A stretch of 64,000 nt of DNA from Palaeococcus ferrophilus DSM 13482. GTDB lineage: Archaea > Methanobacteriota_B > Thermococci > Thermococcales > Thermococcaceae. The position numbers and the translations under genes are program-made. Position 1 is the first letter of the stretch. Each line of letters begins with the position of its first letter. Of this stretch, positions 1 through 64,000 are shown piece by piece. Location: positions 1 through 64,000 of the forward strand of contig NZ_LANF01000009.1 of the NCBI RefSeq assembly GCF_000966265.1, given 5' to 3'. The notes below the pieces were generated by a model. That model saw only the letters and a program-made list of their open reading frames with translations. It made no database searches and had not been told where the DNA came from.

Positions 1-432
1 ACCGTTCTCAAGGTTCGTAACGCCGAGACAGTTCGGGCCGACGAGTCTTATACCCCACTTTTTAGCCCTCTTAACGAGCTCTTCCTCGAGCTCAACCCTT
101 CCGGCCTCCTTAAAGCCGGCAGAAATAACAACGGCGGCCTTAACTCCCTTCTCACCGCACTCGTCAATCACATCAGGAACGAATCTGGCCGGAACCACTA
201 TGACTGCGACATCGATTTTATCAGGTATCTCCTTGAGGCTCTTGTAAACGGGGAACTTCTTTCCGTTGACCTCAATCTCACCGCCCTTCACGTTAACCGG
301 GTAAACTTTCCCATCGAAGCGAAGGGTTATCGAGCGCATTATGGCGTTTCCTACCTTCCCGGGCACGTTTGAGGCACCTATGACAGCGACGCTCTCCGGA
401 GAGAACATACCATCCAGTGTTTTCCAGTTCAT
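1..432 (-). CDS. ADP-forming acyl-CoA (acetyl-CoA) synthetase alpha subunit, 5' part
   Basis: Only the first 144 codons are present; the gene runs off the left edge. It starts at ATG 432 with an upstream AGGTGTG-type ribosome binding site. The translation opens MNWKTLDGMFSPESVAVIGA and shows the Rossmann CoA-binding domain of the NDP-forming acyl-CoA synthetase alpha chain (VIGAS, PVNVKGGEIE, GPNCLGV). It closely resembles the complete alpha subunit at 59343-60728, so the window holds two paralogues. Members convert acyl-CoA, ADP and phosphate to acid, CoA and ATP in peptide and sugar fermentation. Which acyl group this one prefers cannot be read from the fragment. A TATA-like element (TTTATAAAT, about 488-496) and a palindrome at 456-470 lie upstream. 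Confidence 0.9.
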   Translation of the reverse strand, partial: MNWKTLDGMFSPESVAVIGASNVPGKVGNAIMRSITLRFDGKVYPVNVKGGEIEVNGKKFPVYKSLKEIPDKIDVAVIVVPARFVPDVIDECGEKGVKAAVVISAGFKEAGRVELEEELVKRAKKWGIRLVGPNCLGVTNLENG

Positions 433-455
433 CACACCTCACCACCTGGCAGTTA

Positions 456-470
456 TGGATAATTTATCCA
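456..470. promoter_or_regulatory. 15-bp perfect palindrome TGGATAATTTATCCA, candidate operator
   Basis: Seven bases on each side of a central T form a perfect inverted repeat. It lies between the leftward acyl-CoA synthetase gene and glyS, roughly where the leftward transcript should begin (TATA near 488-496, start codon 432). A 14/15 match occurs at 35720-35734. The position suits a repressor site; the regulator is unknown. Confidence 0.5.
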
Positions 471-569
471 ATCCGATGCACTTTACATTTATAAATGTTT
501 TTGTCTCAAACGGCCAGCACACCACAAAAGTTTTTAGCTTCTTTTCGTAGCCCCTCCAAGGTGAGAGAG

Positions 570-2279
570 GTGAAGCAGACCGACAAGTACGAAGTCCTTC
601 AGGACCTGATGAGAAGGAGAGGTTTTGCATGGGGCAGCTTTGAAATCTACGGTGGAAGCGCCGGCTTTTATGATTACGGTCCCCTCGGGGCCACGATAAA
701 GCGCAAAATAGAGCAGAAAATAAGGGAGGCATTCCAGAGGGAGGGCTTCTTCGAGCTTGAGACGCCCACCATAACGCCCGAGGAGGTGTTCATAGCCAGC
801 GGGCACGTCGAGAAGTTCGTGGATCCGCTCGTGGAGTGCCGGAAGTGCGGGACGCGCTTCAGGGCCGACCACCTCGTTGAGGAGGCCCTTGGGATCGATA
901 CCGAAGGCATGAGCGCCGAGCACCTCACGGAGCTCATAAGGGAGAAGGGCATAAAGTGCCCGGAGTGCGGCGGAGAGCTGGGTGATGTGTGGTACTTCAA
1001 CCTGATGTTTGAGACGTTTATCGGCCCCTACAAGGACAAGAAGGGCTATTTGAGGCCTGAGACGGCCCAGGGCCTCTTCATAAACTTCAAGCGCCTCAAC
1101 CACTTCGCCAGAAACCAGCTCCCCTTTGGGGTCTTCCAGATTGGCAAAGCCTACCGCAACGAGATTTCCCCCAGACAGGGGATGATACGCCTCAGAGAGT
1201 TCACGCAGGCTGAGGCTGAGATATTCTTCAATCCCAACGAGACGGAACACCCGCACTTTGAGGAGGTTAAGGACGAAAAGCTGAGGCTCTACCCGATAGA
1301 GCACCAGCTCAAGGATTTGGGCGTAATCGAGCTCACCGCGGAGGAGGCGGTTAAGAAGGGCTACGTTATGAACACCTTCTTCGCCTACTACATGGTCATG
1401 GTGAAGAGGGCCCTTCTGGACATGGGCATCCCGTGGGAGGCCGTAAGGTTCCGTCAGCAGCTGCCTGAGGAGAGGGCCCACTACTCGAGCGACACGTGGG
1501 ACGTGGAGATAAGAAGCGAGCGCTTCGGCTGGGTGGAGTGCGTTGGAATAGCCTACCGCGGCGACTACGATTTGAGCAGGCACATAAAGAAGAGCGGCGA
1601 GGATTTAACCGTTCTCATCCACTACGACGAGCCGAAGGTTGTGAGGCACCTCAAAGTGAGCCTCAACATGAAGCGCGTCGGACCGAAGCTGAAAGGCGAT
1701 GCGAAGAGGATAAACGATCTCATAGCCGGTTTCAACGAGGAGAAGAAGCGCGAGCTGGGTGCGCTTCTCGAAAAGGAGGGAAAGGTCACCCTCGAGGGCT
1801 ACGAGCTTGAAAAGGACGACTTCATAATCAGGGAGGTCGAGGAGAAGATAACCGGCGAGAAGATAGTGCCGCACGTCCTTGAGCCGAGCTTTGGTATAGA
1901 CAGGCCCTTCTACCTGCTCCTCGAGAACAGCCTCGTCATCGAGGAGGACAGGACGTACCTGAAGATCAAGAAGGACATGGCCCCCATCGAGGTGGCGGTG
2001 CTCCCGCTCGTCGCCAAGGAGCCGCTCAAGAGCATTGCCTACGACGTCTTCAGGACGCTCCAGAAGGAGGGCTTCATAGTCGTCTACGATGAGAAGGACA
2101 CCGTCGGAAGGAGGTACATGCGCTACGACGAGATAGGAACGCCCTACTGCGTAACCGTGGACAACCAGACGCCCGAGGACGGCACGGTAACCATAAGGGA
2201 CCGTGACACGAGGGAGCAGGTCAGAGTGAAGATCGAAGAACTCCCGGGGAAGCTGAGGGAGCTTATTTTTGGAGGTTAG
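570..2279 (+). CDS. glyS: Glycyl-tRNA synthetase, class II
   Basis: Charges tRNA-Gly. The 569-residue product is full length for the archaeal alpha-2 type enzyme. Visible are the N-terminal FYDYGPLG block (about residues 33-40), a Cys4 zinc insertion (CRKCG near 90, CPECG near 130), RPETAQG near 162 and the motif 2 region with SPRQGMIRLREFTQAEAE near 200. A C-terminal anticodon-binding domain begins near residue 470. I chose GTG 570 because GGTGAG lies four to five bases upstream and the protein then begins MKQTDKYEVLQDLMRRR like relatives; GTG 561 and an ATG at 495 are possible but poorly placed. A TATA-like AAGTTTTTAG lies near 528-538. The 3' end overlaps the convergent hepT gene by 4 bp. 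Confidence 0.97.
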   Translation: MKQTDKYEVLQDLMRRRGFAWGSFEIYGGSAGFYDYGPLGATIKRKIEQKIREAFQREGFFELETPTITPEEVFIASGHVEKFVDPLVECRKCGTRFRADHLVEEALGIDTEGMSAEHLTELIREKGIKCPECGGELGDVWYFNLMFETFIGPYKDKKGYLRPETAQGLFINFKRLNHFARNQLPFGVFQIGKAYRNEISPRQGMIRLREFTQAEAEIFFNPNETEHPHFEEVKDEKLRLYPIEHQLKDLGVIELTAEEAVKKGYVMNTFFAYYMVMVKRALLDMGIPWEAVRFRQQLPEERAHYSSDTWDVEIRSERFGWVECVGIAYRGDYDLSRHIKKSGEDLTVLIHYDEPKVVRHLKVSLNMKRVGPKLKGDAKRINDLIAGFNEEKKRELGALLEKEGKVTLEGYELEKDDFIIREVEEKITGEKIVPHVLEPSFGIDRPFYLLLENSLVIEEDRTYLKIKKDMAPIEVAVLPLVAKEPLKSIAYDVFRTLQKEGFIVVYDEKDTVGRRYMRYDEIGTPYCVTVDNQTPEDGTVTIRDRDTREQVRVKIEELPGKLRELIFGG

Positions 2280-2620
2280 CACTCCTCCTGGATTATCTTT
2301 TCCACCTCTTCTTTTAGCTCTCCAAGTTGGGAGCTAACGATAACCCATACAATCGAGAGATCAACGCCGAAATAGTGATGAACAACGACGTTTCTCAGGC
2401 CCACAACCCTTCTCCAGGGAATGGACAAATATTTCTCCCGGATATACTCTGGCACGTTTTTCGCAGCTTCTCCGATTATTTCAAGGTTTCTTAGAACTGC
2501 GTCAACGGTTTTTCTGTCATTTACGAAGGTTTCAAAGTCATACCCCTCGATGTATTCTTCAATTCTTTCGATGGCCTCCAGGATATCGGTTAGGAAGAGA
2601 CATGGGTCGCGCTTAGACAT
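2276..2620 (-). CDS. hepT: HepT-like HEPN ribonuclease toxin (DUF86)
   Basis: A 114-residue HEPN protein of the DUF86/HepT family. Residues 76-83 read RNVVVHHY, which fits the RX4HXY motif: the Arg and His form the ribonuclease site, and the Tyr is the residue that partner MntA nucleotidyltransferases AMPylate in characterised pairs. It follows mntA with an 8-bp overlap, so the two are one operon. Predicted role (family knowledge): a toxin cleaving RNA unless modified by its partner. Codon use is more A/T-rich than the flanking glyS, as often seen for mobile toxin-antitoxin genes. Its 3' end overlaps glyS by 4 bp. Confidence 0.88.
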   Translation of the reverse strand: MSKRDPCLFLTDILEAIERIEEYIEGYDFETFVNDRKTVDAVLRNLEIIGEAAKNVPEYIREKYLSIPWRRVVGLRNVVVHHYFGVDLSIVWVIVSSQLGELKEEVEKIIQEEC

Positions 2621-2915
2621 ACACCAACTCCCCTTTTATATGCTCCCAGAACTTCTTCCGGCTCATTGCGGCGTTCTTTGTTATGAGATCAACCTCCACT
2701 CCCAGCAGGGACTCGAGGTAGTCCTTTAAGTCCACTATCTCCCAGCCTATCGGCCTCTCAAATTCAACGAGGATGTCAAGGTCGCTGAGCTCGCCCTCCT
2801 CGCCCCGCGCGTAGGAGCCGAATATAGCTATAGTGCTAACCCCAAAGCGCGAATGGAGCTCATGTTTGTGTTCCTCCAAAGTCCTCTTGATGTCTTCTAA
2901 TTTCCGCTTCATCAT
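2613..2915 (-). CDS. mntA: MntA-like minimal nucleotidyltransferase antitoxin
   Basis: A 100-residue minimal nucleotidyltransferase. The signature GSYARGEEGELSDLDILV holds the GS dipeptide and the DxD metal ligands. In characterised HepT/MntA pairs this enzyme transfers AMP to the HepT tyrosine and neutralises it. The gene is first in the pair and overlaps hepT by 8 bp. Two ATGs are adjacent (2915 and 2912). A TATA-like TTTTTATTATT lies about 25 bp upstream with no Shine-Dalgarno sequence in front of the ATGs, so the mRNA may be leaderless. Confidence 0.88.
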   Translation of the reverse strand: MMKRKLEDIKRTLEEHKHELHSRFGVSTIAIFGSYARGEEGELSDLDILVEFERPIGWEIVDLKDYLESLLGVEVDLITKNAAMSRKKFWEHIKGELVYV

Positions 2916-2995
2916 CTAAAGTATAAGGCTTCAAATAATAAAAATGCTTTGCCAACACCCAACAACCATTTAAAGACTTTCACCAAGTCAGGCAC

Positions 2996-3733
2996 ATGAG
3001 AACCCTAGTGCTAGCCATCATCTCCCTCTCTGCCGGCTTCATAGGCTCCCTCATGAGCGGCGGGAGCATAGTGATATTCTCCCTGCTGACCTTCCTTGGA
3101 ATCCCCGTGCAGAGCGCCGTGGGGACGTTAAAGGTGGCCATAGCGGCGCTCACCCTCGTCTCGGCGGTGACCTACTACAGGGGGCATGCCCTCGATGTGA
3201 AAGCCGCTCCGTACCTCGTCACCTTCTCCATCGCGGGCGCCCTTGCCGGCAGCTACTTCTTTGCCTCCATCCCCGAGGGGGCAGCGGGAATTGTGGTGCT
3301 CCCCCTCCTTTTTGCCGGCATTTACCTCTCACTCAAAGGCGAAGTGGAGAGGGCACCCTCCAAAAGCTGGAGTGCGAACAGGCTGCGCGTTTCGGGTGTG
3401 GGATTCGTCATAGGTGCCTACATCGGAATCCTCGGCATAGCGTCCACGCTCATAGTGATAGCCGCATTGCGGGGCTTCTTCGGCATGGACATTCTGAAGG
3501 CCAACGGAACGGCCAAGGCCATAATATTCTCCAACAACCTGGTTGCGGCCCTCGTCTACGGGCTGGGAAGAAAAATCAACGGCGAACTGCTCCTCCCCAT
3601 ACTCGTCCCAATATGCGTGGGGGCGTGGCTGGGTGCCAGAGTCGCCCTGAAACTCGGAAGCGAAAAGCTCAGGTGGGTTTACGTAATCCTTGGCTCCGCA
3701 ACTGCCTTAAAGCTCCTGAGCGAACTCCTTTGA
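2996..3733 (+). CDS. TauE/SafE-family membrane permease
   Basis: A 245-residue integral membrane protein with about eight hydrophobic segments and the duplicated four-helix pattern of the TauE/SafE (DUF81) family. Typical features are GFIGSLMSGGSIVIF near the N terminus and a second GAYIGILGIASTLI block near residue 140. Family members export organosulfur or sulfite compounds or other small anions; the substrate here is not predictable. A TATA-like ATTTAAAG near 2967 suggests its own promoter. The DUF402 gene begins 8 bp after its stop. Confidence 0.85.
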   Translation: MRTLVLAIISLSAGFIGSLMSGGSIVIFSLLTFLGIPVQSAVGTLKVAIAALTLVSAVTYYRGHALDVKAAPYLVTFSIAGALAGSYFFASIPEGAAGIVVLPLLFAGIYLSLKGEVERAPSKSWSANRLRVSGVGFVIGAYIGILGIASTLIVIAALRGFFGMDILKANGTAKAIIFSNNLVAALVYGLGRKINGELLLPILVPICVGAWLGARVALKLGSEKLRWVYVILGSATALKLLSELL

Positions 3734-3741
3734 GGGGGAAA

Positions 3742-4245
3742 ATGAGGAAGATTCACCTGACTTATAGGCGCATTCCGAACAGGGTTCTTGAGAGGGAAGA
3801 CGAGGTTATCGCGGATCTTGGAGAGGTTGTTGTGGCGAAATCCCGCTTCTCCGGCATGCTCGCCCCGCTCAAGGTGAACGGGGTCGAGGTGATCAGGAAC
3901 GGCTACGGCATGCTCTACTTCGCTTTCATTGGAGAGAACTACGACATCCTCAAGGTGTACGACGAAGAGGGGAACTTTAAAGGTCTCTACATTGACGTTC
4001 TGGCCTACACGAAGCGCGATGGGGACAGCCTGGAGATGCTAGACCTGTTCCTGGACATCTTCGTCTTCCCGAACGGAGAGGCCTTCCTCCTGGACGAGGA
4101 CGAGCTTGAGATGGCCCTCAACTACGGGCTGATAGACAGGGAAACCTTCGACTTCGCTTACTCCGTGGCCAGGGAGGTACTCGAAAAGCTTAAACGGAAG
4201 GACTTCCCGCCAGAAATCGTTTGGGAATACGACTGGAGGGGTTGA
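3742..4245 (+). CDS. DUF402 domain protein
   Basis: A 167-residue DUF402 protein. The motif FLDIFVFPNGEAFLLDEDEL is characteristic of this RNase E/G-associated beta-barrel domain (nucleotide phosphatase and FAU-1-related proteins). Two acidic clusters (DLFLDIFV and LDEDELE) are the usual metal-binding positions. ATG 3742 is preceded by AGGGGGAA and sits just after the permease stop, so it is preferred over in-frame starts inside the upstream gene. The next gene begins 1 bp after its stop. The reaction is not certain. Confidence 0.85.
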   Translation: MRKIHLTYRRIPNRVLEREDEVIADLGEVVVAKSRFSGMLAPLKVNGVEVIRNGYGMLYFAFIGENYDILKVYDEEGNFKGLYIDVLAYTKRDGDSLEMLDLFLDIFVFPNGEAFLLDEDELEMALNYGLIDRETFDFAYSVAREVLEKLKRKDFPPEIVWEYDWRG

Positions 4246-4246
4246 G

Positions 4247-4531
4247 ATGAAGTTCATTAAGGAGACCAAGGATGGAATCGTTCTCCTCATTCATGTCCAG
4301 CCCAAAGCGAAGAAGAACGCGATTGAGGGGGTGGACGAGTGGCGCGGAAGGCTGAAGGTCAGGGTGAAAGCTCCCCCCGTTGAGGGCAGGGCGAACAAGG
4401 AAGTTGTGAAGTTCTTCTCAAAGCTCCTTGGGACTGAGGTCAGCATAGTCAAGGGGGAAACGAGCAGGGAGAAGGACCTTCTGGTAAGGGGGCTTGACGC
4501 GGAGGAAGTGAGGAAAAGGCTGGGGCTGTGA
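4247..4531 (+). CDS. DUF167 (YggU-family) protein
   Basis: A 94-residue DUF167 protein with the family core: VQPKAKKNAIEG, LKVRVKAPPVEGRANKEVVK and a C-terminal GETSREKDLLVRGL. The family is widespread and structurally known, but its function is unsettled. GAGGGGTTGAG precedes the ATG and overlaps the end of the DUF402 gene, so the two are translationally linked. Confidence 0.92.
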   Translation: MKFIKETKDGIVLLIHVQPKAKKNAIEGVDEWRGRLKVRVKAPPVEGRANKEVVKFFSKLLGTEVSIVKGETSREKDLLVRGLDAEEVRKRLGL

Positions 4532-4575
4532 GGCCTATCGCCGCCTTATCAAAAGTGAAAAAGGGAGGGGTTCAA

Positions 4576-4938
4576 TCACTCAAGGGCCTCAGCGAGGATT
4601 CCAACGGCCTCCTTTATCATGAGGTAGGCCTTCCTGACCTTCCAGGGCATCGGTATCCTGCCCTCGTCAGGCGTTCCGACGCTGATTGCCTCGTTGAAGA
4701 GTTCCGTCGAGTTGGCCTGAAGCTCAAGGGCGAGGGCCAGCGTTTCGTTGTCCACGCCAGCGTCGAGGGCCTTCTCGTAGAGCTCCGTGAAGGTGCTGTT
4801 CTGATTGAGGTAGAGGTAGTACCACACCTTGCCCGCCGTGTAGTAGGTTCCGTAGTCCCCGTACTGGAGGGCGGCAGCCCATCCCGTACCAACGAGCAAC
4901 ATTACAAGCCCGGCAATTAAAACCCGTGCCATACGCAT
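4576..4938 (-). CDS. Conserved-looking secreted/membrane-anchored protein, unknown
   Basis: A 120-residue protein with an N-terminal hydrophobic signal or anchor (about residues 4-24, MARVLIAGLVMLLVGTGWAA). A helical, acidic exported part follows, containing NxS/T sequons and resembling a short TPR-like repeat (AGKVWYYLYLNQNS, AYLMIKEAVGILAEALE). ATG 4938 is chosen because GGTGAT lies four bases upstream; GTG 4947 would overlap that site. A TATA-like CTTTAAAAG is near 4970. No family recognised. Confidence 0.75.
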   Translation of the reverse strand: MRMARVLIAGLVMLLVGTGWAAALQYGDYGTYYTAGKVWYYLYLNQNSTFTELYEKALDAGVDNETLALALELQANSTELFNEAISVGTPDEGRIPMPWKVRKAYLMIKEAVGILAEALE

Positions 4939-5038
4939 TGGTATCACCGAATAAGCTTAGTACACAGCTCCTTTTAAAGTTTGCTCTGAATAGCTACCGG
5001 TATTGAGTAAAAAAAGCCACGGTTTGGAGTTTTTCCAT

Positions 5039-5566
5039 TCAAATGAAGATGGCCTCTCTGCTCATCAAATCCTCCAGAAGTTCACGAACCCACGGTTTCC
5101 GGGTTCTGGTTGAGATATGGATTATCCCCTCGACCCTGACCCCGTAGCGCTCCCTCAGCTCCTCCCTAGACACGGGCTCTCTTAGAAGGAAGGGACGCTC
5201 TATTGTGAAGGCGTAGCCATAGTTCCCCACGTATTCCCTGAGCCACTCCCTGCCCTCCTCGCCGTGGACGAGGGTGAGCCCGCTAGTGTCCTTCGTGAGC
5301 TCCCATAGGGTCTCAAAATCTGCCTTAACGACCTCTCCCACCTCAAAACCGCCCGCTATAGTTCCCCTAGTCGTCAAAAGTCTGTCCCTGTCGAGGCCGA
5401 GCCTCTCAAGCGTCATCTCCAGAAGGTAGGGGCTCCCCCTGGCAATGTATAGGAAAACCGTGTCTCCCTCGCTGAACTTGCGGCTCTTCCTTATTTCGTG
5501 GCTCTTCAGGCCACGGAATATCAGCTCTCCGTAAACCTGGTGGAGTGCTATCACGTGGACGGCCAT
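5039..5566 (-). CDS. ASCH/PUA-like domain protein (DUF365 type)
   Basis: A 175-residue protein that begins MAVHVIALHQVYGELIFRGL and continues with KSHEIRKSRKFSEGDTVFLY, the layout of the ASCH/PUA-like beta-barrel (a Glu-Ile-Arg and basic patch after the first helix, then GDTVFLY). Such domains bind RNA or nucleotides; no enzyme activity is assigned. No Shine-Dalgarno sequence precedes the ATG, while CTTTTAAATCC lies about 25-35 bp upstream, so a leaderless mRNA is likely. An oligo-T terminator on this strand is visible at about 5008-5014. Confidence 0.75.
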   Translation of the reverse strand: MAVHVIALHQVYGELIFRGLKSHEIRKSRKFSEGDTVFLYIARGSPYLLEMTLERLGLDRDRLLTTRGTIAGGFEVGEVVKADFETLWELTKDTSGLTLVHGEEGREWLREYVGNYGYAFTIERPFLLREPVSREELRERYGVRVEGIIHISTRTRKPWVRELLEDLMSREAIFI

Positions 5567-5608
5567 ACGGAAGGAGAATTGGGAGGGGGATTTAAAAGGC
5601 TTTTGACG

Positions 5609-6325
5609 TCAGAGGCTGCCTGTGAGTGCCCCGAAAGCCAGGGCTCCCATGAGGGCTCCCACCGCCGTGGCGCTGAAGTTCGTCATGTCGTTGTTGAACC
5701 ATCCCCTCTCCTCAAGGGTGGCCCCTATTACGCTGTCGGCATTGCAGCCCAGTACTCCCCCAATGAGCACCGAGAGGAATGCCCCAGCCCTGTTCTCGAA
5801 GAGGGGAATGGAGATAAGGGCTATTATGGCTGCTCCAATGAGGGCGAAGAGCTCTCCCTGGAGCGTAACCCCACCGTTGGTTCCCGGCTCAACGCGCCTG
5901 TGGAGGTTAGTTATGAGGCGGGGGTTCCTTCCGTAAACTTTACCGAGCTCGCTCGCAAGTGTGTCCGCGTTGGCGGTGGCTATGGAGGCGAAGGTTGCCG
6001 CCCACACCACATCCTTCTTAGTTACGTACTCGAGGACTATGAGGAGGGCCGCCACGAGGCCGTTCCCGAGGACGTTCCCCCAGCTTCTAACGCCCCTTTT
6101 TCCCTCCGCGATTTTGCGCCTGGCCTTCTCATGGTATTTGAACTTCGTGGCGAGCGTTCCTGTGAGAAGGAACACAAAGAGCGCCAGAAACGGTATCCAA
6201 CCCCCAAGCTCGAGCGTTATCACACCCACGAAGAAGGCGGCCACAACACCCTTTAGGTCAAGCGCACCCTTTTTGTACACAAGAATCGCTGCAGCGGCGA
6301 GCAGTGCAGTGTCCAGTACCAGCAT
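5609..6325 (-). CDS. DUF92 family membrane protein (VTE6-like)
   Basis: A 238-residue membrane protein with about six hydrophobic segments. Family motifs are NADTLASELGKVYG, GTNGGVTLQGE and the C-terminal NADSVIGATLE, which define DUF92. The plant member VTE6 is a phytyl-phosphate kinase, so a prenyl-phosphate substrate is possible. That is extrapolation, and no archaeal function is established that I can name. The gene has no tight operon partner. Confidence 0.85.
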   Translation of the reverse strand: MLVLDTALLAAAAILVYKKGALDLKGVVAAFFVGVITLELGGWIPFLALFVFLLTGTLATKFKYHEKARRKIAEGKRGVRSWGNVLGNGLVAALLIVLEYVTKKDVVWAATFASIATANADTLASELGKVYGRNPRLITNLHRRVEPGTNGGVTLQGELFALIGAAIIALISIPLFENRAGAFLSVLIGGVLGCNADSVIGATLEERGWFNNDMTNFSATAVGALMGALAFGALTGSL

Positions 6326-6432
6326 TTCTGTCCCCTTATTGAACTTTTTGAGAGAATAAACCCGGTTGCTTTATTACGTTTTCCCTCGACGCACGCCGAA
6401 AGGAATTACCCACCCGGAAAAAGATGAAAATG

Positions 6433-6882
6433 TCAGAGGATATCAAACTTAACTATGTCCGTTATGAAGGTCACGTCCATGCTGTCAATACCTTCCATCT
6501 TCGAGGATATCTGGTGTATCTTCTGCTCTATTGACTTCATGTCCTTGGGTGCCACGATGTGGAGGATCAGGTTGTGGGAACCTATAGCGCGCTCTATTAT
6601 CTTCACGTCCTCGTCTTCTTTAATGCTCTCCACGATTTTCTCAACATCTGTACCCGGTTTGAACGTTATACCGAGTATCACGTACACATAGCCAAGCTTC
6701 TCAAAGTCCGGGATTACGGTGTACTTCTTTATGACGCCCATTTTCTCGAGCTTGTCCATCCTGCGGGAGATGCGCTGCCGCGTGGTCTTCAATATCTCGG
6801 CGAGTTCTTTATATGTGTACCTTGCGTTCTTCGAGAGAAGCTTGATAAGCTCAATGTCCGCCCTGTCTATTTTAGCACGCAT
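6433..6882 (-). CDS. Lrp/AsnC-family transcriptional regulator
   Basis: A 149-residue regulator. The N-terminal winged helix-turn-helix (YKELAEILKTTRQRISRRMD, residues 27-46) is followed by a C-terminal RAM ligand-binding domain with the usual betas (YVYVILGITFKPG, HNLILHIVA). ATG 6882 follows GAGGTGGTT at good spacing and is preferred over GTG 6891. A TATA-like TTTTTATATG (6913-6924) and an inverted repeat ATCCA-N6-TGGAT (6938-6953) lie upstream, suggesting autoregulation. The effector is unknown. Confidence 0.9.
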   Translation of the reverse strand: MRAKIDRADIELIKLLSKNARYTYKELAEILKTTRQRISRRMDKLEKMGVIKKYTVIPDFEKLGYVYVILGITFKPGTDVEKIVESIKEDEDVKIIERAIGSHNLILHIVAPKDMKSIEQKIHQISSKMEGIDSMDVTFITDIVKFDIL

Positions 6883-6937
6883 TGGAACCACCTCTCTGTT
6901 TTACTGGCTGAAAACATATAAAAATGTTTCGGAAAAT

Positions 6938-6953
6938 ATCCAAGTGGGTGGAT
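6938..6953. promoter_or_regulatory. Inverted repeat ATCCA-N6-TGGAT upstream of the Lrp gene
   Basis: The arms at 6938-6942 and 6949-6953 lie just upstream of the TATA-like element of the leftward Lrp-family gene. The size and place suit a dimeric HTH regulator site. Binding is inferred only. Confidence 0.35.
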
Positions 6954-7094
6954 TAAGTTCACCTAACTTCTCACGATATGTCCTTTTTATAGCTCAAAAT
7001 AGGGTCTTTTAGGGCACTTTATCGGCACATATTGTAACAAAATTTTTAAGGTGATAACACCGTAAAACTGGGAAGAGTAATCTAAAACCCCATC

Positions 7095-7385
7095 CTATGG
7101 TGTGCCACGTGGGGAATCCCTCTCCCTGTATTTCCCAACGCTCCCAAGGAGGCTCTTCTCGAGGTCCACCCCATAGCGGTTGGCGATGCACGCCAGTGCA
7201 AAAAGCACGTCCCCTATCTCCTCCTCCAGCCGTGCCTTTTCCTGATTCCCTTTAACACCCTCAACGGCGAGCATTGCGTCCGCGAGCTCCCCCACCTCCT
7301 CAACCAGGGCCGCGAGCATCTCAAATGGGCCCCAGTAGCCTCCGAGCTCTCGAATGAGTTCATCCACCTCGCGCTGGGCCCTCAT
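7095..7385 (-). CDS. mazG: MazG-family nucleotide pyrophosphohydrolase
   Basis: A 96-residue single-domain MazG protein with the metal-binding pattern: LVEEVGELADAML (EExxE) followed by LEEEIGDVLFALACIAN (ExxD). Such enzymes hydrolyse aberrant or canonical NTPs to NMP and pyrophosphate. The gene begins 4 bp after the ArsR-type regulator stop with GGGTGAT upstream, so the two are co-transcribed. Whether it prefers damaged nucleotides cannot be told. Confidence 0.88.
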   Translation of the reverse strand: MRAQREVDELIRELGGYWGPFEMLAALVEEVGELADAMLAVEGVKGNQEKARLEEEIGDVLFALACIANRYGVDLEKSLLGSVGKYRERDSPRGTP

Positions 7386-7389
7386 TCTA

Positions 7390-7770
7390 TCACCCGAAGA
7401 ACTCCCCCTTGAGCTTTTCGATGTATTCCTTCAGGACTTCCTCGTTCGTCCTGTAGAAACGTAACTTACCCTCCCTGCGCTCGTGGAGGAGACCGAGCTT
7501 CTTGAGGGAACGCAGGTGGTGGCTTATGAGGGTCTGATCCTGGTCAAGGGCGTTGGCTATGAGGCACACGCACATCCAGCGCCCCATGAGCATGTTCAGG
7601 ATTCCCATCCTTATCGGGTTCGAGAGGAGTTTAACAAACTCAAGGACATCGTCGTCAACCTTCACTTTAATCTCTTCCTCGGGGTCAAGCAGGCGGCACT
7701 GCTCCAGGCATCTGTTCACGCTCCTCTTCTGCTTCTCCGTAAGGTTCTCTATAAGCTCCCTGACCTTCAT
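7390..7770 (-). CDS. ArsR-family HTH regulator with metal-site-like Cys pair
   Basis: A 126-residue winged-helix regulator. The block MCVCLIANALDQDQTLISHH contains the C-x-C of the alpha-3 type metal site and the recognition helix, followed by LRSLKKLGLLHERREGKLRF. Extra cysteines occur in the N-terminal stretch (NRCLEQCRLL). ATG 7770 fits GGTGA seven bases upstream; ATG 7776 is too close. It heads a two-gene unit with mazG. Metal or redox sensing is plausible but not proven. Confidence 0.85.
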   Translation of the reverse strand: MKVRELIENLTEKQKRSVNRCLEQCRLLDPEEEIKVKVDDDVLEFVKLLSNPIRMGILNMLMGRWMCVCLIANALDQDQTLISHHLRSLKKLGLLHERREGKLRFYRTNEEVLKEYIEKLKGEFFG

Positions 7771-7827
7771 TCTCATTCACCAGAGAAATAAAAGAGGGCA
7801 TGCTATTTAAGAATTTTCATGTGAAAA

Positions 7828-8754
7828 TTACCTCCCGCTCATGTGCTCCCAGCCCAGTACGGGCATGGGCTCACCGTCAATGTAAACGCCCTTCCCCTCG
7901 CTCACTTTCCCTATGATGGAGAACTCGAATGATAACTCATCAGCCCTCCTGGCTGGAATTGTGAAGACCAGCTCAAACTCCTCCCCGCTTGCCAAAGCTA
8001 TCTCAACGGGGTTCCTACCCAGCAACTCCGCCACCTCAATCGTCTCCTCCATTAGGGGGATTGCCCCGGAGTTAACGTCTATCCTCACCTCGCTCATCCT
8101 CGCGAGGAGATGAAGTTCCTTGGAGAGGCCGTCGCTCACGTCTATGGCCGCGTTGGCCACCCCGCTCAGTTTCGCACCCTCACGAACCCTCGCCCTCGGC
8201 TCGAGGAGCTTCCCGTAGAGCACCCTCCTTGTCGTAGGTGATACGTCAACGTCCTCCATCCAAACGAGCAAACCTGCGAGGGCCCGGCCTAGATCACCGG
8301 TAACGCAAACTAAATCGCCGGGCTTCGCCCCGGAGCGCGTGAGGGGTTTTTTCGTTATCCCCATCGCGACGCCGTCTATTATCAGATCATCGGACTCGTT
8401 GGTGTCGGCGCTCAGAACCGGAAGGCCATAGAATTCAAGCGCCCTCCCCATCCCCCTCGCAATCCCCTCCAGATACCCCCTGTCCATATCGCGGGGGACG
8501 CCGAGGGAGAAGAGGAAACCCACGGGCCTGGCCCCCATCGCGGCAACGTCGCTCACGTTCATGGTCACGGCCTTGAAGCCAACCTGCTCGGGCGTCATTA
8601 TATCGGGAACGTCCGTCTTTCTAACGAGCATGTCGTTCGTGGCAACCAACCACTCATCACCGAGCCTCAAGGCCCCGGCGTCGTCTCCGAGGGGAAGGTC
8701 TCCCTGTTTTTTCAGGTGCTTGAGGAAGAGCTCGATTATCTCTGATTCCCTCAT
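7828..8754 (-). CDS. thiL: Thiamine-monophosphate kinase
   Basis: A 308-residue ThiL, phosphorylating thiamine monophosphate to the diphosphate cofactor. Motifs include LPLGDDAGALRL near the N terminus, SDVAAMGARPVGFLFSLGVP, ADTNESDDLIIDG and AIDVSDGLSKEL. The start codon overlaps the stop of the PIN gene as ATGA (8751-8754), so this essential cofactor gene is translationally coupled to a toxin-like gene. Confidence 0.94.
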   Translation of the reverse strand: MRESEIIELFLKHLKKQGDLPLGDDAGALRLGDEWLVATNDMLVRKTDVPDIMTPEQVGFKAVTMNVSDVAAMGARPVGFLFSLGVPRDMDRGYLEGIARGMGRALEFYGLPVLSADTNESDDLIIDGVAMGITKKPLTRSGAKPGDLVCVTGDLGRALAGLLVWMEDVDVSPTTRRVLYGKLLEPRARVREGAKLSGVANAAIDVSDGLSKELHLLARMSEVRIDVNSGAIPLMEETIEVAELLGRNPVEIALASGEEFELVFTIPARRADELSFEFSIIGKVSEGKGVYIDGEPMPVLGWEHMSGR

Positions 8755-9161
8755 TTTAGAACCTCCTTAACACGGAGTACTTTAAAGCAGTGCCCGTTCA
8801 CGCAGAGTTCCATGTTCTCATCTCTCATGGACAGCAGGTCTTTATCCCCCGTTACCAGAGCATCTACACTTCCCGCAACGCAGGCCCAGAGTATGGGATT
8901 GTCCTCTGGATCACGGGAAAGGTGAGGGCCTGTCTCGGCTTTGACCACTTTCATGAACCGCCGAATTAATGAAGCGTAGCGCTCAACGCTCTCCGCTGGG
9001 AGATTGAACTTTCGGACGAGGACAGTCCTCATCTCGTCCAGGATGTAATCGGAAACGAAGCACTCGTGGTTTCCAAGGATGCACTCCCAGAGGAGCCTCC
9101 TCTCGTTTCCGTGCCAGAAGTATGCAGAGATCAGGACGTTCGTGTCAAGGAGCAGCCTCAT
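8751..9161 (-). CDS. PIN-domain ribonuclease (toxin-like)
   Basis: A 136-residue PIN domain: MRLLLDTNVLISAYFW carries the first Asp, DEM the Glu, and SRDPEDNPILWACVAG with VTGDKDLL the C-terminal acidic residues. It belongs to the class with a separate AbrB-type antitoxin, encoded just upstream with overlapping codons. ATG 9161 suits GAGGT six bases upstream; ATG 9167 directly abuts it. The likely activity is cleavage of RNA when released from the antitoxin. It overlaps thiL by 4 bp. Confidence 0.88.
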   Translation of the reverse strand: MRLLLDTNVLISAYFWHGNERRLLWECILGNHECFVSDYILDEMRTVLVRKFNLPAESVERYASLIRRFMKVVKAETGPHLSRDPEDNPILWACVAGSVDALVTGDKDLLSMRDENMELCVNGHCFKVLRVKEVLK

Positions 9162-9399
9162 TCCCATACCTCACTTCCCTTATGGCCCTCTCGACGTCTC
9201 CCCTGGTTATCCCGAGCTTCCTGGCGAGCCTCTCCCCCTCGCGCAGGATTTCCTCAACGTCGATATCAAGCTTCTTCATGAGTATCAGGTCCCCCTCCTG
9301 AACCAGGAGAAGGTACTCGCCCTCCTTTATGCCCAGCCTCTCCCGCACTTCCTTCGGGATCACAACCTGTCCCTTTGAGGAAACCCGAACCACTTCCAT
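9145..9399 (-). CDS. AbrB/MazE-family antitoxin
   Basis: An 84-residue protein. Its first 50 residues form a swapped-hairpin AbrB DNA-binding domain (VRVSSKGQVVIPKEVRERLG, then EGEYLLLVQEGDLILMKK), followed by a helical tail that should wrap the PIN toxin. It overlaps the PIN gene. AbrB dimers of such pairs normally repress their own promoter. Confidence 0.9.
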   Translation of the reverse strand: MEVVRVSSKGQVVIPKEVRERLGIKEGEYLLLVQEGDLILMKKLDIDVEEILREGERLARKLGITRGDVERAIREVRYGNEAAP

Positions 9400-9433
9400 T
9401 TTCTCACCCGTAAGAAATTCTTACTGATTCTAT

Positions 9434-10738
9434 TTAATCCTTTCGCAGGAACCTCATCAAACTCGTCTGCCTCGGTCTGTACTCCTCGCTCTTCACATCC
9501 ACCTCGATGGACTCAAGCTCCCCTATACTCGCGTTCCTTATCTCCTCCGGAAGCTTGATCTCGCCGTACTTGCCCCCTCCGCCGGGAATGACGATGAGCT
9601 TGCCCTCCCTGTAGGCCCAAACCGCTTTTGCCACATCCTCGTGAACCTCAGCCAGGGCCTCCAGGGGCGCATCAACCAGAACGCGAATCTCGCTCCCGAA
9701 TTCCCTCAAAAAGCGCTCCCAGATTATTCTAACGGACTTGGTTTCAACTCCCTTCCCAATGACCATCGCTATTATCTCCGCGAGCGGGGCGAGGTGTAGG
9801 TAGGGCGGCCTGTCCTTCGGTCTCTCCTCCGTGTCGGCGAGCTCAAGGATTCTGTCCCTTACGCCCTTCTTTATCCTCCCCCCACATCTCGGGCACTTCC
9901 ATTTGAAGGCCCTTGCCTCATCAAGCGAATACTTCGTGTAGCACCGGGAGCAAGCGGTGAGGTGGTACTTCCCGAGCCTCGGATCTAAACCGGCGTTGAG
10001 GACGATTCTCCTCCCGCCGCGCTTCAGGATGGCCTTCCTGACCTCCTCGAAGGTCGCCTCCTTGACCTCAAAGCGGTTGAACTCCCTTCCAAGGCGGTGG
10101 GGCATTGGGGAGTGGGCATCGCTGTTGCTTAAATAGGGGAGCTTGTGGTGGGCCCTGATTCTATCCGCCATCTCTGAATCAGCCGAGAGACCAAGCTCAA
10201 GGAACTGGATTTTTGCTCCATCGTAGGCCTCCTTCAGCGAGTCGTACTCCTTGTAGAGGCTCGTCCAGGGGGTGAAGGCGTGGGCCGGGCCGACTAGAAC
10301 ATCGAGATCGTTGGCCAAATCGGCGATTTCAGCCGCCGAAAGGGTGAGGTGGGGCCTTCCCTCGGTTTCAATATCTGTAGAATACGGCTTCAACCTCTCC
10401 CTCATCTCGCGGACGGCCTCGATGCTCGGAAAGATGAGAACGTGATGAACCCTCCGGTTGTCCTCGACCTCCGTCGTGAGGAGAAACCTTATCCCATCTC
10501 TCTCGTAGGTTCCTTCGTCGACTTTTTTGGCGTATCTGAGCAGTTCTTCCTCCCATTTGGGGTTGAGTATGTCGCCGGTCCCCACTATCCCCAGTCCCTT
10601 GAAGCGCGCGTTCTCCGCTAAATTGGGAATCGTCATGGCCTTTGAGACGGCCTTCGAGTGGCGGGAGTGTATGTGAAGGTCGGCATCAACCTGCACTGCC
10701 CCCACGGCTCCAGGAGTAAAAAAGTTGGTAGGGCTCAC
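9434..10738 (-). CDS. endoQ: Endonuclease Q (PHP-domain deaminated-base endonuclease)
   Basis: Matches archaeal endonuclease Q, which nicks DNA 5' of uracil, hypoxanthine, xanthine and abasic sites. The PHP metal site is seen in DADLHIHSRHSK, GTGDILN, GPAHAF and NSDAHSPMPHRLG. A Cys4 zinc module (CSRC and CPRC) lies near residues 280-300. The C terminus RQTSLMRFLRKD fits a PCNA-interacting (PIP) motif Q-x-x-L-x-x-F-L. The GTG at 10738 overlaps the PAC2 stop as GTGA. GTG 10696, giving MQVDADLHIHS, looks more like the usual N terminus, so the first 14 codons are uncertain. Confidence 0.9.
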   Translation of the reverse strand: MSPTNFFTPGAVGAVQVDADLHIHSRHSKAVSKAMTIPNLAENARFKGLGIVGTGDILNPKWEEELLRYAKKVDEGTYERDGIRFLLTTEVEDNRRVHHVLIFPSIEAVREMRERLKPYSTDIETEGRPHLTLSAAEIADLANDLDVLVGPAHAFTPWTSLYKEYDSLKEAYDGAKIQFLELGLSADSEMADRIRAHHKLPYLSNSDAHSPMPHRLGREFNRFEVKEATFEEVRKAILKRGGRRIVLNAGLDPRLGKYHLTACSRCYTKYSLDEARAFKWKCPRCGGRIKKGVRDRILELADTEERPKDRPPYLHLAPLAEIIAMVIGKGVETKSVRIIWERFLREFGSEIRVLVDAPLEALAEVHEDVAKAVWAYREGKLIVIPGGGGKYGEIKLPEEIRNASIGELESIEVDVKSEEYRPRQTSLMRFLRKD

Positions 10739-11523
10739 AAATAGCCCCTGTCTTCCTCTTCGCCCTGCTGGGGCATCTCCTGCTCAAGCATGGCCCTCTG
10801 CATCTCCTGAACCTTCCGCAGGATTTCCTCGGTCTCCTTGGCGCGCTCGTCGAGGGCGCTCATGTCCACCTCGATTCCAAGAACCTTAGCCACAACCTGA
10901 AGAACCGCCTTGGCGGCCTTGGCGTCAACTATGTATCCAAGGCTTTCCCCGAGGAAGCACGCGCCCCTCATTCCCCTCAGCTTCCCTATGCCGAGGAGCA
11001 AACCTGCCGCTCCAACTATCGCCCCTCCCTCGTCCTCCCTGAAGAGGACGGGAAGTCCTTCGAGAATGGGCTTGTACTCCTCCTTCGTCTCAAGGTCGGT
11101 GAAGGAGACGAGGACCTTGGGCTCCCCCTGAAGTTCCGGCACCTGGAAACCGCCCATTGTGATGATCTCCTTCGCGCCGAACTCCGCAACGAAGTCGAGC
11201 ATCTTTCCCACGACCTCAAAGTGGCCGTAGCTGTCCGTCGGGGGCACCTGGGTGTCGCCCGTTATGATTATGAGGTCCCTTCCGTTCTCGTTCTTCCAGT
11301 AGTAGAACTCGTTTCTCATGAGCTCCACGGTGGAGTCCTTTCTCACGAGAACCTGGTGCATGAAGTGGGGGGAGTAGAGGTCGGCGAACTTCTTCGCGTT
11401 GAGCTCCTGTATCAAGTGCTCCGCGGCGAGCTTTCCAACAAGGCCTATGCCCGGTAACCCCTCTATGAATATGGGGTCGTTGAGCCTGGGCCTCTCGTGA
11501 ACCACTATCATGGTTTCCCTCAT
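10735..11523 (-). CDS. PAC2-family proteasome assembly chaperone homologue
   Basis: A 262-residue PAC2-like protein: IFIEGLPGIGLVGKLAAEHL at the N terminus, TGDTQVP and TMGGFQVPELQGEP in the middle, and a C-terminal coiled-coil with Gln/Met-rich helices ending EEEDRGYL. Archaeal members (PbaB type) assist or resemble chaperones of 20S proteasome assembly. ATGA overlaps link it to nop10 upstream and a GTGA overlap to endoQ downstream. A similar short C-terminal tail binds proteasome alpha rings in PbaB; the tail here ends GYL, which is only suggestive. Confidence 0.88.
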   Translation of the reverse strand: MRETMIVVHERPRLNDPIFIEGLPGIGLVGKLAAEHLIQELNAKKFADLYSPHFMHQVLVRKDSTVELMRNEFYYWKNENGRDLIIITGDTQVPPTDSYGHFEVVGKMLDFVAEFGAKEIITMGGFQVPELQGEPKVLVSFTDLETKEEYKPILEGLPVLFREDEGGAIVGAAGLLLGIGKLRGMRGACFLGESLGYIVDAKAAKAVLQVVAKVLGIEVDMSALDERAKETEEILRKVQEMQRAMLEQEMPQQGEEEDRGYL

Positions 11524-11699
11524 TTTTTCACCCCAATTCCAAGGATTTCCTTCTTAAGCCTCCTTCTGTATTCCCCGTAGGGGTCCTCCGGCGAGAACTT
11601 GGGCGGATGGGCCACCTTCGTCTCGGCCCCGCACACCGGACAGACCTCTTTGAGGGTGTAGCGCCCGCATTCAGGGCACTTCCTTATGCGCCACCTCAT
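11520..11699 (-). CDS. nop10: H/ACA RNP protein Nop10
   Basis: A 59-residue protein beginning MRWRIRKCPECGRYTLKEVC, then PVCG and the conserved AHPPKFSPEDPYGEYRRRLK. The Cys4 zinc ribbon and the HPPKFSPxDPY block are diagnostic of Nop10, the small subunit of the pseudouridine-forming H/ACA complex with Cbf5, Gar1 and L7Ae. ATGA overlaps occur at both ends (aIF2-alpha stop and PAC2 start), so it lies in the middle of a coupled operon. Confidence 0.95.
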   Translation of the reverse strand: MRWRIRKCPECGRYTLKEVCPVCGAETKVAHPPKFSPEDPYGEYRRRLKKEILGIGVKK

Positions 11700-12523
11700 T
11701 CGCCTCTCCTCTTTATCTTCTTTATCTTCTTCTCCTTCCTTATGAGGCTGGCCTCTCCTCCGGCTTTCTTGATGACGCGGAGTATCTCCTCGGCGATGCT
11801 CTCAAGAACCTCCTCCGCCTTGTAATAGTCGGGCGCGGTCACGTCTATTCTGTAGCGCGGCGCTCCCTGGTAGGAGAACTTGACCTCGACCTCTTCCTCC
11901 TTGTTCGCCCTGTCGCGGGCCTTTATGAGCGCCTCCTTTATGACCTCCACGCCGTTGGGTGTGGGAACCGTTATCTCGAACTCGGCATCTATAGTAACCG
12001 TGGGTATCTCAACGTAGGCCGAGATGACCTCGTAGAGGGGGTCAATCCACTCCTCCGGGATGAGACCCTCAAGAACCCCTTTTCCGTTCTGGGCGGCGTC
12101 CTCAAAGGCCGCGTAGACCTCCCCGTACTCCTCCTCCAGGGGAACCCAAACGGCGTTCCAGGCCTCGTTGAAGCTCTTCCCTATCTTCTGGGCCACCATC
12201 TCAAGGAGTTTCTCCGCCTTCTGGGCGCGCTTGTACTCCTGGAGCTTGGCCTTCCTCTGCTGTTGGTTAACACGCTTGAGGCTGAGGTCTATGTGTCCCT
12301 TGCTGAGGTCAACCCTTATGACCTTGGCAACGACCTTCTGACCCTCCTTGAGGTAGTCCCTTATGTTCCTCACCCAGGTGGGGGCCACCTCGCTTATGTG
12401 CATGAAGCCGTCCTTTCCGGGATACTCATCAAGGCTGAGAAACGCTCCATAGTGATGGATGTTCTTAACGGTCGCGACAACAAACTCTCCCTCCTCGGGA
12501 TAGGGTTTGCTCTTCCTCGGCAT
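11696..12523 (-). CDS. eif2a: Translation initiation factor aIF2 alpha
   Basis: A 275-residue aIF2-alpha. The N-terminal S1 domain reads EGEFVVATVKNIHHYGAFLS, DGFMHISEV and KGHIDLSLKRV; then come the helical domain (residues 90-170) and the C-terminal alpha/beta domain that binds the gamma subunit and initiator tRNA. A strong AGGAGGAGATGATAA site precedes the ATG. It heads the cotranscribed group aIF2-alpha, nop10, PAC2, endoQ. Confidence 0.96.
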   Translation of the reverse strand: MPRKSKPYPEEGEFVVATVKNIHHYGAFLSLDEYPGKDGFMHISEVAPTWVRNIRDYLKEGQKVVAKVIRVDLSKGHIDLSLKRVNQQQRKAKLQEYKRAQKAEKLLEMVAQKIGKSFNEAWNAVWVPLEEEYGEVYAAFEDAAQNGKGVLEGLIPEEWIDPLYEVISAYVEIPTVTIDAEFEITVPTPNGVEVIKEALIKARDRANKEEEVEVKFSYQGAPRYRIDVTAPDYYKAEEVLESIAEEILRVIKKAGGEASLIRKEKKIKKIKRRGE

Positions 12524-12620
12524 TTATCATCTCCTCCTTTTCGTCCTGAATGTATCACGACACGGGACTTTAAAAGTTAATCGGAAGGAAGAAGAGCCGG
12601 AAGGAAAAGGGAAGTGAGGT

Positions 12621-12818
12621 TCACTCGAGAACCTCGACGATTTTGGCCTTTATTATGCCCTTACCGCCGGTCGGCTCAACGAGCGTGGCACCGCAAACGT
12701 TGCACCTAACCTTGGTGGCGGGCTTGTTGAACACTATCTGCTCGTTTCCGCAGTCAATGCACTTGACCTTGATGAACCTTGAGCTGGGCATGGGGATGAG
12801 TCCCTTTGGAAGCTCCAT
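12621..12818 (-). CDS. rps27e: 30S ribosomal protein S27e
   Basis: A 65-residue zinc ribbon protein: [20 protein letters not shown] then [17 protein letters not shown]. The Cys4 pattern and length are those of S27e. It lies 3 bp downstream of L44e in the usual archaeal order L44e, S27e, aIF2-alpha. Confidence 0.96.
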
Positions 12819-12821
12819 TCT

Positions 12822-13112
12822 TCACACCTCCACGTCAACCATCTCAAACTTCTTAACCCTGAAGCCCTCTCCCTTTATGTGCGCCTTACCGCAGACGGTG
12901 CAGCGGTAGCGAAGGTCGAGCTTCCTGACGGGCTTTTCCCTTCCGGCCGGGTTCGGCCTCGGGAAACCGCGGTAACCCTTGGTGATTCTCCTGAAACGCC
13001 TCTGACCCTGCTTGAGCTCGCTCCTCTGCCTCTTCTTGACCTTCTCGACCTTGTGAACCGTGTGTTTCTTACAGTACGGGCAGTAGGTCCTTATCTTCTT
13101 TGGGAACTTCAT
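12822..13112 (-). CDS. rpl44e: 50S ribosomal protein L44e
   Basis: A 96-residue L44e with N-terminal [20 protein letters not shown], a basic middle and [15 protein letters not shown], giving the Cys4 zinc site. ATG 13112 follows a perfect GGAGGTGA and replaces the longer open frame. The leader back to the TATA-like CGTTTTAAAG (about 13208-13217) is roughly 75 nt and contains repeated TCATG words, unusually long for this organism; a control element is possible. Confidence 0.96.
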
Positions 13113-13236
13113 GCTTTCACCTCCAGCGGGCAGCCCGGTGGGTTCCTCACGGACACCCCCGAGCCATGAACCCATGACAGTTCATGACACCCTAAAGGGA
13201 GAGGCTTTAAAACGTTTTTGGCGTGGAGCGAAAAGC

Positions 13237-13821
13237 CTAAAGTCCGAGGATCAGGGGTATCAGCACGGGCGCCAGAGACGTCAGGATGAAGCCGTGAACG
13301 AACGCGACAAGAGTAACGTCGCTTCCCCCGAACTTGACCATTACGGGGAGCGTGGAGTCCATGGTGGTGGCGCCGCCCATGCTGACGGCCAGCTCCTTTG
13401 GGAGATGCTTTATGACGAGCGGGTAAATCAGTATTGTGAATATCTCCCTCGTGAGGTTAGCCGTGAAGCCCAGCACACCGTAGAGTGGAGAATACTGGGC
13501 CAGGAGGGGGCCCGTGAGGGAGTACCACCCAAAACCGGCAGATATTGCGAGGCCCCACTTCAAGGGCACGCCCCCTATTAGGGCTGCCACCGCTCCCCCG
13601 CTCAGGGAGCCGAGGATGGTCGCGAGCGGGAGCTTAACGCCGAGGGGGCCGAGTTCCCTCAGCTCTCCAGCTATCGCCCTGTTCCTGCCCACGTCAAGGC
13701 CTATGATGAAGATAAGAAGGTAGAGGGTAAGCTCCGCGGGAAGGCCGGCCTCAATTGAAGTCCAGTGGCCGACCGCAAGCCCGAGGAGGAGCGAGAGAAC
13801 CACGAGGTAGAGGAACCTCAC
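13237..13821 (-). CDS. LysO-family (DUF340) transporter, C-terminal part
   Basis: A 194-residue membrane protein, the larger part of a LysO/DUF340 lysine-exporter-like protein. Conserved words are IIGLDVGRNR, GLAISAGFGWYSLTGPLL, ANLTREIFTILIYPL and GGATTMDSTLPVMVKFGG. In bacteria LysO is one chain of about 300 residues; here the first helices are encoded separately just upstream with a 4-bp ATGA overlap. Lysine as substrate is by homology only. Confidence 0.85.
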   Translation of the reverse strand: MRFLYLVVLSLLLGLAVGHWTSIEAGLPAELTLYLLIFIIGLDVGRNRAIAGELRELGPLGVKLPLATILGSLSGGAVAALIGGVPLKWGLAISAGFGWYSLTGPLLAQYSPLYGVLGFTANLTREIFTILIYPLVIKHLPKELAVSMGGATTMDSTLPVMVKFGGSDVTLVAFVHGFILTSLAPVLIPLILGL

Positions 13822-14063
13822 TCCCTCCCACCCCCAATAAGGATAGCAAAGCCCAGGCTTCCCGCTATCGTCAGGAGGGCGAAGAGGACCGAGAGGAGGA
13901 GCACGCTCAGGGCGTTTATGTCGGTTTTTCCCGCCTCAACCCCCATGAAGAAGATGAGGAGGAGTAAGGTAACGCTCATCGGGGTATCAACGCTCCCCTT
14001 AAGCCTGTCGCGGAAGAGTCTGCCGATTAGGAGGCCGAGGACCAGGGGTATAAAAATGTTCAT
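13818..14063 (-). CDS. LysO-family (DUF340) transporter, N-terminal part
   Basis: An 81-residue protein with three hydrophobic segments, matching the N-terminal third of LysO/DUF340 (MNIFIPLVLGLLIGRLFRDR, LLLLIFFMGVEAGKTDINAL). It ends in ATGA overlapping the start of the larger part. This could be a natural two-subunit form or an old frame split. Both frames look intact, so I favour two cooperating polypeptides. Confidence 0.8.
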   Translation of the reverse strand: MNIFIPLVLGLLIGRLFRDRLKGSVDTPMSVTLLLLIFFMGVEAGKTDINALSVLLLSVLFALLTIAGSLGFAILIGGGRE

Positions 14064-14094
14064 GAAGAATAAGGGGAATGCTAAGATAATAAAC

Positions 14095-14658
14095 TTAACG
14101 GTTCAACCGCTCTCTAGCCACCCACATCCTCTGGAAGGCGGTTATCCATGCGAGCACCCCAACCACGTAGACCGCCACCTCAACGCGTCCAAACAAAGCC
14201 CCGAGTATCAGTATGAGGAGCCTCTCGGCCCTCTCGGCGATGCCAACGGCAAGGCTCCCCGCCCCGGCAAGCTCCGCCCTGCAGCGCTCGTAGCTAACCA
14301 GATAGGCCCCCATGAACGTCAGAAACGCCCACCTCCAATCCACGAGGTTGCCGAGGGCTATGCCGAAGAGCACCGCCCCATCGCTCACCCTGTCGAAGGT
14401 GGAGTCGAGGAATGCACCGAAGGCGCTCGTCTTCTCCGTCATCCTCGCGAGAGTTCCGTCGAGTGCATCGATGAGGGAACCCACTAGGAGGACGATTGCT
14501 GCCCAGAACTGCTCTCCCCTGTAGAAGAGGTAGGCCCCGAGGAGGCTTATGGCAAGCCCCAAAACCGTCACCGTGTTGGGCGTAACGCCCGCCCTGGCCA
14601 GCGGCCTCACGATGGCCTCGAGGATGCCCTTAACGTTCGAGCGGTACTTATTTAACAT
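14095..14658 (-). CDS. CDP-alcohol phosphatidyltransferase (archaetidylinositol phosphate synthase-like)
   Basis: A 187-residue membrane enzyme with about six helices and the complete catalytic signature DxxDG-xx-AR-x8-G-xxx-D-xxx-D (DALDGTLARMTEKTSAFGAF, then LDSTFD). It joins a CDP-activated archaeal lipid to a polar head group at the membrane. Size and context suggest archaetidylinositol phosphate synthase, but another head group is possible. GGTGGTT precedes ATG 14658; trm56 ends 9 bp upstream. Confidence 0.87.
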   Translation of the reverse strand: MLNKYRSNVKGILEAIVRPLARAGVTPNTVTVLGLAISLLGAYLFYRGEQFWAAIVLLVGSLIDALDGTLARMTEKTSAFGAFLDSTFDRVSDGAVLFGIALGNLVDWRWAFLTFMGAYLVSYERCRAELAGAGSLAVGIAERAERLLILILGALFGRVEVAVYVVGVLAWITAFQRMWVARERLNR

Positions 14659-14667
14659 CCAACCACC

Positions 14668-15195
14668 TCATTCGAGCGTTATTACCTTCTTGCCCCTCTC
14701 CTGAGGGACTATCTTAACCTTCGCGTTCTCGAACTCCCTCTTGAGGCCCTCACCATCGAGTAGTCTATCAAGGAAGACGGCCAGCGCGGCCACCTCGCTG
14801 TGGGGCTGGTTCCCAACGCCAACGTTGTAGTGGGCCACCTCGTAAACCTCCCTCGGAACCTTCTCGGCACCGACGACGACGAGGATGTCCTCACCCGCCT
14901 CGAGGTCTCCCCTTATTTCGGGCAGGGCGTCGTCTATGTGCCTCCCATACATCGTGAGGTGGACTATCTTCCCCCGCCACTCCCTCAGGATTCTGCGCCA
15001 GTTGGGGTCGAACTCTATGGAGAAGGGGCCTCCCCACCTCTCGACAACGTCCTCAACGCTCGCCTTAACGTGCTCATCCTCCTCCGCGGCAATTATTATC
15101 CTCTCCGCCCCAAAGGCCCTCGCCGTCAGAGCCACGTGGGTCGTTATCCTCTTGTCCCTCTCCGGCCTGTGGCCGAGTCTCAAAACCGCTATCAT
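14668..15195 (-). CDS. trm56: tRNA (cytidine(56)-2'-O)-methyltransferase aTrm56
   Basis: A 175-residue SPOUT-fold methyltransferase. It opens [20 protein letters not shown], the hallmark of aTrm56, with [35 protein letters not shown] and [18 protein letters not shown] forming the SAM-binding knot. It methylates C56 in the T-loop of tRNA. Its start overlaps the stop of the upstream lipoprotein gene by 4 bp. Confidence 0.94.
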
Positions 15196-16808
15196 CCAAG
15201 TCCCTCCTTTAGAACGTTCCAGTATTTCCCGAAGTCCTCTGGGTAGGGTTTACCCTTATAAAACTCGTGGATTACCTCCACCCCCTTCACAATGTCGCCG
15301 GTGGGATAATGGCTCAGGACGTAGTTAAGCTCTTCCCGGGGGGCGGAGGCGAAGAGAAAGAGGGCAAAAAGCTTGTCATTGTCATCCAGCGAGTTGATGA
15401 CCTTCTCAAACTGGAGCCTGCTGTTTGGGGTCAGCCTCTCCCCGACCTTTTTGAAGATTGCATCCTCAACACCCTCCAGGAGGTGGGCACTCACATCAAC
15501 GTGCTCGTGGCCGGCCAGTGTTATGGGATTGAAGGAGACGGCCATGTACCCCTCCCCGAGGAGCTGGTAGAGGCGCGGGAAGTACGGGCTTGCCATATAG
15601 TCCCCCAGCTCCCCAAAGAAGTCCCTCTCGAAGTTCACAACGTACCATTTGCCCCCGGCGTAGAACTCCGCCACAGGTCGGGCGGTGCAGTCCTTCCCAT
15701 CGTAAAGCGTCACGAGCCTCGCGGGAACGTTCACTGCCTTCATCAGCCCCACAAATAGGATATCCGCCTCCGCGTAGCTTATCTTCCTCTGGGGGAGCAC
15801 CTTCACCGGGTCAACCGCCGTGGTGTTGTCTCCGAGGACGTAGTTCTCCTTTATCCACCCGTAGAGCCTTTCTCCCGCTTCCACCTCAGAGGAGGCGTTC
15901 TCCACTATGGGGAGCGCAACGTTCCTGAGGCTCTCCACGTCCCCCACAATGTCTGCGTTGTATTTGCGCGCCCAGTAGCCATCCACAACGTAGGGGTTGG
16001 CTATCCAGCGGTAGTTATCACCGTACGCCTCTTCAAGGGCGCCTTCGTTTTTCCAGGGCTGCCACACGACCCTTATGGGAGCGCTCAGGGGCTTTTTCTC
16101 CATACCGCCCCCCTCGTCGTAGGACACCACCAGCGTCATGTAACCCTCGAGGGTTGAGTAGGGGGCCCTGACGGCGTAGACGACTCTTTTATCCTCGTGG
16201 GGCTCGAGTTCGAGCGGGAACACAGGGGAACTGACAACCTTAAGCCCTCCCGGAAGGTGAAGACCCACGCCCTCAACCCTAACGTCTCCCTCCCCCTCGT
16301 TGGAGAGGCTTACCTCAACCTCGAACTCCTCCCCCCCGAGGACTTCCCTCGGCGAGGCCAGCTTAACCGTTAGGTGTCCCTCTTTTGGTTCGGGAGAGGG
16401 AGGTGGAGGATTCGATGCCACAACTGTTATCAGGAACTCATGGTACTCAAACCACTTCCTGTTGAGCTCGTCCACGAAGTTGAGGCGCAGCTTTATGGGG
16501 TAAGCTCCCGGTGCAGTAGGGGCCTTTATCATCCAGACGAGCTGTACGCTCTCCCCGACTTTGAGGAGTTTGGGGAACTGGGGTTCCTGGAGAACCATAA
16601 AGCCATCGGGAATCTGGCTTAAATCCTCCATGCCCACGAAGGCCACTTTGCCCGTGTTGTTGAAATCCACGATTATGTAGAACACCTCCCCCGGGGAAAC
16701 CGCGCTTCCCTCCACCGATGCTTTTATAGAATAAGGGGCCTTGTAGAGACAGCCCAAAGCGAGGACGAGTATGATGAGGGGGAGGAGGATTCTGCGCAAT
16801 CCCTTCAC
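15192..16808 (-). CDS. Lipoprotein with Ig-like repeats and a degenerate transglutaminase-like domain
   Basis: A 538-residue exported protein. The N terminus has a lipobox (LILVLALGC, Cys at about 20). Two CARDB/NEW3-type beta domains follow (about 25-130 and 145-245), linked by a Pro-rich stretch, then a transglutaminase-like domain (about 290-430) and a helical C terminus. By my alignment to the transglutaminase core, the catalytic Cys, His and Asp fall at Tyr ([17 protein letters not shown]), Arg (ARPVAEFY) and Asn (WYVVNF). The domain would then be inactive and used for binding or structure. It overlaps trm56 by 4 bp. Confidence 0.75.
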
Positions 16809-16812
16809 CTAA

Positions 16813-17622
<810 letters not shown>

Positions 17623-17625
<3 letters not shown>

Positions 17626-17652
17626 TAACTTCTGGAGAAGAAAACGTTATCA
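17623..17652. promoter_or_regulatory. Palindrome TGATAAC-N16-GTTATCA before a toxin-antitoxin pair
   Basis: The 7-bp arms at 17623-17629 and 17646-17652 flank an inner TTCT/AGAA repeat. The site spans the DUF62 stop codon and ends about 30 bp before the antitoxin ATG, where a VapB-type autorepressor would bind. It could instead form an RNA hairpin. Inference from position. Confidence 0.4.
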
Positions 17653-17683
17653 GCTCTGAAGACGATATGGAAGTGGTGGGAAA

Positions 17684-17884
17684 ATGGGAGAGATAGAAGT
17701 TAGGGTAGTAGTTCCAGACGGGATGGAAGAAATTTTCGAAAGGGAGCTGTCGGCGATTCTTGAGGCTCTCTGGAAGGCCAAGAAAAAGCCGAGGGTAAAA
17801 GTCGATGACGTATTCGGAATGATGCCCTCCAAAAAATCGGCAAAAGAACTGAGGATGGAGTTCTATGAAGAGGTATTTGGTTGA
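17684..17884 (+). CDS. Putative VapB-type antitoxin
   Basis: A 66-residue protein (MGEIEVRVVVPDGMEEIFER) with a helical, basic C-terminal part (KKKPRVKVDDVFGMMPSKKS). It overlaps the following PIN toxin by 20 bp, the standard antitoxin position and size. The short N-terminal strand may serve in dimerisation. The family is assigned by context more than by sequence. GGTGGG precedes the ATG. Confidence 0.75.
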   Translation: MGEIEVRVVVPDGMEEIFERELSAILEALWKAKKKPRVKVDDVFGMMPSKKSAKELRMEFYEEVFG

Positions 17885-18332
17885 TTCTTCGGTCATCCTA
17901 GAGGCCCTCAGAGGGAATCCCCATGCGAAGGAACTGCTGGAGTCCATAGAAAACGATCCGAAGTTCATAAACCCCGTGATCTTCAGCGAAGTCCTCTTTG
18001 TGTTCCTTAAACAAATAACCGGAAAGAGCTACTTAACACTCAGAAATAACGTGAGGGAAATAAAGGTACACAAAGGTAAAATTGAGAAGCTCTACCTCTT
18101 CCTAAGAGACAACTTCGTGGAACTGCCGATTACCGAAGAGATCAGCGATATGGCCTTTGGATTCCTTAAGAAATATGCCCTCCTTCCGAACGATGCAATA
18201 ATCTTAGCAACCGCCAAGTTTTATGAGCTCTCACTTGTCTCTATGGACTCGGATTTTGAGAGGGCATCAACCTCAGAGGGAATTGACTGCGTCTGTAGTG
18301 TAGGCAACCGTGGAGGTGAAAGCAATGGTTAA
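17865..18332 (+). CDS. vapC: VapC-type PIN-domain toxin
   Basis: A 155-residue PIN protein: KRYLVDSSVILEALRGN has the first Asp, FSEVLF the Glu, and LLPNDAIILATAKFYEL with SMDSDFERA the remaining acidic residues. This fits the VapC ribonuclease set. GGAG sits four bases before ATG 17865. The coding sequence is A/T-richer than its neighbours. Its last 8 bp overlap nadM, so expression of the NAD gene may depend on this module's transcript. Confidence 0.87.
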   Translation: MKRYLVDSSVILEALRGNPHAKELLESIENDPKFINPVIFSEVLFVFLKQITGKSYLTLRNNVREIKVHKGKIEKLYLFLRDNFVELPITEEISDMAFGFLKKYALLPNDAIILATAKFYELSLVSMDSDFERASTSEGIDCVCSVGNRGGESNG

Positions 18333-18891
18333 GCGTGGTCTCTTCGTGGGCCGCTTCCAGCCCGTGCACAACGGACACCTGAAGGCGCTTGAATTTGTTT
18401 TTTCCCAGGTTGATGAGGTGATAATCGGCATCGGGAGTGCTCAGGCAAGCCACACCTTGAAGAACCCCTTCACGACGAGCGAGAGGATGGAGATGCTCAT
18501 AAGGGCGTTGAACGAGACCCACCTCGCGGACAAGCGCTACTACCTGATTCCCCTGCCAGACATAAACTTCAACGCCATATGGGCGACCTACGTGGTGAGC
18601 ATGGTACCAAGGTTTGACGTCGTCTTCACGGGTAACTCCCTCGTTGCCCAGCTCTTCCGCGAGAAGGGCTACGAGGTCATCGTCCAGCCGATGTTCAGGA
18701 AGGACATTCTCTCTGCCACGGAGATAAGGAGGCGGATGATTGAGGGGGAGCCCTGGGAAGAGCTTGTCCCTAAAAGCGTCGCCGGGTTCATCAGGGAAAT
18801 CAAGGGCTGTGAGAGAATAAGGATGCTCGCGACGAACCTCGAAAAGAACGAGAAGGAGCTCCAGGCACCTATAAGGATTCCTGAGTTCTGA
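18325..18891 (+). CDS. nadM: Nicotinamide-nucleotide adenylyltransferase
   Basis: A 188-residue archaeal NMN adenylyltransferase making NAD from NMN and ATP. The nucleotidyltransferase signature GRFQPVHNGHLKAL (HxGH) is near residue 10, and the C-terminal ISTMT-like motif appears as LSATEIRRRM. ATG 18325 follows GGAGGTGA, which lies inside vapC. GTG 18310 is in frame but has no such site. Confidence 0.95.
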   Translation: MVKRGLFVGRFQPVHNGHLKALEFVFSQVDEVIIGIGSAQASHTLKNPFTTSERMEMLIRALNETHLADKRYYLIPLPDINFNAIWATYVVSMVPRFDVVFTGNSLVAQLFREKGYEVIVQPMFRKDILSATEIRRRMIEGEPWEELVPKSVAGFIREIKGCERIRMLATNLEKNEKELQAPIRIPEF

Positions 18892-18942
18892 GGGATGAGG
18901 TGAGGGGATGGAACCTCGGGGGTTGCCCTCAAAAAATTTATC

Positions 18943-19033
18943 GGGCCGTGGAGAGAAAAGGACTTCGTTGAAGCGGCCCTATTTTAAGCCGGGAGCTTGT
19001 TGAGGCTCCCATCAGATGGACGTCTTAACCGGC
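18943..19033 (+). other. Highly structured intergenic segment, candidate ncRNA or leader
   Basis: Between nadM and the ABC exporter. Hairpin 1 pairs GGGCCG (18943-18948) with CGGCCC (18974-18979), stacked on CTTC/GAAG (18963-18966/18970-18973). Hairpin 2 pairs GGGAGC (18991-18996) with GCTCCC (19005-19010). GCCGG (18988-18992) could alternatively pair with CCGGC (19029-19033) around CCAT/ATGG. A TATA-like AATTTATC lies at about 18934-18941. The exporter's own TATA (TATTTATAAT, about 19036-19045) begins right after. No known RNA family recognised. Confidence 0.4.
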
Positions 19034-19067
19034 AGATATTTATAATGGCGGGCACAACGTTTCCACC

Positions 19068-20807
19068 ATGGGCGACTCGCTGCGGCAACTCAAAAGGCTG
19101 TTGGGCTATCTAAGGGAGCACAGACCCCACTTCATTGCGGGCCTATTCTTGGTCCTCCTGATGTCCTACACCAACGGCGTAATCCCCGTCCTCATAAGGG
19201 AGGCGATAGACGGGGGAATAACCACCGGAGAGTACCGCATCGCTATCCGCTACGCCCTTCTCGTCCTCCTCGTTGCGGTTCTCAACGGGGCATTCAGCTT
19301 CAGCGGGCGTTATCTCCTCGTAAGGGCGGCCCAGCACGCAGTCTACCACCTCCGTATGGACGCTTTTAAGGCAATTCAGCGGCACAGAATGGAGTTCTTC
19401 GACAGGACCTACTCGGGCCAGCTAATAAGCAGGATAACCAACGACACGGAGAGGATAACGCGCTTTTTATCGTTCCGAGTGAGGATGTTCGTCTACTCCG
19501 TCTTCCTCATCATAGTCTCGCTCTACTACATGGCACGCATGAACCGGGCCCTTACGGCTGTCGCCCTCGTCACGATAGCCCTCGTGGTCGCTTTAAACAC
19601 CACCTACGCGAGGAAAGTGAGGCCCATCTACGACAGGGTGAGACACCAGACCGGAGTCATAGCCTCGGTTTCAACGGGCAGCATAGCGGGAGTTAAGACG
19701 ATAAAGGCCCTCTCCGTGGAGGAAGAAATCCAGGGGAAGTTCCAGAGAGAGAACGAGGAACTCTACTCCCTCAACGTCGAGGCCACCAAGATAACGGCCC
19801 TCTACGGAAACGCGCCCTTCCTGATCATGGGAATAGCTATGAGCGCCATGCTCTACTACGGCGGGAGGGCGATAATGGCTCAAAACCTGACCGTCGGAGA
19901 GCTTACAGCCTTTCTGACCTACATGCTCACCATGACGTGGCCCCTTAGGGCTTTGGGCTTCACGATAGGCGACATCCAGAGGAGCTTAGCGGCAGCATCA
20001 AGGCTCTTCGAGGTGATTGATTCGGCCCCGGAACACATCGACCCGCCTGACGCTGTAGAGCTCACCAATCCGCGCGGGGAAATAGAGTTCAGGGACGTTT
20101 ACCTAACCTACCACACCGGGAAGACGGTCCTCAAGGGGCTTAACCTTAAAATCCGGCCGGGTGAGAGAGTCCTAATAACCGGTCCGCCCGGTTCCGGGAA
20201 GAGCACCCTGCTGAAGCTCATAGCGCGCTTTTACGAACCCGAAAAGGGGAAAGTGCTGATTGACGGCGTGGACGTGGGCAAAATAAAGACCTCCAGCCTC
20301 AGAAAAACCGTCGCCTACGTCCCGCAGGAGCCCTTCATCTTCAACAGGAGCCTGAGGGAGAACATAGCGCTGGCAAACCCCGACGCGAGCCTTGAGGAGA
20401 TTATCAGAGCGGCCAAAATAGCGAAAATCCACGACTTCATCTCCTCGCTTCCAGAGGGTTACGATACGGTTGTCGGTGAGAAGGGCGTAACCCTCTCCGG
20501 AGGCCAGAGGCAGAGGATAGCTCTGGCGAGGGCCCTCCTCCTAGAGCCGAAGATAATCCTCCTTGATGATCCTGTCTCAAACCTCGACGCAAAGACCGAG
20601 GAGAGCCTGGTCGAAGACCTTAGGGACATCCTTGAGGGCAAGACCGCAATAATCGTCTCCCAGAGGCTCTCGATGGCGAGGCTCGTTGATAGGGTTATCG
20701 TGATGGTCGATGGAAGGGTTGTGGAGGACGGAAAGCCGGAGGCGCTGGCAGGGAAAGGCGGGCTCTTCAGCGAGATGCTCGGCAGGGGTGGGTGGAATGG
20801 AAGGTAA
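19068..20807 (+). CDS. ABC exporter half-transporter 1 (degenerate Walker B)
   Basis: A 579-residue fused membrane/ATPase protein: about six helices (residues 20-310), then an NBD with Walker A GPPGSGKST, signature LSGGQRQRIALARAL and Walker B ILLDDPVSNLD. The usual catalytic Glu after Walker B is Asp here, the mark of the non-hydrolysing site in heterodimeric exporters. The partner overlaps by 11 bp. The start ATG lies about 25-30 bp after TATTTATAAT, so the mRNA has almost no leader. Substrates of such pairs are drugs, peptides or lipids; not predictable here. Confidence 0.92.
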   Translation: MGDSLRQLKRLLGYLREHRPHFIAGLFLVLLMSYTNGVIPVLIREAIDGGITTGEYRIAIRYALLVLLVAVLNGAFSFSGRYLLVRAAQHAVYHLRMDAFKAIQRHRMEFFDRTYSGQLISRITNDTERITRFLSFRVRMFVYSVFLIIVSLYYMARMNRALTAVALVTIALVVALNTTYARKVRPIYDRVRHQTGVIASVSTGSIAGVKTIKALSVEEEIQGKFQRENEELYSLNVEATKITALYGNAPFLIMGIAMSAMLYYGGRAIMAQNLTVGELTAFLTYMLTMTWPLRALGFTIGDIQRSLAAASRLFEVIDSAPEHIDPPDAVELTNPRGEIEFRDVYLTYHTGKTVLKGLNLKIRPGERVLITGPPGSGKSTLLKLIARFYEPEKGKVLIDGVDVGKIKTSSLRKTVAYVPQEPFIFNRSLRENIALANPDASLEEIIRAAKIAKIHDFISSLPEGYDTVVGEKGVTLSGGQRQRIALARALLLEPKIILLDDPVSNLDAKTEESLVEDLRDILEGKTAIIVSQRLSMARLVDRVIVMVDGRVVEDGKPEALAGKGGLFSEMLGRGGWNGR

Positions 20808-22554
20808 GTCGTCCCTCTCGCTCCTCAGGAGGTTCATAGGCGAGGCCCTCTCCCACAGGAAAACCCTCGCGATAGTAGTTGTGAGCATAGTGGGCTCCGC
20901 CCTGGCTACCCTAGCGCCACCCTACATCCTGAGTATAGCGATTGACCGCTACATCCTGGCCGGCAATTATTCCCGCTTCTGGGTCATAGGCCTGCTCTAC
21001 CTTGCCTCTCTCGTGGCCCAGTGGTTCTTCGCGACGCTTCAAACCTTCTACATCGAGGTCTTCGGCCAGAAGGTGCTCCGCGATTTGAGGGCGAGGCTCC
21101 ACGAGAAGGTTCTTCGCTCGAGTCTGAACTTCTTCAAGGACAAATCAACCGGGGACCTCGTGTCGAGGATAGTGAACGACACGGGAATAGTGAACGACAT
21201 CCTAGTTTCGGGCCTCCTGGGGGGCCTTGGAAGTCTGCTCAGCCTCACGGGCATAATCATCGCCATGTTCCTCCTCGACGTTAAGCTAACCCTCGTGACC
21301 CTCACGAGCGTTCCGCTGATGGTCCTTGTAGCTTATTACTTCGGGGGGAAGATGAGGAGGGCCTACAGGGAGACGAGGCAGAAGATAGCGAGGATTTCGA
21401 GCGTCGTGGAGGAGAGCGTCGCCGGTGTGGAGACCATAAGGGCCTTCGGCAGGGAGGGTGAAGCGGAACGGGAGTTCTCAAAGGTGTCAAGGGAGACGAT
21501 AAAGGCCTACCTCAGGGTGGCAGTGTACATGGGCCTCTTCTGGCCGCTCATGAACATAACCAGCCTGCTCTCTGTGATAGTCGTCATGGCCTACGGTGGC
21601 TACCTTGCCTACCGGGGCGCGGTTAGCGTTGGCGTCGTAGTTGCCTTCATCCAGTACGCCCAGCGCTTCCGCGGGCCCATAAACAACGTCGTGAGCATGT
21701 ACGACAGCCTCCAGTCGGCTTTGGCCGCTCTGGAGAGGATATACGAGGTTCTGGATGACGGGAACGTGGAGGACTACTCGGGAAAGGACGTCGAGAGGTT
21801 GAAGGGCGAGCTCACGTTGGAGAACGTCTGGTTCGAGTATGAGGAGGGCATCCCCGTTCTCAAGGGGATAAACCTCCACATTCCTCCCGCCACGAAGGTG
21901 GCCGTTGTTGGAAAGACGGGGGCCGGGAAGACCACGATAGCCAGCTTGATAATGCGCTTCTACGACCCGACGAGCGGCAGGATACTCTACGATGGCCTCG
22001 ACGGGAGGGAGATTAGCAGAAGGGGCGTGAGGAAGAGAATCGGCTACGTCCCGCAGGAGACCTACCTCTTCCCGGGCACCATAATGGAGAACATCCTCAT
22101 GGCGAACCCCGGGGCGAGGGAGGAGGACGTGGTAAGGGTATGCAGACAGCTCGGCGTCCACGGGTTCATAGAGAGGCTCCCGCAGGGCTACAACACCTCC
22201 GCGGGAGAGGCCGGAAAGCTCCTCTCCGTTGGGGAAAGGCAGCTCATTTCCCTCGCGAGGGCGCTTTTAAAGGATCCCGACATAGTAATCCTCGATGAGG
22301 CGCTCTCAAGCGTTGACCCGAAGACCGAAAGGTTGGTGCAGGATGCTATGCTCAGGCTGATGGAGGGCAGGACGAGCATCATAATCGCCCATCGCCTCGG
22401 GATAACGCGCTTCGCCGACAAGGTCGTCGTGGTTGAGGATGGAAGAATAGTGGAGGAAGGCTCTCCGGAGGAGCTGCTCGCGAGGAGGGGCCACTTCTAC
22501 AGGCTCTACACATCGCAGATGGGAGAGGCGCTTGCCACCCAAACAAATTTATAA
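20797..22554 (+). CDS. ABC exporter half-transporter 2 (canonical Walker B, altered signature)
   Basis: A 585-residue partner with six helices and an NBD: Walker A GKTGAGKTT, Walker B IVILDEALSSVD with the catalytic Glu, and signature LSVGERQLISLARAL, which departs from LSGGQ. Combined with the first subunit this gives one competent and one degenerate ATP site. ATG 20797 overlaps the previous gene; longer in-frame starts would lie deep within it. A small acidic-protein gene follows after 33 bp. Confidence 0.93.
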   Translation: MEGKSSLSLLRRFIGEALSHRKTLAIVVVSIVGSALATLAPPYILSIAIDRYILAGNYSRFWVIGLLYLASLVAQWFFATLQTFYIEVFGQKVLRDLRARLHEKVLRSSLNFFKDKSTGDLVSRIVNDTGIVNDILVSGLLGGLGSLLSLTGIIIAMFLLDVKLTLVTLTSVPLMVLVAYYFGGKMRRAYRETRQKIARISSVVEESVAGVETIRAFGREGEAEREFSKVSRETIKAYLRVAVYMGLFWPLMNITSLLSVIVVMAYGGYLAYRGAVSVGVVVAFIQYAQRFRGPINNVVSMYDSLQSALAALERIYEVLDDGNVEDYSGKDVERLKGELTLENVWFEYEEGIPVLKGINLHIPPATKVAVVGKTGAGKTTIASLIMRFYDPTSGRILYDGLDGREISRRGVRKRIGYVPQETYLFPGTIMENILMANPGAREEDVVRVCRQLGVHGFIERLPQGYNTSAGEAGKLLSVGERQLISLARALLKDPDIVILDEALSSVDPKTERLVQDAMLRLMEGRTSIIIAHRLGITRFADKVVVVEDGRIVEEGSPEELLARRGHFYRLYTSQMGEALATQTNL

Positions 22555-22587
22555 ATCCGGAGAGGTAACCCATGTTGAGGTGGTTCC

Positions 22588-22728
22588 ATGCAGCCTCCCA
22601 AGAAAAAGAAGGTTGAGGAGATAGAGGACGAGCTCTTCGAGGACGAGGAGGAGTGGGAAGAGGAGGAATTTGAGGACGACTGGGAAGACGAGTGGGAGGA
22701 TGAGTGGGAAGAAGACTGGGAGGATTGA
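22588..22728 (+). CDS. 46-residue Asp/Glu/Trp-rich protein
   Basis: ATG 22588 follows GAGGTG at ideal spacing. After a basic QPPKKKKV head, about 35 of the remaining residues are acidic or Trp, in repeats such as EEWEEEEF and DDWEDEWEDEWEEDW. The net charge is extreme and there is no hydrophobic core, so it should be disordered unless bound to a cationic partner. It lies 33 bp after the exporter pair and may be cotranscribed. No family recognised; the good ribosome binding site and ordered repeats favour a real gene. Confidence 0.65.
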   Translation: MQPPKKKKVEEIEDELFEDEEEWEEEEFEDDWEDEWEDEWEEDWED

Positions 22729-22752
22729 GCTTTTTTCACATTCTCCGGCACT

Positions 22753-23319
22753 TCACTCTATACGCACTCTTCTCGCGACTCCCCTTTCCTCGAGGACCGA
22801 TGCAAGGGAACGCGGGAGAACTACCATGTCCCCCTCCCTGAAGGGGCCGTGCTCGTTTAGTTCCTCATCGAAGATCCTGGGAATGTCGGCCTCTATTATG
22901 TAGGCCTCCCTGATGGTTCTCTTAACTTCCACGCTCTCCTCCATGGTCTCCTCAACGTGAACCTCCTCTGGAACCCCTGAGGGGAGTTCCTCCCTGTTGA
23001 TGAAGGCCACAAGAAGCGAGAAGACCCTTCTCTCCTCGGGCGTCATGGGCGCCGGAACGCCCCTAACCGCGAGGTCAACGATTTTGTGAAGGCGGGTGCG
23101 TATTATCTCCCTCACGAGCTTCTCGGCTATCTTAAGCTCGGCCAGGGCGAGTCTCTCCTCAACGTCCTCGCCCCTCTCACCTGCCCCCTCTGCCTTGAAC
23201 TTCAGGGCTTTTTCGAGGGCCTCAAACTCACGGTAGAAGCCCTCGTCCAGGGGCTCAAGCTCAGTGCTCCCCAGTTCTCTCTCCAACAGCTCCCTCAGCT
23301 GGATTATGTCCAAGCCCAT
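22753..23319 (-). CDS. gins51: GINS complex subunit GINS51 (Gins15)
   Basis: A 188-residue protein. An N-terminal helical A domain (IQLRELLERELGSTELEPLD, then LAELKIAEKLVREIIRTRLH) is joined to a C-terminal small B domain (EHGPFREGDMVVLPRSLASVLEERGVARRV). This layout and its place right after PCNA identify the archaeal GINS51 subunit of the replicative CMG helicase. ATG 23319 is preceded by an in-frame GTG at 23322; the choice is open. Confidence 0.85.
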   Translation of the reverse strand: MGLDIIQLRELLERELGSTELEPLDEGFYREFEALEKALKFKAEGAGERGEDVEERLALAELKIAEKLVREIIRTRLHKIVDLAVRGVPAPMTPEERRVFSLLVAFINREELPSGVPEEVHVEETMEESVEVKRTIREAYIIEADIPRIFDEELNEHGPFREGDMVVLPRSLASVLEERGVARRVRIE

Positions 23320-23340
23320 CACCCAAAAAAGATTAGGGGG

Positions 23341-24087
23341 TCACTCCTCCACGCGAGGAGCGAGGAGGAAGGTCAGTCTTCCCTCGTCCCTTACGGGGTA
23401 GTCCATCTGGAGGGGCATCTCCGTGCCGAAGCGGAGGATGACCTCATCAGCCTTTCCAATGCCCTTAACCATGTCGGCGAGGTAGCTTATGCCGTAGGCA
23501 CTCCTGGTTTCTTCCTCAACCTCTATGTCGAGGAGGCCCTCGTCCTCGAGGGTGAGCTTAATCTCAACCTCCTGGGTTTCCCCCTCAGCCTTGAAGACGA
23601 GCTCGTTTTCCTTCGCGATGAGCTTTATGCTGTCGCTGACGAGGGAAGCGTCCTTGACAGCCTCCTTTATGACCTCGCCAAGGATAACGGCCTTGGCCGT
23701 GAAGGGAAGCTCCGGAAGGTCGAGCTCAAGCTCCTCAACGTCAATGAGAGGAAGCTTGAACTTCCTGGTGGCGGTGCCCTGGAGGACTATCTCGAGGTAG
23801 TTCTCCTTTCCCTTGCGGAGCACGAGGGTGTCCTTGCCGGAGGCTCTCTTGAGAACCTTCTTGAAGTGGTCTATGTTAACGCCAACGGTCTCCTCCCCGT
23901 CAACGGAGTACTTCGAGAAGATGTTCTCGGGGAGGTCGAGGTCTATGAGCACGACCCTGCTCGGGTCCATGGCGCGCATGCTTATTCCGTTCTCGGTGAC
24001 CTTAAAGGCCGCCTCGTCGATGAGGTTGCTGGCAGTGGCTATCAGATCCGCAAAATCCTTTGCACCATCGAAAACTATCTCGAACAT
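23341..24087 (-). CDS. pcn: DNA sliding clamp PCNA
   Basis: A 248-residue PCNA with two repeated clamp domains: FEIVFDGAKDFADLIATAS, the interdomain connector near residues 115-130 (LPELPFTAK region), and the C-terminal FLLAPRVEE tail. It tethers polymerase, FEN-1, ligase and repair enzymes. Located between a 53-residue protein and GINS51 on one transcript that begins with TFS. Confidence 0.97.
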   Translation of the reverse strand: MFEIVFDGAKDFADLIATASNLIDEAAFKVTENGISMRAMDPSRVVLIDLDLPENIFSKYSVDGEETVGVNIDHFKKVLKRASGKDTLVLRKGKENYLEIVLQGTATRKFKLPLIDVEELELDLPELPFTAKAVILGEVIKEAVKDASLVSDSIKLIAKENELVFKAEGETQEVEIKLTLEDEGLLDIEVEEETRSAYGISYLADMVKGIGKADEVILRFGTEMPLQMDYPVRDEGRLTFLLAPRVEE

Positions 24088-24090
24088 ACC

Positions 24091-24252
24091 TTATCCCTCC
24101 ATCCCCTCTATTATTCTAAGCATCAATTTAATTCTTTCTTTCCCTCTCCACAAATAAGCCTTTCCGTTGTTGGTGTCGGGTGTCCTGAGGTAGGCCTCCT
24201 CAAGCTCCTTCAGAGCCTTCTCCGCGAGGCGCTTCAGGACTTCGTCCCTCAT
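24091..24252 (-). CDS. 53-residue conserved-position protein of unknown function
   Basis: The frame opens with ATG 24252 overlapping the TFS stop (ATGA) and ends 3 bp before PCNA. The product is helical and basic/acidic: MRDEVLKRLAEKALKELEEA, then a short loop PDTNNGKAYLWRGKER and a final helix. Tight coupling to TFS and PCNA argues it is a gene. The Lys/Arg loop might touch nucleic acid, but no function is assigned. Confidence 0.7.
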   Translation of the reverse strand: MRDEVLKRLAEKALKELEEAYLRTPDTNNGKAYLWRGKERIKLMLRIIEGMEG

Positions 24253-24578
24253 TCGTAGCTCCTCCACGTGTGGCCGCACTTGGTGCACTTGTAGAATATG
24301 GTCGAAGGCTCATCACCAGCCCTCGTCTGGAGCTCCCACCAGTAGGCCTCCTCGTTGCCGCACTTGGGGCACTTGACCTTGGCTATGGGAAGTGTTCTGA
24401 CGTCCTCCTCGACCACGATAACGCCCTCGTCGGGCTTGTGCTCAACCGTCTTCTTGACCTTGTACGCCTCGGCCTTCTCGGGGTCAATGGGTTCCTCGTA
24501 ACCGCAGCGCCTGCACACGAGCACTCCCCTCTTCCTGTCGGGAATCATGACACTTCCACACTTGGGGCAGAACCTCAT
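24249..24578 (-). CDS. tfs: Transcription factor S (TFS/TFIIS-like)
   Basis: A 109-residue protein with two zinc ribbons: CPKCGSVM...CRRCG at the N terminus and CPKCGNEEAYWWELQTRAGD...CTKCGHTWRSYE at the C terminus. The RAGDEPST loop contains the Asp-Glu pair that enters the polymerase channel to trigger transcript cleavage of backtracked RNA polymerase. GAGGTGAGAGAAC precedes the ATG. First gene of the TFS-PCNA-GINS51 operon. Confidence 0.96.
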   Translation of the reverse strand: MRFCPKCGSVMIPDRKRGVLVCRRCGYEEPIDPEKAEAYKVKKTVEHKPDEGVIVVEEDVRTLPIAKVKCPKCGNEEAYWWELQTRAGDEPSTIFYKCTKCGHTWRSYE

Positions 24579-24675
24579 GTTCTCTCACCTCTTCTCCAGC
24601 TGGTGGCCACCTATGTCGGAAGTGAATAAAAAGTTTTGCCAAGCCCCCAAAAGAAAGGGGTAAATGGGTAACGGC

Positions 24676-25569
24676 TCACTCCCTCTTGTAGGGCCTTCCA
24701 TCGGCCTTCGGCGGCCTCGCCTTTCCGATGATCCCTGCCACGATGACGAGGGTCATTATGTAGGGCAGCATCAGGATGAACTGCCCCGGGATTATGTGCT
24801 TTGGAGCCAACCAAGTAGCCAGCGCCTCGAAGAAACCGAAGAGCCAGCCGCCGATGAGCGAGACCACGGGGTTCCAGCCGCTGAAGACCATGTTGGCGAG
24901 TGCTATGAAGCCCCTTCCGCCCGACATCGTCTTGTGAACGAGCCCGAGCCAGTCAACGCTCATGTAGGCTCCAGCAAGTCCCGCCAGGGCGTGGCCGTAA
25001 ACCGTTGACCAGAAGCGGTACTTCTCGACGTTTATACCGAGTGCATCGGCCGCCTCCGGATTCTCACCGACGGCCCTAACGCGAAGACCGAGGGGCGTCT
25101 TGAAAAGCACCCACCACGTCACGATGGCGATTATTATGGTCACGAAGACCATGGGGCTGAGCTCCACGGTGGAGGTCTTTATGTGCCACAGCTGGGCGCT
25201 CCCCACGAGCTGGTGCTGGCCCGCGGTTCCCCAGTAGGCGAGTATACCGAAGGGCACGACACCCATGGCGAGGAGGTTTATTCCAATGCCCGGGATAACG
25301 TGGTCTCCCTTGAGATAAACCGTTAGGGCACCGTGGAGCATCCCAAGGAGCATCCCCGTGATAATTCCTCCTACGAGGCCAATGGTTGCGTGTCCGGTGA
25401 GCTCCGCGAATATCGCGCCGAAGAAGGCGCTCATGAGGAGGACGCCCTCGTAGCCTATGCTGACCACACCCGCTCTCTCGCTCCACGCCGCTCCAACGCT
25501 CGTGAGCACTATGGGCACCATGGCCATCAGGGAGGTGAAGAGGATCGTCATTATGTCCACCGCGTTCAT
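24676..25569 (-). CDS. BMP-type nucleoside ABC transporter, permease 2
   Basis: A 297-residue permease with eight or nine hydrophobic segments and the family words GAAWSERAGVVSIGYEGVLL and RAVGENPEAADALGINV. It is the second membrane subunit of a basic-membrane-protein-type importer. The start overlaps the upstream permease by 4 bp. The operon order is lipoprotein, ATPase, permease, permease. Confidence 0.92.
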   Translation of the reverse strand: MNAVDIMTILFTSLMAMVPIVLTSVGAAWSERAGVVSIGYEGVLLMSAFFGAIFAELTGHATIGLVGGIITGMLLGMLHGALTVYLKGDHVIPGIGINLLAMGVVPFGILAYWGTAGQHQLVGSAQLWHIKTSTVELSPMVFVTIIIAIVTWWVLFKTPLGLRVRAVGENPEAADALGINVEKYRFWSTVYGHALAGLAGAYMSVDWLGLVHKTMSGGRGFIALANMVFSGWNPVVSLIGGWLFGFFEALATWLAPKHIIPGQFILMLPYIMTLVIVAGIIGKARPPKADGRPYKRE

Positions 25570-26615
25570 GGGGCAGACCTCCTCAGGGCTTTTTTAACGA
25601 GGTCGTAGAGGGACGGGACGGCGACGGTGATGACGATTATTCCCTGGATGACGTTGATTATCTCGAGGGGAACGTGGGCGTTCGCCTGCATCAGCGACCT
25701 TCCCGCCCTGAGCATTCCAAAGAACACCGCCGAGAGTATTATGCCGAGGGGGTGGTTCCTTCCCACGAGGGACACGCCTATTCCGTCGAAACCGAACCCG
25801 TAGATGTTCGCACCGCCCTGGCTTATGGCGTAGGTGGGTCCCTCTCCCATAATCTTCATCGCACCGCCGAGCCCGCTGAGGAAGCCTCCTATGACGAAGG
25901 ACCATATGATGGCCATCCTCGGGCTCATTCCGCCGTAGCGGGCGGCCTTCTCGTTCATACCGCTGGCGCGCATGCTAAAGCCGAGGTTGGTGTGCCAGAG
26001 CAGGAAGTAGGTTAGTATGGAGGCGAGGACTGCTATCACGATGGCTATCGAGAGGCCGTAGCCGATCTCCGGCAGTCTGGCGACTTCAGGTATTCTGATG
26101 GTCTTGTTGGGGTCGTTGGGGTTGGCGTAGGGGCCGACTATGAGCCAGAGGACGAAGTACCACCCAATCCAGTTGAGCATGATCGTGGAGATGACCTCGT
26201 GGACGCCGCGGTAAACCTTGAGGAGGGCCGCGGGCAGGGCCCAGAGGGCACCTAGGAGCATGCCCATGACGATTCCAAAGAGCTCGTTGGGCCACATGTT
26301 GGTGAAGATAACCGCAGCTATTGCCCCGAAGTAGAACGAACTCTCCGCACCGATGTTGAAGATTCCCGTCCTCGTGCCGAGGGCGAAGGTGAGGGCCGTG
26401 AGCATTATCGGGGTGGAGTACTTGAGGGTCGAGGCCATCCCACCCACGGACCCCAGAGCGCCCCGCAGCAGCCAGTAGTACGCCTCAAGCGGGTTGTACC
26501 CAAAGGCCACCAGGACTATCGCACCTATGAGGAATCCCACGAGGACGGCTATGAGGCTCTCGACGAAGGGGCGGAAGTTGACCGTTTTTAGGAGCTCACT
26601 TCCTGATGTTTTCAT
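25566..26615 (-). CDS. BMP-type nucleoside ABC transporter, permease 1
   Basis: A 349-residue permease with about ten hydrophobic segments (GTRTGIFNIGAESSFYFGAI and SGMNEKAARYGGMSPRMAII are family features). It overlaps the ATPase gene by 20 bp with GGAGGTAT as ribosome site inside that gene. Confidence 0.92.
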   Translation of the reverse strand: MKTSGSELLKTVNFRPFVESLIAVLVGFLIGAIVLVAFGYNPLEAYYWLLRGALGSVGGMASTLKYSTPIMLTALTFALGTRTGIFNIGAESSFYFGAIAAVIFTNMWPNELFGIVMGMLLGALWALPAALLKVYRGVHEVISTIMLNWIGWYFVLWLIVGPYANPNDPNKTIRIPEVARLPEIGYGLSIAIVIAVLASILTYFLLWHTNLGFSMRASGMNEKAARYGGMSPRMAIIWSFVIGGFLSGLGGAMKIMGEGPTYAISQGGANIYGFGFDGIGVSLVGRNHPLGIILSAVFFGMLRAGRSLMQANAHVPLEIINVIQGIIVITVAVPSLYDLVKKALRRSAP

Positions 26616-28134
26616 AGCGGATACCTCCCATCATCATTCCTATCTCTTCAATGGTTACCTCCTCGGGCTTCACAACGCCCATGAACTCTCCCTCGTAGAT
26701 TATTCCCATTCTGTCGCTCAGCTGGATGACCTCGTCCAGGTCGGCCGAGACGAGAAGAACCGCCTTGCCCTCATTCCTCAGCCTGACGAGGTAGTTCCTT
26801 ATGTACTCGGTTGAGGCGACGTCAACGCCCCTTGTCGGCTGGGCGGCTATTATGAACACCGGCTCCTTGCTAACCTCCCTCGCCACGATTAACTTCTGCT
26901 GGTTGCCACCGCTGAGGGACTTAACCGGCGCCTCAGTTCCCGGGGCGGAGATGTCGAACTGCTTTATGAGGGCCCTCGCGTGTTCCCTTGCCTTGCCCCA
27001 GTGAATCACTCCCCTGAAGCGCTGGAAATTCGGGTGCCAGTGGAGGCCGAGTATGGAATTCTCCGTAACGGTCATGTCGAGTATGAGACCCATGTGGGTC
27101 CTGTCCTCGGGAACGTGGGCCATTCCCCTGTCGTAGAGATCCTTCGGCCCCTTCCCCGTTACGTCATTGCCGTTGAGGTAAACCTTCCCTCCAGCAACCT
27201 TTCGAAGGCCAGATATGGCCTCTATAAGCTCCGTCTGGCCGTTGCCCTCAACACCGGCTATACCGAATATCTCACCCGCGCGAACCTCGAAGGAGAGGTT
27301 CTTGACGGCGACCTCCCCCCTATCCCCCATAACGCTGAGGTTCTCGACTTTGAAAATTGGCTCTCCCGGCTCCTTGGGGGGCTTCTCAATCCTCAGAACG
27401 ACGTCCCTGCCGACCATCATCTTCGCAAGGAGTTGTGGGGTAGCTTCGCTCGTGTTGACGCTTCCGATGAGCTCCCCCTTCCTTATGACGGTGACCCTGT
27501 CGGTCAGCTCCAGAACCTCGTTGAGCTTGTGGCTGATGAAGATTATCGTCTTCCCCTCGGCCTTCAGCTGTCTCAGAACCCTGAAGAGTTCCTCCACCTC
27601 AAGGGGGGTCAAAACGGCGGTCGGCTCGTCAAGGATGAGGACGTCAACGTCACGGTAGAGCATCTTAAGTATCTCAATCCTCTGCTGGACCCCCACGGGG
27701 AGGTCCTCCACCGGAACCTCGAGGGGCACCTGGAAGTTCAGGTCGTCCATAAGCCTCTGGAGCTTCTTTTTTGCATTATCAACGTCTATCTTCGAGAAGA
27801 GACCGTGGCCCTCCATGCCCAGGATTATGTTGTGGAGGGCGTCAAAAACATCAACGAGCGTGAAGTGCTGATGAACCATACCGATGCCGTGGGCTATGGC
27901 ATCGGAAGGACTCTTAAAATGAAGCTCCTCCCCGTTAACGAATATTTTACCGTCCGTCGGGGAGAGCATACCGAAGAGTATCTTCATGAGGGTGGTCTTT
28001 CCTGCACCGTTCTCACCAAGCAGACCTAGAATCTCACCTTTATACACGGTAAGGTCAACACCTTTGAGGGCTCTCGTTCCGTCAGGATAAACCTTGACTA
28101 TTTCCTTCATCTCGATTATTGGCGTCCTCTCCAT
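26596..28134 (-). CDS. BMP-type nucleoside ABC transporter, duplicated ATPase
   Basis: A 512-residue ATPase with two NBDs. NBD1 has Walker A GENGAGKTT. NBD2 has GVEGNGQTE, the degenerate P-loop usual in the second half of sugar/nucleoside importers, but keeps LSGGNQQK. ATG 28134 follows GGGAGGTGCGACG; earlier in-frame starts lack a site. It powers the importer assembled from the flanking permeases and lipoprotein. Confidence 0.93.
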   Translation of the reverse strand: MERTPIIEMKEIVKVYPDGTRALKGVDLTVYKGEILGLLGENGAGKTTLMKILFGMLSPTDGKIFVNGEELHFKSPSDAIAHGIGMVHQHFTLVDVFDALHNIILGMEGHGLFSKIDVDNAKKKLQRLMDDLNFQVPLEVPVEDLPVGVQQRIEILKMLYRDVDVLILDEPTAVLTPLEVEELFRVLRQLKAEGKTIIFISHKLNEVLELTDRVTVIRKGELIGSVNTSEATPQLLAKMMVGRDVVLRIEKPPKEPGEPIFKVENLSVMGDRGEVAVKNLSFEVRAGEIFGIAGVEGNGQTELIEAISGLRKVAGGKVYLNGNDVTGKGPKDLYDRGMAHVPEDRTHMGLILDMTVTENSILGLHWHPNFQRFRGVIHWGKAREHARALIKQFDISAPGTEAPVKSLSGGNQQKLIVAREVSKEPVFIIAAQPTRGVDVASTEYIRNYLVRLRNEGKAVLLVSADLDEVIQLSDRMGIIYEGEFMGVVKPEEVTIEEIGMMMGGIRYENIRK

Positions 28135-28172
28135 CGTCGCACCTCCCAAAGAGAATGAAAAAGAAAAGGACT

Positions 28173-29405
28173 TCACTTGGCGAGGTTCATCATGTCCTGC
28201 CAGGTCTGGGCGCTCCTAACGGCCTCTATGCCGTCCTTGTCCATGGGAGCCGGAACCTTAATCTCACCGCTGATGATCTTCTGCTTGAGCTCATCAACGG
28301 CCCCCCAGACCCAGTCAGGAACCTGCTTCCTTGTGTCCTCAAGGTACTGCTTGAGCTCGTCCCTGCTGTTGAAGCCAAGGTCCTTAAGCTTCTGCTGCTG
28401 GGTATCCTGCGGGAGTGAGTCAAACATCGCCATAACATCGTCCACGGTGCTTACGCCAACACCGCCCTCCTTGAGGCCGAGCTCAACGACGCCGCCCTTG
28501 AAGTTGCCCTCAACCGCGTCCTTAACGGCGGTGTAGACACCGACGTCAACCCTCTTCATCATTGAGGCAATGATGACTCCCGGCTTAATCCAGTCCTGGG
28601 CCGAGTCAACACCTATTGCAAACGGCGGTCCCATCTTCTTGTTCTGGGCCTTGAGAGCCTCTTCAACGGCATCGAACACACCAAGGCCCGTACCGCCGGC
28701 GACCTGGTATATCACCCAGGCACCCTGGCTGAGCTGGGCCTGGGCGGCGGCCTTACCCTTAGCGGCGTCACCGAACGAGCCGGTGTACTGGTAGAGAACG
28801 TCCAGGTTGATGTCCTTGCCCTCCTTCTGCTTGTAGTAGTCCTCTGCCCACTTGATACCGAAGCGGTAGCCTGCCTCGAACTTGTAGAGAACGGGTATCT
28901 CCATTCCAAGGACGATACCCACTTTGTCCTTTCCGTCGTTGGCCGCTATGAGGCCCGCAAGAGCACCTACGAGGGCTGAACCCTCGTTCTCCTTAAAGAG
29001 GATCATCATGACGTTGTCGGGCATCTCAGGGTCAAAACCGTCTATGATTGCAAACTTCTGGTCGGGGTACTTTGTGGCGACCTGCTTAACCGCGTCGGTC
29101 ATCATGAATCCAACGGCGATTATAATCGTGTACTCCTTCTGGCTCGCGAGGGTCTCGAGGTTCGTGACGTAGTCGTCCTCACTGTTGCTCTGGAGCTCAA
29201 CGAGCTGGAGGTTAAAGTCCTTAGCTGCCTTGCTGGCACCGAGGTAGGCCATATCGTTGAAGCTCAGATCACCCCTGCCACCAACATCGTAGACTATGGC
29301 TATCTTGCCCTGCGTGGTGCTCTTCTCCCCACCGCCTATACATCCGCTGGCCACCACGGCGAAGGCCATGAGGCCAATCAACAACAATCCAAACACCTTC
29401 TTCAT
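28173..29405 (-). CDS. BMP-family lipoprotein (nucleoside-binding)
   Basis: A 410-residue exported binding protein. A signal ends in the lipobox VVASGC (Cys about 22), followed by GGGEKS, then the BMP fold: IAIVYDVGGRGDLSFNDMAY, FAIIDGFDPEMPDNVMMILF, GSALVGALAG and a Trp/Gly-rich second lobe. BMP proteins of known structure bind purine or other nucleosides. ATG 29405 follows GAGGTG. Together with guanine deaminase at 58 kb this points to purine salvage. Confidence 0.92.
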   Translation of the reverse strand: MKKVFGLLLIGLMAFAVVASGCIGGGEKSTTQGKIAIVYDVGGRGDLSFNDMAYLGASKAAKDFNLQLVELQSNSEDDYVTNLETLASQKEYTIIIAVGFMMTDAVKQVATKYPDQKFAIIDGFDPEMPDNVMMILFKENEGSALVGALAGLIAANDGKDKVGIVLGMEIPVLYKFEAGYRFGIKWAEDYYKQKEGKDINLDVLYQYTGSFGDAAKGKAAAQAQLSQGAWVIYQVAGGTGLGVFDAVEEALKAQNKKMGPPFAIGVDSAQDWIKPGVIIASMMKRVDVGVYTAVKDAVEGNFKGGVVELGLKEGGVGVSTVDDVMAMFDSLPQDTQQQKLKDLGFNSRDELKQYLEDTRKQVPDWVWGAVDELKQKIISGEIKVPAPMDKDGIEAVRSAQTWQDMMNLAK

Positions 29406-29440
29406 GGGGTAACACCTCACCACAGAGTTTCAGCGGCATT

Positions 29441-29450
29441 GTTATATACC
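29441..29450 (-). promoter_or_regulatory. TATA box of the BMP transporter operon
   Basis: GGTATATAAC on the minus strand, about 36-45 bp before the lipoprotein ATG. Directly upstream (29453-29466) is GCGGT-ATTC-ACCGC, an inverted repeat beside the BRE, and TTCAC/GTGAA arms at 29459-29473, both possible operator sequences. Confidence 0.6.
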
Positions 29451-29584
29451 TTGCGGTATTCACCGCCAGTGAAGCCCCATCTGTAGGACCGGGGAGTTGC
29501 GTTACTCCCTATGCACCAATTTGGCTTTAAATCCCTCTCTGAAATTCTTTAAACACCTTCGTTTAAAAAACGGTGGGATGGAGT

Positions 29585-30040
29585 ATGCTGATAGACATAG
29601 CGAACCTTGATTCCGGAGTGGTTCTCCTCACGGGGGACGCCAAGAGGATAGGGAGGGCATTCATGAAGGCGTGGCTCTCCAGGGGAATGACTTTCCTTGC
29701 CGAGGCGCTCCCCTTCCCCCTCGAGGGTTTTGAGGAGAACGTCTTCATAGGCTCACCCTTTGAGGGGTACACCTTCGACGGCTACCTTATAGTTGACCCC
29801 CTGAGCCGCCCAAAGGGGGAGAGGTCAAAGCTCTACACCTGGCTGAAGGAGACCGAGAGGCTGGTTCTCCTCTACGAGAGGAAGTACGTGGGGAGCTCAA
29901 TAACGCGCTACGCCCTTAGGAACTTCATTGACTACCTCGTGGCCTACAAGAGGGAAACCCTCGGCTTCGAAAGGGTTGAAGTGTACCGGTTTGAGGAGGG
30001 CCGCGTGGTGGAGAGGAAGACCTACGTGCGGAGAACTTAA
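29585..30040 (+). CDS. Unrecognised 151-residue protein
   Basis: ATG 29585 is preceded by GGTGGGATGGAG. The product begins MLIDIANLDSGVVLLTGDAK and has an alternating strand/helix pattern (FDGYLIVDPLSRP, RYALRNFIDYLVAYKRE), consistent with a small alpha/beta domain, possibly distantly P-loop/RecA-like but without a Walker A. There is no signal peptide or membrane segment. It is divergent from the BMP operon. I do not recognise the family. Confidence 0.75.
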   Translation: MLIDIANLDSGVVLLTGDAKRIGRAFMKAWLSRGMTFLAEALPFPLEGFEENVFIGSPFEGYTFDGYLIVDPLSRPKGERSKLYTWLKETERLVLLYERKYVGSSITRYALRNFIDYLVAYKRETLGFERVEVYRFEEGRVVERKTYVRRT

Positions 30041-30064
30041 AAGCGCTGATTCCTACTCCCTCAC

Positions 30065-30122
30065 ACCCGATGACGAGCGGTTTCGGAACTGAACTGTGAT
30101 GACACCAGCTATCGCCGAGGGT
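30065..30122 (+). ncRNA. Candidate C/D box sRNA (2'-O-methylation guide)
   Basis: In order: terminal stem ACCC (30065-30068), C box ATGACGA (30070-30076), 12-nt guide, D' box CTGA (30089-30092), 3-nt spacer, perfect C' box GTGATGA (30096-30102), 12-nt guide, D box CCGA (30115-30118), terminal stem GGGT (30119-30122). The two deviations from consensus (C box U5 to C, D box U2 to C) face each other in the k-turn. CTTAAAAG at 30036-30043 would place a transcription start near 30065. The D guide is complementary to CGATAGCTGGTG, containing the GATAGCTGGT word I recall as conserved in 23S rRNA. Confidence 0.7.
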
Positions 30123-30171
30123 CTGGGTTAGCCTTTTATCCTTCCCTCGCGAAGATTATCCGGTGATGCGC

Positions 30172-31311
30172 ATGAGGTTCTTCAGCCTGAAAACTCGACT
30201 AGCCTTCGGGGAGGGCTCCCTCTCATACCTCCGGAGCGTGGCGAAGGGGCACGAAAGGGTTCTTATATTCTCGAGCAGGTCAATGAGGGTTCACGGCTTC
30301 CTCAACGAGGCCATGAACCACGTGGAAGATGCCGGGGCAGGGGTGATGGTGGTGGAGGGCGTTCCCCCCGAGCCAAGCTACGAGTACGTGGAGGAGGTGC
30401 TCCCGCGCGTTAAGGCCTTCGGCCCCGACATGATCGTGGCCATCGGCGGGGGGAGCGTTATAGACGTTGCCAAAGCGGTTAAAGTCTTCTACGACTCGGA
30501 TGCTGAGTTCGAGGAGGTCGCGGTTCTCGACCGCTTCAATCCGCCGTTGAAGAGGATTCCACCTCTCAGGACACCCCTTGTGGCAATCCCCTCCACGAGC
30601 GGGGCCGGGAGTGAAGTATCAGCAGCGAGCGTGCTCAAGTACGGAGACCTCAAGTACACACTCGTGAGCTTTGAGATAGCGCCGGAGTACGCGATACTGG
30701 ATCCGAGGCTTCCGCGCGGCATGCCCCCTAAGGTTGCGAGGAACTCGGGCTTGGATGTACTCGTGCACGCGATTGAGGCCTACACCACCACCGCAACGAC
30801 GCCCTTCAGCGACGCGCTCGCGCTCAGGGCCACAAAGGCGGTCTTCGAGTGGCTTCCAAAGTCCCTTGAGGGCGACCCCGAGGCGAGGGAGGAGATGCAC
30901 TACGCGGCAACCATGGCCGGCATAGCCTTCCTCAACGCCAGGCTCGGATTGGCGCATGCCATGAGCCACAAAGCGGCGTGGATGGGCGAACACGGCTATT
31001 TAAACGCGGTTCTGCTTCCTCACGTGATGGAGTTTAACATGCGCGACGGGAGGACGAGGCTGCGCTACGCGGAGATTGCCAGGGAGCTGGGGCTGAGTGG
31101 AGCGGAAGAGCTCGTTGAGAAGGTACGGGAGCTCAGCGAGACCCTCAAAGTTGAGCCGCTCATGGAGCGCGTTGACGAGGGCGAGTTCCTCAGGAGGCTC
31201 GATGAGATGGCAGAAAAAGCCCACCGCGACCCGCTCATAAACTTCAATCCCATCGAGCCGACAGTGAACGAGATAAAGGAACTCTACAGGAAGGCGTTCT
31301 ACACGCACTAA
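30172..31311 (+). CDS. Iron-containing alcohol dehydrogenase
   Basis: A 379-residue group III alcohol dehydrogenase: an N-terminal nucleotide domain with [32 protein letters not shown], and the metal site [14 protein letters not shown] (Asp, His), [18 protein letters not shown] (His, His). It reduces aldehydes or oxidises alcohols with NAD(P). ATG 30172 follows GGTGAT, and CTTTTATC at 30133-30140 is its TATA. The substrate is unknown. Confidence 0.94.
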
Positions 31312-31357
31312 AGCCAAGGTTTTTATTCCCGCTCCCCTACATTTTTCAGGTGGTATC

Positions 31358-32623
31358 ATGCTCGCGGAGATAATCGAGAGGTTTGGGGATACCGTTGTGA
31401 TTGATGAGCCCGTCAGCAAACGCCTCGAGGTGACGAGGCACCTGCTCAGGCACATGGACCGGCCCGTTCTCTTCACTGACGTTGAGGGGTGGAAGGTTGC
31501 GGGGAACGTGTGGAGCACGAGGGATAGGATAGCGGCCTACCTCGGCATAGGCATAGGGGAGATAATCCACTTCATGGCAGATGCTATGGAGAACCCCTCA
31601 CCCTACAGGGTGGTGGAAGATGCGCCGTTCCTCAAGAACTCCACGGAGGACTTTTCCCTAACGGAGCTGCCCATCCCCGTGTACTACCCCAAGGATGGCG
31701 GCCAGTACTTCACCTCCGCAATGGTCATTGCGAAGGACGATAACGGCTTCGTAAATGTGTCCTTCCACAGGATGATGGTGAGGGATGAAAAAACCGCCGC
31801 CATAAGGCTCGTCCCGAGACACCTCTACGCCATGTGGAAGGAGAGGGCCGAGAGGGGGGAGGAGCTGGACGTGGTCGTTGTGGTTGGCAACCCCATCCAC
31901 CTCCTCCTTGCGGGAGCGGTGAGCACCGCCTACGGAGTGAGCGAGCTTGAGATAGCGTCGAGAATGAGCGAGAGGGCCTTTGGAAGGCCGCTTGAAGTGG
32001 TTGAGGTTGACGGCATCCCCGTGCCGGTAGAGACGGAGTTCGCCTTTAAGGCTAGGATAACGCCCGAGCTGGTTGACGAGGGCCCCTTCGTTGATATAAC
32101 CGGAACCTACGACTACGTGAGGAAGCAGCCGCTGATGGTCTTCGAGAGGATGTACCACGTTGATGACCCGATTTTCCACGCGCTCCTCCCCGGAGGGTAT
32201 GAACATTTCATGCTCATGGGCCTCCCGAAGGAGCCGCAGATATACGCGAGCGTGAAAAGGGTTGTGCCGAAGGTTCACGGCGTCCGCCTAACGGAGGGCA
32301 GCGGCATGTGGCTCCACGCCGTTGTTAGCATCACCAAACAGCACGACGGGGATGGGAAGAACGCGATTCTCGCCGCCTTCGCCGGGCACCCCAGCTTAAA
32401 GCACGTGGTTGTCGTTGACGAGGACATCAACATCTACGACGACAGGGATGTGGAGTGGGCGGTGGCAACGCGCTTCCAGGCAGACAGGGACCTTGTGATA
32501 GTTCCCAACGCGAGGGGAAGCTCCCTCGATCCCTCCGCAACGAAGAGCCTCACCGCCAAGTGGGGGATTGACGCCACAAAACCGCTCGATAGAAAGGAGG
32601 AGTTCGAGAGGGCCAGCGTCTAA
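31358..32623 (+). CDS. UbiD-family prenyl-FMN decarboxylase
   Basis: A 421-residue UbiD-like decarboxylase. Typical parts are the N-terminal regulatory fold, [20 protein letters not shown] (cofactor/metal region), GISTAYG-type [15 protein letters not shown] and the E-x-P core [12 protein letters not shown]. In archaea one UbiD homologue decarboxylates trans-anhydromevalonate 5-phosphate in the modified mevalonate pathway; length and taxon fit, but this is inference. GGTGGTATC precedes the ATG. The 3' end overlaps AGOG by 4 bp. Confidence 0.9.
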
Positions 32624-33411
32624 AGCTCAACCAGCTCAAGGACCAGCTCCCACTTTTTGCAGTTCCCTTTGAGCCTCTTTTTTACCTCCTCGTTTCCCCC
32701 GAGGGCGGGCCAGAGTATCGAGTCAATATGGAGCGGGGGGATTTTGGTCTCCTCCGCTATTCCCGCCCAGAAGCTCACGGGGGGTTCGTTCGTGAAGCGC
32801 TTCGTGTAGGCGTTTATCCTCACGTCGTCGGGTATCTCAATCTCCATCGGGTAGGGCACGAATTCCCCAAAGGCTATCCTCCCGGCGTATCCGAACATCT
32901 TGACGGCGAAGACTATCGTTTTGGCGCTCCTCTTTGAATTGAGCGCTTCCGCAATATCATCCCTGAGGCGCCCCATTCCGGCGAGGTAGTACTCCCCAAG
33001 GGCGTTCAGGTCGAGCGGCTCAAGGAAGGGCTCGAGCCTCTGGAGGCGCTTCACCTTCCCCGCGACGAGCCGCCTGTTGGTTCTGGAACGGGGCAGAAAA
33101 TCGGCGTAAGCCTTCCAGATGCTTCCCTCCGGAGGATTCTCCGAAAAGTGGCGCGAGAACTCCCACCACCAAGCCTCCCCCTTTCCGCTCAGCTGGTAGC
33201 TCACAACGGCGTTCGCTATGACGAGCTTTATGAAGAGTTCGTCATCCTCAAGGTTCTCGCGGAGGTTTTTGAGGGCATCGAACTGCAGGTCAACCCTCTC
33301 CTCGATGACCCTCGCCCCTTCGATGCCTATCTCCTCTAAAAGCTCCCTGAGGCGGGCGATTTTATCCTCGTCCCTCCGGTACTTCACGCCGATGAAGCGT
33401 TCGAGGGTCAT
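32620..33411 (-). CDS. N-glycosylase/DNA lyase, archaeal GO glycosylase
   Basis: A 263-residue AGOG-family 8-oxoguanine glycosylase/lyase. The helix-hairpin-helix region with catalytic Lys is seen in [17 protein letters not shown], and the catalytic Asp in [18 protein letters not shown] 33411 overlaps the HEPN stop (ATGA), so this repair gene is the last member of a toxin-antitoxin-like transcript. An in-frame extension to 33459 would lie entirely inside the HEPN gene and lacks a ribosome site. Confidence 0.92.
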
Positions 33412-33785
33412 ATCATTTTCACCACCAGGGAATAAATGCGCTCTGCTGTTGCGTACCACCTAAGGACGTCCTCTTTTTTATAATCCGTCAGGGGGTTAAA
33501 GCCCGGGGTGTAGTACCTGCTCCGGGTGTACTCCCTCTCTATTTCGCCAAGGTTCAGCATGTCCTCGTCCGAGAGGTCAATCCGGGCAAGGGCGAAGAGC
33601 TGACCAAGCTTGTGGGTTCTAATATCTGTGTTCCTTGAGAGTAGAAGCGCCTTGAGGCTTTTCTCAATGGCCTGCTGTATGTGGAAGACGGCAAAATTCA
33701 ATCTTCCAGCATGCAGCTCGTCCAGGGCGGCGTTGAGGTGCTCCCCCGCTATTTTCAGCGTCAAATCAGCTGGGCGATCTCCCAT
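33408..33785 (-). CDS. HEPN-domain protein, partner of nucleotidyltransferase
   Basis: A 125-residue HEPN helical bundle (FAVFHIQQAIEKSLKALLLS, THKLGQLFALA, YTRSRYYTP). It overlaps the upstream nucleotidyltransferase gene, the standard HEPN/MNT arrangement. Unlike the HepT at 2.3 kb, no clear RX4-6H ribonuclease motif is visible, so it belongs to the other HEPN branch and may lack RNase activity. Confidence 0.85.
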   Translation of the reverse strand: MGDRPADLTLKIAGEHLNAALDELHAGRLNFAVFHIQQAIEKSLKALLLSRNTDIRTHKLGQLFALARIDLSDEDMLNLGEIEREYTRSRYYTPGFNPLTDYKKEDVLRWYATAERIYSLVVKMI

Positions 33786-34162
33786 TTCCTTCCCTCCTCG
33801 ATCAAAACGGGCTTTTTAGCCTTGATCTCTTTCCGGAGTGAATTAAGAATTTTCTCCCACTTTTCCTGTCCCTTGAGAACCTTGTACCCCGTTAAAATAC
33901 CCCAGATCAGTGGATTATCGGCCGTTATCTCATCTTTTGACACCAAAACCACATCGTAGGACACACCAAGGGTTACCTCCAGCCTGAAAAGCTTCTTCCA
34001 AAAGATAGGTTTGTCCTTTTTTGAGTTCAGGATGACCAGGATATCGTAGTCCGAGGAGGGGGAACCCGAGCCCCGGGCCCGTGAACCGAAAAGGAGCACA
34101 ATCTCCGCATTATCTCCAAAAAATTTTTCAATTAGCTCCAAAGCCCTTTCCAAGGCCCCCAT
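33761..34162 (-). CDS. MNT-type nucleotidyltransferase
   Basis: A 133-residue nucleotidyltransferase with LLFGSRARGSGSPSSDYDIL (GS and DxD) and a C-terminal helical extension. ATG 34162 follows GGTGGGAAT; ATG 34177, overlapping the previous stop as ATGA, is the alternative and adds five residues. It overlaps HEPN by 25 bp. Codon use is A/T-richer than the flanking genes. Confidence 0.85.
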   Translation of the reverse strand: MGALERALELIEKFFGDNAEIVLLFGSRARGSGSPSSDYDILVILNSKKDKPIFWKKLFRLEVTLGVSYDVVLVSKDEITADNPLIWGILTGYKVLKGQEKWEKILNSLRKEIKAKKPVLIEEGRKWEIAQLI

Positions 34163-34173
34163 ATTCCCACCAA

Positions 34174-35148
34174 TCATCTTTCCCCGACGGACCTTATCAA
34201 CCTTTCGAGGTATGCGTTCTCACTTATCACTTCCGCACCCCTGTTCCTAACCCTTCCAAGCTCCACCCTCGCCCTTATCCCGTGCTCCCTGAGGAAGTCG
34301 TTGAGCTTTGCCGAGATCGCCGGATAGAGCTCCCTATCAATGAGCCCGTAAACCGTAGGCCCCCATGAACTCTGCCCTGCGCCATGGGTCTTTTCGCGGA
34401 GGAAGTCCACTACAAGCTTCACGTCCTCCCTGAACTCGCCCCCCTGGGTGCTCTCAAAGTGCCTCCCAACGAGCCTCTGGATTTCGGAGAGGTGTCCCCC
34501 AAAGGCCTCTATGTCCCTCTCCCTGAGCGCTGGAAGGAGTCCAAGGAGGATTCTGTGGCTTATCTCCCTCGCGGCCTCGATGTTCCCGAGTGTCCCCTCC
34601 ATGACGGGCTTTTCCTCCTCCTCGTCAAACCCCGGCTCCACCTCGGGCGTGACGAGTATGAACGCCCAATCCTCCGGAAACTCCTCCCTAAAGATGAGCG
34701 GGGGGATTCCACCCCTGACGCCGCCGTCGAGCACAAAACCGCCGAATTTGAACGCGTATATCCCGGTTCCCGAGTTTTTGCCCCTCCCGAGGAGGGAAGC
34801 CAGCTCTTCAACGTTCGTGTTTACCCCATTGAGCCTTGCTATGCCGAGTGCCAGGCCGAGGGAGAGCTGGGTGGTGGAACCGAGCCCCACGTGACGCGGT
34901 ATGGCCCTCTCGACCTCAACCAAATAGTTGAACCCCGTTCCAAAGCGCTCGTTCATCCTCTTGATCACGCTCTTTATGGTCTCAACGTCCTCGCCTTCCG
35001 CCTTAACCACGAGCGAATCATGAGGAAAGAGCTTTATCCTGTAGCCGTCCTCAAGGGCAACGCCGAGGGAGCCAAAGCGCCTTCCGAGGGAACCGGAAGG
35101 GTCTATAAGGCCCAGGTGAAGCCTTCTTGGTGTCTCGATTATCATCAT
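34174..35148 (-). CDS. Beta-ribofuranosylaminobenzene 5'-phosphate synthase family protein
   Basis: A 324-residue GHMP-superfamily protein: PRRLHLGLIDPSGSLGRRFG, IPRHVGLGSTTQLSLGLALG, SGTGIYAFKFGGFVLDGGVR and AGQSSWGPTVYGL. Family enzymes join 4-aminobenzoate or 4-hydroxybenzoate to PRPP with loss of CO2 or pyrophosphate in methanopterin-type cofactor synthesis. In a Thermococcales context it may serve a modified folate. The stop overlaps the alternative start of the MNT gene. Confidence 0.88.
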   Translation of the reverse strand: MMIIETPRRLHLGLIDPSGSLGRRFGSLGVALEDGYRIKLFPHDSLVVKAEGEDVETIKSVIKRMNERFGTGFNYLVEVERAIPRHVGLGSTTQLSLGLALGIARLNGVNTNVEELASLLGRGKNSGTGIYAFKFGGFVLDGGVRGGIPPLIFREEFPEDWAFILVTPEVEPGFDEEEEKPVMEGTLGNIEAAREISHRILLGLLPALRERDIEAFGGHLSEIQRLVGRHFESTQGGEFREDVKLVVDFLREKTHGAGQSSWGPTVYGLIDRELYPAISAKLNDFLREHGIRARVELGRVRNRGAEVISENAYLERLIRSVGER

Positions 35149-35170
35149 CCCTCACCACCGGTAGAACGAC

Positions 35171-35186
35171 CGAAAACTTTATAAAT
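35171..35186 (+). promoter_or_regulatory. BRE/TATA promoter of tRNA-Gly
   Basis: BRE-like CGAAAA (35171-35176) followed by CTTTATAAAT (35177-35186), a near-consensus archaeal promoter. The expected start is about 35208-35212, roughly ten bases ahead of the mature tRNA. Confidence 0.8.
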
Positions 35187-35221
35187 GCTCCCCTTACGTA
35201 GTATCTTACGGCAGGGGCAGT

Positions 35222-35299
35222 GCGGTGGTAGTCTAGCCTGGTCTAGGACAGCGGCCTGCCACGCCGCTGGCCCGGGTTCAAATCCCGGCCACCGCACCA
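35222..35299 (+). tRNA. tRNA-Gly (anticodon GCC), CCA encoded
   Basis: Acceptor arms GCGGTGG (35222-35228) and CCACCGC (35289-35295) pair fully. The anticodon arm is GCGGC-CTGCCAC-GCCGC with anticodon GCC, and the T arm CCGGG-TTCAAAT-CCCGG. Discriminator A (35296) and CCA (35297-35299) are encoded. No intron. Confidence 0.97.
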
Positions 35300-35345
35300 C
35301 AATTCTAAGGTTCCTTTCTCCCAAAGCCGATTTTAACGCTCCAAT

Positions 35346-35672
35346 TCAGTCCCCTCTGCTCTTGAGCGTGCCCCTCTCGAACATGAGCACGTAGGATGGC
35401 TCAAGCGCCTTCGGGCAGTGCTCAACTCCCCTTGGAACGACCGCGAGCTCGCCCTCTTCGAGGTGTATATCGGGGAATCCCTTCAGCTGGATGACTATCC
35501 TGCCCCTGTGCACGTAGAAGAGCTCGTCCTCGTTGGCATGCCTGTGCCAGTGGTACTCACCCTCAAAGAGCGCCATCCTGACCACGTAATCGTTTACCTT
35601 CGCCACCTCCACGGGAGACCAGGGTTCTTCTATCTTCTCCGCGGCCCTTTCAAGAACGACCTTCTCAATCAC
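35346..35672 (-). CDS. Small cupin-domain protein
   Basis: A 108-residue single cupin: GEYHWHRHANEDELFYVHRG carries the metal-binding HxH...E pattern, and VPRGVEHCPKA the second-motif His. GTG 35672 is favoured because GGTGGTT lies four to five bases upstream; an earlier TTG at 35684 is in frame. TATA-like GGGATAAATA at about 35702-35711. Function unknown (isomerase, dioxygenase or binding protein). Confidence 0.83.
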   Translation of the reverse strand: MIEKVVLERAAEKIEEPWSPVEVAKVNDYVVRMALFEGEYHWHRHANEDELFYVHRGRIVIQLKGFPDIHLEEGELAVVPRGVEHCPKALEPSYVLMFERGTLKSRGD

Positions 35673-35719
35673 ACAACCACCCAATGGGAATTCCCGCGGG
35701 GGTATTTATCCCTTCCTGC

Positions 35720-35734
35720 TGGACAAATTATCCA
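35720..35734. promoter_or_regulatory. Near-palindrome TGGACAAATTATCCA, candidate operator
   Basis: On the opposite strand it reads TGGATAATTTGTCCA, differing at one base from the perfect palindrome at 456-470. It lies between the divergent cupin and methylmalonyl-CoA mutase promoters, just upstream of the TATA boxes of both. One regulator for acyl-CoA genes is possible. Confidence 0.5.
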
Positions 35735-35766
35735 ATGCAAAACCCCGCTTTTCCCAATGTAAAAGG

Positions 35767-35776
35767 TTTTTATAGG
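35767..35776 (+). promoter_or_regulatory. TATA box of methylmalonyl-CoA mutase gene
   Basis: TTTTTATAGG preceded by the purine-rich AAAAGG BRE. The expected start near 35800 leaves a very short leader holding GGTGGTG before ATG 35807. Confidence 0.65.
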
Positions 35777-35806
35777 CTTAAAACATATGAGTGAGTGGTG
35801 GTGCGG

Positions 35807-37492
35807 ATGACCTTTGACCCCGAGAAGATAAAGAAGATTAGGGAAGCCGAGAAGGAATGGGAGGAAAAGACCGTTAAGCCCTTCATCGCCAAGAGGCCCG
35901 AGAGAAAGGAGAAGTTCATGACGGATGACGGCTTCGAGGTCAAGCGCGTTTACACCCCTGCCGACCTCGAAGAGTGGGACTACCTTGATAAGCTCGGTTT
36001 TCCGGGCCAGTATCCATTCACGAGGGGCGTTTACGCGACCATGTACCGCGGCAGGTTCTGGACGATGAGGCAGTACGCCGGTTTCGGAACCGCCGAGGAG
36101 AGCAACAGGCGCTACAAGTACCTCCTTGAGCAGGGCCAGACGGGTTTGAGTGTGGCATTTGATCTGCCGACCCAGATAGGCTACGACAGCGACCACCCGA
36201 TGAGCGAGGGAGAGGTCGGTAAGGTCGGCGTTGCCATTGATTCCCTCTGGGATATGAGGATACTCTTCGATGGAATCCCGCTCGACAAGGTTTCCACATC
36301 AATGACCATCAACGCCACGGCCGCCAACCTATTGGCGATGTACATCCTCGTTGCGGAGGAGCAGGGCGTTAAGCCCGAACAGCTCCGTGGAACCGTCCAG
36401 AACGACCTCCTCAAGGAGTACATAGCGAGGGGGACCTACATCTTCCCGCCCAAGCAGAGTATGCGCCTCGCCACGGACGTCATAATGTACTGCGCCGAGA
36501 ACGTCCCCAAGTGGAACCCGATTTCGATAAGCGGCTACCACATCAGGGAAGCTGGAGCGAACGCCGTCCAGGAGGTGGCTTTCACACTCGCCGACGGTAT
36601 AGAGTACGTTAACGCCGTCATAGAGAGGGGTATGGACGTTGACAAGTTCGCTCCAAGATTGAGCTTCTTCTTCAACGCCCACAACAACTTCCTCGAGGAG
36701 ATAGCCAAGTTCAGAGCGGCCAGAAGGCTCTGGGCCTACATAATGAAGGAGAAGTTCAACGCCAAGAACCCGCGCTCAATGCTCCTGCGCTTCCACACCC
36801 AGACCGCTGGCTCAACCCTTACCGCCCAACAGCCCGAGAACAACATAGTTAGGGTTGCTATCCAGGCCCTCGCTGCTGTCCTCGGCGGAACGCAGAGCCT
36901 TCACACCAACTCCTACGACGAGGCCCTCTCACTCCCGACCGAGAAGAGCGTTAGGATCGCCCTCAGGACGCAGCAGATAATCGCCTACGAGAGCGGCGTC
37001 GTCGACACCATAGACCCGCTCGGAGGAAGCTACTACATCGAGTGGCTCACCGACCACATCTACGATGAGGCCCTCAAGTACATCGAGAAGATAGAGAAGA
37101 TGGGCGGCATGATGAAGGCCATCGAGCGCGGCTACATCCAGAAGGAGATAGCGGAGTCAGCCTACAAGTACCAGAGGGAAGTCGAGGAGAAGAAGCGCAT
37201 CATCGTCGGCGTGAATGAGTTTATAGTTGACGAGCCGCTGGATGTGGAGATACTCAAGGTTGATCCGAGCATCAGGGACAGGCAGATTGAGCGCCTTAAG
37301 AAGCTCAGGAGCGAGCGTGATGGTAAGAAGGTCGAGGAGGCCCTCGACAGGCTCAGGAAGGCCGCCGAAACTGAGGATGAAAACCTCGTGCCCTACATCA
37401 TCGAGGCCCACAGGCACCTCGCGACGCTCGGAGAGGTCACCGACGTCCTCCGCGAGGTCTGGGGCGAGTACAGGGCCCCGCTGATATTCTGA
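35807..37492 (+). CDS. mutA: Methylmalonyl-CoA mutase, large (alpha) catalytic chain
   Basis: A 561-residue TIM-barrel mutase chain without the B12 domain, which must be a separate polypeptide outside this window. Conserved words include [61 protein letters not shown] and [19 protein letters not shown]. It interconverts succinyl-CoA and methylmalonyl-CoA. ATG 35807 fits GGTGGTG; GTGs at 35795/35798 overlap that site. An oligo-T terminator follows the stop. Confidence 0.95.
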
Positions 37493-37503
37493 GCCCTCTA
37501 CCC

Positions 37504-37509
37504 TTTTTT
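37504..37509 (+). terminator. Oligo-T terminator after mutA
   Basis: Six T residues, then G and TTTG, lie 12 bp after the mutA stop. This is the typical archaeal hairpin-independent termination signal. Confidence 0.55.
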
Positions 37510-37553
37510 GTTTGTCAAAGGAAGTTTCCATCAAAACGTTTTTAAATCCGTTT

Positions 37554-37565
37554 AGATTATAATCT
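37554..37565. promoter_or_regulatory. Perfect 12-bp palindrome AGATTATAATCT in ABC promoter
   Basis: It lies just downstream of TATA-like TTTTTAAATC (37540-37549) and 31 bp before the ABC ATPase ATG, so a bound protein would block transcription start. The palindrome itself contains TTATAA, so it could instead be the TATA element. Confidence 0.4.
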
Positions 37566-37595
37566 TCACGAGCAAAGCAGTATTAGGTGCCGTTT

Positions 37596-38528
37596 ATGGA
37601 CGTTATCAGGACGGAAAAGCTCACCAAGTTCTTCGGGAAGAGGAACATAGTCTACAACCTCGATTTGAACGTGCCGGAGGGTGCGGTCTACGGTTTTCTC
37701 GGCCCCAACGGTGCCGGAAAGACCACCACGATAAAGATGCTCACCGCCGCCCTAAGGCCCACCTACGGCGAGATAAGGATTTTCGACATGGAAATGCCCC
37801 GGGAGAGGGTAAAGATAATGAAGAACGTCGGCTACATGCCCGAAACGCCGATAGCCTACGACAACATGACCATTTTCGAGTTCTTAACCTACATGGGGCG
37901 CCTCTCCGGGATGAAGAGGGACGCCTCAAGGGAGAGGGCCAAGGAGCTGATGGCGTACGTGGGCGTCGGGAGGATAGCGCTCAACAAAATGAAGGAGCTC
38001 TCAAGCGGACAGAAGCAGAGGGTCATGTTCGCGATGGCGCTCATGAACGATCCCGAACTGTTAATCCTCGACGAGCCCACCGCCAACCTCGACCCCCTCG
38101 GGAGGATAGAGTTCATCGGCAGAATTCTGGAGCTGGCAAAGGAGGGAAAGACGATTTTCGTGAGCTCCCACATAGTCAGCGAGATAGAGAGGATGTGCAA
38201 CCACGTGGGGATAATCAACCAGGGGCGCATAATAGCCCAGGGAAGGATAAGCGAGCTGACGCAGGTGGAGGAGAACGAGTACGACGTGATAACCTCCGAC
38301 AACGGGAAGGCACTCGCCTACCTCCGCGAGAGGCCCTACGTGAGGGAGGCATGGGAGGAGGACAACGTTCTCAGGGTAATCGTGGAACCGAAGTTCCGCG
38401 ACGAGTTCTTTCTGGCGTTTCCAAAGTACCTGAGCTCCGAGGGGATAAGGCTCAAGCTCTTCAAGCCCCACACGAGCCCCCTCGAGAGGATTCTCATGGA
38501 GAAGTTCAGCCTGGAGGTGGAAGAGTGA
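37596..38528 (+). CDS. ABC-2 type exporter ATPase
   Basis: A 310-residue ATPase: Walker A GPNGAGKTT, Q-loop region VGYMPETP, signature LSSGQKQRVMFAMAL, Walker B LLILDEPTANLD and a switch His in VSSHIV. A C-terminal domain of about 80 residues follows the NBD as in DrrA/CcmA-type exporters. ATG 37596 is six bases after GGTG; GTG 37587 is the alternative. Partner of the next two genes. Confidence 0.92.
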   Translation: MDVIRTEKLTKFFGKRNIVYNLDLNVPEGAVYGFLGPNGAGKTTTIKMLTAALRPTYGEIRIFDMEMPRERVKIMKNVGYMPETPIAYDNMTIFEFLTYMGRLSGMKRDASRERAKELMAYVGVGRIALNKMKELSSGQKQRVMFAMALMNDPELLILDEPTANLDPLGRIEFIGRILELAKEGKTIFVSSHIVSEIERMCNHVGIINQGRIIAQGRISELTQVEENEYDVITSDNGKALAYLRERPYVREAWEEDNVLRVIVEPKFRDEFFLAFPKYLSSEGIRLKLFKPHTSPLERILMEKFSLEVEE

Positions 38529-39313
38529 TAGGCGTCCTCTACTCCAGCGAGGTCTCGCGGATCATCAGGGCGAGGCGCTTCAAGGTTATGCTCGCTGCCA
38601 TGCTCCTCCCAGTGATAGTCTACTTCTTCACCCACGAGGAGATAACGGAGTACGGGGCGAGGGCCCTCGAGCGCTCCTTCCAGATAGTGACCTCGGAGTT
38701 CATGGTGAACTTCTGGCTCAGCGTCATCGGCCAGCTCGTGGCGATAATCCTCATGAGCGACCTCCTCGCGAGCGAGATTGACCGCGGAACCATAAGGCTC
38801 CTCCTCACAAAGCCCATAAGGAAGAGCGAGATCGTATTTGGCAAGTTCCTCGCTGGACTTACGGGCCTGGCAATCCTCTTTGGGGTTCCCTACATGCTCC
38901 TTCAGGTTTACGGGGTTCTGCTCTACAAGGCCGGCCTCGAGGGCTTCACGGCCACGCTCGATGAAACGCTCTATGCCCTCGGTGTCACCCTCCTCCTTCT
39001 CGGGAGCCTGGGTGCGCTCGCGATGCTGCTCTCAATCCTCGTCTCACGCCCCCTCTACGCTTCCCTCTCGGCCTTCGCCCTCGTCTTCGTTGCGCAGTTC
39101 ATCCTTCCCCAGCTGCCCTTTTTTGACAACCCCGAGCGCTTTACGCTAAACTACCAGGTTGGAGTTCTCCTCAAGAGCAGCTTCACCCTCCACGCGGGTC
39201 TCGACGCTTACAAAGGAGAACCGGCAATGTCAGCGCTGTTCTTCGTAGGAGCCATCCTGGCGGCGCTCCTCTTCACCCTGCTGGGGATTTACCGCAAGGA
39301 GTATCCGGAGTGA
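38525..39313 (+). CDS. ABC-2 type exporter permease
   Basis: A 262-residue membrane protein with six hydrophobic segments: ARRFKVMLAAMLLPVIVYFF first, LLASEIDRGTIRLLLTKPIR (the cytosolic ABC-2 signature) and FALVFVAQFILPQLPFF later. GTG 38525 overlaps the ATPase stop (GTGA) and has a perfect GGAGGTGG upstream. The frame continues farther upstream, but only inside the ATPase gene. Confidence 0.9.
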   Translation: MIGVLYSSEVSRIIRARRFKVMLAAMLLPVIVYFFTHEEITEYGARALERSFQIVTSEFMVNFWLSVIGQLVAIILMSDLLASEIDRGTIRLLLTKPIRKSEIVFGKFLAGLTGLAILFGVPYMLLQVYGVLLYKAGLEGFTATLDETLYALGVTLLLLGSLGALAMLLSILVSRPLYASLSAFALVFVAQFILPQLPFFDNPERFTLNYQVGVLLKSSFTLHAGLDAYKGEPAMSALFFVGAILAALLFTLLGIYRKEYPE

Positions 39314-39317
39314 GGTG

Positions 39318-41465
39318 ATGAAGGTGAAGAAATTCCTCACGTTCCTCCTCCTTCTCCTCTTTTCCGCGAGCGTCGTGGCCTACTCCGTTGAGGTCGGGAT
39401 TGACGAGGTGCTCATCGTTGATGGCAGCGTGGTCACCTTCGACGCCTCCCCCTCGGGGAGCCTGATATACCTCCGCGTCGAGGGACCGGAGGGAGTGAAC
39501 TCGAGCGTGCTCGGGTTCGGGGGGAGCCTCTACTTCAACGGGGTCAACTACACCATCGGGCGTTTTGACCCGGCCACAGAAAAGCTCGTGCTCCACCTCG
39601 AGGGGAATTACTCCAATGTGGAGGTCTTGAGGAAGAAGGACTTCTCCGTCGAGGTGGTGGAGGCGTTTGACACGTACACGAAGCTCCGCGTGAGGTGGGA
39701 GGGCTACTACGGCATAAACGACACCCTCCGCGTTTACTCAAACGGCATCCTCCTCAAAGAGCTCTCCGTGAGTATGGGAAGGGGAGATGAGGTAATTTTC
39801 ACCGTGCAGACGCCCCCCTCCCGCTCCCTCGTGCTCTCCCTGGGAGGCATCACAAAGAACGTCCTGATAGAGAAAACCCGCCCTCAGGTGGAGGTGAAGA
39901 GACTCAGCAGGGATGAGAAGCTCCACGCAACCCTCCTAAATCACGGAGATGGGGTGAACGCTACCGTTTCGCTCACCTCCGGCGGTCTGACGCTTGAGAA
40001 GAGGGAGGTGTACCTCCCGAGGGGGGAGGAGGTCGAGGTCGCCTTCGAGAGAAACCCCCTCCAGGGGGCCATCGTGCTCAACTACGGCGCCGTGGCCCAG
40101 GAGAGCTTTTACTTCGAGCCCCCCGTGATTTCCGTCGTCTCCTACTCCCTTGAGGGCGATGCCCTGAGGCTGAGGCTCAAAAACGAAGGCGGCTACTTCC
40201 ACGGCAAGGTCAGCCCCACGAGCAACTCCGTCGTTATCGGCTCTCCCCTATCCGTTGAGCTGACCCTCCGGGAGGGCGAGGAGAGGGAAGTGACGTTTAA
40301 CCTCACCGCGGATGTGAGCTACGTCACGGTTCTCATAAGCTCCCCGGAATTCACGACCAGCGTGCCCCTTAGCCTCGAAAGGGGCCTCCGCGTTGAGTTC
40401 GTCAACGATTACTCGAGGGCCTACCTCGGCGGCTCCGCCGTTTACAGCATTCTGATCACCGGGAAGGGGAGGGTGGAGCTCGGGACTTCGGGACTGCCGG
40501 ACTCTGTGAGCTACGCGTTCTACTACGGCCAGAACGAGGTTAAAACCCTTAACGTTGATGGAAGCGCCCAGCTGACCCTCGTGGTTTCGCTCCCGAGCTT
40601 CCCCTCGGGCTTCCGGGTGGAGGGCATGGTGAGGTTCAACGCCACGGTTAACGGGGAGAACTATCCCCTAACCCTTGAAGTTGCCGGGGCCGGAAGGCTT
40701 CCCGTCTACGGGGACAACTGGCTCGCGAAGAGCAACTTCACGTCGGAGACCCACTACCTCGGCCTTCCCTACCACGTGGTGTGGCGCGACGTAAGTCCCC
40801 CCTACATTTTCGAAAACGCCACGGGGGAGAAGATAGCCCTCCTCTACGGCAGGTACGTCCGCCAGGGGGAGGACCTCAAGCTCCACATCCTCAGCCCCTA
40901 CGGGGAGATACTCCACACATCGGAGGCACCGGCTGGAAGGCCCGACTTCCTGGTGTTCAACGAGAGCGAGTTCATGGCAATGGTTGAAGGGAAGGGTTTC
41001 TTTAACTCCGTGCTCCTGGTGGCGCGCTACATGGATAAACCGGGGAACCTCACGCTCAGCATGAGAAGGAAGCCTTTCGGAGAGGGGCTCGAGGTTATAG
41101 TGCTCAACGCGACAGCCCTCAGGGGGAGGAGCCTCACCATAAGGGCCAGCGGGGAGAACCTGGAGCTGAGGGCGTACCACTTCACGCTCAACAGCGAGAG
41201 GGAGGACTTTGACCCCCTGGGCGACCCGAAGAAAGCGGAGTTCAGCGCGAAGGGAGACACCGTTTCAGGAAGGATAGCCGTGAGGAGCGACGAGGACTTC
41301 GTGGCAATAGTTGTGAGGGGAACCGGCGAGGTGAGGCTCTCCCTTGAAGCGGGCGGCACGGTCATAGGCGCTTCCGAAGTGACTACGCGGTGGGCGTACA
41401 TGGCGGTTTTGGGGCTGGGCTTTCTCCTACTGCTGGCACTGTTCCTTGAGAAGAAGCTCGGCTGA
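39318..41465 (+). CDS. Large exported beta-rich surface protein linked to ABC-2 exporter
   Basis: A 715-residue protein: N-terminal signal (LTFLLLLLFSASVVA), a long beta-rich extracellular part with at least three Ig/CARDB-like segments and many NxS/T sequons, no Cys, and a single C-terminal anchor (MAVLGLGFLLLLALFLEKKL). It starts 4 bp after the permease stop, so it should be made with the exporter and could be its accessory receptor or shield. No catalytic motif seen. GTG 39315 is an alternative start. Confidence 0.8.
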   Translation: MKVKKFLTFLLLLLFSASVVAYSVEVGIDEVLIVDGSVVTFDASPSGSLIYLRVEGPEGVNSSVLGFGGSLYFNGVNYTIGRFDPATEKLVLHLEGNYSNVEVLRKKDFSVEVVEAFDTYTKLRVRWEGYYGINDTLRVYSNGILLKELSVSMGRGDEVIFTVQTPPSRSLVLSLGGITKNVLIEKTRPQVEVKRLSRDEKLHATLLNHGDGVNATVSLTSGGLTLEKREVYLPRGEEVEVAFERNPLQGAIVLNYGAVAQESFYFEPPVISVVSYSLEGDALRLRLKNEGGYFHGKVSPTSNSVVIGSPLSVELTLREGEEREVTFNLTADVSYVTVLISSPEFTTSVPLSLERGLRVEFVNDYSRAYLGGSAVYSILITGKGRVELGTSGLPDSVSYAFYYGQNEVKTLNVDGSAQLTLVVSLPSFPSGFRVEGMVRFNATVNGENYPLTLEVAGAGRLPVYGDNWLAKSNFTSETHYLGLPYHVVWRDVSPPYIFENATGEKIALLYGRYVRQGEDLKLHILSPYGEILHTSEAPAGRPDFLVFNESEFMAMVEGKGFFNSVLLVARYMDKPGNLTLSMRRKPFGEGLEVIVLNATALRGRSLTIRASGENLELRAYHFTLNSEREDFDPLGDPKKAEFSAKGDTVSGRIAVRSDEDFVAIVVRGTGEVRLSLEAGGTVIGASEVTTRWAYMAVLGLGFLLLLALFLEKKLG

Positions 41466-41496
41466 GTGCCCGCTTTTGTACACGTTTTGCGGGCAC
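41466..41496. promoter_or_regulatory. 8-bp perfect inverted repeat before smc
   Basis: GTGCCCGC (41466-41473) and GCGGGCAC (41489-41496) enclose a T-rich 15-nt loop. It begins right after the surface-protein stop and ends two bases before the smc TATA box. It could be a stabilising 3' hairpin of the exporter operon or an operator for smc. Confidence 0.5.
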
Positions 41497-41498
41497 AA

Positions 41499-41508
41499 AT
41501 TATATAAC
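41499..41508 (+). promoter_or_regulatory. TATA box of smc
   Basis: ATTATATAAC preceded by CACAA. The expected start is near 41530, giving a short leader with GGTGTGGAGG before ATG 41544. Confidence 0.65.
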
Positions 41509-41543
41509 GAACGTGTGAGCAACCAACACTTTAGGTGTGGAGG

Positions 41544-44500
41544 ATGCCGTACATAGAGAAGCTTGAAATGAGGGGATTCAAATCATACGGTAACAGGAAG
41601 GTTACAATACCGTTCTCCAAGGGCTTCACAGCAATCGTTGGGGCCAACGGTAGTGGGAAGAGCAACGTCGGGGATGCGATGCTTTTCGTTCTCGGCGGCC
41701 TGTCGGCGAAGGCCATGCGTGCAACGAGGATAAGCGACCTTATTTTTGCCGGCACGAAGAAGGAACCCCCGGCGAAGTACGCGGAGGTCTCGATCTACTT
41801 CAACAACGAGGACAGGGGATTCCCCATCGACGAGGACGAGGTCGTGATAACGAGGCGCGTTTACCCCGACGGTAGAAGCCTCTACAAACTGAACGGCAAG
41901 AGGACGAGCAGGAGCGACATACTCGACCTCTTAAGCGCCGCGATGATTTCTCCGGAGGGCTACAACCTCGTCCTCCAGGGAGACATAACGAAGTTCATCA
42001 AGATGTCGCCGACGGAGAGAAGGCTCATAATAGACGAGATATCCGGCATAGCAGAGTACGACGAGAAGAAGACGAAGGCGATGGGCGAGCTCAAGCAGGC
42101 GGAGGAGAACTTAGCGCGGGTTGATCTCCTCATAAGCGAGGTCAAGAAGCAGCTCGACAAGCTTGAGAAGGAGCGCAACGACGCGCTTCGCTACCTAGAC
42201 CTCAAGGAGAAGCTGGAGAAGGCGAGGGTTACTCTCCTCGTCGGGGAGATAAAGAGGCTTGAAAGGCTGATAGATGAGGGCGAGGAGAAGGAGGAGGCCC
42301 TGAGGGAGAAGGGGGCAAGTATAGAGGAGCGCCTCAAGGAGATAGCGAAGGAGATAGTGAGCAAGGAGGCGGAGCTCGCGAGGCTGGAGAACCTGATAGA
42401 GAGCGAGAGCAGTGATGAACTCCTCGCGATAACCAGGAAAATAAGCGAGGTTCAGAGCAAGATTGAGCTGGCCAAGAGGAACATTGAGATCGCCAAAAAG
42501 GAGATAGAGGAGTCGAACTTCCGCATGGCCAAGGCGAAGGAGGAGCTGAAGAAGGTATCGGACGAGCTGGAGAAGAGCAAGAGCGCGATAAACCGCTGGG
42601 GCAAGCGCAGGGAGAAGCTCAAAGCGGAGATCGAGGAGAAGGAGAAGGAGAGGAACGCGCTCGTGGTGAAGCTCGGGGAGATAGATAAGAACTTCCGCAT
42701 AGCCAAGGAGGAGTTCGATAAAACCACCGACGAGCTTGAGGAGGCCAAAAAGGCTTATTATCAGGCCGAGACCAACATAGGGAAGTTTCAGGAGGACATA
42801 GAGCGCCTCAAAGCCAGGATCAGCACTCTAAACGCCAAAAAGCTCTCCCTCCGGAGCAGGATAGAGGAGCTCAAGGCGGAGGTCGAGGCCAGAAAGGAGG
42901 AGCTCTCCAAGGTCGAGGCCAGCATGAACCGCGGGGAGGGCAGGCTCAGGAAGCTTGAGAAGGAGATGGAGGAGAAGACAAAGGAGCTCTCCAAGGTCTC
43001 GGCCGAGCTTGAGAGCGCGAGAAAGGAACTCATGAGGGCTGAAGCACAGCAGGAGGCCCAGACGAGCAACAGGGCAATAGAAGCTCTAAAGCGTTCGGGC
43101 ATAGAGGGTATACACGGGGCCCTCGGCGAGCTGATAAGGATAAGGGACGAGAGGTACGCGGTGGCGATAGAGGTGGCCCTCGGGAGCCACTACGACAACG
43201 TGGTGGTGGATGACGATAAGGTCGCGGAGAGGGCGATAAACTTCCTCAAGAAGAACAGGCTCGGAAGGCTAACGTTCCTCCCGCTCAACAAGATAAAACC
43301 GAGGAAAGAGCCCGGGGTGGGGACCCCCGCGATTGAGCTCGTTGATTTTGATCCGCTCTACAAAAACGCCGTTTCCTACGCCATAGGCGATACTGCTGTA
43401 GTTGAGGACATGAACGAGGCGAGGAGCATAGGCATAGGCAAAGCAAGGATGGTCACCCTCGGAGGGGAGCTCCTCGAGAGGAGCGGTGCCATCGTTGGCG
43501 GCCACTACAGGCCGCGGGGCCGCTTCAAGACGGTAAACGTGGAGGAGCTGAAGGCGAAGGTTTCTTCACTTGAGGGCAGGAAGGAATCGCTTGAGAGCGC
43601 CCTGAACGCCCTGAAGCTTGAGCACCGCGGGCTGGAGAGGGAGCTCTTCGAGCTGAGGGTTAAGAGGAGCGACCTTGCGAAGGACGTTGACGTGCTCCAG
43701 AAGGAGCTCGCGAGGCTCCTTGAGGAAGACAGGAACGCCTCCGAGGAGATTAAGGTGAGTGAAGAGGCCATAAAAGAGCTTGAGAAGAAAATTGAAGGGG
43801 CAAAGAGCGAGATGGCCAAACTCGAGGGCAGGATAGAGCGCCTCGAGAAGAGGAAGGAGAAGCTGAAGAAGGCCCTCGACAACCCCGAGGCGAGGGAGCT
43901 CAACACCAAGATTAGAGAGGTGGAGCACGAGCTGACGAAGCTCAAGGAGGAGTACAGCAAGGTGGAGAGCAGGCTCGAGAGCCTCGAGGTCAGGATAAAC
44001 GAGGAGCTCATTCCGAGGAAAGCCGACCTTGAGGAGGAGATAGAGGGGCTCGCCAACAGGATAAACGCCTTCAAGCAGAGCATAGAGAAGAACACCGCCG
44101 ACCTGGAGGCCTTCAACCGGGAGCTGGAGGAGCTCAAGGCCGAGGAGGAGAAGCTCAAGGGGGACGTCCAGAAGCACAGGGAAGAGAGGGACGCGCTCAG
44201 GAAGGAGATAGACGCGCTTAGGGAGGAGAAGGAGAAGCTCAGGGAGGAGCTCCAGAAGGTCAGCCTCGAGCTCAACACGCTGAAGATCGAGATCGCCCAG
44301 TACAGGAGCAGGCTTGAGGAGCTCAACCGCGAGCTCAAGCACCATGATGTAAGCCTCGTGAAGGAGATACCCCTCGACCTGGAGAAGCTCAGGGACGAGA
44401 TAGACGAGATGGAGGAGGAGATAAAGCGCCTCGAGCCCGTGAACATGAAGGCCATAGAGGACTTTGAAGTCGTTGAGACGCGCTACCTTGAGCTCAAGTC

Positions 44501-45071
44501 GAAGAGGGAGCAGCTCGAGGCGGAGAAGGAGAGCATAGAGGAGTTCATAGCGGAGATAGAGGGCCAGAAGAGGGCGGTGTTCATGCAGACGCTCGAAGCC
44601 ATAGCCAAGAACTTCTCGGAGCTCTTCGCCAAGCTCTCGCCGGGAGGAGAGGCCAAGCTCAAGCTGGAGAACGAGGAGGACCCGTTCTCGGGCGGCCTCG
44701 AGATAGAGGCAAAGCCAGCAGGAAAGGAGGTCAAGAGGATAGAGGCCATGAGCGGCGGCGAGAAGGCTTTAACCGCTCTCGCCTTTGTCTTCGCGATACA
44801 GCGCTACAAGCCGGCGCCCTTCTACCTCTTCGACGAGATAGATGCCCACCTTGACGACGCAAACGTCAAGCGCGTTGCCGATCTGATAAAGGAGGGCTCC
44901 GAGACGAGCCAGTTCATAGTGATAACCCTCAGGGACGTCATGATGGCCAACGCCGACAAAATCATAGGCGTCAGCATGAGGGAAGGTGTCTCAAGGGTCG
45001 TCTCCCTGAGCCTCGAGAAGGCCATGGAGTACCTCGAGAAGGCGAGGCAGAAGAGCGCCCTCGGGATGTGA
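41544..45071 (+). CDS. smc: Chromosome segregation protein SMC
   Basis: A 1175-residue SMC ATPase. Walker A GANGSGKSNVGDAML is near residue 33. Coiled coil (rich in Lys/Glu heptads) spans about 165-510 and 670-1000, separated by the hinge (about 515-660, GIHGALGELIRIRDERYAVA). Signature MSGGEKALTALAF is near 1070 and Walker B FYLFDEIDAHLDDAN near 1090. ATG 41544 gives the usual MPYIEKLEMRGFKSYG start; GTG 41535 is in frame. It organises DNA with ScpA, encoded 26 bp downstream. Confidence 0.97.
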   Translation: MPYIEKLEMRGFKSYGNRKVTIPFSKGFTAIVGANGSGKSNVGDAMLFVLGGLSAKAMRATRISDLIFAGTKKEPPAKYAEVSIYFNNEDRGFPIDEDEVVITRRVYPDGRSLYKLNGKRTSRSDILDLLSAAMISPEGYNLVLQGDITKFIKMSPTERRLIIDEISGIAEYDEKKTKAMGELKQAEENLARVDLLISEVKKQLDKLEKERNDALRYLDLKEKLEKARVTLLVGEIKRLERLIDEGEEKEEALREKGASIEERLKEIAKEIVSKEAELARLENLIESESSDELLAITRKISEVQSKIELAKRNIEIAKKEIEESNFRMAKAKEELKKVSDELEKSKSAINRWGKRREKLKAEIEEKEKERNALVVKLGEIDKNFRIAKEEFDKTTDELEEAKKAYYQAETNIGKFQEDIERLKARISTLNAKKLSLRSRIEELKAEVEARKEELSKVEASMNRGEGRLRKLEKEMEEKTKELSKVSAELESARKELMRAEAQQEAQTSNRAIEALKRSGIEGIHGALGELIRIRDERYAVAIEVALGSHYDNVVVDDDKVAERAINFLKKNRLGRLTFLPLNKIKPRKEPGVGTPAIELVDFDPLYKNAVSYAIGDTAVVEDMNEARSIGIGKARMVTLGGELLERSGAIVGGHYRPRGRFKTVNVEELKAKVSSLEGRKESLESALNALKLEHRGLERELFELRVKRSDLAKDVDVLQKELARLLEEDRNASEEIKVSEEAIKELEKKIEGAKSEMAKLEGRIERLEKRKEKLKKALDNPEARELNTKIREVEHELTKLKEEYSKVESRLESLEVRINEELIPRKADLEEEIEGLANRINAFKQSIEKNTADLEAFNRELEELKAEEEKLKGDVQKHREERDALRKEIDALREEKEKLREELQKVSLELNTLKIEIAQYRSRLEELNRELKHHDVSLVKEIPLDLEKLRDEIDEMEEEIKRLEPVNMKAIEDFEVVETRYLELKSKREQLEAEKESIEEFIAEIEGQKRAVFMQTLEAIAKNFSELFAKLSPGGEAKLKLENEEDPFSGGLEIEAKPAGKEVKRIEAMSGGEKALTALAFVFAIQRYKPAPFYLFDEIDAHLDDANVKRVADLIKEGSETSQFIVITLRDVMMANADKIIGVSMREGVSRVVSLSLEKAMEYLEKARQKSALGM

Positions 45072-45097
45072 GGGAGGCTGTTTAAGAGGTGGGTTAA

Positions 45098-45769
45098 ATG
45101 GAGCACCGTATGGAAGAGGAGATAACGCCCGTTGACATACTCCTTCAGCTGGTGATGATGGGCAAAGTCGACCCCTGGAACATCGACATAGCGGACATAA
45201 CGGAGAAGTACATAGAGAGGCTCAGGGAGATGCGCGATCTCGACCTCCGCGTTTCCGCGAGGGCCATACTCGCTGCCTCAATTCTCCTCCGCATGAAAAC
45301 CGAGGCCCTTCTCTACGGGGGGGAGGAGAAGGAGGAGGAAGAGGAAGGCGAGGAGCGCATAAGGGTGGAGGTTGACCCGGTTGTTCCGCCGATAAGGCGC
45401 GTGGACAGGCTCTACACGCTTGACGATCTCATAGATGCCCTCATGGACGCCCTTGAGGAGGCGGAGAGGAAGAAGCCGCGGAAAAAGAAGAAGATCAACA
45501 TAGAGGAAGAGATATTCGTGGTTGACGACTTCCGCGTGGACATAGAGAAGCACGTGACGAGGCTCTACGAGATAGTGAAAGAGGTCTACGCCGAGACGAG
45601 GGAGAAGATAAGCTTCTGGGACCTCGTCTTCGACTTCAGCCCCAAGATAGTCGCGAGGACTTTCCTCTACCTGCTCTTCCTCTCCAACATGGGGAAGGTC
45701 GAGCTCATCCAGGAGGAGCCCTTTGGGGAGATATACGTTCTTCCCGTGGAGGAAATGGAGGGGAACTAG
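45098..45769 (+). CDS. scpA: Segregation and condensation protein A (kleisin)
   Basis: A 223-residue kleisin. The N-terminal part ([20 protein letters not shown], then [16 protein letters not shown]) binds the SMC neck. A highly charged linker follows, then a C-terminal winged helix ([34 protein letters not shown]) that binds the SMC cap. GAGGTGG precedes the ATG. No scpB follows; the next gene is convergent ftsY, overlapping by 4 bp. Confidence 0.93.
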
Positions 45770-46668
45770 GCCCCAAAAATCCTCTCCATCATCCATTTCT
45801 CGTCGAAGGGCCTCAAATCATCGTAGCCCTGGCCAACGCCAACGAAGAGTATGGGGGCGTTTATCTCGTGGCTTATGCTTATTGCAGCTCCTCCGCGCGC
45901 GTCCGCGTCGAGCTTGGTGAGTATCACACTATCAATCTTCACGGCCTCGTTGAACTGTCTGGCCTGCTCGATTATGGCGTTGCCCGCGAGCGCGTCGCCC
46001 ACAAAAACAACGAGGTCAGGCTTCGTTACCCTGACGATCTTCTTCATCTCGTCCATGAGGTTCCTGTTGAGTTCGTTTCTCCCTGCGGTGTCTATGAGCA
46101 CCACGTCAATCCCCCTCGCCTTCGCGTGCTCTATAGCATCGTAAGCTACCGCAGCGGGGTCGCTCTTGTACTGGTGCTTTATGACCTTCACCCCGACCCG
46201 TTTGGCGTGCTCCTCCACCTGCTCTATTGCCCCGGCACGGAAGGTGTCGCTTGCCGCTATAACAACGGAGAGCCCGTTCTTCTTGAGCCAGTGGGCGAGC
46301 TTCGCTATCGTTGTGGTCTTCCCGCTCCCGTTGAAGCCCACGAAGGCTATCACGTAGGGCTTGTCCTCCTTGGAGCGTATCTCCTCGAGAAGGTCAATCC
46401 CCCTCCCGGGCGTTAGGATTTCAAGGATGGCCTCCTCAACTGCCTCCTCAACGAGCTTTCTCTTATCGGTTCCTATCTTCACCTTCTGGCCGATGAGCTT
46501 TTCCCTTATGCGCTCCTTGAGCTCCTCAACAACGTCGAAAGCGACGTCCGCCTCCAAGAGCTCTATCTCGAGGTCATCGAGAGCGCGGTTAACGTCCTTC
46601 TCGCTTATCTCGGTCTGGGCGACCTTATCAACGAACGATCCCAACTTCTCCTTGAGCTTTCCGAACAT
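45766..46668 (-). CDS. ftsY: Signal recognition particle receptor FtsY
   Basis: A 300-residue SRP GTPase with a short charged N-terminal helix, an N domain and a G domain: [20 protein letters not shown] (P loop), [19 protein letters not shown] and [10 protein letters not shown]. It docks ribosome-SRP complexes at the membrane. ATG 46668 follows GGTGGT; the longer GTG start is less likely. Confidence 0.95.
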
Positions 46669-46794
46669 TACCACCACCCGATGGGTGGATGACTTATTCC
46701 TATATAATGCTTATGAAGCCCAACCCGACCGGCAAAAGCTTAAAAAGCAACCCCTCAAATCTGTGGTAGAACATGAAAAAGGGAGGTCATGCTC

Positions 46795-47670
46795 ATGAAG
46801 GTTGCAAAGGGAGATGTTGTGAGGCTCAGCTACACCGGAAAGGTCAGGGAGACTGGGGAGGTCTTCGACACAACCTCCGAGGAGATAGCGAAAGAAGCGG
46901 GAATATACAAGGAGGGGGGCGTTTACGGGCCCGTCCCCATTATAATAGGTGCCGGCCACGTCCTCAGGGGCCTTGATGAGGCCCTCGAGGGGCTCGAGAT
47001 CGGCAAGAAATACGAGATAGAGGTTCCGCCCGAGAAGGGCTTTGGAAAGAGGGACTTCAAGCTCATAAAGACCCTCACCCTCGGCCAGTTCAAGAAGCAC
47101 GGCGTTTACCCGTTCCCGGGCCTTGAGGTCGAGATAGACGGAAAGAGGGCGAGGGTTCTCAGCGTCTCAAGCGGAAGGGTCAGGGTTGACTTCAACCACC
47201 CGCTCGCCGGGAAGACGCTCATCTACGAGGTCGAGGTCGTTGAGAAGATAGACGACCCGATAGAGAAGGTCAAGGCCCTTATCGAGCTCAGGCTCCCGAA
47301 TGTCAACATGGAGAACGTCATCATAGAGGTCGGCGAGAAGGACGTCAGCATAAACTTCGGCGAGCAGACCGTTGACCCGAGGCACCTCGCCATAGGTGAG
47401 CTCCTCCTCGAGGCCGACCTCAAGGCGCTCGGCTACGAGAAGATAACCTTCACCCCGTCCGTTGACGACCTCCTCAAGCCGCCCGAGGCCAAGGAGGAAG
47501 TCCCGGAGGAGAAGGTTGAAGAGGAAGCCTCTGCCGAGAACGTCGAGGAAGTCAAGGAGGAGGCCGAGGAGACGACCGAAGAAGCGCCCGCCGCCGAGGA
47601 GAAGACTGAGGAAGCTGGAGAGGAAGCCCCCACCGAGGAGAAGGAAGAGGAAGAGCCCAAGGAGGAGTGA
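46795..47670 (+). CDS. FKBP-type peptidyl-prolyl isomerase with acidic tail
   Basis: A 291-residue FKBP of the long archaeal/SlyD-like type: GDVVRLSYTGKVRETGEVFD, IIIGAGHVLRGLDEALEGLE, the inserted flap with VPPEKGFGKRD, and a second domain about residues 155-225. The last 65 residues are almost pure Glu/Ala/Lys/Thr, probably disordered. ATG 46795 sits seven bases from GGGAGGT, better than ATG 46789. TTAAAAAG near 46739 is the likely TATA. Works as a folding catalyst/chaperone in the cytosol. Confidence 0.92.
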   Translation: MKVAKGDVVRLSYTGKVRETGEVFDTTSEEIAKEAGIYKEGGVYGPVPIIIGAGHVLRGLDEALEGLEIGKKYEIEVPPEKGFGKRDFKLIKTLTLGQFKKHGVYPFPGLEVEIDGKRARVLSVSSGRVRVDFNHPLAGKTLIYEVEVVEKIDDPIEKVKALIELRLPNVNMENVIIEVGEKDVSINFGEQTVDPRHLAIGELLLEADLKALGYEKITFTPSVDDLLKPPEAKEEVPEEKVEEEASAENVEEVKEEAEETTEEAPAAEEKTEEAGEEAPTEEKEEEEPKEE

Positions 47671-47679
47671 GCCACGGAA

Positions 47680-48261
47680 TTGTTTCTTTTCTACCTCCTC
47701 CTGCTTTCCCTTATCCCCATGAGCCTTCTGACATCGAAGGGATTCTACGGGTGGACGTTTTCGGCGGTCGTTTTCTACCTCGCGCTACCCCTCATCCTCG
47801 CGAGGCTTGCCGGCTTCAGCGCTGAGGAACTTGGCTTCAGGCGCGGGAAGAAGGACGGTTACATCCTTGCCCTCCTTCTCTTCGTTCTCACACTGCCTGT
47901 TAGCTTCTACGCTTCACGGATGCCATCTTTTAGGGCGTACTACCCGATATTCCCCTACCGCTCAGCCTGGGGATTCCTGATGGGGGAGGCCCTCATCGGG
48001 ATTAGCATGTTCGCCCACGAGGCGTTCTACAGGGGCTTCCTCCTCTTCCCTCTGGCGAAGAAAAATAGGTGGAAGGGGATAATTGTCCAGCTGATTCCCT
48101 ACGTGCTCGTCCACATAGGAAAACCGCCCCTTGAAATACCGTACTCGCTCATAGGCGGGATAGTGTTCGCGGAGATTGACCTCAGGAGCGAGAGCTTTCT
48201 TCCCAGCTTCCTCCTGCACTGGGCCGGCGCGGTGGTTTTTGACCTAATGTGCGCCCTATAG
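47680..48261 (+). CDS. CPBP-family intramembrane protein, divergent active site
   Basis: A 193-residue membrane protein with about six helices. The motif EExxxR appears as HEAFYRGF (first Glu replaced by His), the second-motif His is in PYVLVHIGKPP, and the third-motif His in LLHWAGAVVFD lacks the usual Asn four residues on. It may therefore be a non-canonical or inactive member of the CAAX/bacteriocin-processing family. The start is uncertain: TTG 47680 gives the full first helix; ATG 47719 would truncate it. Confidence 0.75.
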   Translation: MFLFYLLLLSLIPMSLLTSKGFYGWTFSAVVFYLALPLILARLAGFSAEELGFRRGKKDGYILALLLFVLTLPVSFYASRMPSFRAYYPIFPYRSAWGFLMGEALIGISMFAHEAFYRGFLLFPLAKKNRWKGIIVQLIPYVLVHIGKPPLEIPYSLIGGIVFAEIDLRSESFLPSFLLHWAGAVVFDLMCAL

Positions 48262-49014
48262 CGGGAGGGAAAAGAACTCCACCACGTTCCTCTCCGTGGC
48301 CCTCTCAACCTCTCCCACCTCAAGGCCCTTAAGCTCAGCTATTCTCCTGACGGCGTACTCCACGTTCCACGGGTAGTTCTTCTCGCCCTTGTAGGGGCTC
48401 ATGTAGGGAGCATCCGTTTCTACAACGATACCCCCAAGGGGTAGAACTTCCGCCGCTTCCCTAACATTGGGTATGAAGTCTATCCCCGTGTTTATGCCGA
48501 TGATGTGACCGTTCTCGACTATCTCGAGGGCGAGGCCCGTCGGGCCGCTGTAGGAGTGGAAGTAGGCCCTGACTCCGGCCCTCTGGATAGCTTCGAAAAC
48601 CTCTCTCTCAGCATCACGCGCGTGCAGAACCACGGGCTTGTCGAGCTCTACCGCCAGGTTCAGGAAGTGGTGAAAAATCTCCCGCTGATTCCTCCTCTCC
48701 CTCTCCGTTTCGGCGTAGTAGAAGTCGAGGCCAATCTCTCCCACGGCCACTATCTCATCGGAGTGCTCCCTTATGAAGGCCTCGACCCTGTCCACCTTCT
48801 CCCAGTTGCCCCTTCTTGCTTCGTTTGGGGCAAAACCCAGCGTCGGAAAGACGAAGCCGAAGTAGGGCTTCAACAGCTCCCAGCTCTTCCAGACGTGGAA
48901 CTTGCGGTACTCGGTTATCGAATCGAGCACGGCTTTGAGATGCTTCCTGCTCTCCTCCGCAACCGCCGGGGCGTCTTTTTTGAACATCTCGATGTGAGCG
49001 TGCGCATCAATCAT
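48256..49014 (-). CDS. TatD-family metal-dependent hydrolase
   Basis: A 252-residue amidohydrolase-fold protein: MIDAHAHIEMFKKD at the very start, AVGEIGLDFYYAETERER, HARDAEREVFEAIQRAG, HSYSGPTG and VETDAPYMSP. These give the two-metal site of TatD nucleases. ATG 49014 follows GGTGAGAGGC; the in-frame extension upstream has no site. Likely a 3'-5' DNA/RNA exonuclease. Convergent with the CPBP gene, overlapping 6 bp. Confidence 0.9.
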   Translation of the reverse strand: MIDAHAHIEMFKKDAPAVAEESRKHLKAVLDSITEYRKFHVWKSWELLKPYFGFVFPTLGFAPNEARRGNWEKVDRVEAFIREHSDEIVAVGEIGLDFYYAETERERRNQREIFHHFLNLAVELDKPVVLHARDAEREVFEAIQRAGVRAYFHSYSGPTGLALEIVENGHIIGINTGIDFIPNVREAAEVLPLGGIVVETDAPYMSPYKGEKNYPWNVEYAVRRIAELKGLEVGEVERATERNVVEFFSLPL

Positions 49015-49152
49015 GCCTCTCACCCTGTGACTCAAACGCCCTGAAGGTTCCGCCTTTAAAATATTTTTGCGCTACCTCAGAGGGCAGCAATTTTCCAAAG
49101 TGCAGGCAAAAGCCTTATTAGACCTCCCCCTTAGTGGCCTAAGGTGGTGACG

Positions 49153-49947
49153 ATGGCGTTAAGTCAGAGCATTTATGATTTCCTATGGAACTACTTCATA
49201 AGGCCCATGTACACCCGCGAGGGCTACAACCCCTACAACACCGCCCTCTACGGCTTCCTCCTCGGGGTGGGTGTGATACTCACCTACGACCATATCATCA
49301 AGCGCTTCAACATCAAGGTGGACGAGAGACTCTTCTACGCCGTCATTCCCATGGTTCTCTTTGGCTCCACGACGAGGGCCCTTGTTGACGGGAAGGTGCT
49401 CTCCCCAAACCCGTGGATACTCACCCCCGGGATATTCTTCACGGCCTTTTTCCTCATAGTGCCCGCGCTGGCGGTTGATGTGAAACTCAACCTCTACCCC
49501 AAGCTAACCGTGGCGTGGGGGCTCATCGTTTCGGCCTATCCGCTGTACCTGTTCTTCACGCACATTGTGAGGCCTGAGGCCTACGCCTACACGCTGCTCT
49601 ATACGATAGCGTTCGCCCTCCCCGTCCTCGTATTCTACCGCTTCCGGCCCTTTGAGAGGACGTTCCTCTACACGGTACTCGTTCACACCTTCGACCTCGG
49701 CTCGACAGTGGTTGCGATACACCGCTACAACCACTACGAGGTTCACTGGATCGAGGGGATTCTCGCGAATCACTTCGGCCCCTTCATACTCTACCCCTGG
49801 AAGCTCCTTATCCTGGCGGTCGTTTACTACGGCGTCCGCTACTTTGTTAAGGATGAGAACGAGCGCAGATACTGGTACTTCGCGATGTTCGTCCTCGGCC
49901 TTGGGCCCGGCTTCAGAGACCCGGCACAGCTGGTGCTCGGCGCGTGA
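49153..49947 (+). CDS. DUF63 membrane protein
   Basis: A 264-residue membrane protein with six or seven helices, matching DUF63: YDFLWNYFIRPMYTREGYNP at the N terminus, FGSTTRALVDG, and the polar stretch VLVHTFDLGSTVVAIHRYNH inside a hydrophobic region. Conserved His and Asp in membrane helices suggest transport or catalysis, but no function is established. GGTGGTGACG precedes ATG 49153. Confidence 0.87.
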   Translation: MALSQSIYDFLWNYFIRPMYTREGYNPYNTALYGFLLGVGVILTYDHIIKRFNIKVDERLFYAVIPMVLFGSTTRALVDGKVLSPNPWILTPGIFFTAFFLIVPALAVDVKLNLYPKLTVAWGLIVSAYPLYLFFTHIVRPEAYAYTLLYTIAFALPVLVFYRFRPFERTFLYTVLVHTFDLGSTVVAIHRYNHYEVHWIEGILANHFGPFILYPWKLLILAVVYYGVRYFVKDENERRYWYFAMFVLGLGPGFRDPAQLVLGA

Positions 49948-50016
49948 GCGCGCCTTCCCTTTGTCTTTATCTTGGCCTTTTAGTACAACTCTAAAAGCGG
50001 CTGGGCGAGCCCGAAA

Positions 50017-50026
50017 TGTATATAAC
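50017..50026 (+). promoter_or_regulatory. TATA box of the MinD-like operon
   Basis: TGTATATAAC preceded by BRE-like CCGAAA (50011-50016). The expected start is near 50047-50052, right before a 14-codon reading frame at 50054. Confidence 0.65.
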
Positions 50027-50053
50027 GCTCTCTGTAATAGTAATATCAAGAGG

Positions 50054-50098
50054 ATGCTGGAATCAGTTCTCCCCGGAGAATTCATGAGGAGCAGGTAA
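50054..50098 (+). CDS. 14-codon leader mini-ORF upstream of MinD-like genes
   Basis: ATG 50054 to TAA 50098 encodes MLESVLPGEFMRSR, just after the predicted transcription start and ending 2 bp before the first ATPase ATG. It holds GAGGAGCAGG, which serves as ribosome site for the ATPase. It may be translated for coupling or be chance. Confidence 0.3.
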   Translation: MLESVLPGEFMRSR

Positions 50099-50100
50099 GT

Positions 50101-50895
50101 ATGGTGGGCGTTGTTGTAACCGGTAGGGGCGGGGTTGGAAAGACTACACTTACCGCCAACCTCGGGGCTTACTTCGCGAGGGAAAGGTACAAAACCCTCC
50201 TGATAGACGGCGACGTTTACCTCCCCAAGCTGGCGTTCCATTTCGGCCTTGACAGGCCCAGGTACCATCTTCACGCCCTTCTGAAGGATGACTCGTTGAG
50301 GCCGGAGATGGCAATATACGAGATTCCCGAGAACAGGCTCTTTGTACTCCCTGGGAGTTCGCGCTTCTACGACATCCTCATGACACCAGCAGAGAGACTC
50401 AAGGACGTTGTGAGTAACGCGATGCGCCACTTTGCCCTCACGATAATAGACTCCCCCACGGGGATTCCCTTCGACACGCTGCCCCTCTTCTCCCTGGTCC
50501 AGTATCAGATAGTGGTCGTTGAGGTTGAGCGTTCACCGATACACTCCTTCGAGACCCTCGTGAAAAACGAGATTCTTAAGCTCAAGGCCCTCGGGGACCT
50601 CTACGGCCTGCGCGTGGGGGTGGTCCTCAACAAGGTCAGGGAATCGGAGGAGGAGATTGAAGGAGTACTGCGCTTCCTCGACGAGAACGTCCGCGTTGAG
50701 GTTCTCGGAGTGGTCCCCATGGACGAGAAGGTCCCGGAGGCCATAAACTACGGAAAGCCCGTACTCGAGCACGACCCATCGTCGCCGGCAGCCAAGGCGT
50801 TCCGAAAAGTTGGGGAGAACCTCGAGAGGTGGGTGTTCGGCAGAAACCCGGGGACGGAGTTCATAAACCGCGTCATCAAGGAGGGATGGAGTTGA
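50101..50895 (+). CDS. MinD/ParA-like ATPase 1 (Arg in place of signature Lys)
   Basis: A 264-residue deviant-Walker ATPase. The P loop reads GRGGVGKTTLTANLG, where the usual KGGVGKTT lysine is Arg. LLIDGDVYLPKLAFHFGL is the Walker A' (switch I) region, and IIDSPTGIPFDTLPLF the Walker B/switch II region. No C-terminal membrane-targeting amphipathic helix like that of MinD is obvious. Pairs with the next gene, with which it shares similarity along its length. The product may position or assemble a membrane complex such as the chemoreceptor downstream. Confidence 0.85.
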   Translation: MVGVVVTGRGGVGKTTLTANLGAYFARERYKTLLIDGDVYLPKLAFHFGLDRPRYHLHALLKDDSLRPEMAIYEIPENRLFVLPGSSRFYDILMTPAERLKDVVSNAMRHFALTIIDSPTGIPFDTLPLFSLVQYQIVVVEVERSPIHSFETLVKNEILKLKALGDLYGLRVGVVLNKVRESEEEIEGVLRFLDENVRVEVLGVVPMDEKVPEAINYGKPVLEHDPSSPAAKAFRKVGENLERWVFGRNPGTEFINRVIKEGWS

Positions 50896-51626
50896 TAGTC
50901 CTCTTCGTTGGCCCCGGGGGTTCGGGGAAGACCGTGATGGCAATAAATCTCGGCATCTTAATGGGCAGGATGGGCTACAACACCCTCCTCGTGGACGGGG
51001 ACATATACCTCCCGGACATGACGGAGTACCTCGATATGGGGGCAGTGAGGGTGACGCTGCACACGCTTCTCAAGGACCCCCTCGTGGAGCCCGAGGCAGC
51101 CCTCTACAAGCTCAGGGAGTACGGGGTAAGCGTGCTGCCCGGCTCAAAGGAGCTGGGGCAGGTGGTGGGGGCACACACGTCCCTTCTAATCCACGTTTTC
51201 GAGGAGCTCTCAAAGGAGTACGCCCTCACGTTCGTGGACACGCCGAGCGGCCTTCCCATGGACCTTCTCGAACTCTACGAAATAGCCACTCATCAGGTTG
51301 TCGTCCTCGACGTCGAGAGGGCCGGAAGAGGAGAGCTCCCCTACACAATCCACGACCAGCTGGAGAAGTACCTCTTCCTCGACAGGGAGGAGCGCATGGA
51401 GCACGGGGTCATTCTGAACAACGTGCAGAAGGTTGACCCAGCACTCATTGAGGACTACATCGAGGAGACCTTCGAGGTTCCCGTCCTGGGAGTGGTTCCC
51501 TACGACCCCCACGTTCCTGAGTCGGTGTCCCTTAGGAGGCCCCTCATCGTGGAATTCCCGCACAGCGACGCGGCCATAGCGATAAAGGACGCGGGAAAGG
51601 TCATCGAGCGCTGGCTCTTCGGATAG
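50886..51626 (+). CDS. MinD/ParA-like ATPase 2 (Pro in place of signature Lys)
   Basis: A 246-residue paralogue of the preceding gene, overlapping it by 10 bp: LLVDGDIYLPDMTEYLDM matches LLIDGDVYLPKL, and VLGVVPYDPHVPESVSLRRP matches VLGVVPMDEKVPEAINYGKP. Its P loop, GPGGSGKTVMAINLG, has Pro at the signature-lysine position and Ser-Gly-Lys-Thr-Val afterward, so ATP-driven dimerisation may differ. Both ends look intact. Probably a heterodimer partner of ATPase 1. Confidence 0.83.
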   Translation: MELIVLFVGPGGSGKTVMAINLGILMGRMGYNTLLVDGDIYLPDMTEYLDMGAVRVTLHTLLKDPLVEPEAALYKLREYGVSVLPGSKELGQVVGAHTSLLIHVFEELSKEYALTFVDTPSGLPMDLLELYEIATHQVVVLDVERAGRGELPYTIHDQLEKYLFLDREERMEHGVILNNVQKVDPALIEDYIEETFEVPVLGVVPYDPHVPESVSLRRPLIVEFPHSDAAIAIKDAGKVIERWLFG

Positions 51627-51690
51627 CCCGCCCCTCCTCAAGTTCTCTCTTGAGTGTTCTGGCCTCTTCCTCAGCCTTCTTCACCGGAAC
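51601..51690 (-). pseudogene. Remnant of the helicase 3' end
   Basis: Read leftward, this stretch encodes VPVKKAEEEARTLKRELEEG then RAIRRASAR and stop, running into the MinD-like gene on the other strand. EEEARTLKRELEEGR is identical to the C terminus of the helicase at 53659-56166, and the preceding KKA resembles RRT there. Upstream it is closed by a stop codon. It is best explained as a broken copy of the helicase tail. Confidence 0.7.
51632..51672. repeat. 41-bp exact direct repeat, left copy
   Basis: Identical base for base to 53684-53724, offset 2052 bp, in the same orientation. It starts 5 bp after the second MinD-like gene. Confidence 0.95.
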
Positions 51691-51720
51691 ATTCTCTCCA
51701 TCTCACATCCTTTGAAAGGA

Positions 51721-51824
51721 GGAACCCCTACTAACGGGTTCCCCGTAGGAAGTGCCCTCCATTCTAGCCGAGTACTTACGGCGGGGTTTAACAAAGAGTC
51801 TCTTTACCTACATTTTTACCTACA
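51721..51824. promoter_or_regulatory. Repeat-rich control region of the chemoreceptor gene
   Basis: Contains hairpin GGAACCC/GGGTTCC (51721-51727, 51736-51742), a second possible stem CCGTA/TACGG (51743-51747, 51777-51781), the perfect palindrome AAAGAGTCTCTTT (51793-51805) and two direct copies of TTTACCTACA (51803-51812, 51815-51824). TATA-like TTGTATTAAAC follows at about 51830-51840. Role inferred from position. Confidence 0.45.
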
Positions 51825-51873
51825 CAAAATTGTATTAAACTTTGAAAATGTTATTTTCCACGGGGGGATATAG

Positions 51874-53640
51874 ATGGACATGCGAAAGACCGTCAGAGTA
51901 GGGATAATCATAGTGCTAATCCTCAACCTCGTCTCAGTCACGGGAGTGTTCATCTACGCCAGTAAGGCAAAGGCGGACGGAGTAGTGATAGACCTCGCAG
52001 GCCGGCAGAGGATGCTCACTCAGAAGATGTCGAAGGAGGCCCTTGCGATAGCAGTAGGCGAAGACAACTACCGGGAAGAGCTCCTGGCAACGGCTGAACT
52101 CTTTGATAAAAGCTTGAAAGCCCTGCTCTACGGTGGGACCGCCCCGATACACAACAAGGAACAATCCATTCCCCCTGCGCCTCCTGAGGTTCAGGCCCAA
52201 CTCAAAAAAGTGGAGGCACTATGGCAACCTTTCTACAGAAACGTTCAGATAGTAGCCACGAAAGACACGAGTGACCCACAGTTCAAGGATGCCCTTGAGT
52301 ATATTCTGACTCACAACGTTGAGCTCCTGACCGAGATGAACAAAGCGGTAGGACTCTACAGCGGCACATACGGGAGGAAGCTCACGTACCTTAAGATTTA
52401 CCTTGTCGGAATGCTGGCCCTCAGCATCTCCGTTGGAGTTTATCTCCTTAGATATCTCGAAAGAATAATCAACGATTTTATGTCCCTGCACGAAACAAGC
52501 ATAAAACATGGAGAAACTCTGGAGGATGAATTGAAACACCTTGTCGATTACATCACTGCCCTCTCAAGCGGCGATCTCACGGTGACACCCGGAGAGGGGA
52601 GTGCGGAGTTCGAGAGGGTCCACAGGGCCCTCAGTGAGTTTAGGGAGAAATTGATTAAAACAGTGAGCACTTTAAACGAGATAACATTAGGGTTGAAGGC
52701 AAACTCGGAACGACTTCTTGAGATGTCGAAGGATGGCGTTAGATTGGTCGAGCAGGGCACTGAAGCCGTCCGACAGATAGCAATTGAGGCGCAGAGGCAG
52801 CAGGAGAACATCAACGAGATAACCGAGGGAATGCGCTACGTGAGTGAGATAAGCGACCAGAGCATTCGTTCTATGGAGGAATTTGAGGGATCTATGAGAG
52901 AGGTCGTGATCATGGCCAATGATGGAAGGGAGAAAAGCCGCATCTCCGCAGAGAAGATAAAAAGGATTCAAAGTACCATAGGAGACGTAAAAGATGCCGT
53001 TGACTCAATAAGGGACATGGGTAAAAACATTGAGAACATCACCAACGTGATAACGGGTATAGCAGAGCAGACAAACCTTCTTGCTTTAAACGCCGCTATT
53101 GAGGCTGCCAGGGCGGGTGAAGCCGGAAAAGGCTTCGCAGTCGTTGCTGAGGAGATACAGGGGCTCGCTGAAGAAAGCAAAAAGGCAGCGGAAAACATAA
53201 GGGCAATAATAACGCAGATGTCGGACAGGATAGAGAACACGGTAGACCTGACGGAGCACAGCGTCAACATCGTTGAAGAGAGCTCATCAAGCCTGGAGGA
53301 GACGGTTCAGTACCTCAAAAACATCGCTGAGATGATTGAGGAAGTGACCCCCCAGATGGAAGAGGTTAAAGATAGCATTATGCGCACGAAAGAGGCGGCT
53401 GAGAAGGCACTGAAGGCAATGGAGAACCTAGCGGCATCTGCGGAGGAAACCACAGCCTCAACTGAGGAGGTAACTTCCACTATGGAGGAACAGGGCCGCA
53501 TCGTCCGCTCCCTTGAGGACATGGCTGCCACAATAAACGGTGCGGTTGGCAGGATAGTCCCAATAGTGGAGTCGTTCAAGTTGCCCGAGAAAGGACTCGT
53601 CAAACGGGTTGTTGAGGAGGTCAGGAGCCGCATTTCTTAG
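51874..53640 (+). CDS. Methyl-accepting chemotaxis protein with PilJ-type sensor
   Basis: A 588-residue chemoreceptor: TM1 (about 7-30), a PilJ/nitrate-sensor-like extracytoplasmic domain starting [22 protein letters not shown]2 (about 168-192), a HAMP-like linker and a long helical signalling part whose tip [20 protein letters not shown] and [20 protein letters not shown] (about 390-430) binds CheA/CheW. Its codons are A/T-richer than those of the neighbours. It lies between 41-bp direct repeats. No che genes lie in the window. Confidence 0.93.
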
Positions 53641-53658
53641 CGCTCTCGTGCCCCACAT

Positions 53659-56166
53659 TCAGTTTTTAACTTGAACCCCCCTACCCTCCTCAAGTTCTCT
53701 CTTGAGTGTTCTGGCCTCTTCCTCGGTTCTTCTCACGCGGAAGACCCTCGCTATCCTCTCCACCGCGTCGAGTTTCCTTATCGTCCCGTCCAGCCACGTG
53801 AAAACGTCGCCGGGATAGGCTATTAAACCGTAGGTTCGCCTGAAGTGCTCGGCTATCTGGGAGGGATGCCTTCCAGCCCTCCTGAGCTCCATGATCTCGT
53901 AGCTAACCTTCTCCATGGCGTACTCCGTGCAGTCCTCCTCTGGGCAGTTGAAGAAGTCCTGGTATATCGTGAAGAGCTTCTCCGCCACGTTGGGGCTTAC
54001 CTCCGGGATGATCCTGTCCAGCTCTTTAAGCATCGCCGTGAAGCTCGGTGAGAACAGCTTGCCCCCCACGCGCCCCCTAATCGCTGAACCAAGCTCCTTC
54101 TGCATCGTGCCGCTGAGGTAGAGGTTTTCAAAGGGGAAGAGCTTAACCGCTATCCATCTCGCTTCCTTCTTGCCGAGGTTTTCACGGATGAACGTAGCCT
54201 CCTTTGGGAGGAGGAAGCTCATGCTAACGGCCCTCCCGTAGGGGGTCACCTCAACGCCGCGGCCCACGCGCAGGAAACCAAACTCCTGAAGCTTCTCGAG
54301 AACTTTTTCCGCGCTCTGGTTGGCGCCAAGGCACCTGGATTGGACTTCCTCGATGACGTCGAGCCGGTTGAAGACACAGGAATGTGCCAAAACGTTGTCC
54401 TGTTCAAGTTCGTCGCTCCACTCAACAACAACGGGTTCTATAGGCGCCGTCAGGAGCTTGAAAGCCACTTCGTCCTCGCTGCCCTCCATCCCGGCCGAGT
54501 ACTTCTTTCCGGGCTCGACTATGAGGTAAACCCTTCCCTTTTCGTGGTAGAGCGGTCTTCCGGCCCTTCCAAGCATCTGGTGGAACTCCCTCACGGTTAG
54601 CCACTTGTTGCCCATAGCAAGGCTCTCGAAGAGAACCTGGGATGCCGGGAAGTCCACTCCCGCCCCAAGCGCCGCCGTTGTGACCACCACATCGAGGCGG
54701 CCCTTGAGGAACTCGAGCTCCACGAGCTTGCGCTGGTGGTATGGAAGGCCTGAGTGATAGGGCTTGGCTTTCAGCCCCCTGCTCGTGAGGTAAGCCGCTA
54801 GCTCGTGCGTCCTCTTTCGGGAGAAGGTGAAAACTATGCTCTGGCCCCTGTAGCCCTGCCGGGAAGTCCTCGATGCTTCGGCCCTCGCCAGCCGCGCTAT
54901 GTACGCCCACTTCTCACTCTCGTTTCTCGCGATTATTATGTGTCTCTCCAGATCCACCGGCCTCTCGTCGTAGAGCACCAGCTTGAGCCCGAGTTCCTTC
55001 GCCAGCTCCTCCGCGTTGCCAATCGTGGCGCTCAAACCCAGGAACTGCGCTTTCGGATAGAGGGTTCTAAGACGCGCGATGAGACCGTCCAGCCTCGGCC
55101 CGCGCTCCTCGTCATCGAGGGTGTGTATCTCATCAATGACTACCGTCCCAACGTTTCCTATCTTCCTGCCGGCCCTCAGCAGGTAGTCTATTCCCTCGTA
55201 GGTTCCGACGATTATGTCCGCGTCTATGCCCGTATCAACGACAACCAGCTCATCCTTGGTTTTTATCCTGCTCATTCCGACCCTTATCGCCACGCGGAGG
55301 CCGAGTTTCGAATAGCGCCTCTTGAAGTCCTCGTACTTCTGGTTGGCCAGAGCCACAAGGGGAACCAAAAAGAGCATCTTTTGCCCCTTCATCGCCCTCG
55401 GAACGCCGGCGAGCTCTCCAATGAGGGTCTTACCGCTCGCGGTTGCGGAAACCACAAGGAGGCTCTCGCCATCGAGGAGGCCGTTCCTGATGGCCAGACT
55501 CTGGACCGGGAGGAGCTCGTTCACTCCCTCCGACTTCAGAACCTCCCTGAACTTCTCCGGAACCGGGAGTTCATCCACCCTGACCCTCTCAACCTTCACG
55601 TGCTTTGCCTTCAGCTCGTCCCAGCGGGTGATTTCGGGATGCGTCGTGGGATCAAACCGCGGGTCAAAGGCGTAGAGCACCTTGTCGAGGTCTTTAAAGC
55701 GTTTTAGAAGTTTTTTCGCCTGGTCCAGCATTGCCAGGCTCCTGAAGCGGAAGCGGAGTTCCCTCTTTAGCTCCTCCTCGGCGCAGCGCTCACATATGTA
55801 CTCGTCGTGGTATTTTATCCTGTTCCCCTCGCCGAGGACTGTAATCCTGCCCTCCATCATACAGAAGCGGCAGAGCGTTGCCCTCTCAACCTTCTTCTGG
55901 AGCCTCCTGGTGAAGTACTCCTCGAAATCCCCATCCACAAGTATTATCCTCGATGATCGCAGGGCCTTCTCGACCTCCTTGGGGTTCCTGTACTCGCTCC
56001 CCTCGAGAACCTTGAAGAGCCTGCCCTCTCGCATTATGAAGCGGTAAATACGGTCAGCCTTGAGGTTTTTCATCTGGGAGAGCTTCTCGGGCTCGTTCTC
56101 TATGAAAAAAGCCTCAAGCTCGTTCCTTTTCCTCCCCCGTCTCACTATGAAAAGCACACGTCTCAC
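53659..56166 (-). CDS. Ski2-like DEAD/DEAH-box helicase with N-terminal zinc module
   Basis: An 835-residue superfamily 2 helicase. The N-terminal unique domain carries CRFCMMEG and CERC, a Cys4 site near residues 98-130. The helicase core has motif I SATASGKT, motif II DEIH, motif III SATIG and motif VI QMLGRAGRP. The C-terminal part is helical, with two Cys in FNCPEEDC. It resembles the archaeal ASH-Ski2 RNA helicases linked to RNA decay; Hel308-type DNA action is the alternative. The last codons lie in the right copy of the 41-bp repeat. Confidence 0.88.
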   Translation of the reverse strand: MRRVLFIVRRGRKRNELEAFFIENEPEKLSQMKNLKADRIYRFIMREGRLFKVLEGSEYRNPKEVEKALRSSRIILVDGDFEEYFTRRLQKKVERATLCRFCMMEGRITVLGEGNRIKYHDEYICERCAEEELKRELRFRFRSLAMLDQAKKLLKRFKDLDKVLYAFDPRFDPTTHPEITRWDELKAKHVKVERVRVDELPVPEKFREVLKSEGVNELLPVQSLAIRNGLLDGESLLVVSATASGKTLIGELAGVPRAMKGQKMLFLVPLVALANQKYEDFKRRYSKLGLRVAIRVGMSRIKTKDELVVVDTGIDADIIVGTYEGIDYLLRAGRKIGNVGTVVIDEIHTLDDEERGPRLDGLIARLRTLYPKAQFLGLSATIGNAEELAKELGLKLVLYDERPVDLERHIIIARNESEKWAYIARLARAEASRTSRQGYRGQSIVFTFSRKRTHELAAYLTSRGLKAKPYHSGLPYHQRKLVELEFLKGRLDVVVTTAALGAGVDFPASQVLFESLAMGNKWLTVREFHQMLGRAGRPLYHEKGRVYLIVEPGKKYSAGMEGSEDEVAFKLLTAPIEPVVVEWSDELEQDNVLAHSCVFNRLDVIEEVQSRCLGANQSAEKVLEKLQEFGFLRVGRGVEVTPYGRAVSMSFLLPKEATFIRENLGKKEARWIAVKLFPFENLYLSGTMQKELGSAIRGRVGGKLFSPSFTAMLKELDRIIPEVSPNVAEKLFTIYQDFFNCPEEDCTEYAMEKVSYEIMELRRAGRHPSQIAEHFRRTYGLIAYPGDVFTWLDGTIRKLDAVERIARVFRVRRTEEEARTLKRELEEGRGVQVKN
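53684..53724. repeat. 41-bp exact direct repeat, right copy
   Basis: Lies inside the 3' end of the helicase gene and is identical to 51632-51672. The two copies bracket the chemoreceptor gene. Confidence 0.95.
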
Positions 56167-56176
56167 CCCAGAAGGA

Positions 56177-56374
56177 TCATTCGATGTCCTTGAATTTGTT
56201 CCTTATCCTTTTGGAGCCTATTCTGAGCTCCCTGAAGAAATCTATATGCTCCCGGGGAAGAAAGCCGTCTAGTTGAGTATCCCTCATGCGGCGCTTTTTT
56301 CCGTTCTCCCTTCTCTGCTCCTTTTTGGCCCCGGAGTTTCTGAGGTACTCGTCCAGCGTCCTGTCCATGGCCAT
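56177..56374 (-). CDS. Small basic protein upstream of helicase, unknown
   Basis: A 65-residue, strongly basic protein (MAMDRTLDEYLRNSGAKKEQ, RRENGKKRRMRD, then FFRELRIGSKRIRNKFKDIE). No ribosome site precedes ATG 56374, but CTATATAC lies at about 56398-56406, placing a start at the ATG itself, so the mRNA would be leaderless. The helicase ATG is 10 bp downstream; the two should be one transcript, and nucleic-acid binding is a fair guess from charge. Confidence 0.65.
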   Translation of the reverse strand: MAMDRTLDEYLRNSGAKKEQRRENGKKRRMRDTQLDGFLPREHIDFFRELRIGSKRIRNKFKDIE

Positions 56375-56468
56375 CGGGTGAGATTGGGAAAGGGGAGTAT
56401 ATAGGTTTTTGGGTCAGCCCTAAACCCTTAAAAAGGGCCCCTCGCACTTTAATCCAGGAGGGGTTTTC

Positions 56469-58046
56469 ATGCACTGGGCCGATTACATTGCTGAGAAGAT
56501 AATTAGGAAAAGGGGAGACAGGGAAGAGTACGTGGTGGAAAGCGGGATAACTCCGAGCGGTTACGTTCACATAGGCAACTTCAGGGAGCTTTTCACGGCC
56601 TACATCGTCGGCCACGCGCTCCGTGACAGGGGTAAGAAGGTTCGCCACATCCACATGTGGGACGACTACGACAGGTTTAGGAAGGTTCCCAAGAACGTCC
56701 CGCAGGAATGGAGGGAGCACCTCACCAGGCCGGTTCGCGAGGTTCCGGACCCGTGGGGCTGCCACGAGAGCTACGCCGAGCATTTCATGAGCCTCTTCGA
56801 GGAAGAGGTTTCGAGGCTCGGCATCGAGGTGGACTTCCTCCACGCCTACGAGCTGTACAAGAACGGCGAGTACGCCGAAGAAGTGAGGACCGCCCTCGAA
56901 AAGAGGGATGAGGTGAAGGCCATCCTTGACAAGTACCGCGAGAGGGCAAGGCAGCCGCTCCTTGAGGATTCATGGCAGCCAGTCATGGTGTATTGCCCAT
57001 CCTGCAGGAAGGAGGCGGACTTCGTTTCCTGGGACGGCGAGTGGAAGGTGTCCTACAGGTGCCCCCACTGCGGCGCCGAGGGCGAGACGGACATGAGGGA
57101 GGGCAACGTCAAGCTCCGCTGGCGCGTTGACTGGCCTATGAGGTGGGCCCACTTCAGGGTTGACTTTGAGCCGGCAGGAAAGGACCACCTCGCTGCCGGA
57201 GGCTCCTACGACACCGGGAGGGAGATAGTGGAGAAGGTCTTCGGCTGGCCCGCTCCAATAGATCTCATGTACGAGTTCGTTGGCATAAAGGGCCAGAAGG
57301 GCAAGATGAGCGGGAGCAAGGGCAATGTTATCCTTCTGAGTGACCTCTACGAGGTTCTGGAACCGGGAATAATCCGCTTCATCTACGCCAAGGCGAGGCC
57401 GAACAAGGAGCTCAAAATAGACCTCGGGCTCGGCCTGCTCAACCTCTACGACGAGTTCGACAAGGTTGAGCGCATCTATTTCGGCCTTGAGGAGGCCAAG
57501 AACCCGGATGAAGAGGAGGAGCTGAAGAGGACGTACGAGCTTTCAATGCCGAAGGTTCCGGAGAGACCCACCGCGCAGGCGCCCTTTAGGTTCCTGGTTA
57601 CGCTCGTCCAGATGCCCCACCTCGACGAGGAGGGGATAATAAACGTCCTCAGGGAGCAGGGCCACGTTCCGGAGGAACTGAACGAGGAGGACGTCGAGAG
57701 GATAAGGCTCCGCATACGCCTGGCCAAAAACTGGGTCGAGAAGTACGCTCCTGAGAACGTGAAGTTCTCCCTCCTCGAAAAGCCGCCCGAGATGGAGCTC
57801 GAGCCCGCGGTAAGGGAGGCGATGCTCGAGGTGGCAGAATGGCTGGAGAACCACGGTAAGTTCACCGTTGACGGGCTCAACAACGTCATCTTTGATGCCG
57901 CCAAGAAGCGCGGAATCCCGAGCAAGAAGTGGTTCAAGGCCCTCTACAACGTCTTCATCGGCAAGGACCGCGGCCCGAGGCTCGCACCGTTCCTTGCCTC
58001 ATTGGACCGGGAGTTCGTTATAAGGCGCCTCCGCATGGAGGCGTGA
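56469..58046 (+). CDS. lysS: Lysyl-tRNA synthetase, class I
   Basis: A 525-residue class I LysRS: HIGH-type [10 protein letters not shown] near residue 31, zinc site [10 protein letters not shown]...CPHCG (about 178-200), KMSKS-type GKMSGSKGN near 280 and a C-terminal helical anticodon domain. GGAGGGG precedes ATG 56469. The class I enzyme is typical of Euryarchaeota. Confidence 0.97.
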
Positions 58047-58095
58047 CCGGCAGCCTTTTAACTCCCCTTTCCTTACTTCTTTCTTGGTGCTTCCT

Positions 58096-59337
58096 ATGAG
58101 GACATACCGGGCGAGGATTCTGAGCTTTGAGAACCCCTCTTCTCCTGCCGAATACAGGTACATGTCCGTGGACGATGAAGGACGCATCGTGGGTCTCTCA
58201 AGGGGAAAGCCCGCTATCACGGGTGAGCTTGTTGATTACTCCGAATACCTAATACTCCCCGGTTTCATAGATGCCCACATCCACCTTCCCCAGCTCCACA
58301 AGAGGGCGATGGTAAGCGATTCCCTTCTCGAGTGGCTCGAGAGGTACATCTTCCCCGCCGAGATGGAGTTCTCCGATGCGGACTTCGCGAGAAAAGTGGC
58401 AAGGGAGTTCTTCTCCACGCTCATCAGGAACGGGACGACGACGGCCGTCGTCTATTCCTCCCCCCACAGGGGTGCAACGGAGGTTGCCTTTGAGGAGGCC
58501 ATGAAAAGCGGGATGCGCACCGTTATCGGGCAGGTTCTAATGGACATGAACGGGCCCGAGGAGCTTTTGACCACCCCCGAGAGGGCCGCCTCGGACATAA
58601 GGGCGGTGGCTTCCAGGTGGCACGGCTTCGATGGAAGACTATTCTACGCGGTTACGCCGCGCTTCGCCGTGAGCTGCAGCATGGAGCTCATGAGGACCGC
58701 ATCGGAAGTCGCGGATAGGATGGGCCTCTACGTGCAGACCCACCTGTCCGAGCAGATGGGAGAGATTGAGGAGGTGAGGAAGCTCTTCCCCTGGGCGAAG
58801 TCCTACACAGACGTTTACCACGAGGCCGGTCTCCTCGGCGAGAGAACGGTAGTGGGACACGCAATTCATCTTAGCGACAGGGAGAGGGCCATACTGGCCA
58901 GGACGGGCACAAAGGTGGCCCATTGCCCATCATCCAACTTCTTCCTCCACAGCGGTGTCATGGATTTAAGGGCCCACGAGAGGCTCGGCCTGACGGTGGC
59001 CCTCGGTTCCGACGTCGGTGCAGGACCCTTCCTCTCGATGCTCGAAGTTCTCAGGGATGCCTACTACGCCAACGCAATGAGCCCGGCCAAGGCCTTCCAC
59101 CTGCTGACCATGGGAGGCGCGAGGGCTCTGGGCATGGAGGACAGGATAGGAAGCCTTGAAGTGGGCAAGGAGGCCGACTTCGTCGTCATAAACCCCGAAC
59201 CCCTGGCAGAGGCGGGAGAGGACGTTGAGGTGCTGCTCTCGAGGCTCATGATACTCGGGGACGAGAGAAACGTTGCGGCAACCTACGTGCGCGGAAGGGA
59301 ACTATGGGCCCAACACCAGAATGAGAGAAAAGGGTGA
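58096..59337 (+). CDS. guaD: Guanine deaminase
   Basis: A 413-residue amidohydrolase: PGFIDAHIHLPQLHKR (HxH plus the PQ typical of guanine deaminases), QTHLSEQMGEIEEVRKL, VGHAIHLSD, HCPSSNFFLHSGVMDL and ALGSDVGAGP with the catalytic Asp. It turns guanine to xanthine in purine salvage or breakdown. ATG 58096 follows GGTG at six bases. Convergent with the acyl-CoA synthetase gene 5 bp away. Confidence 0.9.
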   Translation: MRTYRARILSFENPSSPAEYRYMSVDDEGRIVGLSRGKPAITGELVDYSEYLILPGFIDAHIHLPQLHKRAMVSDSLLEWLERYIFPAEMEFSDADFARKVAREFFSTLIRNGTTTAVVYSSPHRGATEVAFEEAMKSGMRTVIGQVLMDMNGPEELLTTPERAASDIRAVASRWHGFDGRLFYAVTPRFAVSCSMELMRTASEVADRMGLYVQTHLSEQMGEIEEVRKLFPWAKSYTDVYHEAGLLGERTVVGHAIHLSDRERAILARTGTKVAHCPSSNFFLHSGVMDLRAHERLGLTVALGSDVGAGPFLSMLEVLRDAYYANAMSPAKAFHLLTMGGARALGMEDRIGSLEVGKEADFVVINPEPLAEAGEDVEVLLSRLMILGDERNVAATYVRGRELWAQHQNERKG

Positions 59338-59342
59338 GGGAT

Positions 59343-60728
59343 TCACTCCCTCTTGCTCTTCTTCCAGTTGCTCCACCTGTAGAGCGCCGCGAGGGACTTG
59401 ATGGCCCTCTCGGGCTCCGGGTAAGCTGGGATTCCCTCCTCGTTGAGCATGTCGATGGCTTCCTTGGCCTCTATGCCTCCGACGATGGCAACAACGAGCG
59501 GCTTCTTCCTTCCGCTCTCGTTGTACTCGCGGATGACTATCTTGGCGAGATCCCTCGGGTCGAGCACTGCGGTCTGGCAGTAGAGAACCGCTATGCTGTG
59601 CATGTTCGGGTTGGCGAGAGCGTCCCTAACGGCTCCCTCGTAGGCCTGCGCTCCAGCCATACCGGTCAAATCAACGGGGTTCTTGTAGCTTCCGAAGGGC
59701 GGCATGTGGTTGGCGAAGACTTTCAAATCATCCAGGTTGTCGTAGAGATGGAGCCCCTCCTCCTCGGCGGCATCGGTCGCCATAACGCCGATTCCACCGC
59801 CGTTGGTGAGGATGACGACGTTCTCTCCCTCCGGCTCCGGAAGGTTGCTGAGGGTTCTCGCCCAGTCGAAGGCCTCTCCGATGGTCAAAGCACGGAGAAC
59901 GCCGCTCTGCTTGAAGGCGGCGGTGTAGATGCTGTCGGCACCGGCGAGTGAACCGGTGTGGCTTGCGGCGGCCTTGGCACCGCGCTCGCTCCTTCCGGCC
60001 TTTATGATGATGATTGGCTTCTTCATGCTGACCTTCTTTGCCGTCTCCATGAACTTCCTTCCGTCCTTGACGCCCTCCATGTAGATGAGAATGGCCCCTG
60101 TGTTCTCGTCCCCCTCGAAGTACTCAAGCAGATCAGCATCATCAAGGTCGCTCTTGTTTCCAATGCTGACGACGGCAGAGAGACCAACCTTCTCAAGGAT
60201 GGTCCAGCCCATGAGGGCTATTCCAAGGGCTCCGCTCTGGCTGATGAGGGCAAGCTTGCCGGGCATAACGTCGGTCGGACCGAAGGTGGCGTTGAGTTTT
60301 GTTGGCGTGTAAACAACGCCGAAGATGTTCGGGCCGAGAATCCTCATGCCGTACTTGTGGGCGGTCTTAACGAGCTCCTCCTCGACCTTCTTACCCTCCT
60401 CGCCGAGCTCACCAAAGCCCGAGCTGATGATGGGGAGGACCTTGACGCCCTTCTTTCCGCACTCCTCAACCACCTGGGGAACGAACTTGGCCGGGACGAT
60501 GACGACGGCCATGTCCACTTCATCGGGAACGTCGAGAATGCTCTTGTAGACCGGGAACTTCCTCCCGCTTATCTCGATCTCGCCGCCCTTGACGTTGACG
60601 GCGTATATCTTGCCCTCGTAGCCGTACTCGATGAGGTTCTTCATGACAGCGTATCCTATCTTGCCTGGTTTGTCCGAAGCCCCGATGACGGCGACACTCC
60701 TGGGCTTGAAAAGTGCCTCAACACTCAT
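59343..60728 (-). CDS. acdA: ADP-forming acyl-CoA synthetase alpha subunit
   Basis: A 461-residue alpha chain: CoA-binding domain (VAVIGASDKPGKIGYAVMKN, PVYKSILDVPDEVD) and two ligase-like domains including KAAASHTGSLAGADSIYTAA, where the His is the phosphorylated residue of this family, and TNGGGIGVMATDAAEEEGL. It needs a separate beta subunit, not in this window. ATG 60728 follows GAGGTGG. TATA GTTATAAC lies near 60775-60782 on this strand. The paralogue at 1-432 is partial. Confidence 0.94.
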   Translation of the reverse strand: MSVEALFKPRSVAVIGASDKPGKIGYAVMKNLIEYGYEGKIYAVNVKGGEIEISGRKFPVYKSILDVPDEVDMAVVIVPAKFVPQVVEECGKKGVKVLPIISSGFGELGEEGKKVEEELVKTAHKYGMRILGPNIFGVVYTPTKLNATFGPTDVMPGKLALISQSGALGIALMGWTILEKVGLSAVVSIGNKSDLDDADLLEYFEGDENTGAILIYMEGVKDGRKFMETAKKVSMKKPIIIIKAGRSERGAKAAASHTGSLAGADSIYTAAFKQSGVLRALTIGEAFDWARTLSNLPEPEGENVVILTNGGGIGVMATDAAEEEGLHLYDNLDDLKVFANHMPPFGSYKNPVDLTGMAGAQAYEGAVRDALANPNMHSIAVLYCQTAVLDPRDLAKIVIREYNESGRKKPLVVAIVGGIEAKEAIDMLNEEGIPAYPEPERAIKSLAALYRWSNWKKSKRE

Positions 60729-60798
60729 CTCTTCCACCTCGATAAACTTTACGTTCATAAATGCGCCGAAGCCGTTATAACTTTTCCCTTATTCATTT

Positions 60799-60849
60799 GC
60801 CGATCCCCCTATCGGCGTTCGTTAAAGGAACGGAAGGTTCAAAACCTTC
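60799..60849. other. Three consecutive hairpins between acdA and fen
   Basis: GCCGAT/ATCGGC (60799-60804, 60811-60816), GTTC/GAAC (60817-60820, 60828-60831) and GAAGG/CCTTC (60833-60837, 60845-60849) around TTCAAAA. The last has exactly the stem and loop of a tRNA T arm, and the middle one resembles a long variable arm, but no acceptor or D arm can be found. It is either a decayed tRNA 3' half or a regulatory structure. Confidence 0.4.
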
Positions 60850-60909
60850 GATGGGCCACCGGAGACAAACCCTAAATACCACTTGGGCCTACATTCTCCC
60901 GGTGGTGAT

Positions 60910-61932
60910 ATGGGCGTACAGATAGGCGAGCTCATTCCAAGGAAGGAAATAGAGATTGAGAAGCTCAACGGAAGAAAGGTCGCTATAGATGCTTTCAACG
61001 CAATCTACCAGTTCCTATCCATCATAAGGCAGCGCGATGGAACGCCCCTTATGGATTCGCAGGGCAGGATAACCTCCCACCTAAGCGGCCTGTTCTACAG
61101 AACCATAAACCTCGTGGAGGCGGGGGTAAAGCCCGCTTATGTATTCGACGGCAAGCCTCCCGAGCTGAAGAAGAGGGAGCTTGAGAGGAGGCATGAGACG
61201 CGGGAAGAGGCGAAGGAAAAATGGGAGGAGGCCCTCGCGAGGGGGGAGCTTGAGGAGGCAAAGAAGTACGCCCAGAGGGCGAGCAGGGTGAACGAGGGGC
61301 TCATAAACGATGCCAAGACCCTTCTAACCCTCATGGGCATCCCGTGGGTTCAGGCCCCGAGTGAGGGCGAAGCCCAGGCGGCCTACATGGCCGCGAAGAA
61401 GGACGTCTATGCCTCAGCAAGCCAGGACTACGACTCCCTCCTCTTTGGAGCGCCGAGGCTCGTGAGGAACCTCACGATAACGGGAAGGAGGAAGCTGCCC
61501 GGTAAGAACGTTTACGTTGAAGTTAAGCCCGAACTCATAGTCCTCGATGATGCCCTGAAGACGCTCGGGATAGACAGGGAAAAACTCATCGAGATGGCCA
61601 TCCTGGTCGGAACGGACTACAACCCCGGCGGGATAAAGGGGATAGGGCCGAAGAAGGCTCTTGAGCTGGTGAGGTACAAGAAGGACGTGCTCTCCCGCTA
61701 TACCAAGGAGAGCGACGTTGACCTCTACGCCATCAAGGAGTTCTTCCTTAAGCCCCCCGTCACCGACGAATACGAACTGAAGTGGAGCGAGCCGGATGAG
61801 GAAGGAATCCTCAAGTTCCTGTGCGACGAGCACGACTTCAGCGAGGAACGTGTGAGGCACGGGCTTGAGCGGCTCAGGAAGGGCCTCCAAAAGGGCAAGC
61901 AGAGAACCCTGGAGAGTTGGTTCAAAGCGTGA
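60910..61932 (+). CDS. fen: Flap endonuclease 1
   Basis: A 340-residue FEN-1: N domain [45 protein letters not shown] domain [33 protein letters not shown]; helix-hairpin-helix [20 protein letters not shown]. The C-terminal [10 protein letters not shown] is a PCNA-interacting motif. ATG 60910 follows GGTGGTGAT; upstream in-frame codons are not needed. It removes flaps during Okazaki maturation and long-patch repair. Confidence 0.97.
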
Positions 61933-61977
61933 TTTCTTGCCCTTTAATCTTCCAATTTGGCCGGCCCGTGGGAATCA

Positions 61978-62517
61978 TCACCCAGTCTGATTGTCTTTTA
62001 GCAGGAGGTGCCTGTCCTTTAGAATCTTTATCTTGTTGAAGTGCCCCCATTCAACCTCCGCCAGCCACTTTGCAACTTCTCTTATCTCAGGATTTTCGCT
62101 CACACTATGGATGTACTCGTAAACCTCCGCCGTCATCTTTTCGTTCTCCATCAGTATGTCAAAGAGCTCCCACAGCCTCCCATGTCTCAAAAACTCCCTG
62201 AGCTTATCCTCTCCCAGAACGACCTCAAGAGGGGGCAGATCCACGGGGGCAAGTTCCTCGCCCGGGAACAGCTTTTTGTAAAGTTTTAGCAACTCTTCCG
62301 CATGCTGAATGCTGTCTTCACTCAGTCCGTGAAAAACCTTTGGAATCTCTTCACTCCACGTTATTTCCCTGCTCACCTCAGTGAGATGACGGTACATCTC
62401 GGCTTCCTCGGCCTCCGCATTTACCAGATAGGAAAGAAGTTCCTTCATGCTCAATTTGGGAAGCTTCTGAAGCAGTTTCTTTATATCGTCCCGGGCAACA
62501 TGGGATAGCTCGCTCAT
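61978..62517 (-). CDS. Ferritin-like (rubrerythrin-type) domain protein
   Basis: A 179-residue four-helix protein with ligand-type residues: LSYLVNAEAEEAEMYRHL (E, ExxY), DSIQHAEELLKLYKK (HxxE), ENEKMTAEVYEYIHS and EVEWGHFNKIKIL (ExxxH). There is no rubredoxin module. It probably forms a di-iron site for peroxide or iron handling, though the spacing is looser than in rubrerythrin. GGGGGTGTTGTT precedes the ATG and TCTTTTAAAC is near 62548-62557. Confidence 0.8.
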   Translation of the reverse strand: MSELSHVARDDIKKLLQKLPKLSMKELLSYLVNAEAEEAEMYRHLTEVSREITWSEEIPKVFHGLSEDSIQHAEELLKLYKKLFPGEELAPVDLPPLEVVLGEDKLREFLRHGRLWELFDILMENEKMTAEVYEYIHSVSENPEIREVAKWLAEVEWGHFNKIKILKDRHLLLKDNQTG

Positions 62518-62807
62518 AACAACACCCCCTTAATTTTATTTCGAGAGTTTAAAAGAATACCCCCCAATGATCGCTGCGGGCGGCCTTGGAAGAAAAGGGC
62601 TGGCCTTCCCCACAACCAGGCAACGGAACTCGTAAATCCCTCCCAGACAGGAAAAGCACATTCTCCATCCAGTCGGCGTTAGACTTTTTGGTGCTTTTTC
62701 CATTCTCCATGGTTTCATTGATATTTCGTCAAAAAGCGATGGAAAAGGCTTAAAAGGGATGAAAGGCCTTTAGTAATTGAGGAACATCTCGGAGGTAGAC
62801 TGGGTCT

Positions 62808-63152
62808 ATGGAGGACGAATCCTCGAGTAGTAGTTATTGGTTAAGTAAACTCTTTAAAAAGAAGAGGAAGGCTGTTTTGACGCAGAAGATAACGCCCGAT
62901 GCCTACAACGAGCTCAGGGCGGTTTTGATGCGCGCCAACCCCGAAAGGGATGGAGACAAGATTCGCCTTAAGCTCCCCCGCGGGGAGGTGACCCTTAGCA
63001 GGGATGGTCTTAAAGTGGTTGCCGAAACCCGGGAGGACGCGGAGAAAATCCTCCGCAACCTGCACTACTACTCAATGCCCCCAGGACTCTGGCCCGCCTA
63101 CGGCCTGAGCTATTCAATCAAGAGGGGAACCTTCAGAGCCGGGGAGGGGTGA
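62808..63152 (+). CDS. Unrecognised 114-residue protein
   Basis: Starts MEDESSSSSYWLSKLFKKKR, so a Ser-rich head is followed by a basic stretch, then a small alpha/beta domain (KITPDAYNELRAVLMRANPE, DKIRLKLPRGEVTLSRDGLK, then VVAETREDAEKILRNLH). The order of sheet and helix resembles a compact RNA- or DNA-binding fold, but no family is recognised. GGAGGT lies ten bases before the ATG, and GGCTTAAAAGG near 62747 is the TATA. Confidence 0.72.
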   Translation: MEDESSSSSYWLSKLFKKKRKAVLTQKITPDAYNELRAVLMRANPERDGDKIRLKLPRGEVTLSRDGLKVVAETREDAEKILRNLHYYSMPPGLWPAYGLSYSIKRGTFRAGEG

Positions 63153-63169
63153 ACCCCCTCCCAACGGTA

Positions 63170-63181
63170 AAGCTTATAAAA
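63170..63181 (+). promoter_or_regulatory. TATA box of rps8e
   Basis: AAGCTTATAAAAGG at about 63167-63181 fits a BRE/TATA promoter. A start near 63206 gives a short leader with GAGGTGAGATT before the ATG. Confidence 0.65.
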
Positions 63182-63231
63182 GGACTTCTTTAATAGTGCT
63201 TGTGATTAAGCTCATCAGGTGAGGTGAGATT

Positions 63232-63621
63232 ATGGCTATCTGGCAAGGAAGATCACTTAGGAAACCTTCAGGCGGAAAAATCGTGCTCGCCAGGAAGAAG
63301 AGGAAGAGGGAGCTCGGAAGAGAGCCCGCCATGACCAGGGTAAGCGACGAGGAAAAGAAGAAGATAATAAGAACCTACGGTGGCAACAGAAAGGTCAGGC
63401 TCGTTAACGCCGCCTACGCCAACGTCTTCGATGGCGGCAAGGGCAAGAAGGTAAAGATACTGAGCGTCGTTGACAACCCCGCCAACAGGCAGTACATCAG
63501 GCGCAACATCATAACCAAGGGCGCCATCATCGAGACCGAGGCGGGCAAGGCCATCGTTACCTCAAGGCCCGGCCAGGATGGCGTGGTTAACGCCGTCCTC
63601 CTCAAGGAAGAGAACGCGTGA
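63232..63621 (+). CDS. rps8e: 30S ribosomal protein S8e
   Basis: A 129-residue S8e: [76 protein letters not shown]. Complete and of normal archaeal length, with GAGGTGAGATT ahead of the ATG. Confidence 0.96.
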
Positions 63622-63722
63622 GTTCTCTTTCCGTCCCCTTTTGTTGTACTCACCATCTCTTCTCACCGGGAGTGATAGAAAGGGTTTTATTGTGCCCCCG
63701 TAACTTCATAGCGGGGATGTTC

Positions 63723-64000
63723 ATGAAGTCGAGGATAGATGCCGTTAGAAAGTACATTGGGGAGAACGGTATTGACGGGGCACTCATCACGAGGAAGGAG
63801 AACCTCTTTTACTTCACGGGAAGTGCCCCCGTGCTCGGTGGCTACCTGCTCATAACGGAGGACGATGCACGCTTCTACGTCCCGGAGCTCGAATACGAGG
63901 AGGCCCGAGAAACGGCCAGGGTGGAGGTCGAGAAGTTCAAGAAACTCACGGAACTCTACGACGTCCTCAAGCCCCTGAAGAGCCTCGGCGTCGAAGGCTC
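63723..64000 (+). CDS. pepQ: Xaa-Pro dipeptidase (prolidase), 5' part
   Basis: The first 92 codons are present; the gene leaves the window. The product opens MKSRIDAVRKYIGENGIDGA and continues with RKENLFYFTGSAPVLGGYLL and YVPELEYEEAR, the N-terminal creatinase-like domain of archaeal prolidases. The catalytic pita-bread domain lies beyond. ATG 63717 is two codons upstream; ATG 63723 is better spaced from GGGGATG. TATA-like GGGTTTTATT near 63682-63691. Confidence 0.85.
   Translation, partial: MKSRIDAVRKYIGENGIDGALITRKENLFYFTGSAPVLGGYLLITEDDARFYVPELEYEEARETARVEVEKFKKLTELYDVLKPLKSLGVEG

Follow-up and report, generated by a model that had tools for sequence, protein, structure and literature searches.

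How did a chemoreceptor gene come to lie between two exact copies of a short sequence, one of them the 3′ end of a helicase gene, in the genome of the archaeon Palaeococcus ferrophilus DSM 13482? The window analyzed here, a stretch of 64,000 nucleotides of contig NZ_LANF01000009.1, contains at positions 51632-51672 and 53684-53724 two 41-bp sequences that are in direct orientation and identical at 41 of 41 positions. An earlier note on this sequence had reported the repeats, and they are confirmed as the only pair of exact 41-bp repeats in the window; the 41-mer occurs at exactly two sites in the 2.2-Mb genome, and a genome-wide search allowing up to 3 mismatches found no third site. The left copy codes for VPVKKAEEEARTLKRELEEGRAIRRASAR, ending in a stop codon, whereas translation of the right copy bears out its description as the helicase C terminus. 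The locus comprises the following features.

50877-51626, plus strand: MinD-like ATPase 2 (MinD2), the left neighbor, of Palaeococcus type and located directly beside the helicase in P. pacificus (gene comparison).
51632-51672, minus strand: left copy of the 41-bp repeat (sequence identity and genome-wide search).
51804-51873, plus strand: conserved region upstream of the chemoreceptor, found in 6 of 6 helicase-linked copies (CCTACA...ACCTACACAAAA; alignment of the copies).
51874-53640, plus strand: chemoreceptor with a PilJ-type sensor and an MCP signaling domain, of foreign composition (domains, composition and DNA comparison).
53659-56166, minus strand: the present helicase (DEAD/Helicase_C/DUF5814), Thermococcus-like (domains, identity and tree).
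53684-53724, minus strand: right copy of the 41-bp repeat, within the helicase 3′ end (sequence identity and genome-wide search).
56177-56374, minus strand: 65-aa ORF, the right neighbor, located upstream of the helicase in this genus (homologue search).

That chance or an assembly artefact produced this arrangement is extremely improbable: the assembly is a draft of 23 contigs, but the 41-bp pair is exact and unique in the genome, coding homology extends past the repeat, and a homologous layout is present in the Thermococcus genome G046 (see below).

The sole gene between the two repeat copies is the chemoreceptor. In P. pacificus, the gene order is DUF63-MinD1-MinD2-helicase-65-aa ORF, without the chemoreceptor, and about a dozen bases separate MinD2 from the helicase alignment, as expected from the proposal that the helicase would adjoin the MinD-like gene if the insert were missing. 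P. pacificus, the only complete close relative on which the empty site for the window rests, thus provides the junction that the note had suggested looking for in Thermococcus, the actual genus being Palaeococcus. The DNA alignment of the window with P. pacificus covers 51210-51676 and extends through the left copy, and that with Thermococcus G046 runs end-to-end at 81% across 51800-56156, that is, the chemoreceptor and the helicase, stopping no more than 10 bp short of the helicase start. The 65-aa ORF has no Pfam match; its homologues lie upstream of the helicase in both other genomes of the genus, and none were found in the Thermococcus loci searched. Given these alignment limits and the genus-only ORF, the locus appears as a Thermococcus-like block of chemoreceptor and helicase (about 51.8-56.16 kb) set between Palaeococcus-type neighbors.

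The helicase body shares 81-85% of its amino acids with Thermococcus as against 79% with P. pacificus. In the helicase tree, in which the base composition of P. pacificus is unlike that of G002, monophyly of Palaeococcus is rejected (p-AU 0.0137), the branch uniting the window helicase with Thermococcus having support of only 93/70. The SMC protein encoded in the window, in contrast, is of Palaeococcus type (81% vs 67-71%). Taken together, the Thermococcus-like body, the rejected monophyly and the Palaeococcus-type SMC suggest that the present helicase is probably a replacement of the native gene. The earlier proposal of a roughly 2-kb insertion with a target duplication is not supported by this comparison, since the whole present helicase is Thermococcus-like and the left copy is most readily understood as the end of the native gene. 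A joint recent transfer of chemoreceptor and helicase from a G046-like donor is rejected as well: the window helicase scores 0.785 to G046 and 0.76-0.80 to other Thermococcus, with no special closeness anywhere along its length. Given this lack of particular affinity of the helicase to G046, the two genes may have arrived at different times; alternatively, a related source may have supplied G046 with its chemoreceptor at a later date. As a separate observation, the helicase of G015 (G015:C1:108512-110562) is split into two overlapping frames, with the match starting at residue 149, and may be broken.

The nature of the left copy becomes clearer when the sequence around it is considered, in which three features are distinguished.

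51601-51672, minus strand: left remnant, in which the native helicase keeps its final 23 codons (EEEARTLKRELEEGRAIRRASAR, then a stop codon), overlapping the end of MinD2 (translation; the P. pacificus counterpart is EEEAKILKRELEEGRTIRR, then a stop codon).
51673-51700, minus strand: decayed stretch into which the left remnant continues (VPVKKA), interrupted by small deletions (sequence comparison).
51751-51779, minus strand: probable additional helicase piece, matching helicase positions 54478-54506 in the same orientation and common to G046 (composite match, 25/29).

The note's view of the left copy as a decayed helicase tail stands, but its restriction to 41 bp does not: the remnant spans about 51601-51700, and positions 51751-51779 probably hold a further, internal piece of the helicase. 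For this piece, the composite match is 25/29, the best of 130 null sequences scoring 22; single tests are weaker. Both in the window and in G046, a helicase-like piece lies ~100 bp upstream of the chemoreceptor and corresponds, in the correct orientation, to the helicase sequence ~820 bp inside the 3′ end. Because a piece from this depth is found in both, the left copy probably began as a longer fragment of the helicase gene and has since shrunk, and this fragment probably travelled together with the chemoreceptor.

The left copy is located beside MinD2, the expected place of the native helicase end. It reads as a native C terminus, and its inner residues (VKKA) are unlike those of Thermococcus (AKRA in P. 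pacificus), although two tails of group g3, which we take to be Thermococcus proper, carry the K as well, whereas the right copy reads VRRT (VRKT in Thermococcus) and its side ends in GVQVKN (RIQFKN in G046); the helicase tail has indeed been exchanged, as claimed from the sequence at first reading. The shared 41 bp codes for REL, with I at that place in 46 of 46 g3 tails and in all three g2 tails compared; the helicase tails of groups g1, g4, g5 and g6 have L at the REL/REI position, as in the 41 bp. For excess similarity to P. pacificus, the 41-bp stretch ranks 4 among 2477 overlapping helicase windows, which amounts to about 1 in 60 independent windows. The outer end of the left copy (GRAIRR vs GRTIRR) was also considered as a P. 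pacificus signature and found to be weak, GRTIRR being common in Thermococcus tails. An old duplicate under uniform decay fails to explain the 41/41 identity because its chance would be 0.0013 at 85% identity and 8e-6 at 75%. That the 41 bp looks native in type in both copies suggests conversion or crossover within the repeat. On the simplest reading of these sequences, the left copy would be the remainder of the native helicase gene, and a short conversion or crossover would have given the imported gene the identical 41 bp.

The chemoreceptor is A/T-richer than its surroundings, as noted before, with a GC3 of 60.8% compared to 74-81% in the neighbor genes; its relative in G046 has 60.3%. This relative is the closest in DNA identity (85.8%; 72% for G085). 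A full-length chemoreceptor is encoded in 7 of the 94 genomes and is helicase-adjacent in 6, so that its linkage to the helicase as a fixed ancestral trait of the family is unsupported. Composition and affinity support gain of the chemoreceptor by horizontal transfer. In G003, a relative of the chemoreceptor (L195:4991-6706) lies off the helicase locus, between nadA-like and nadB-like genes of NAD synthesis.

The adjacency of chemoreceptor and helicase predates the Palaeococcus genome, being found in five genomes besides the window. In Thermococcus G046, the chemoreceptor (86% identical) occupies the equivalent helicase 3′ end next to a different left neighbor, namely a gene for a CGP-CTERM protein behind an ABC transporter, and a decayed helicase tail lies between this gene and the chemoreceptor. 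In G044 and G021, the ABC transporter and CGP-CTERM gene directly abut the helicase without the chemoreceptor, and these loci represent empty sites for G046. When ~60 other genomes were tested at the locus against their own helicase tails, no significant tail copy was found and the window alone was positive; the decayed copy in G046 was detected solely by comparison with the tails of other genomes. The same flanks with both repeat copies in all relatives, named in advance as evidence against insertion, are not what is seen.

The remaining four genomes (G085, G054, G013 and G051), all of Thermococcus, have the order DUF63-chemoreceptor-helicase, with no tail copy on the left. This order, together with the Palaeococcus type of the DUF63 and MinD genes in the window, is compatible with the reverse scenario, in which an ancestor with DUF63-chemoreceptor-helicase would have gained, upstream of its chemoreceptor, a DUF63-MinD1-MinD2-helicase tail segment donated by Palaeococcus. 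The final anatomy would be identical, but the host genome is itself Palaeococcus, the right-neighbor ORF and SMC are likewise of Palaeococcus type, the chemoreceptor has a foreign composition and P. pacificus, which combines MinD genes with a native-type helicase and lacks the chemoreceptor, in part already contradicts this scenario; we consider such an origin of the left side quite unlikely. The 3′ side of the helicase is in general variable across Thermococcales (L194 2082-10527; L150; L168), where, depending on the genome, genes for ABC transporters and CGP-CTERM proteins, transposase-like, integrase-like and other genes are found.

The explanation that we favor, and regard as reasonably probable, is helicase-anchored recombination of transferred DNA, whereby the resident helicase was replaced by the chemoreceptor together with a Thermococcus-like helicase and its tail was left behind as a scar. 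DNA carrying a Thermococcus-type chemoreceptor beside its helicase gene would have entered a Palaeococcus cell, where the incoming helicase would have paired with the resident gene as a homologous anchor, followed by recombination at the resident locus. The resident arrangement, presumably MinD2-helicase-65-aa ORF as in P. pacificus, would thereby have received the chemoreceptor and the Thermococcus-like helicase in place of its own helicase. The left repeat, on the far side, would be what persists of the resident gene's final codons, and the right one would be where the imported helicase ends; the 41 bp would have been made or kept identical by gene conversion or crossover within the repeat. 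We infer the order of these events, their number (one transfer or two) and the conversion step from the anatomy of the locus. The repeat, the empty site, the foreign composition and affinity of the chemoreceptor, the conflict in the helicase tree, the genus-type flanks and the second case in G046 are seen directly, and the locus displays what homology-anchored replacement or insertion entails: an empty site with the same flanks, a foreign insert between native flanks and, past the insert, a leftover of the resident gene. With the helicase gene as anchor, the window and G046 can both be accounted for, and no mobile element is needed.

A different route, possible in our judgment but doubtful, is insertion of the chemoreceptor alone, as a circle or an end-joined piece with a helicase 3′ end, through a single crossover in the helicase tail or a tyrosine recombinase acting in trans. 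With a Thermococcus-like helicase body already present, such an event would give attL/attR-like repeats and an exchanged tail, which is the geometry observed, and similarity to G046 is higher for the chemoreceptor than for the helicase. Suicidal archaeal integrases use 40-50 bp att sites (PMC8371274), short homologies suffice for the pTN3 integrase (PMC5495485), and three SSV-type integrase matches are found elsewhere in the P. ferrophilus genome. However, the segment between the repeats encodes the chemoreceptor only and no integrase, as the earlier note had stated, so that of the hallmarks of a tyrosine-recombinase element the end repeats of ~40-60 bp, one within a target-gene 3′ end, are present and the integrase gene is missing. 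Furthermore, G046 has a single PF00589 match of XerA-like strength and no SSV-type integrase match, the target is a protein gene, the left copy is absent in the 4 other genomes, and no viral or close plasmid relative of the gene was found. A mobile-element carrier of the chemoreceptor was sought and rejected, viral contigs yielding no match and plasmids distant bacterial matches only. The combination of a transposase gene and terminal inverted repeats that marks a transposon or IS was not found at the segment. A further alternative, which appears unlikely, is that the chemoreceptor with its helicase-3′-end repeats constitutes a minimal integrase-free cassette that, by means of these repeats, loops out as a circle and re-enters the helicase gene of other Thermococcales by homologous recombination; if so, one sensory gene would be traded between species via a fixed housekeeping-gene dock.

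In xenologous gene displacement in situ, a foreign homologue replaces a resident gene and the flanks are kept. Helicase-anchored recombination resembles it in both respects and differs in the accompanying chemoreceptor gene and the scar of the old gene. Sequential gene displacement with 3′ remnants, as in T6SS effector modules of Vibrio cholerae (PMC5361080) and Rhs orphan tips, similarly has a homology anchor on one side and the displaced resident end beyond the incoming module; for such leftover gene ends in Vibrio, homology-facilitated illegitimate recombination has been named as the cause (PMC5361080). Here, in contrast, a housekeeping helicase serves as the anchor and an unrelated convergent gene as the passenger, and helicase homology, including the exact 41 bp in common, is found at both ends. 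The integrated elements pTN3, pT26-2 and TKV of Thermococcales (PMC5495485, PMC8371274) also have flanking direct repeats of 40-50 bp, one of which restores the target 3′ end; unlike these, the present locus has a one-gene insert without an integrase gene, a protein-gene target and homology that continues past the repeat. In transformation merodiploids of Streptococcus pneumoniae (PMC3784515), uptake of short DNA and alternative repeat pairing likewise yield a repeat-bordered duplication; those are large tandem duplications in a bacterium, whereas the duplication here is confined to the end of one gene. The scar, which recurs in another species, is likely of a known, ordinary kind, and its anatomy is unusually easy to read.

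No recognizable mobile element accompanies the sensory gene that the Palaeococcus genome apparently received from a Thermococcus-like source; empty sites are available in two lineages, and one conserved helicase gene appears to offer, in its 3′ end, a repeated landing place. Scars of this type give evidence, at the level of sequence, of exchange by recombination among archaea of hydrothermal vents, a process otherwise deduced mostly from trees. Outside the block, the Class I lysyl-tRNA synthetase gene (56469-58046) also looks Thermococcus-derived, its product being 86-90% identical to those of Thermococcus g3 compared to 79% for P. pacificus; in other genomes, this gene is not adjacent to the helicase.
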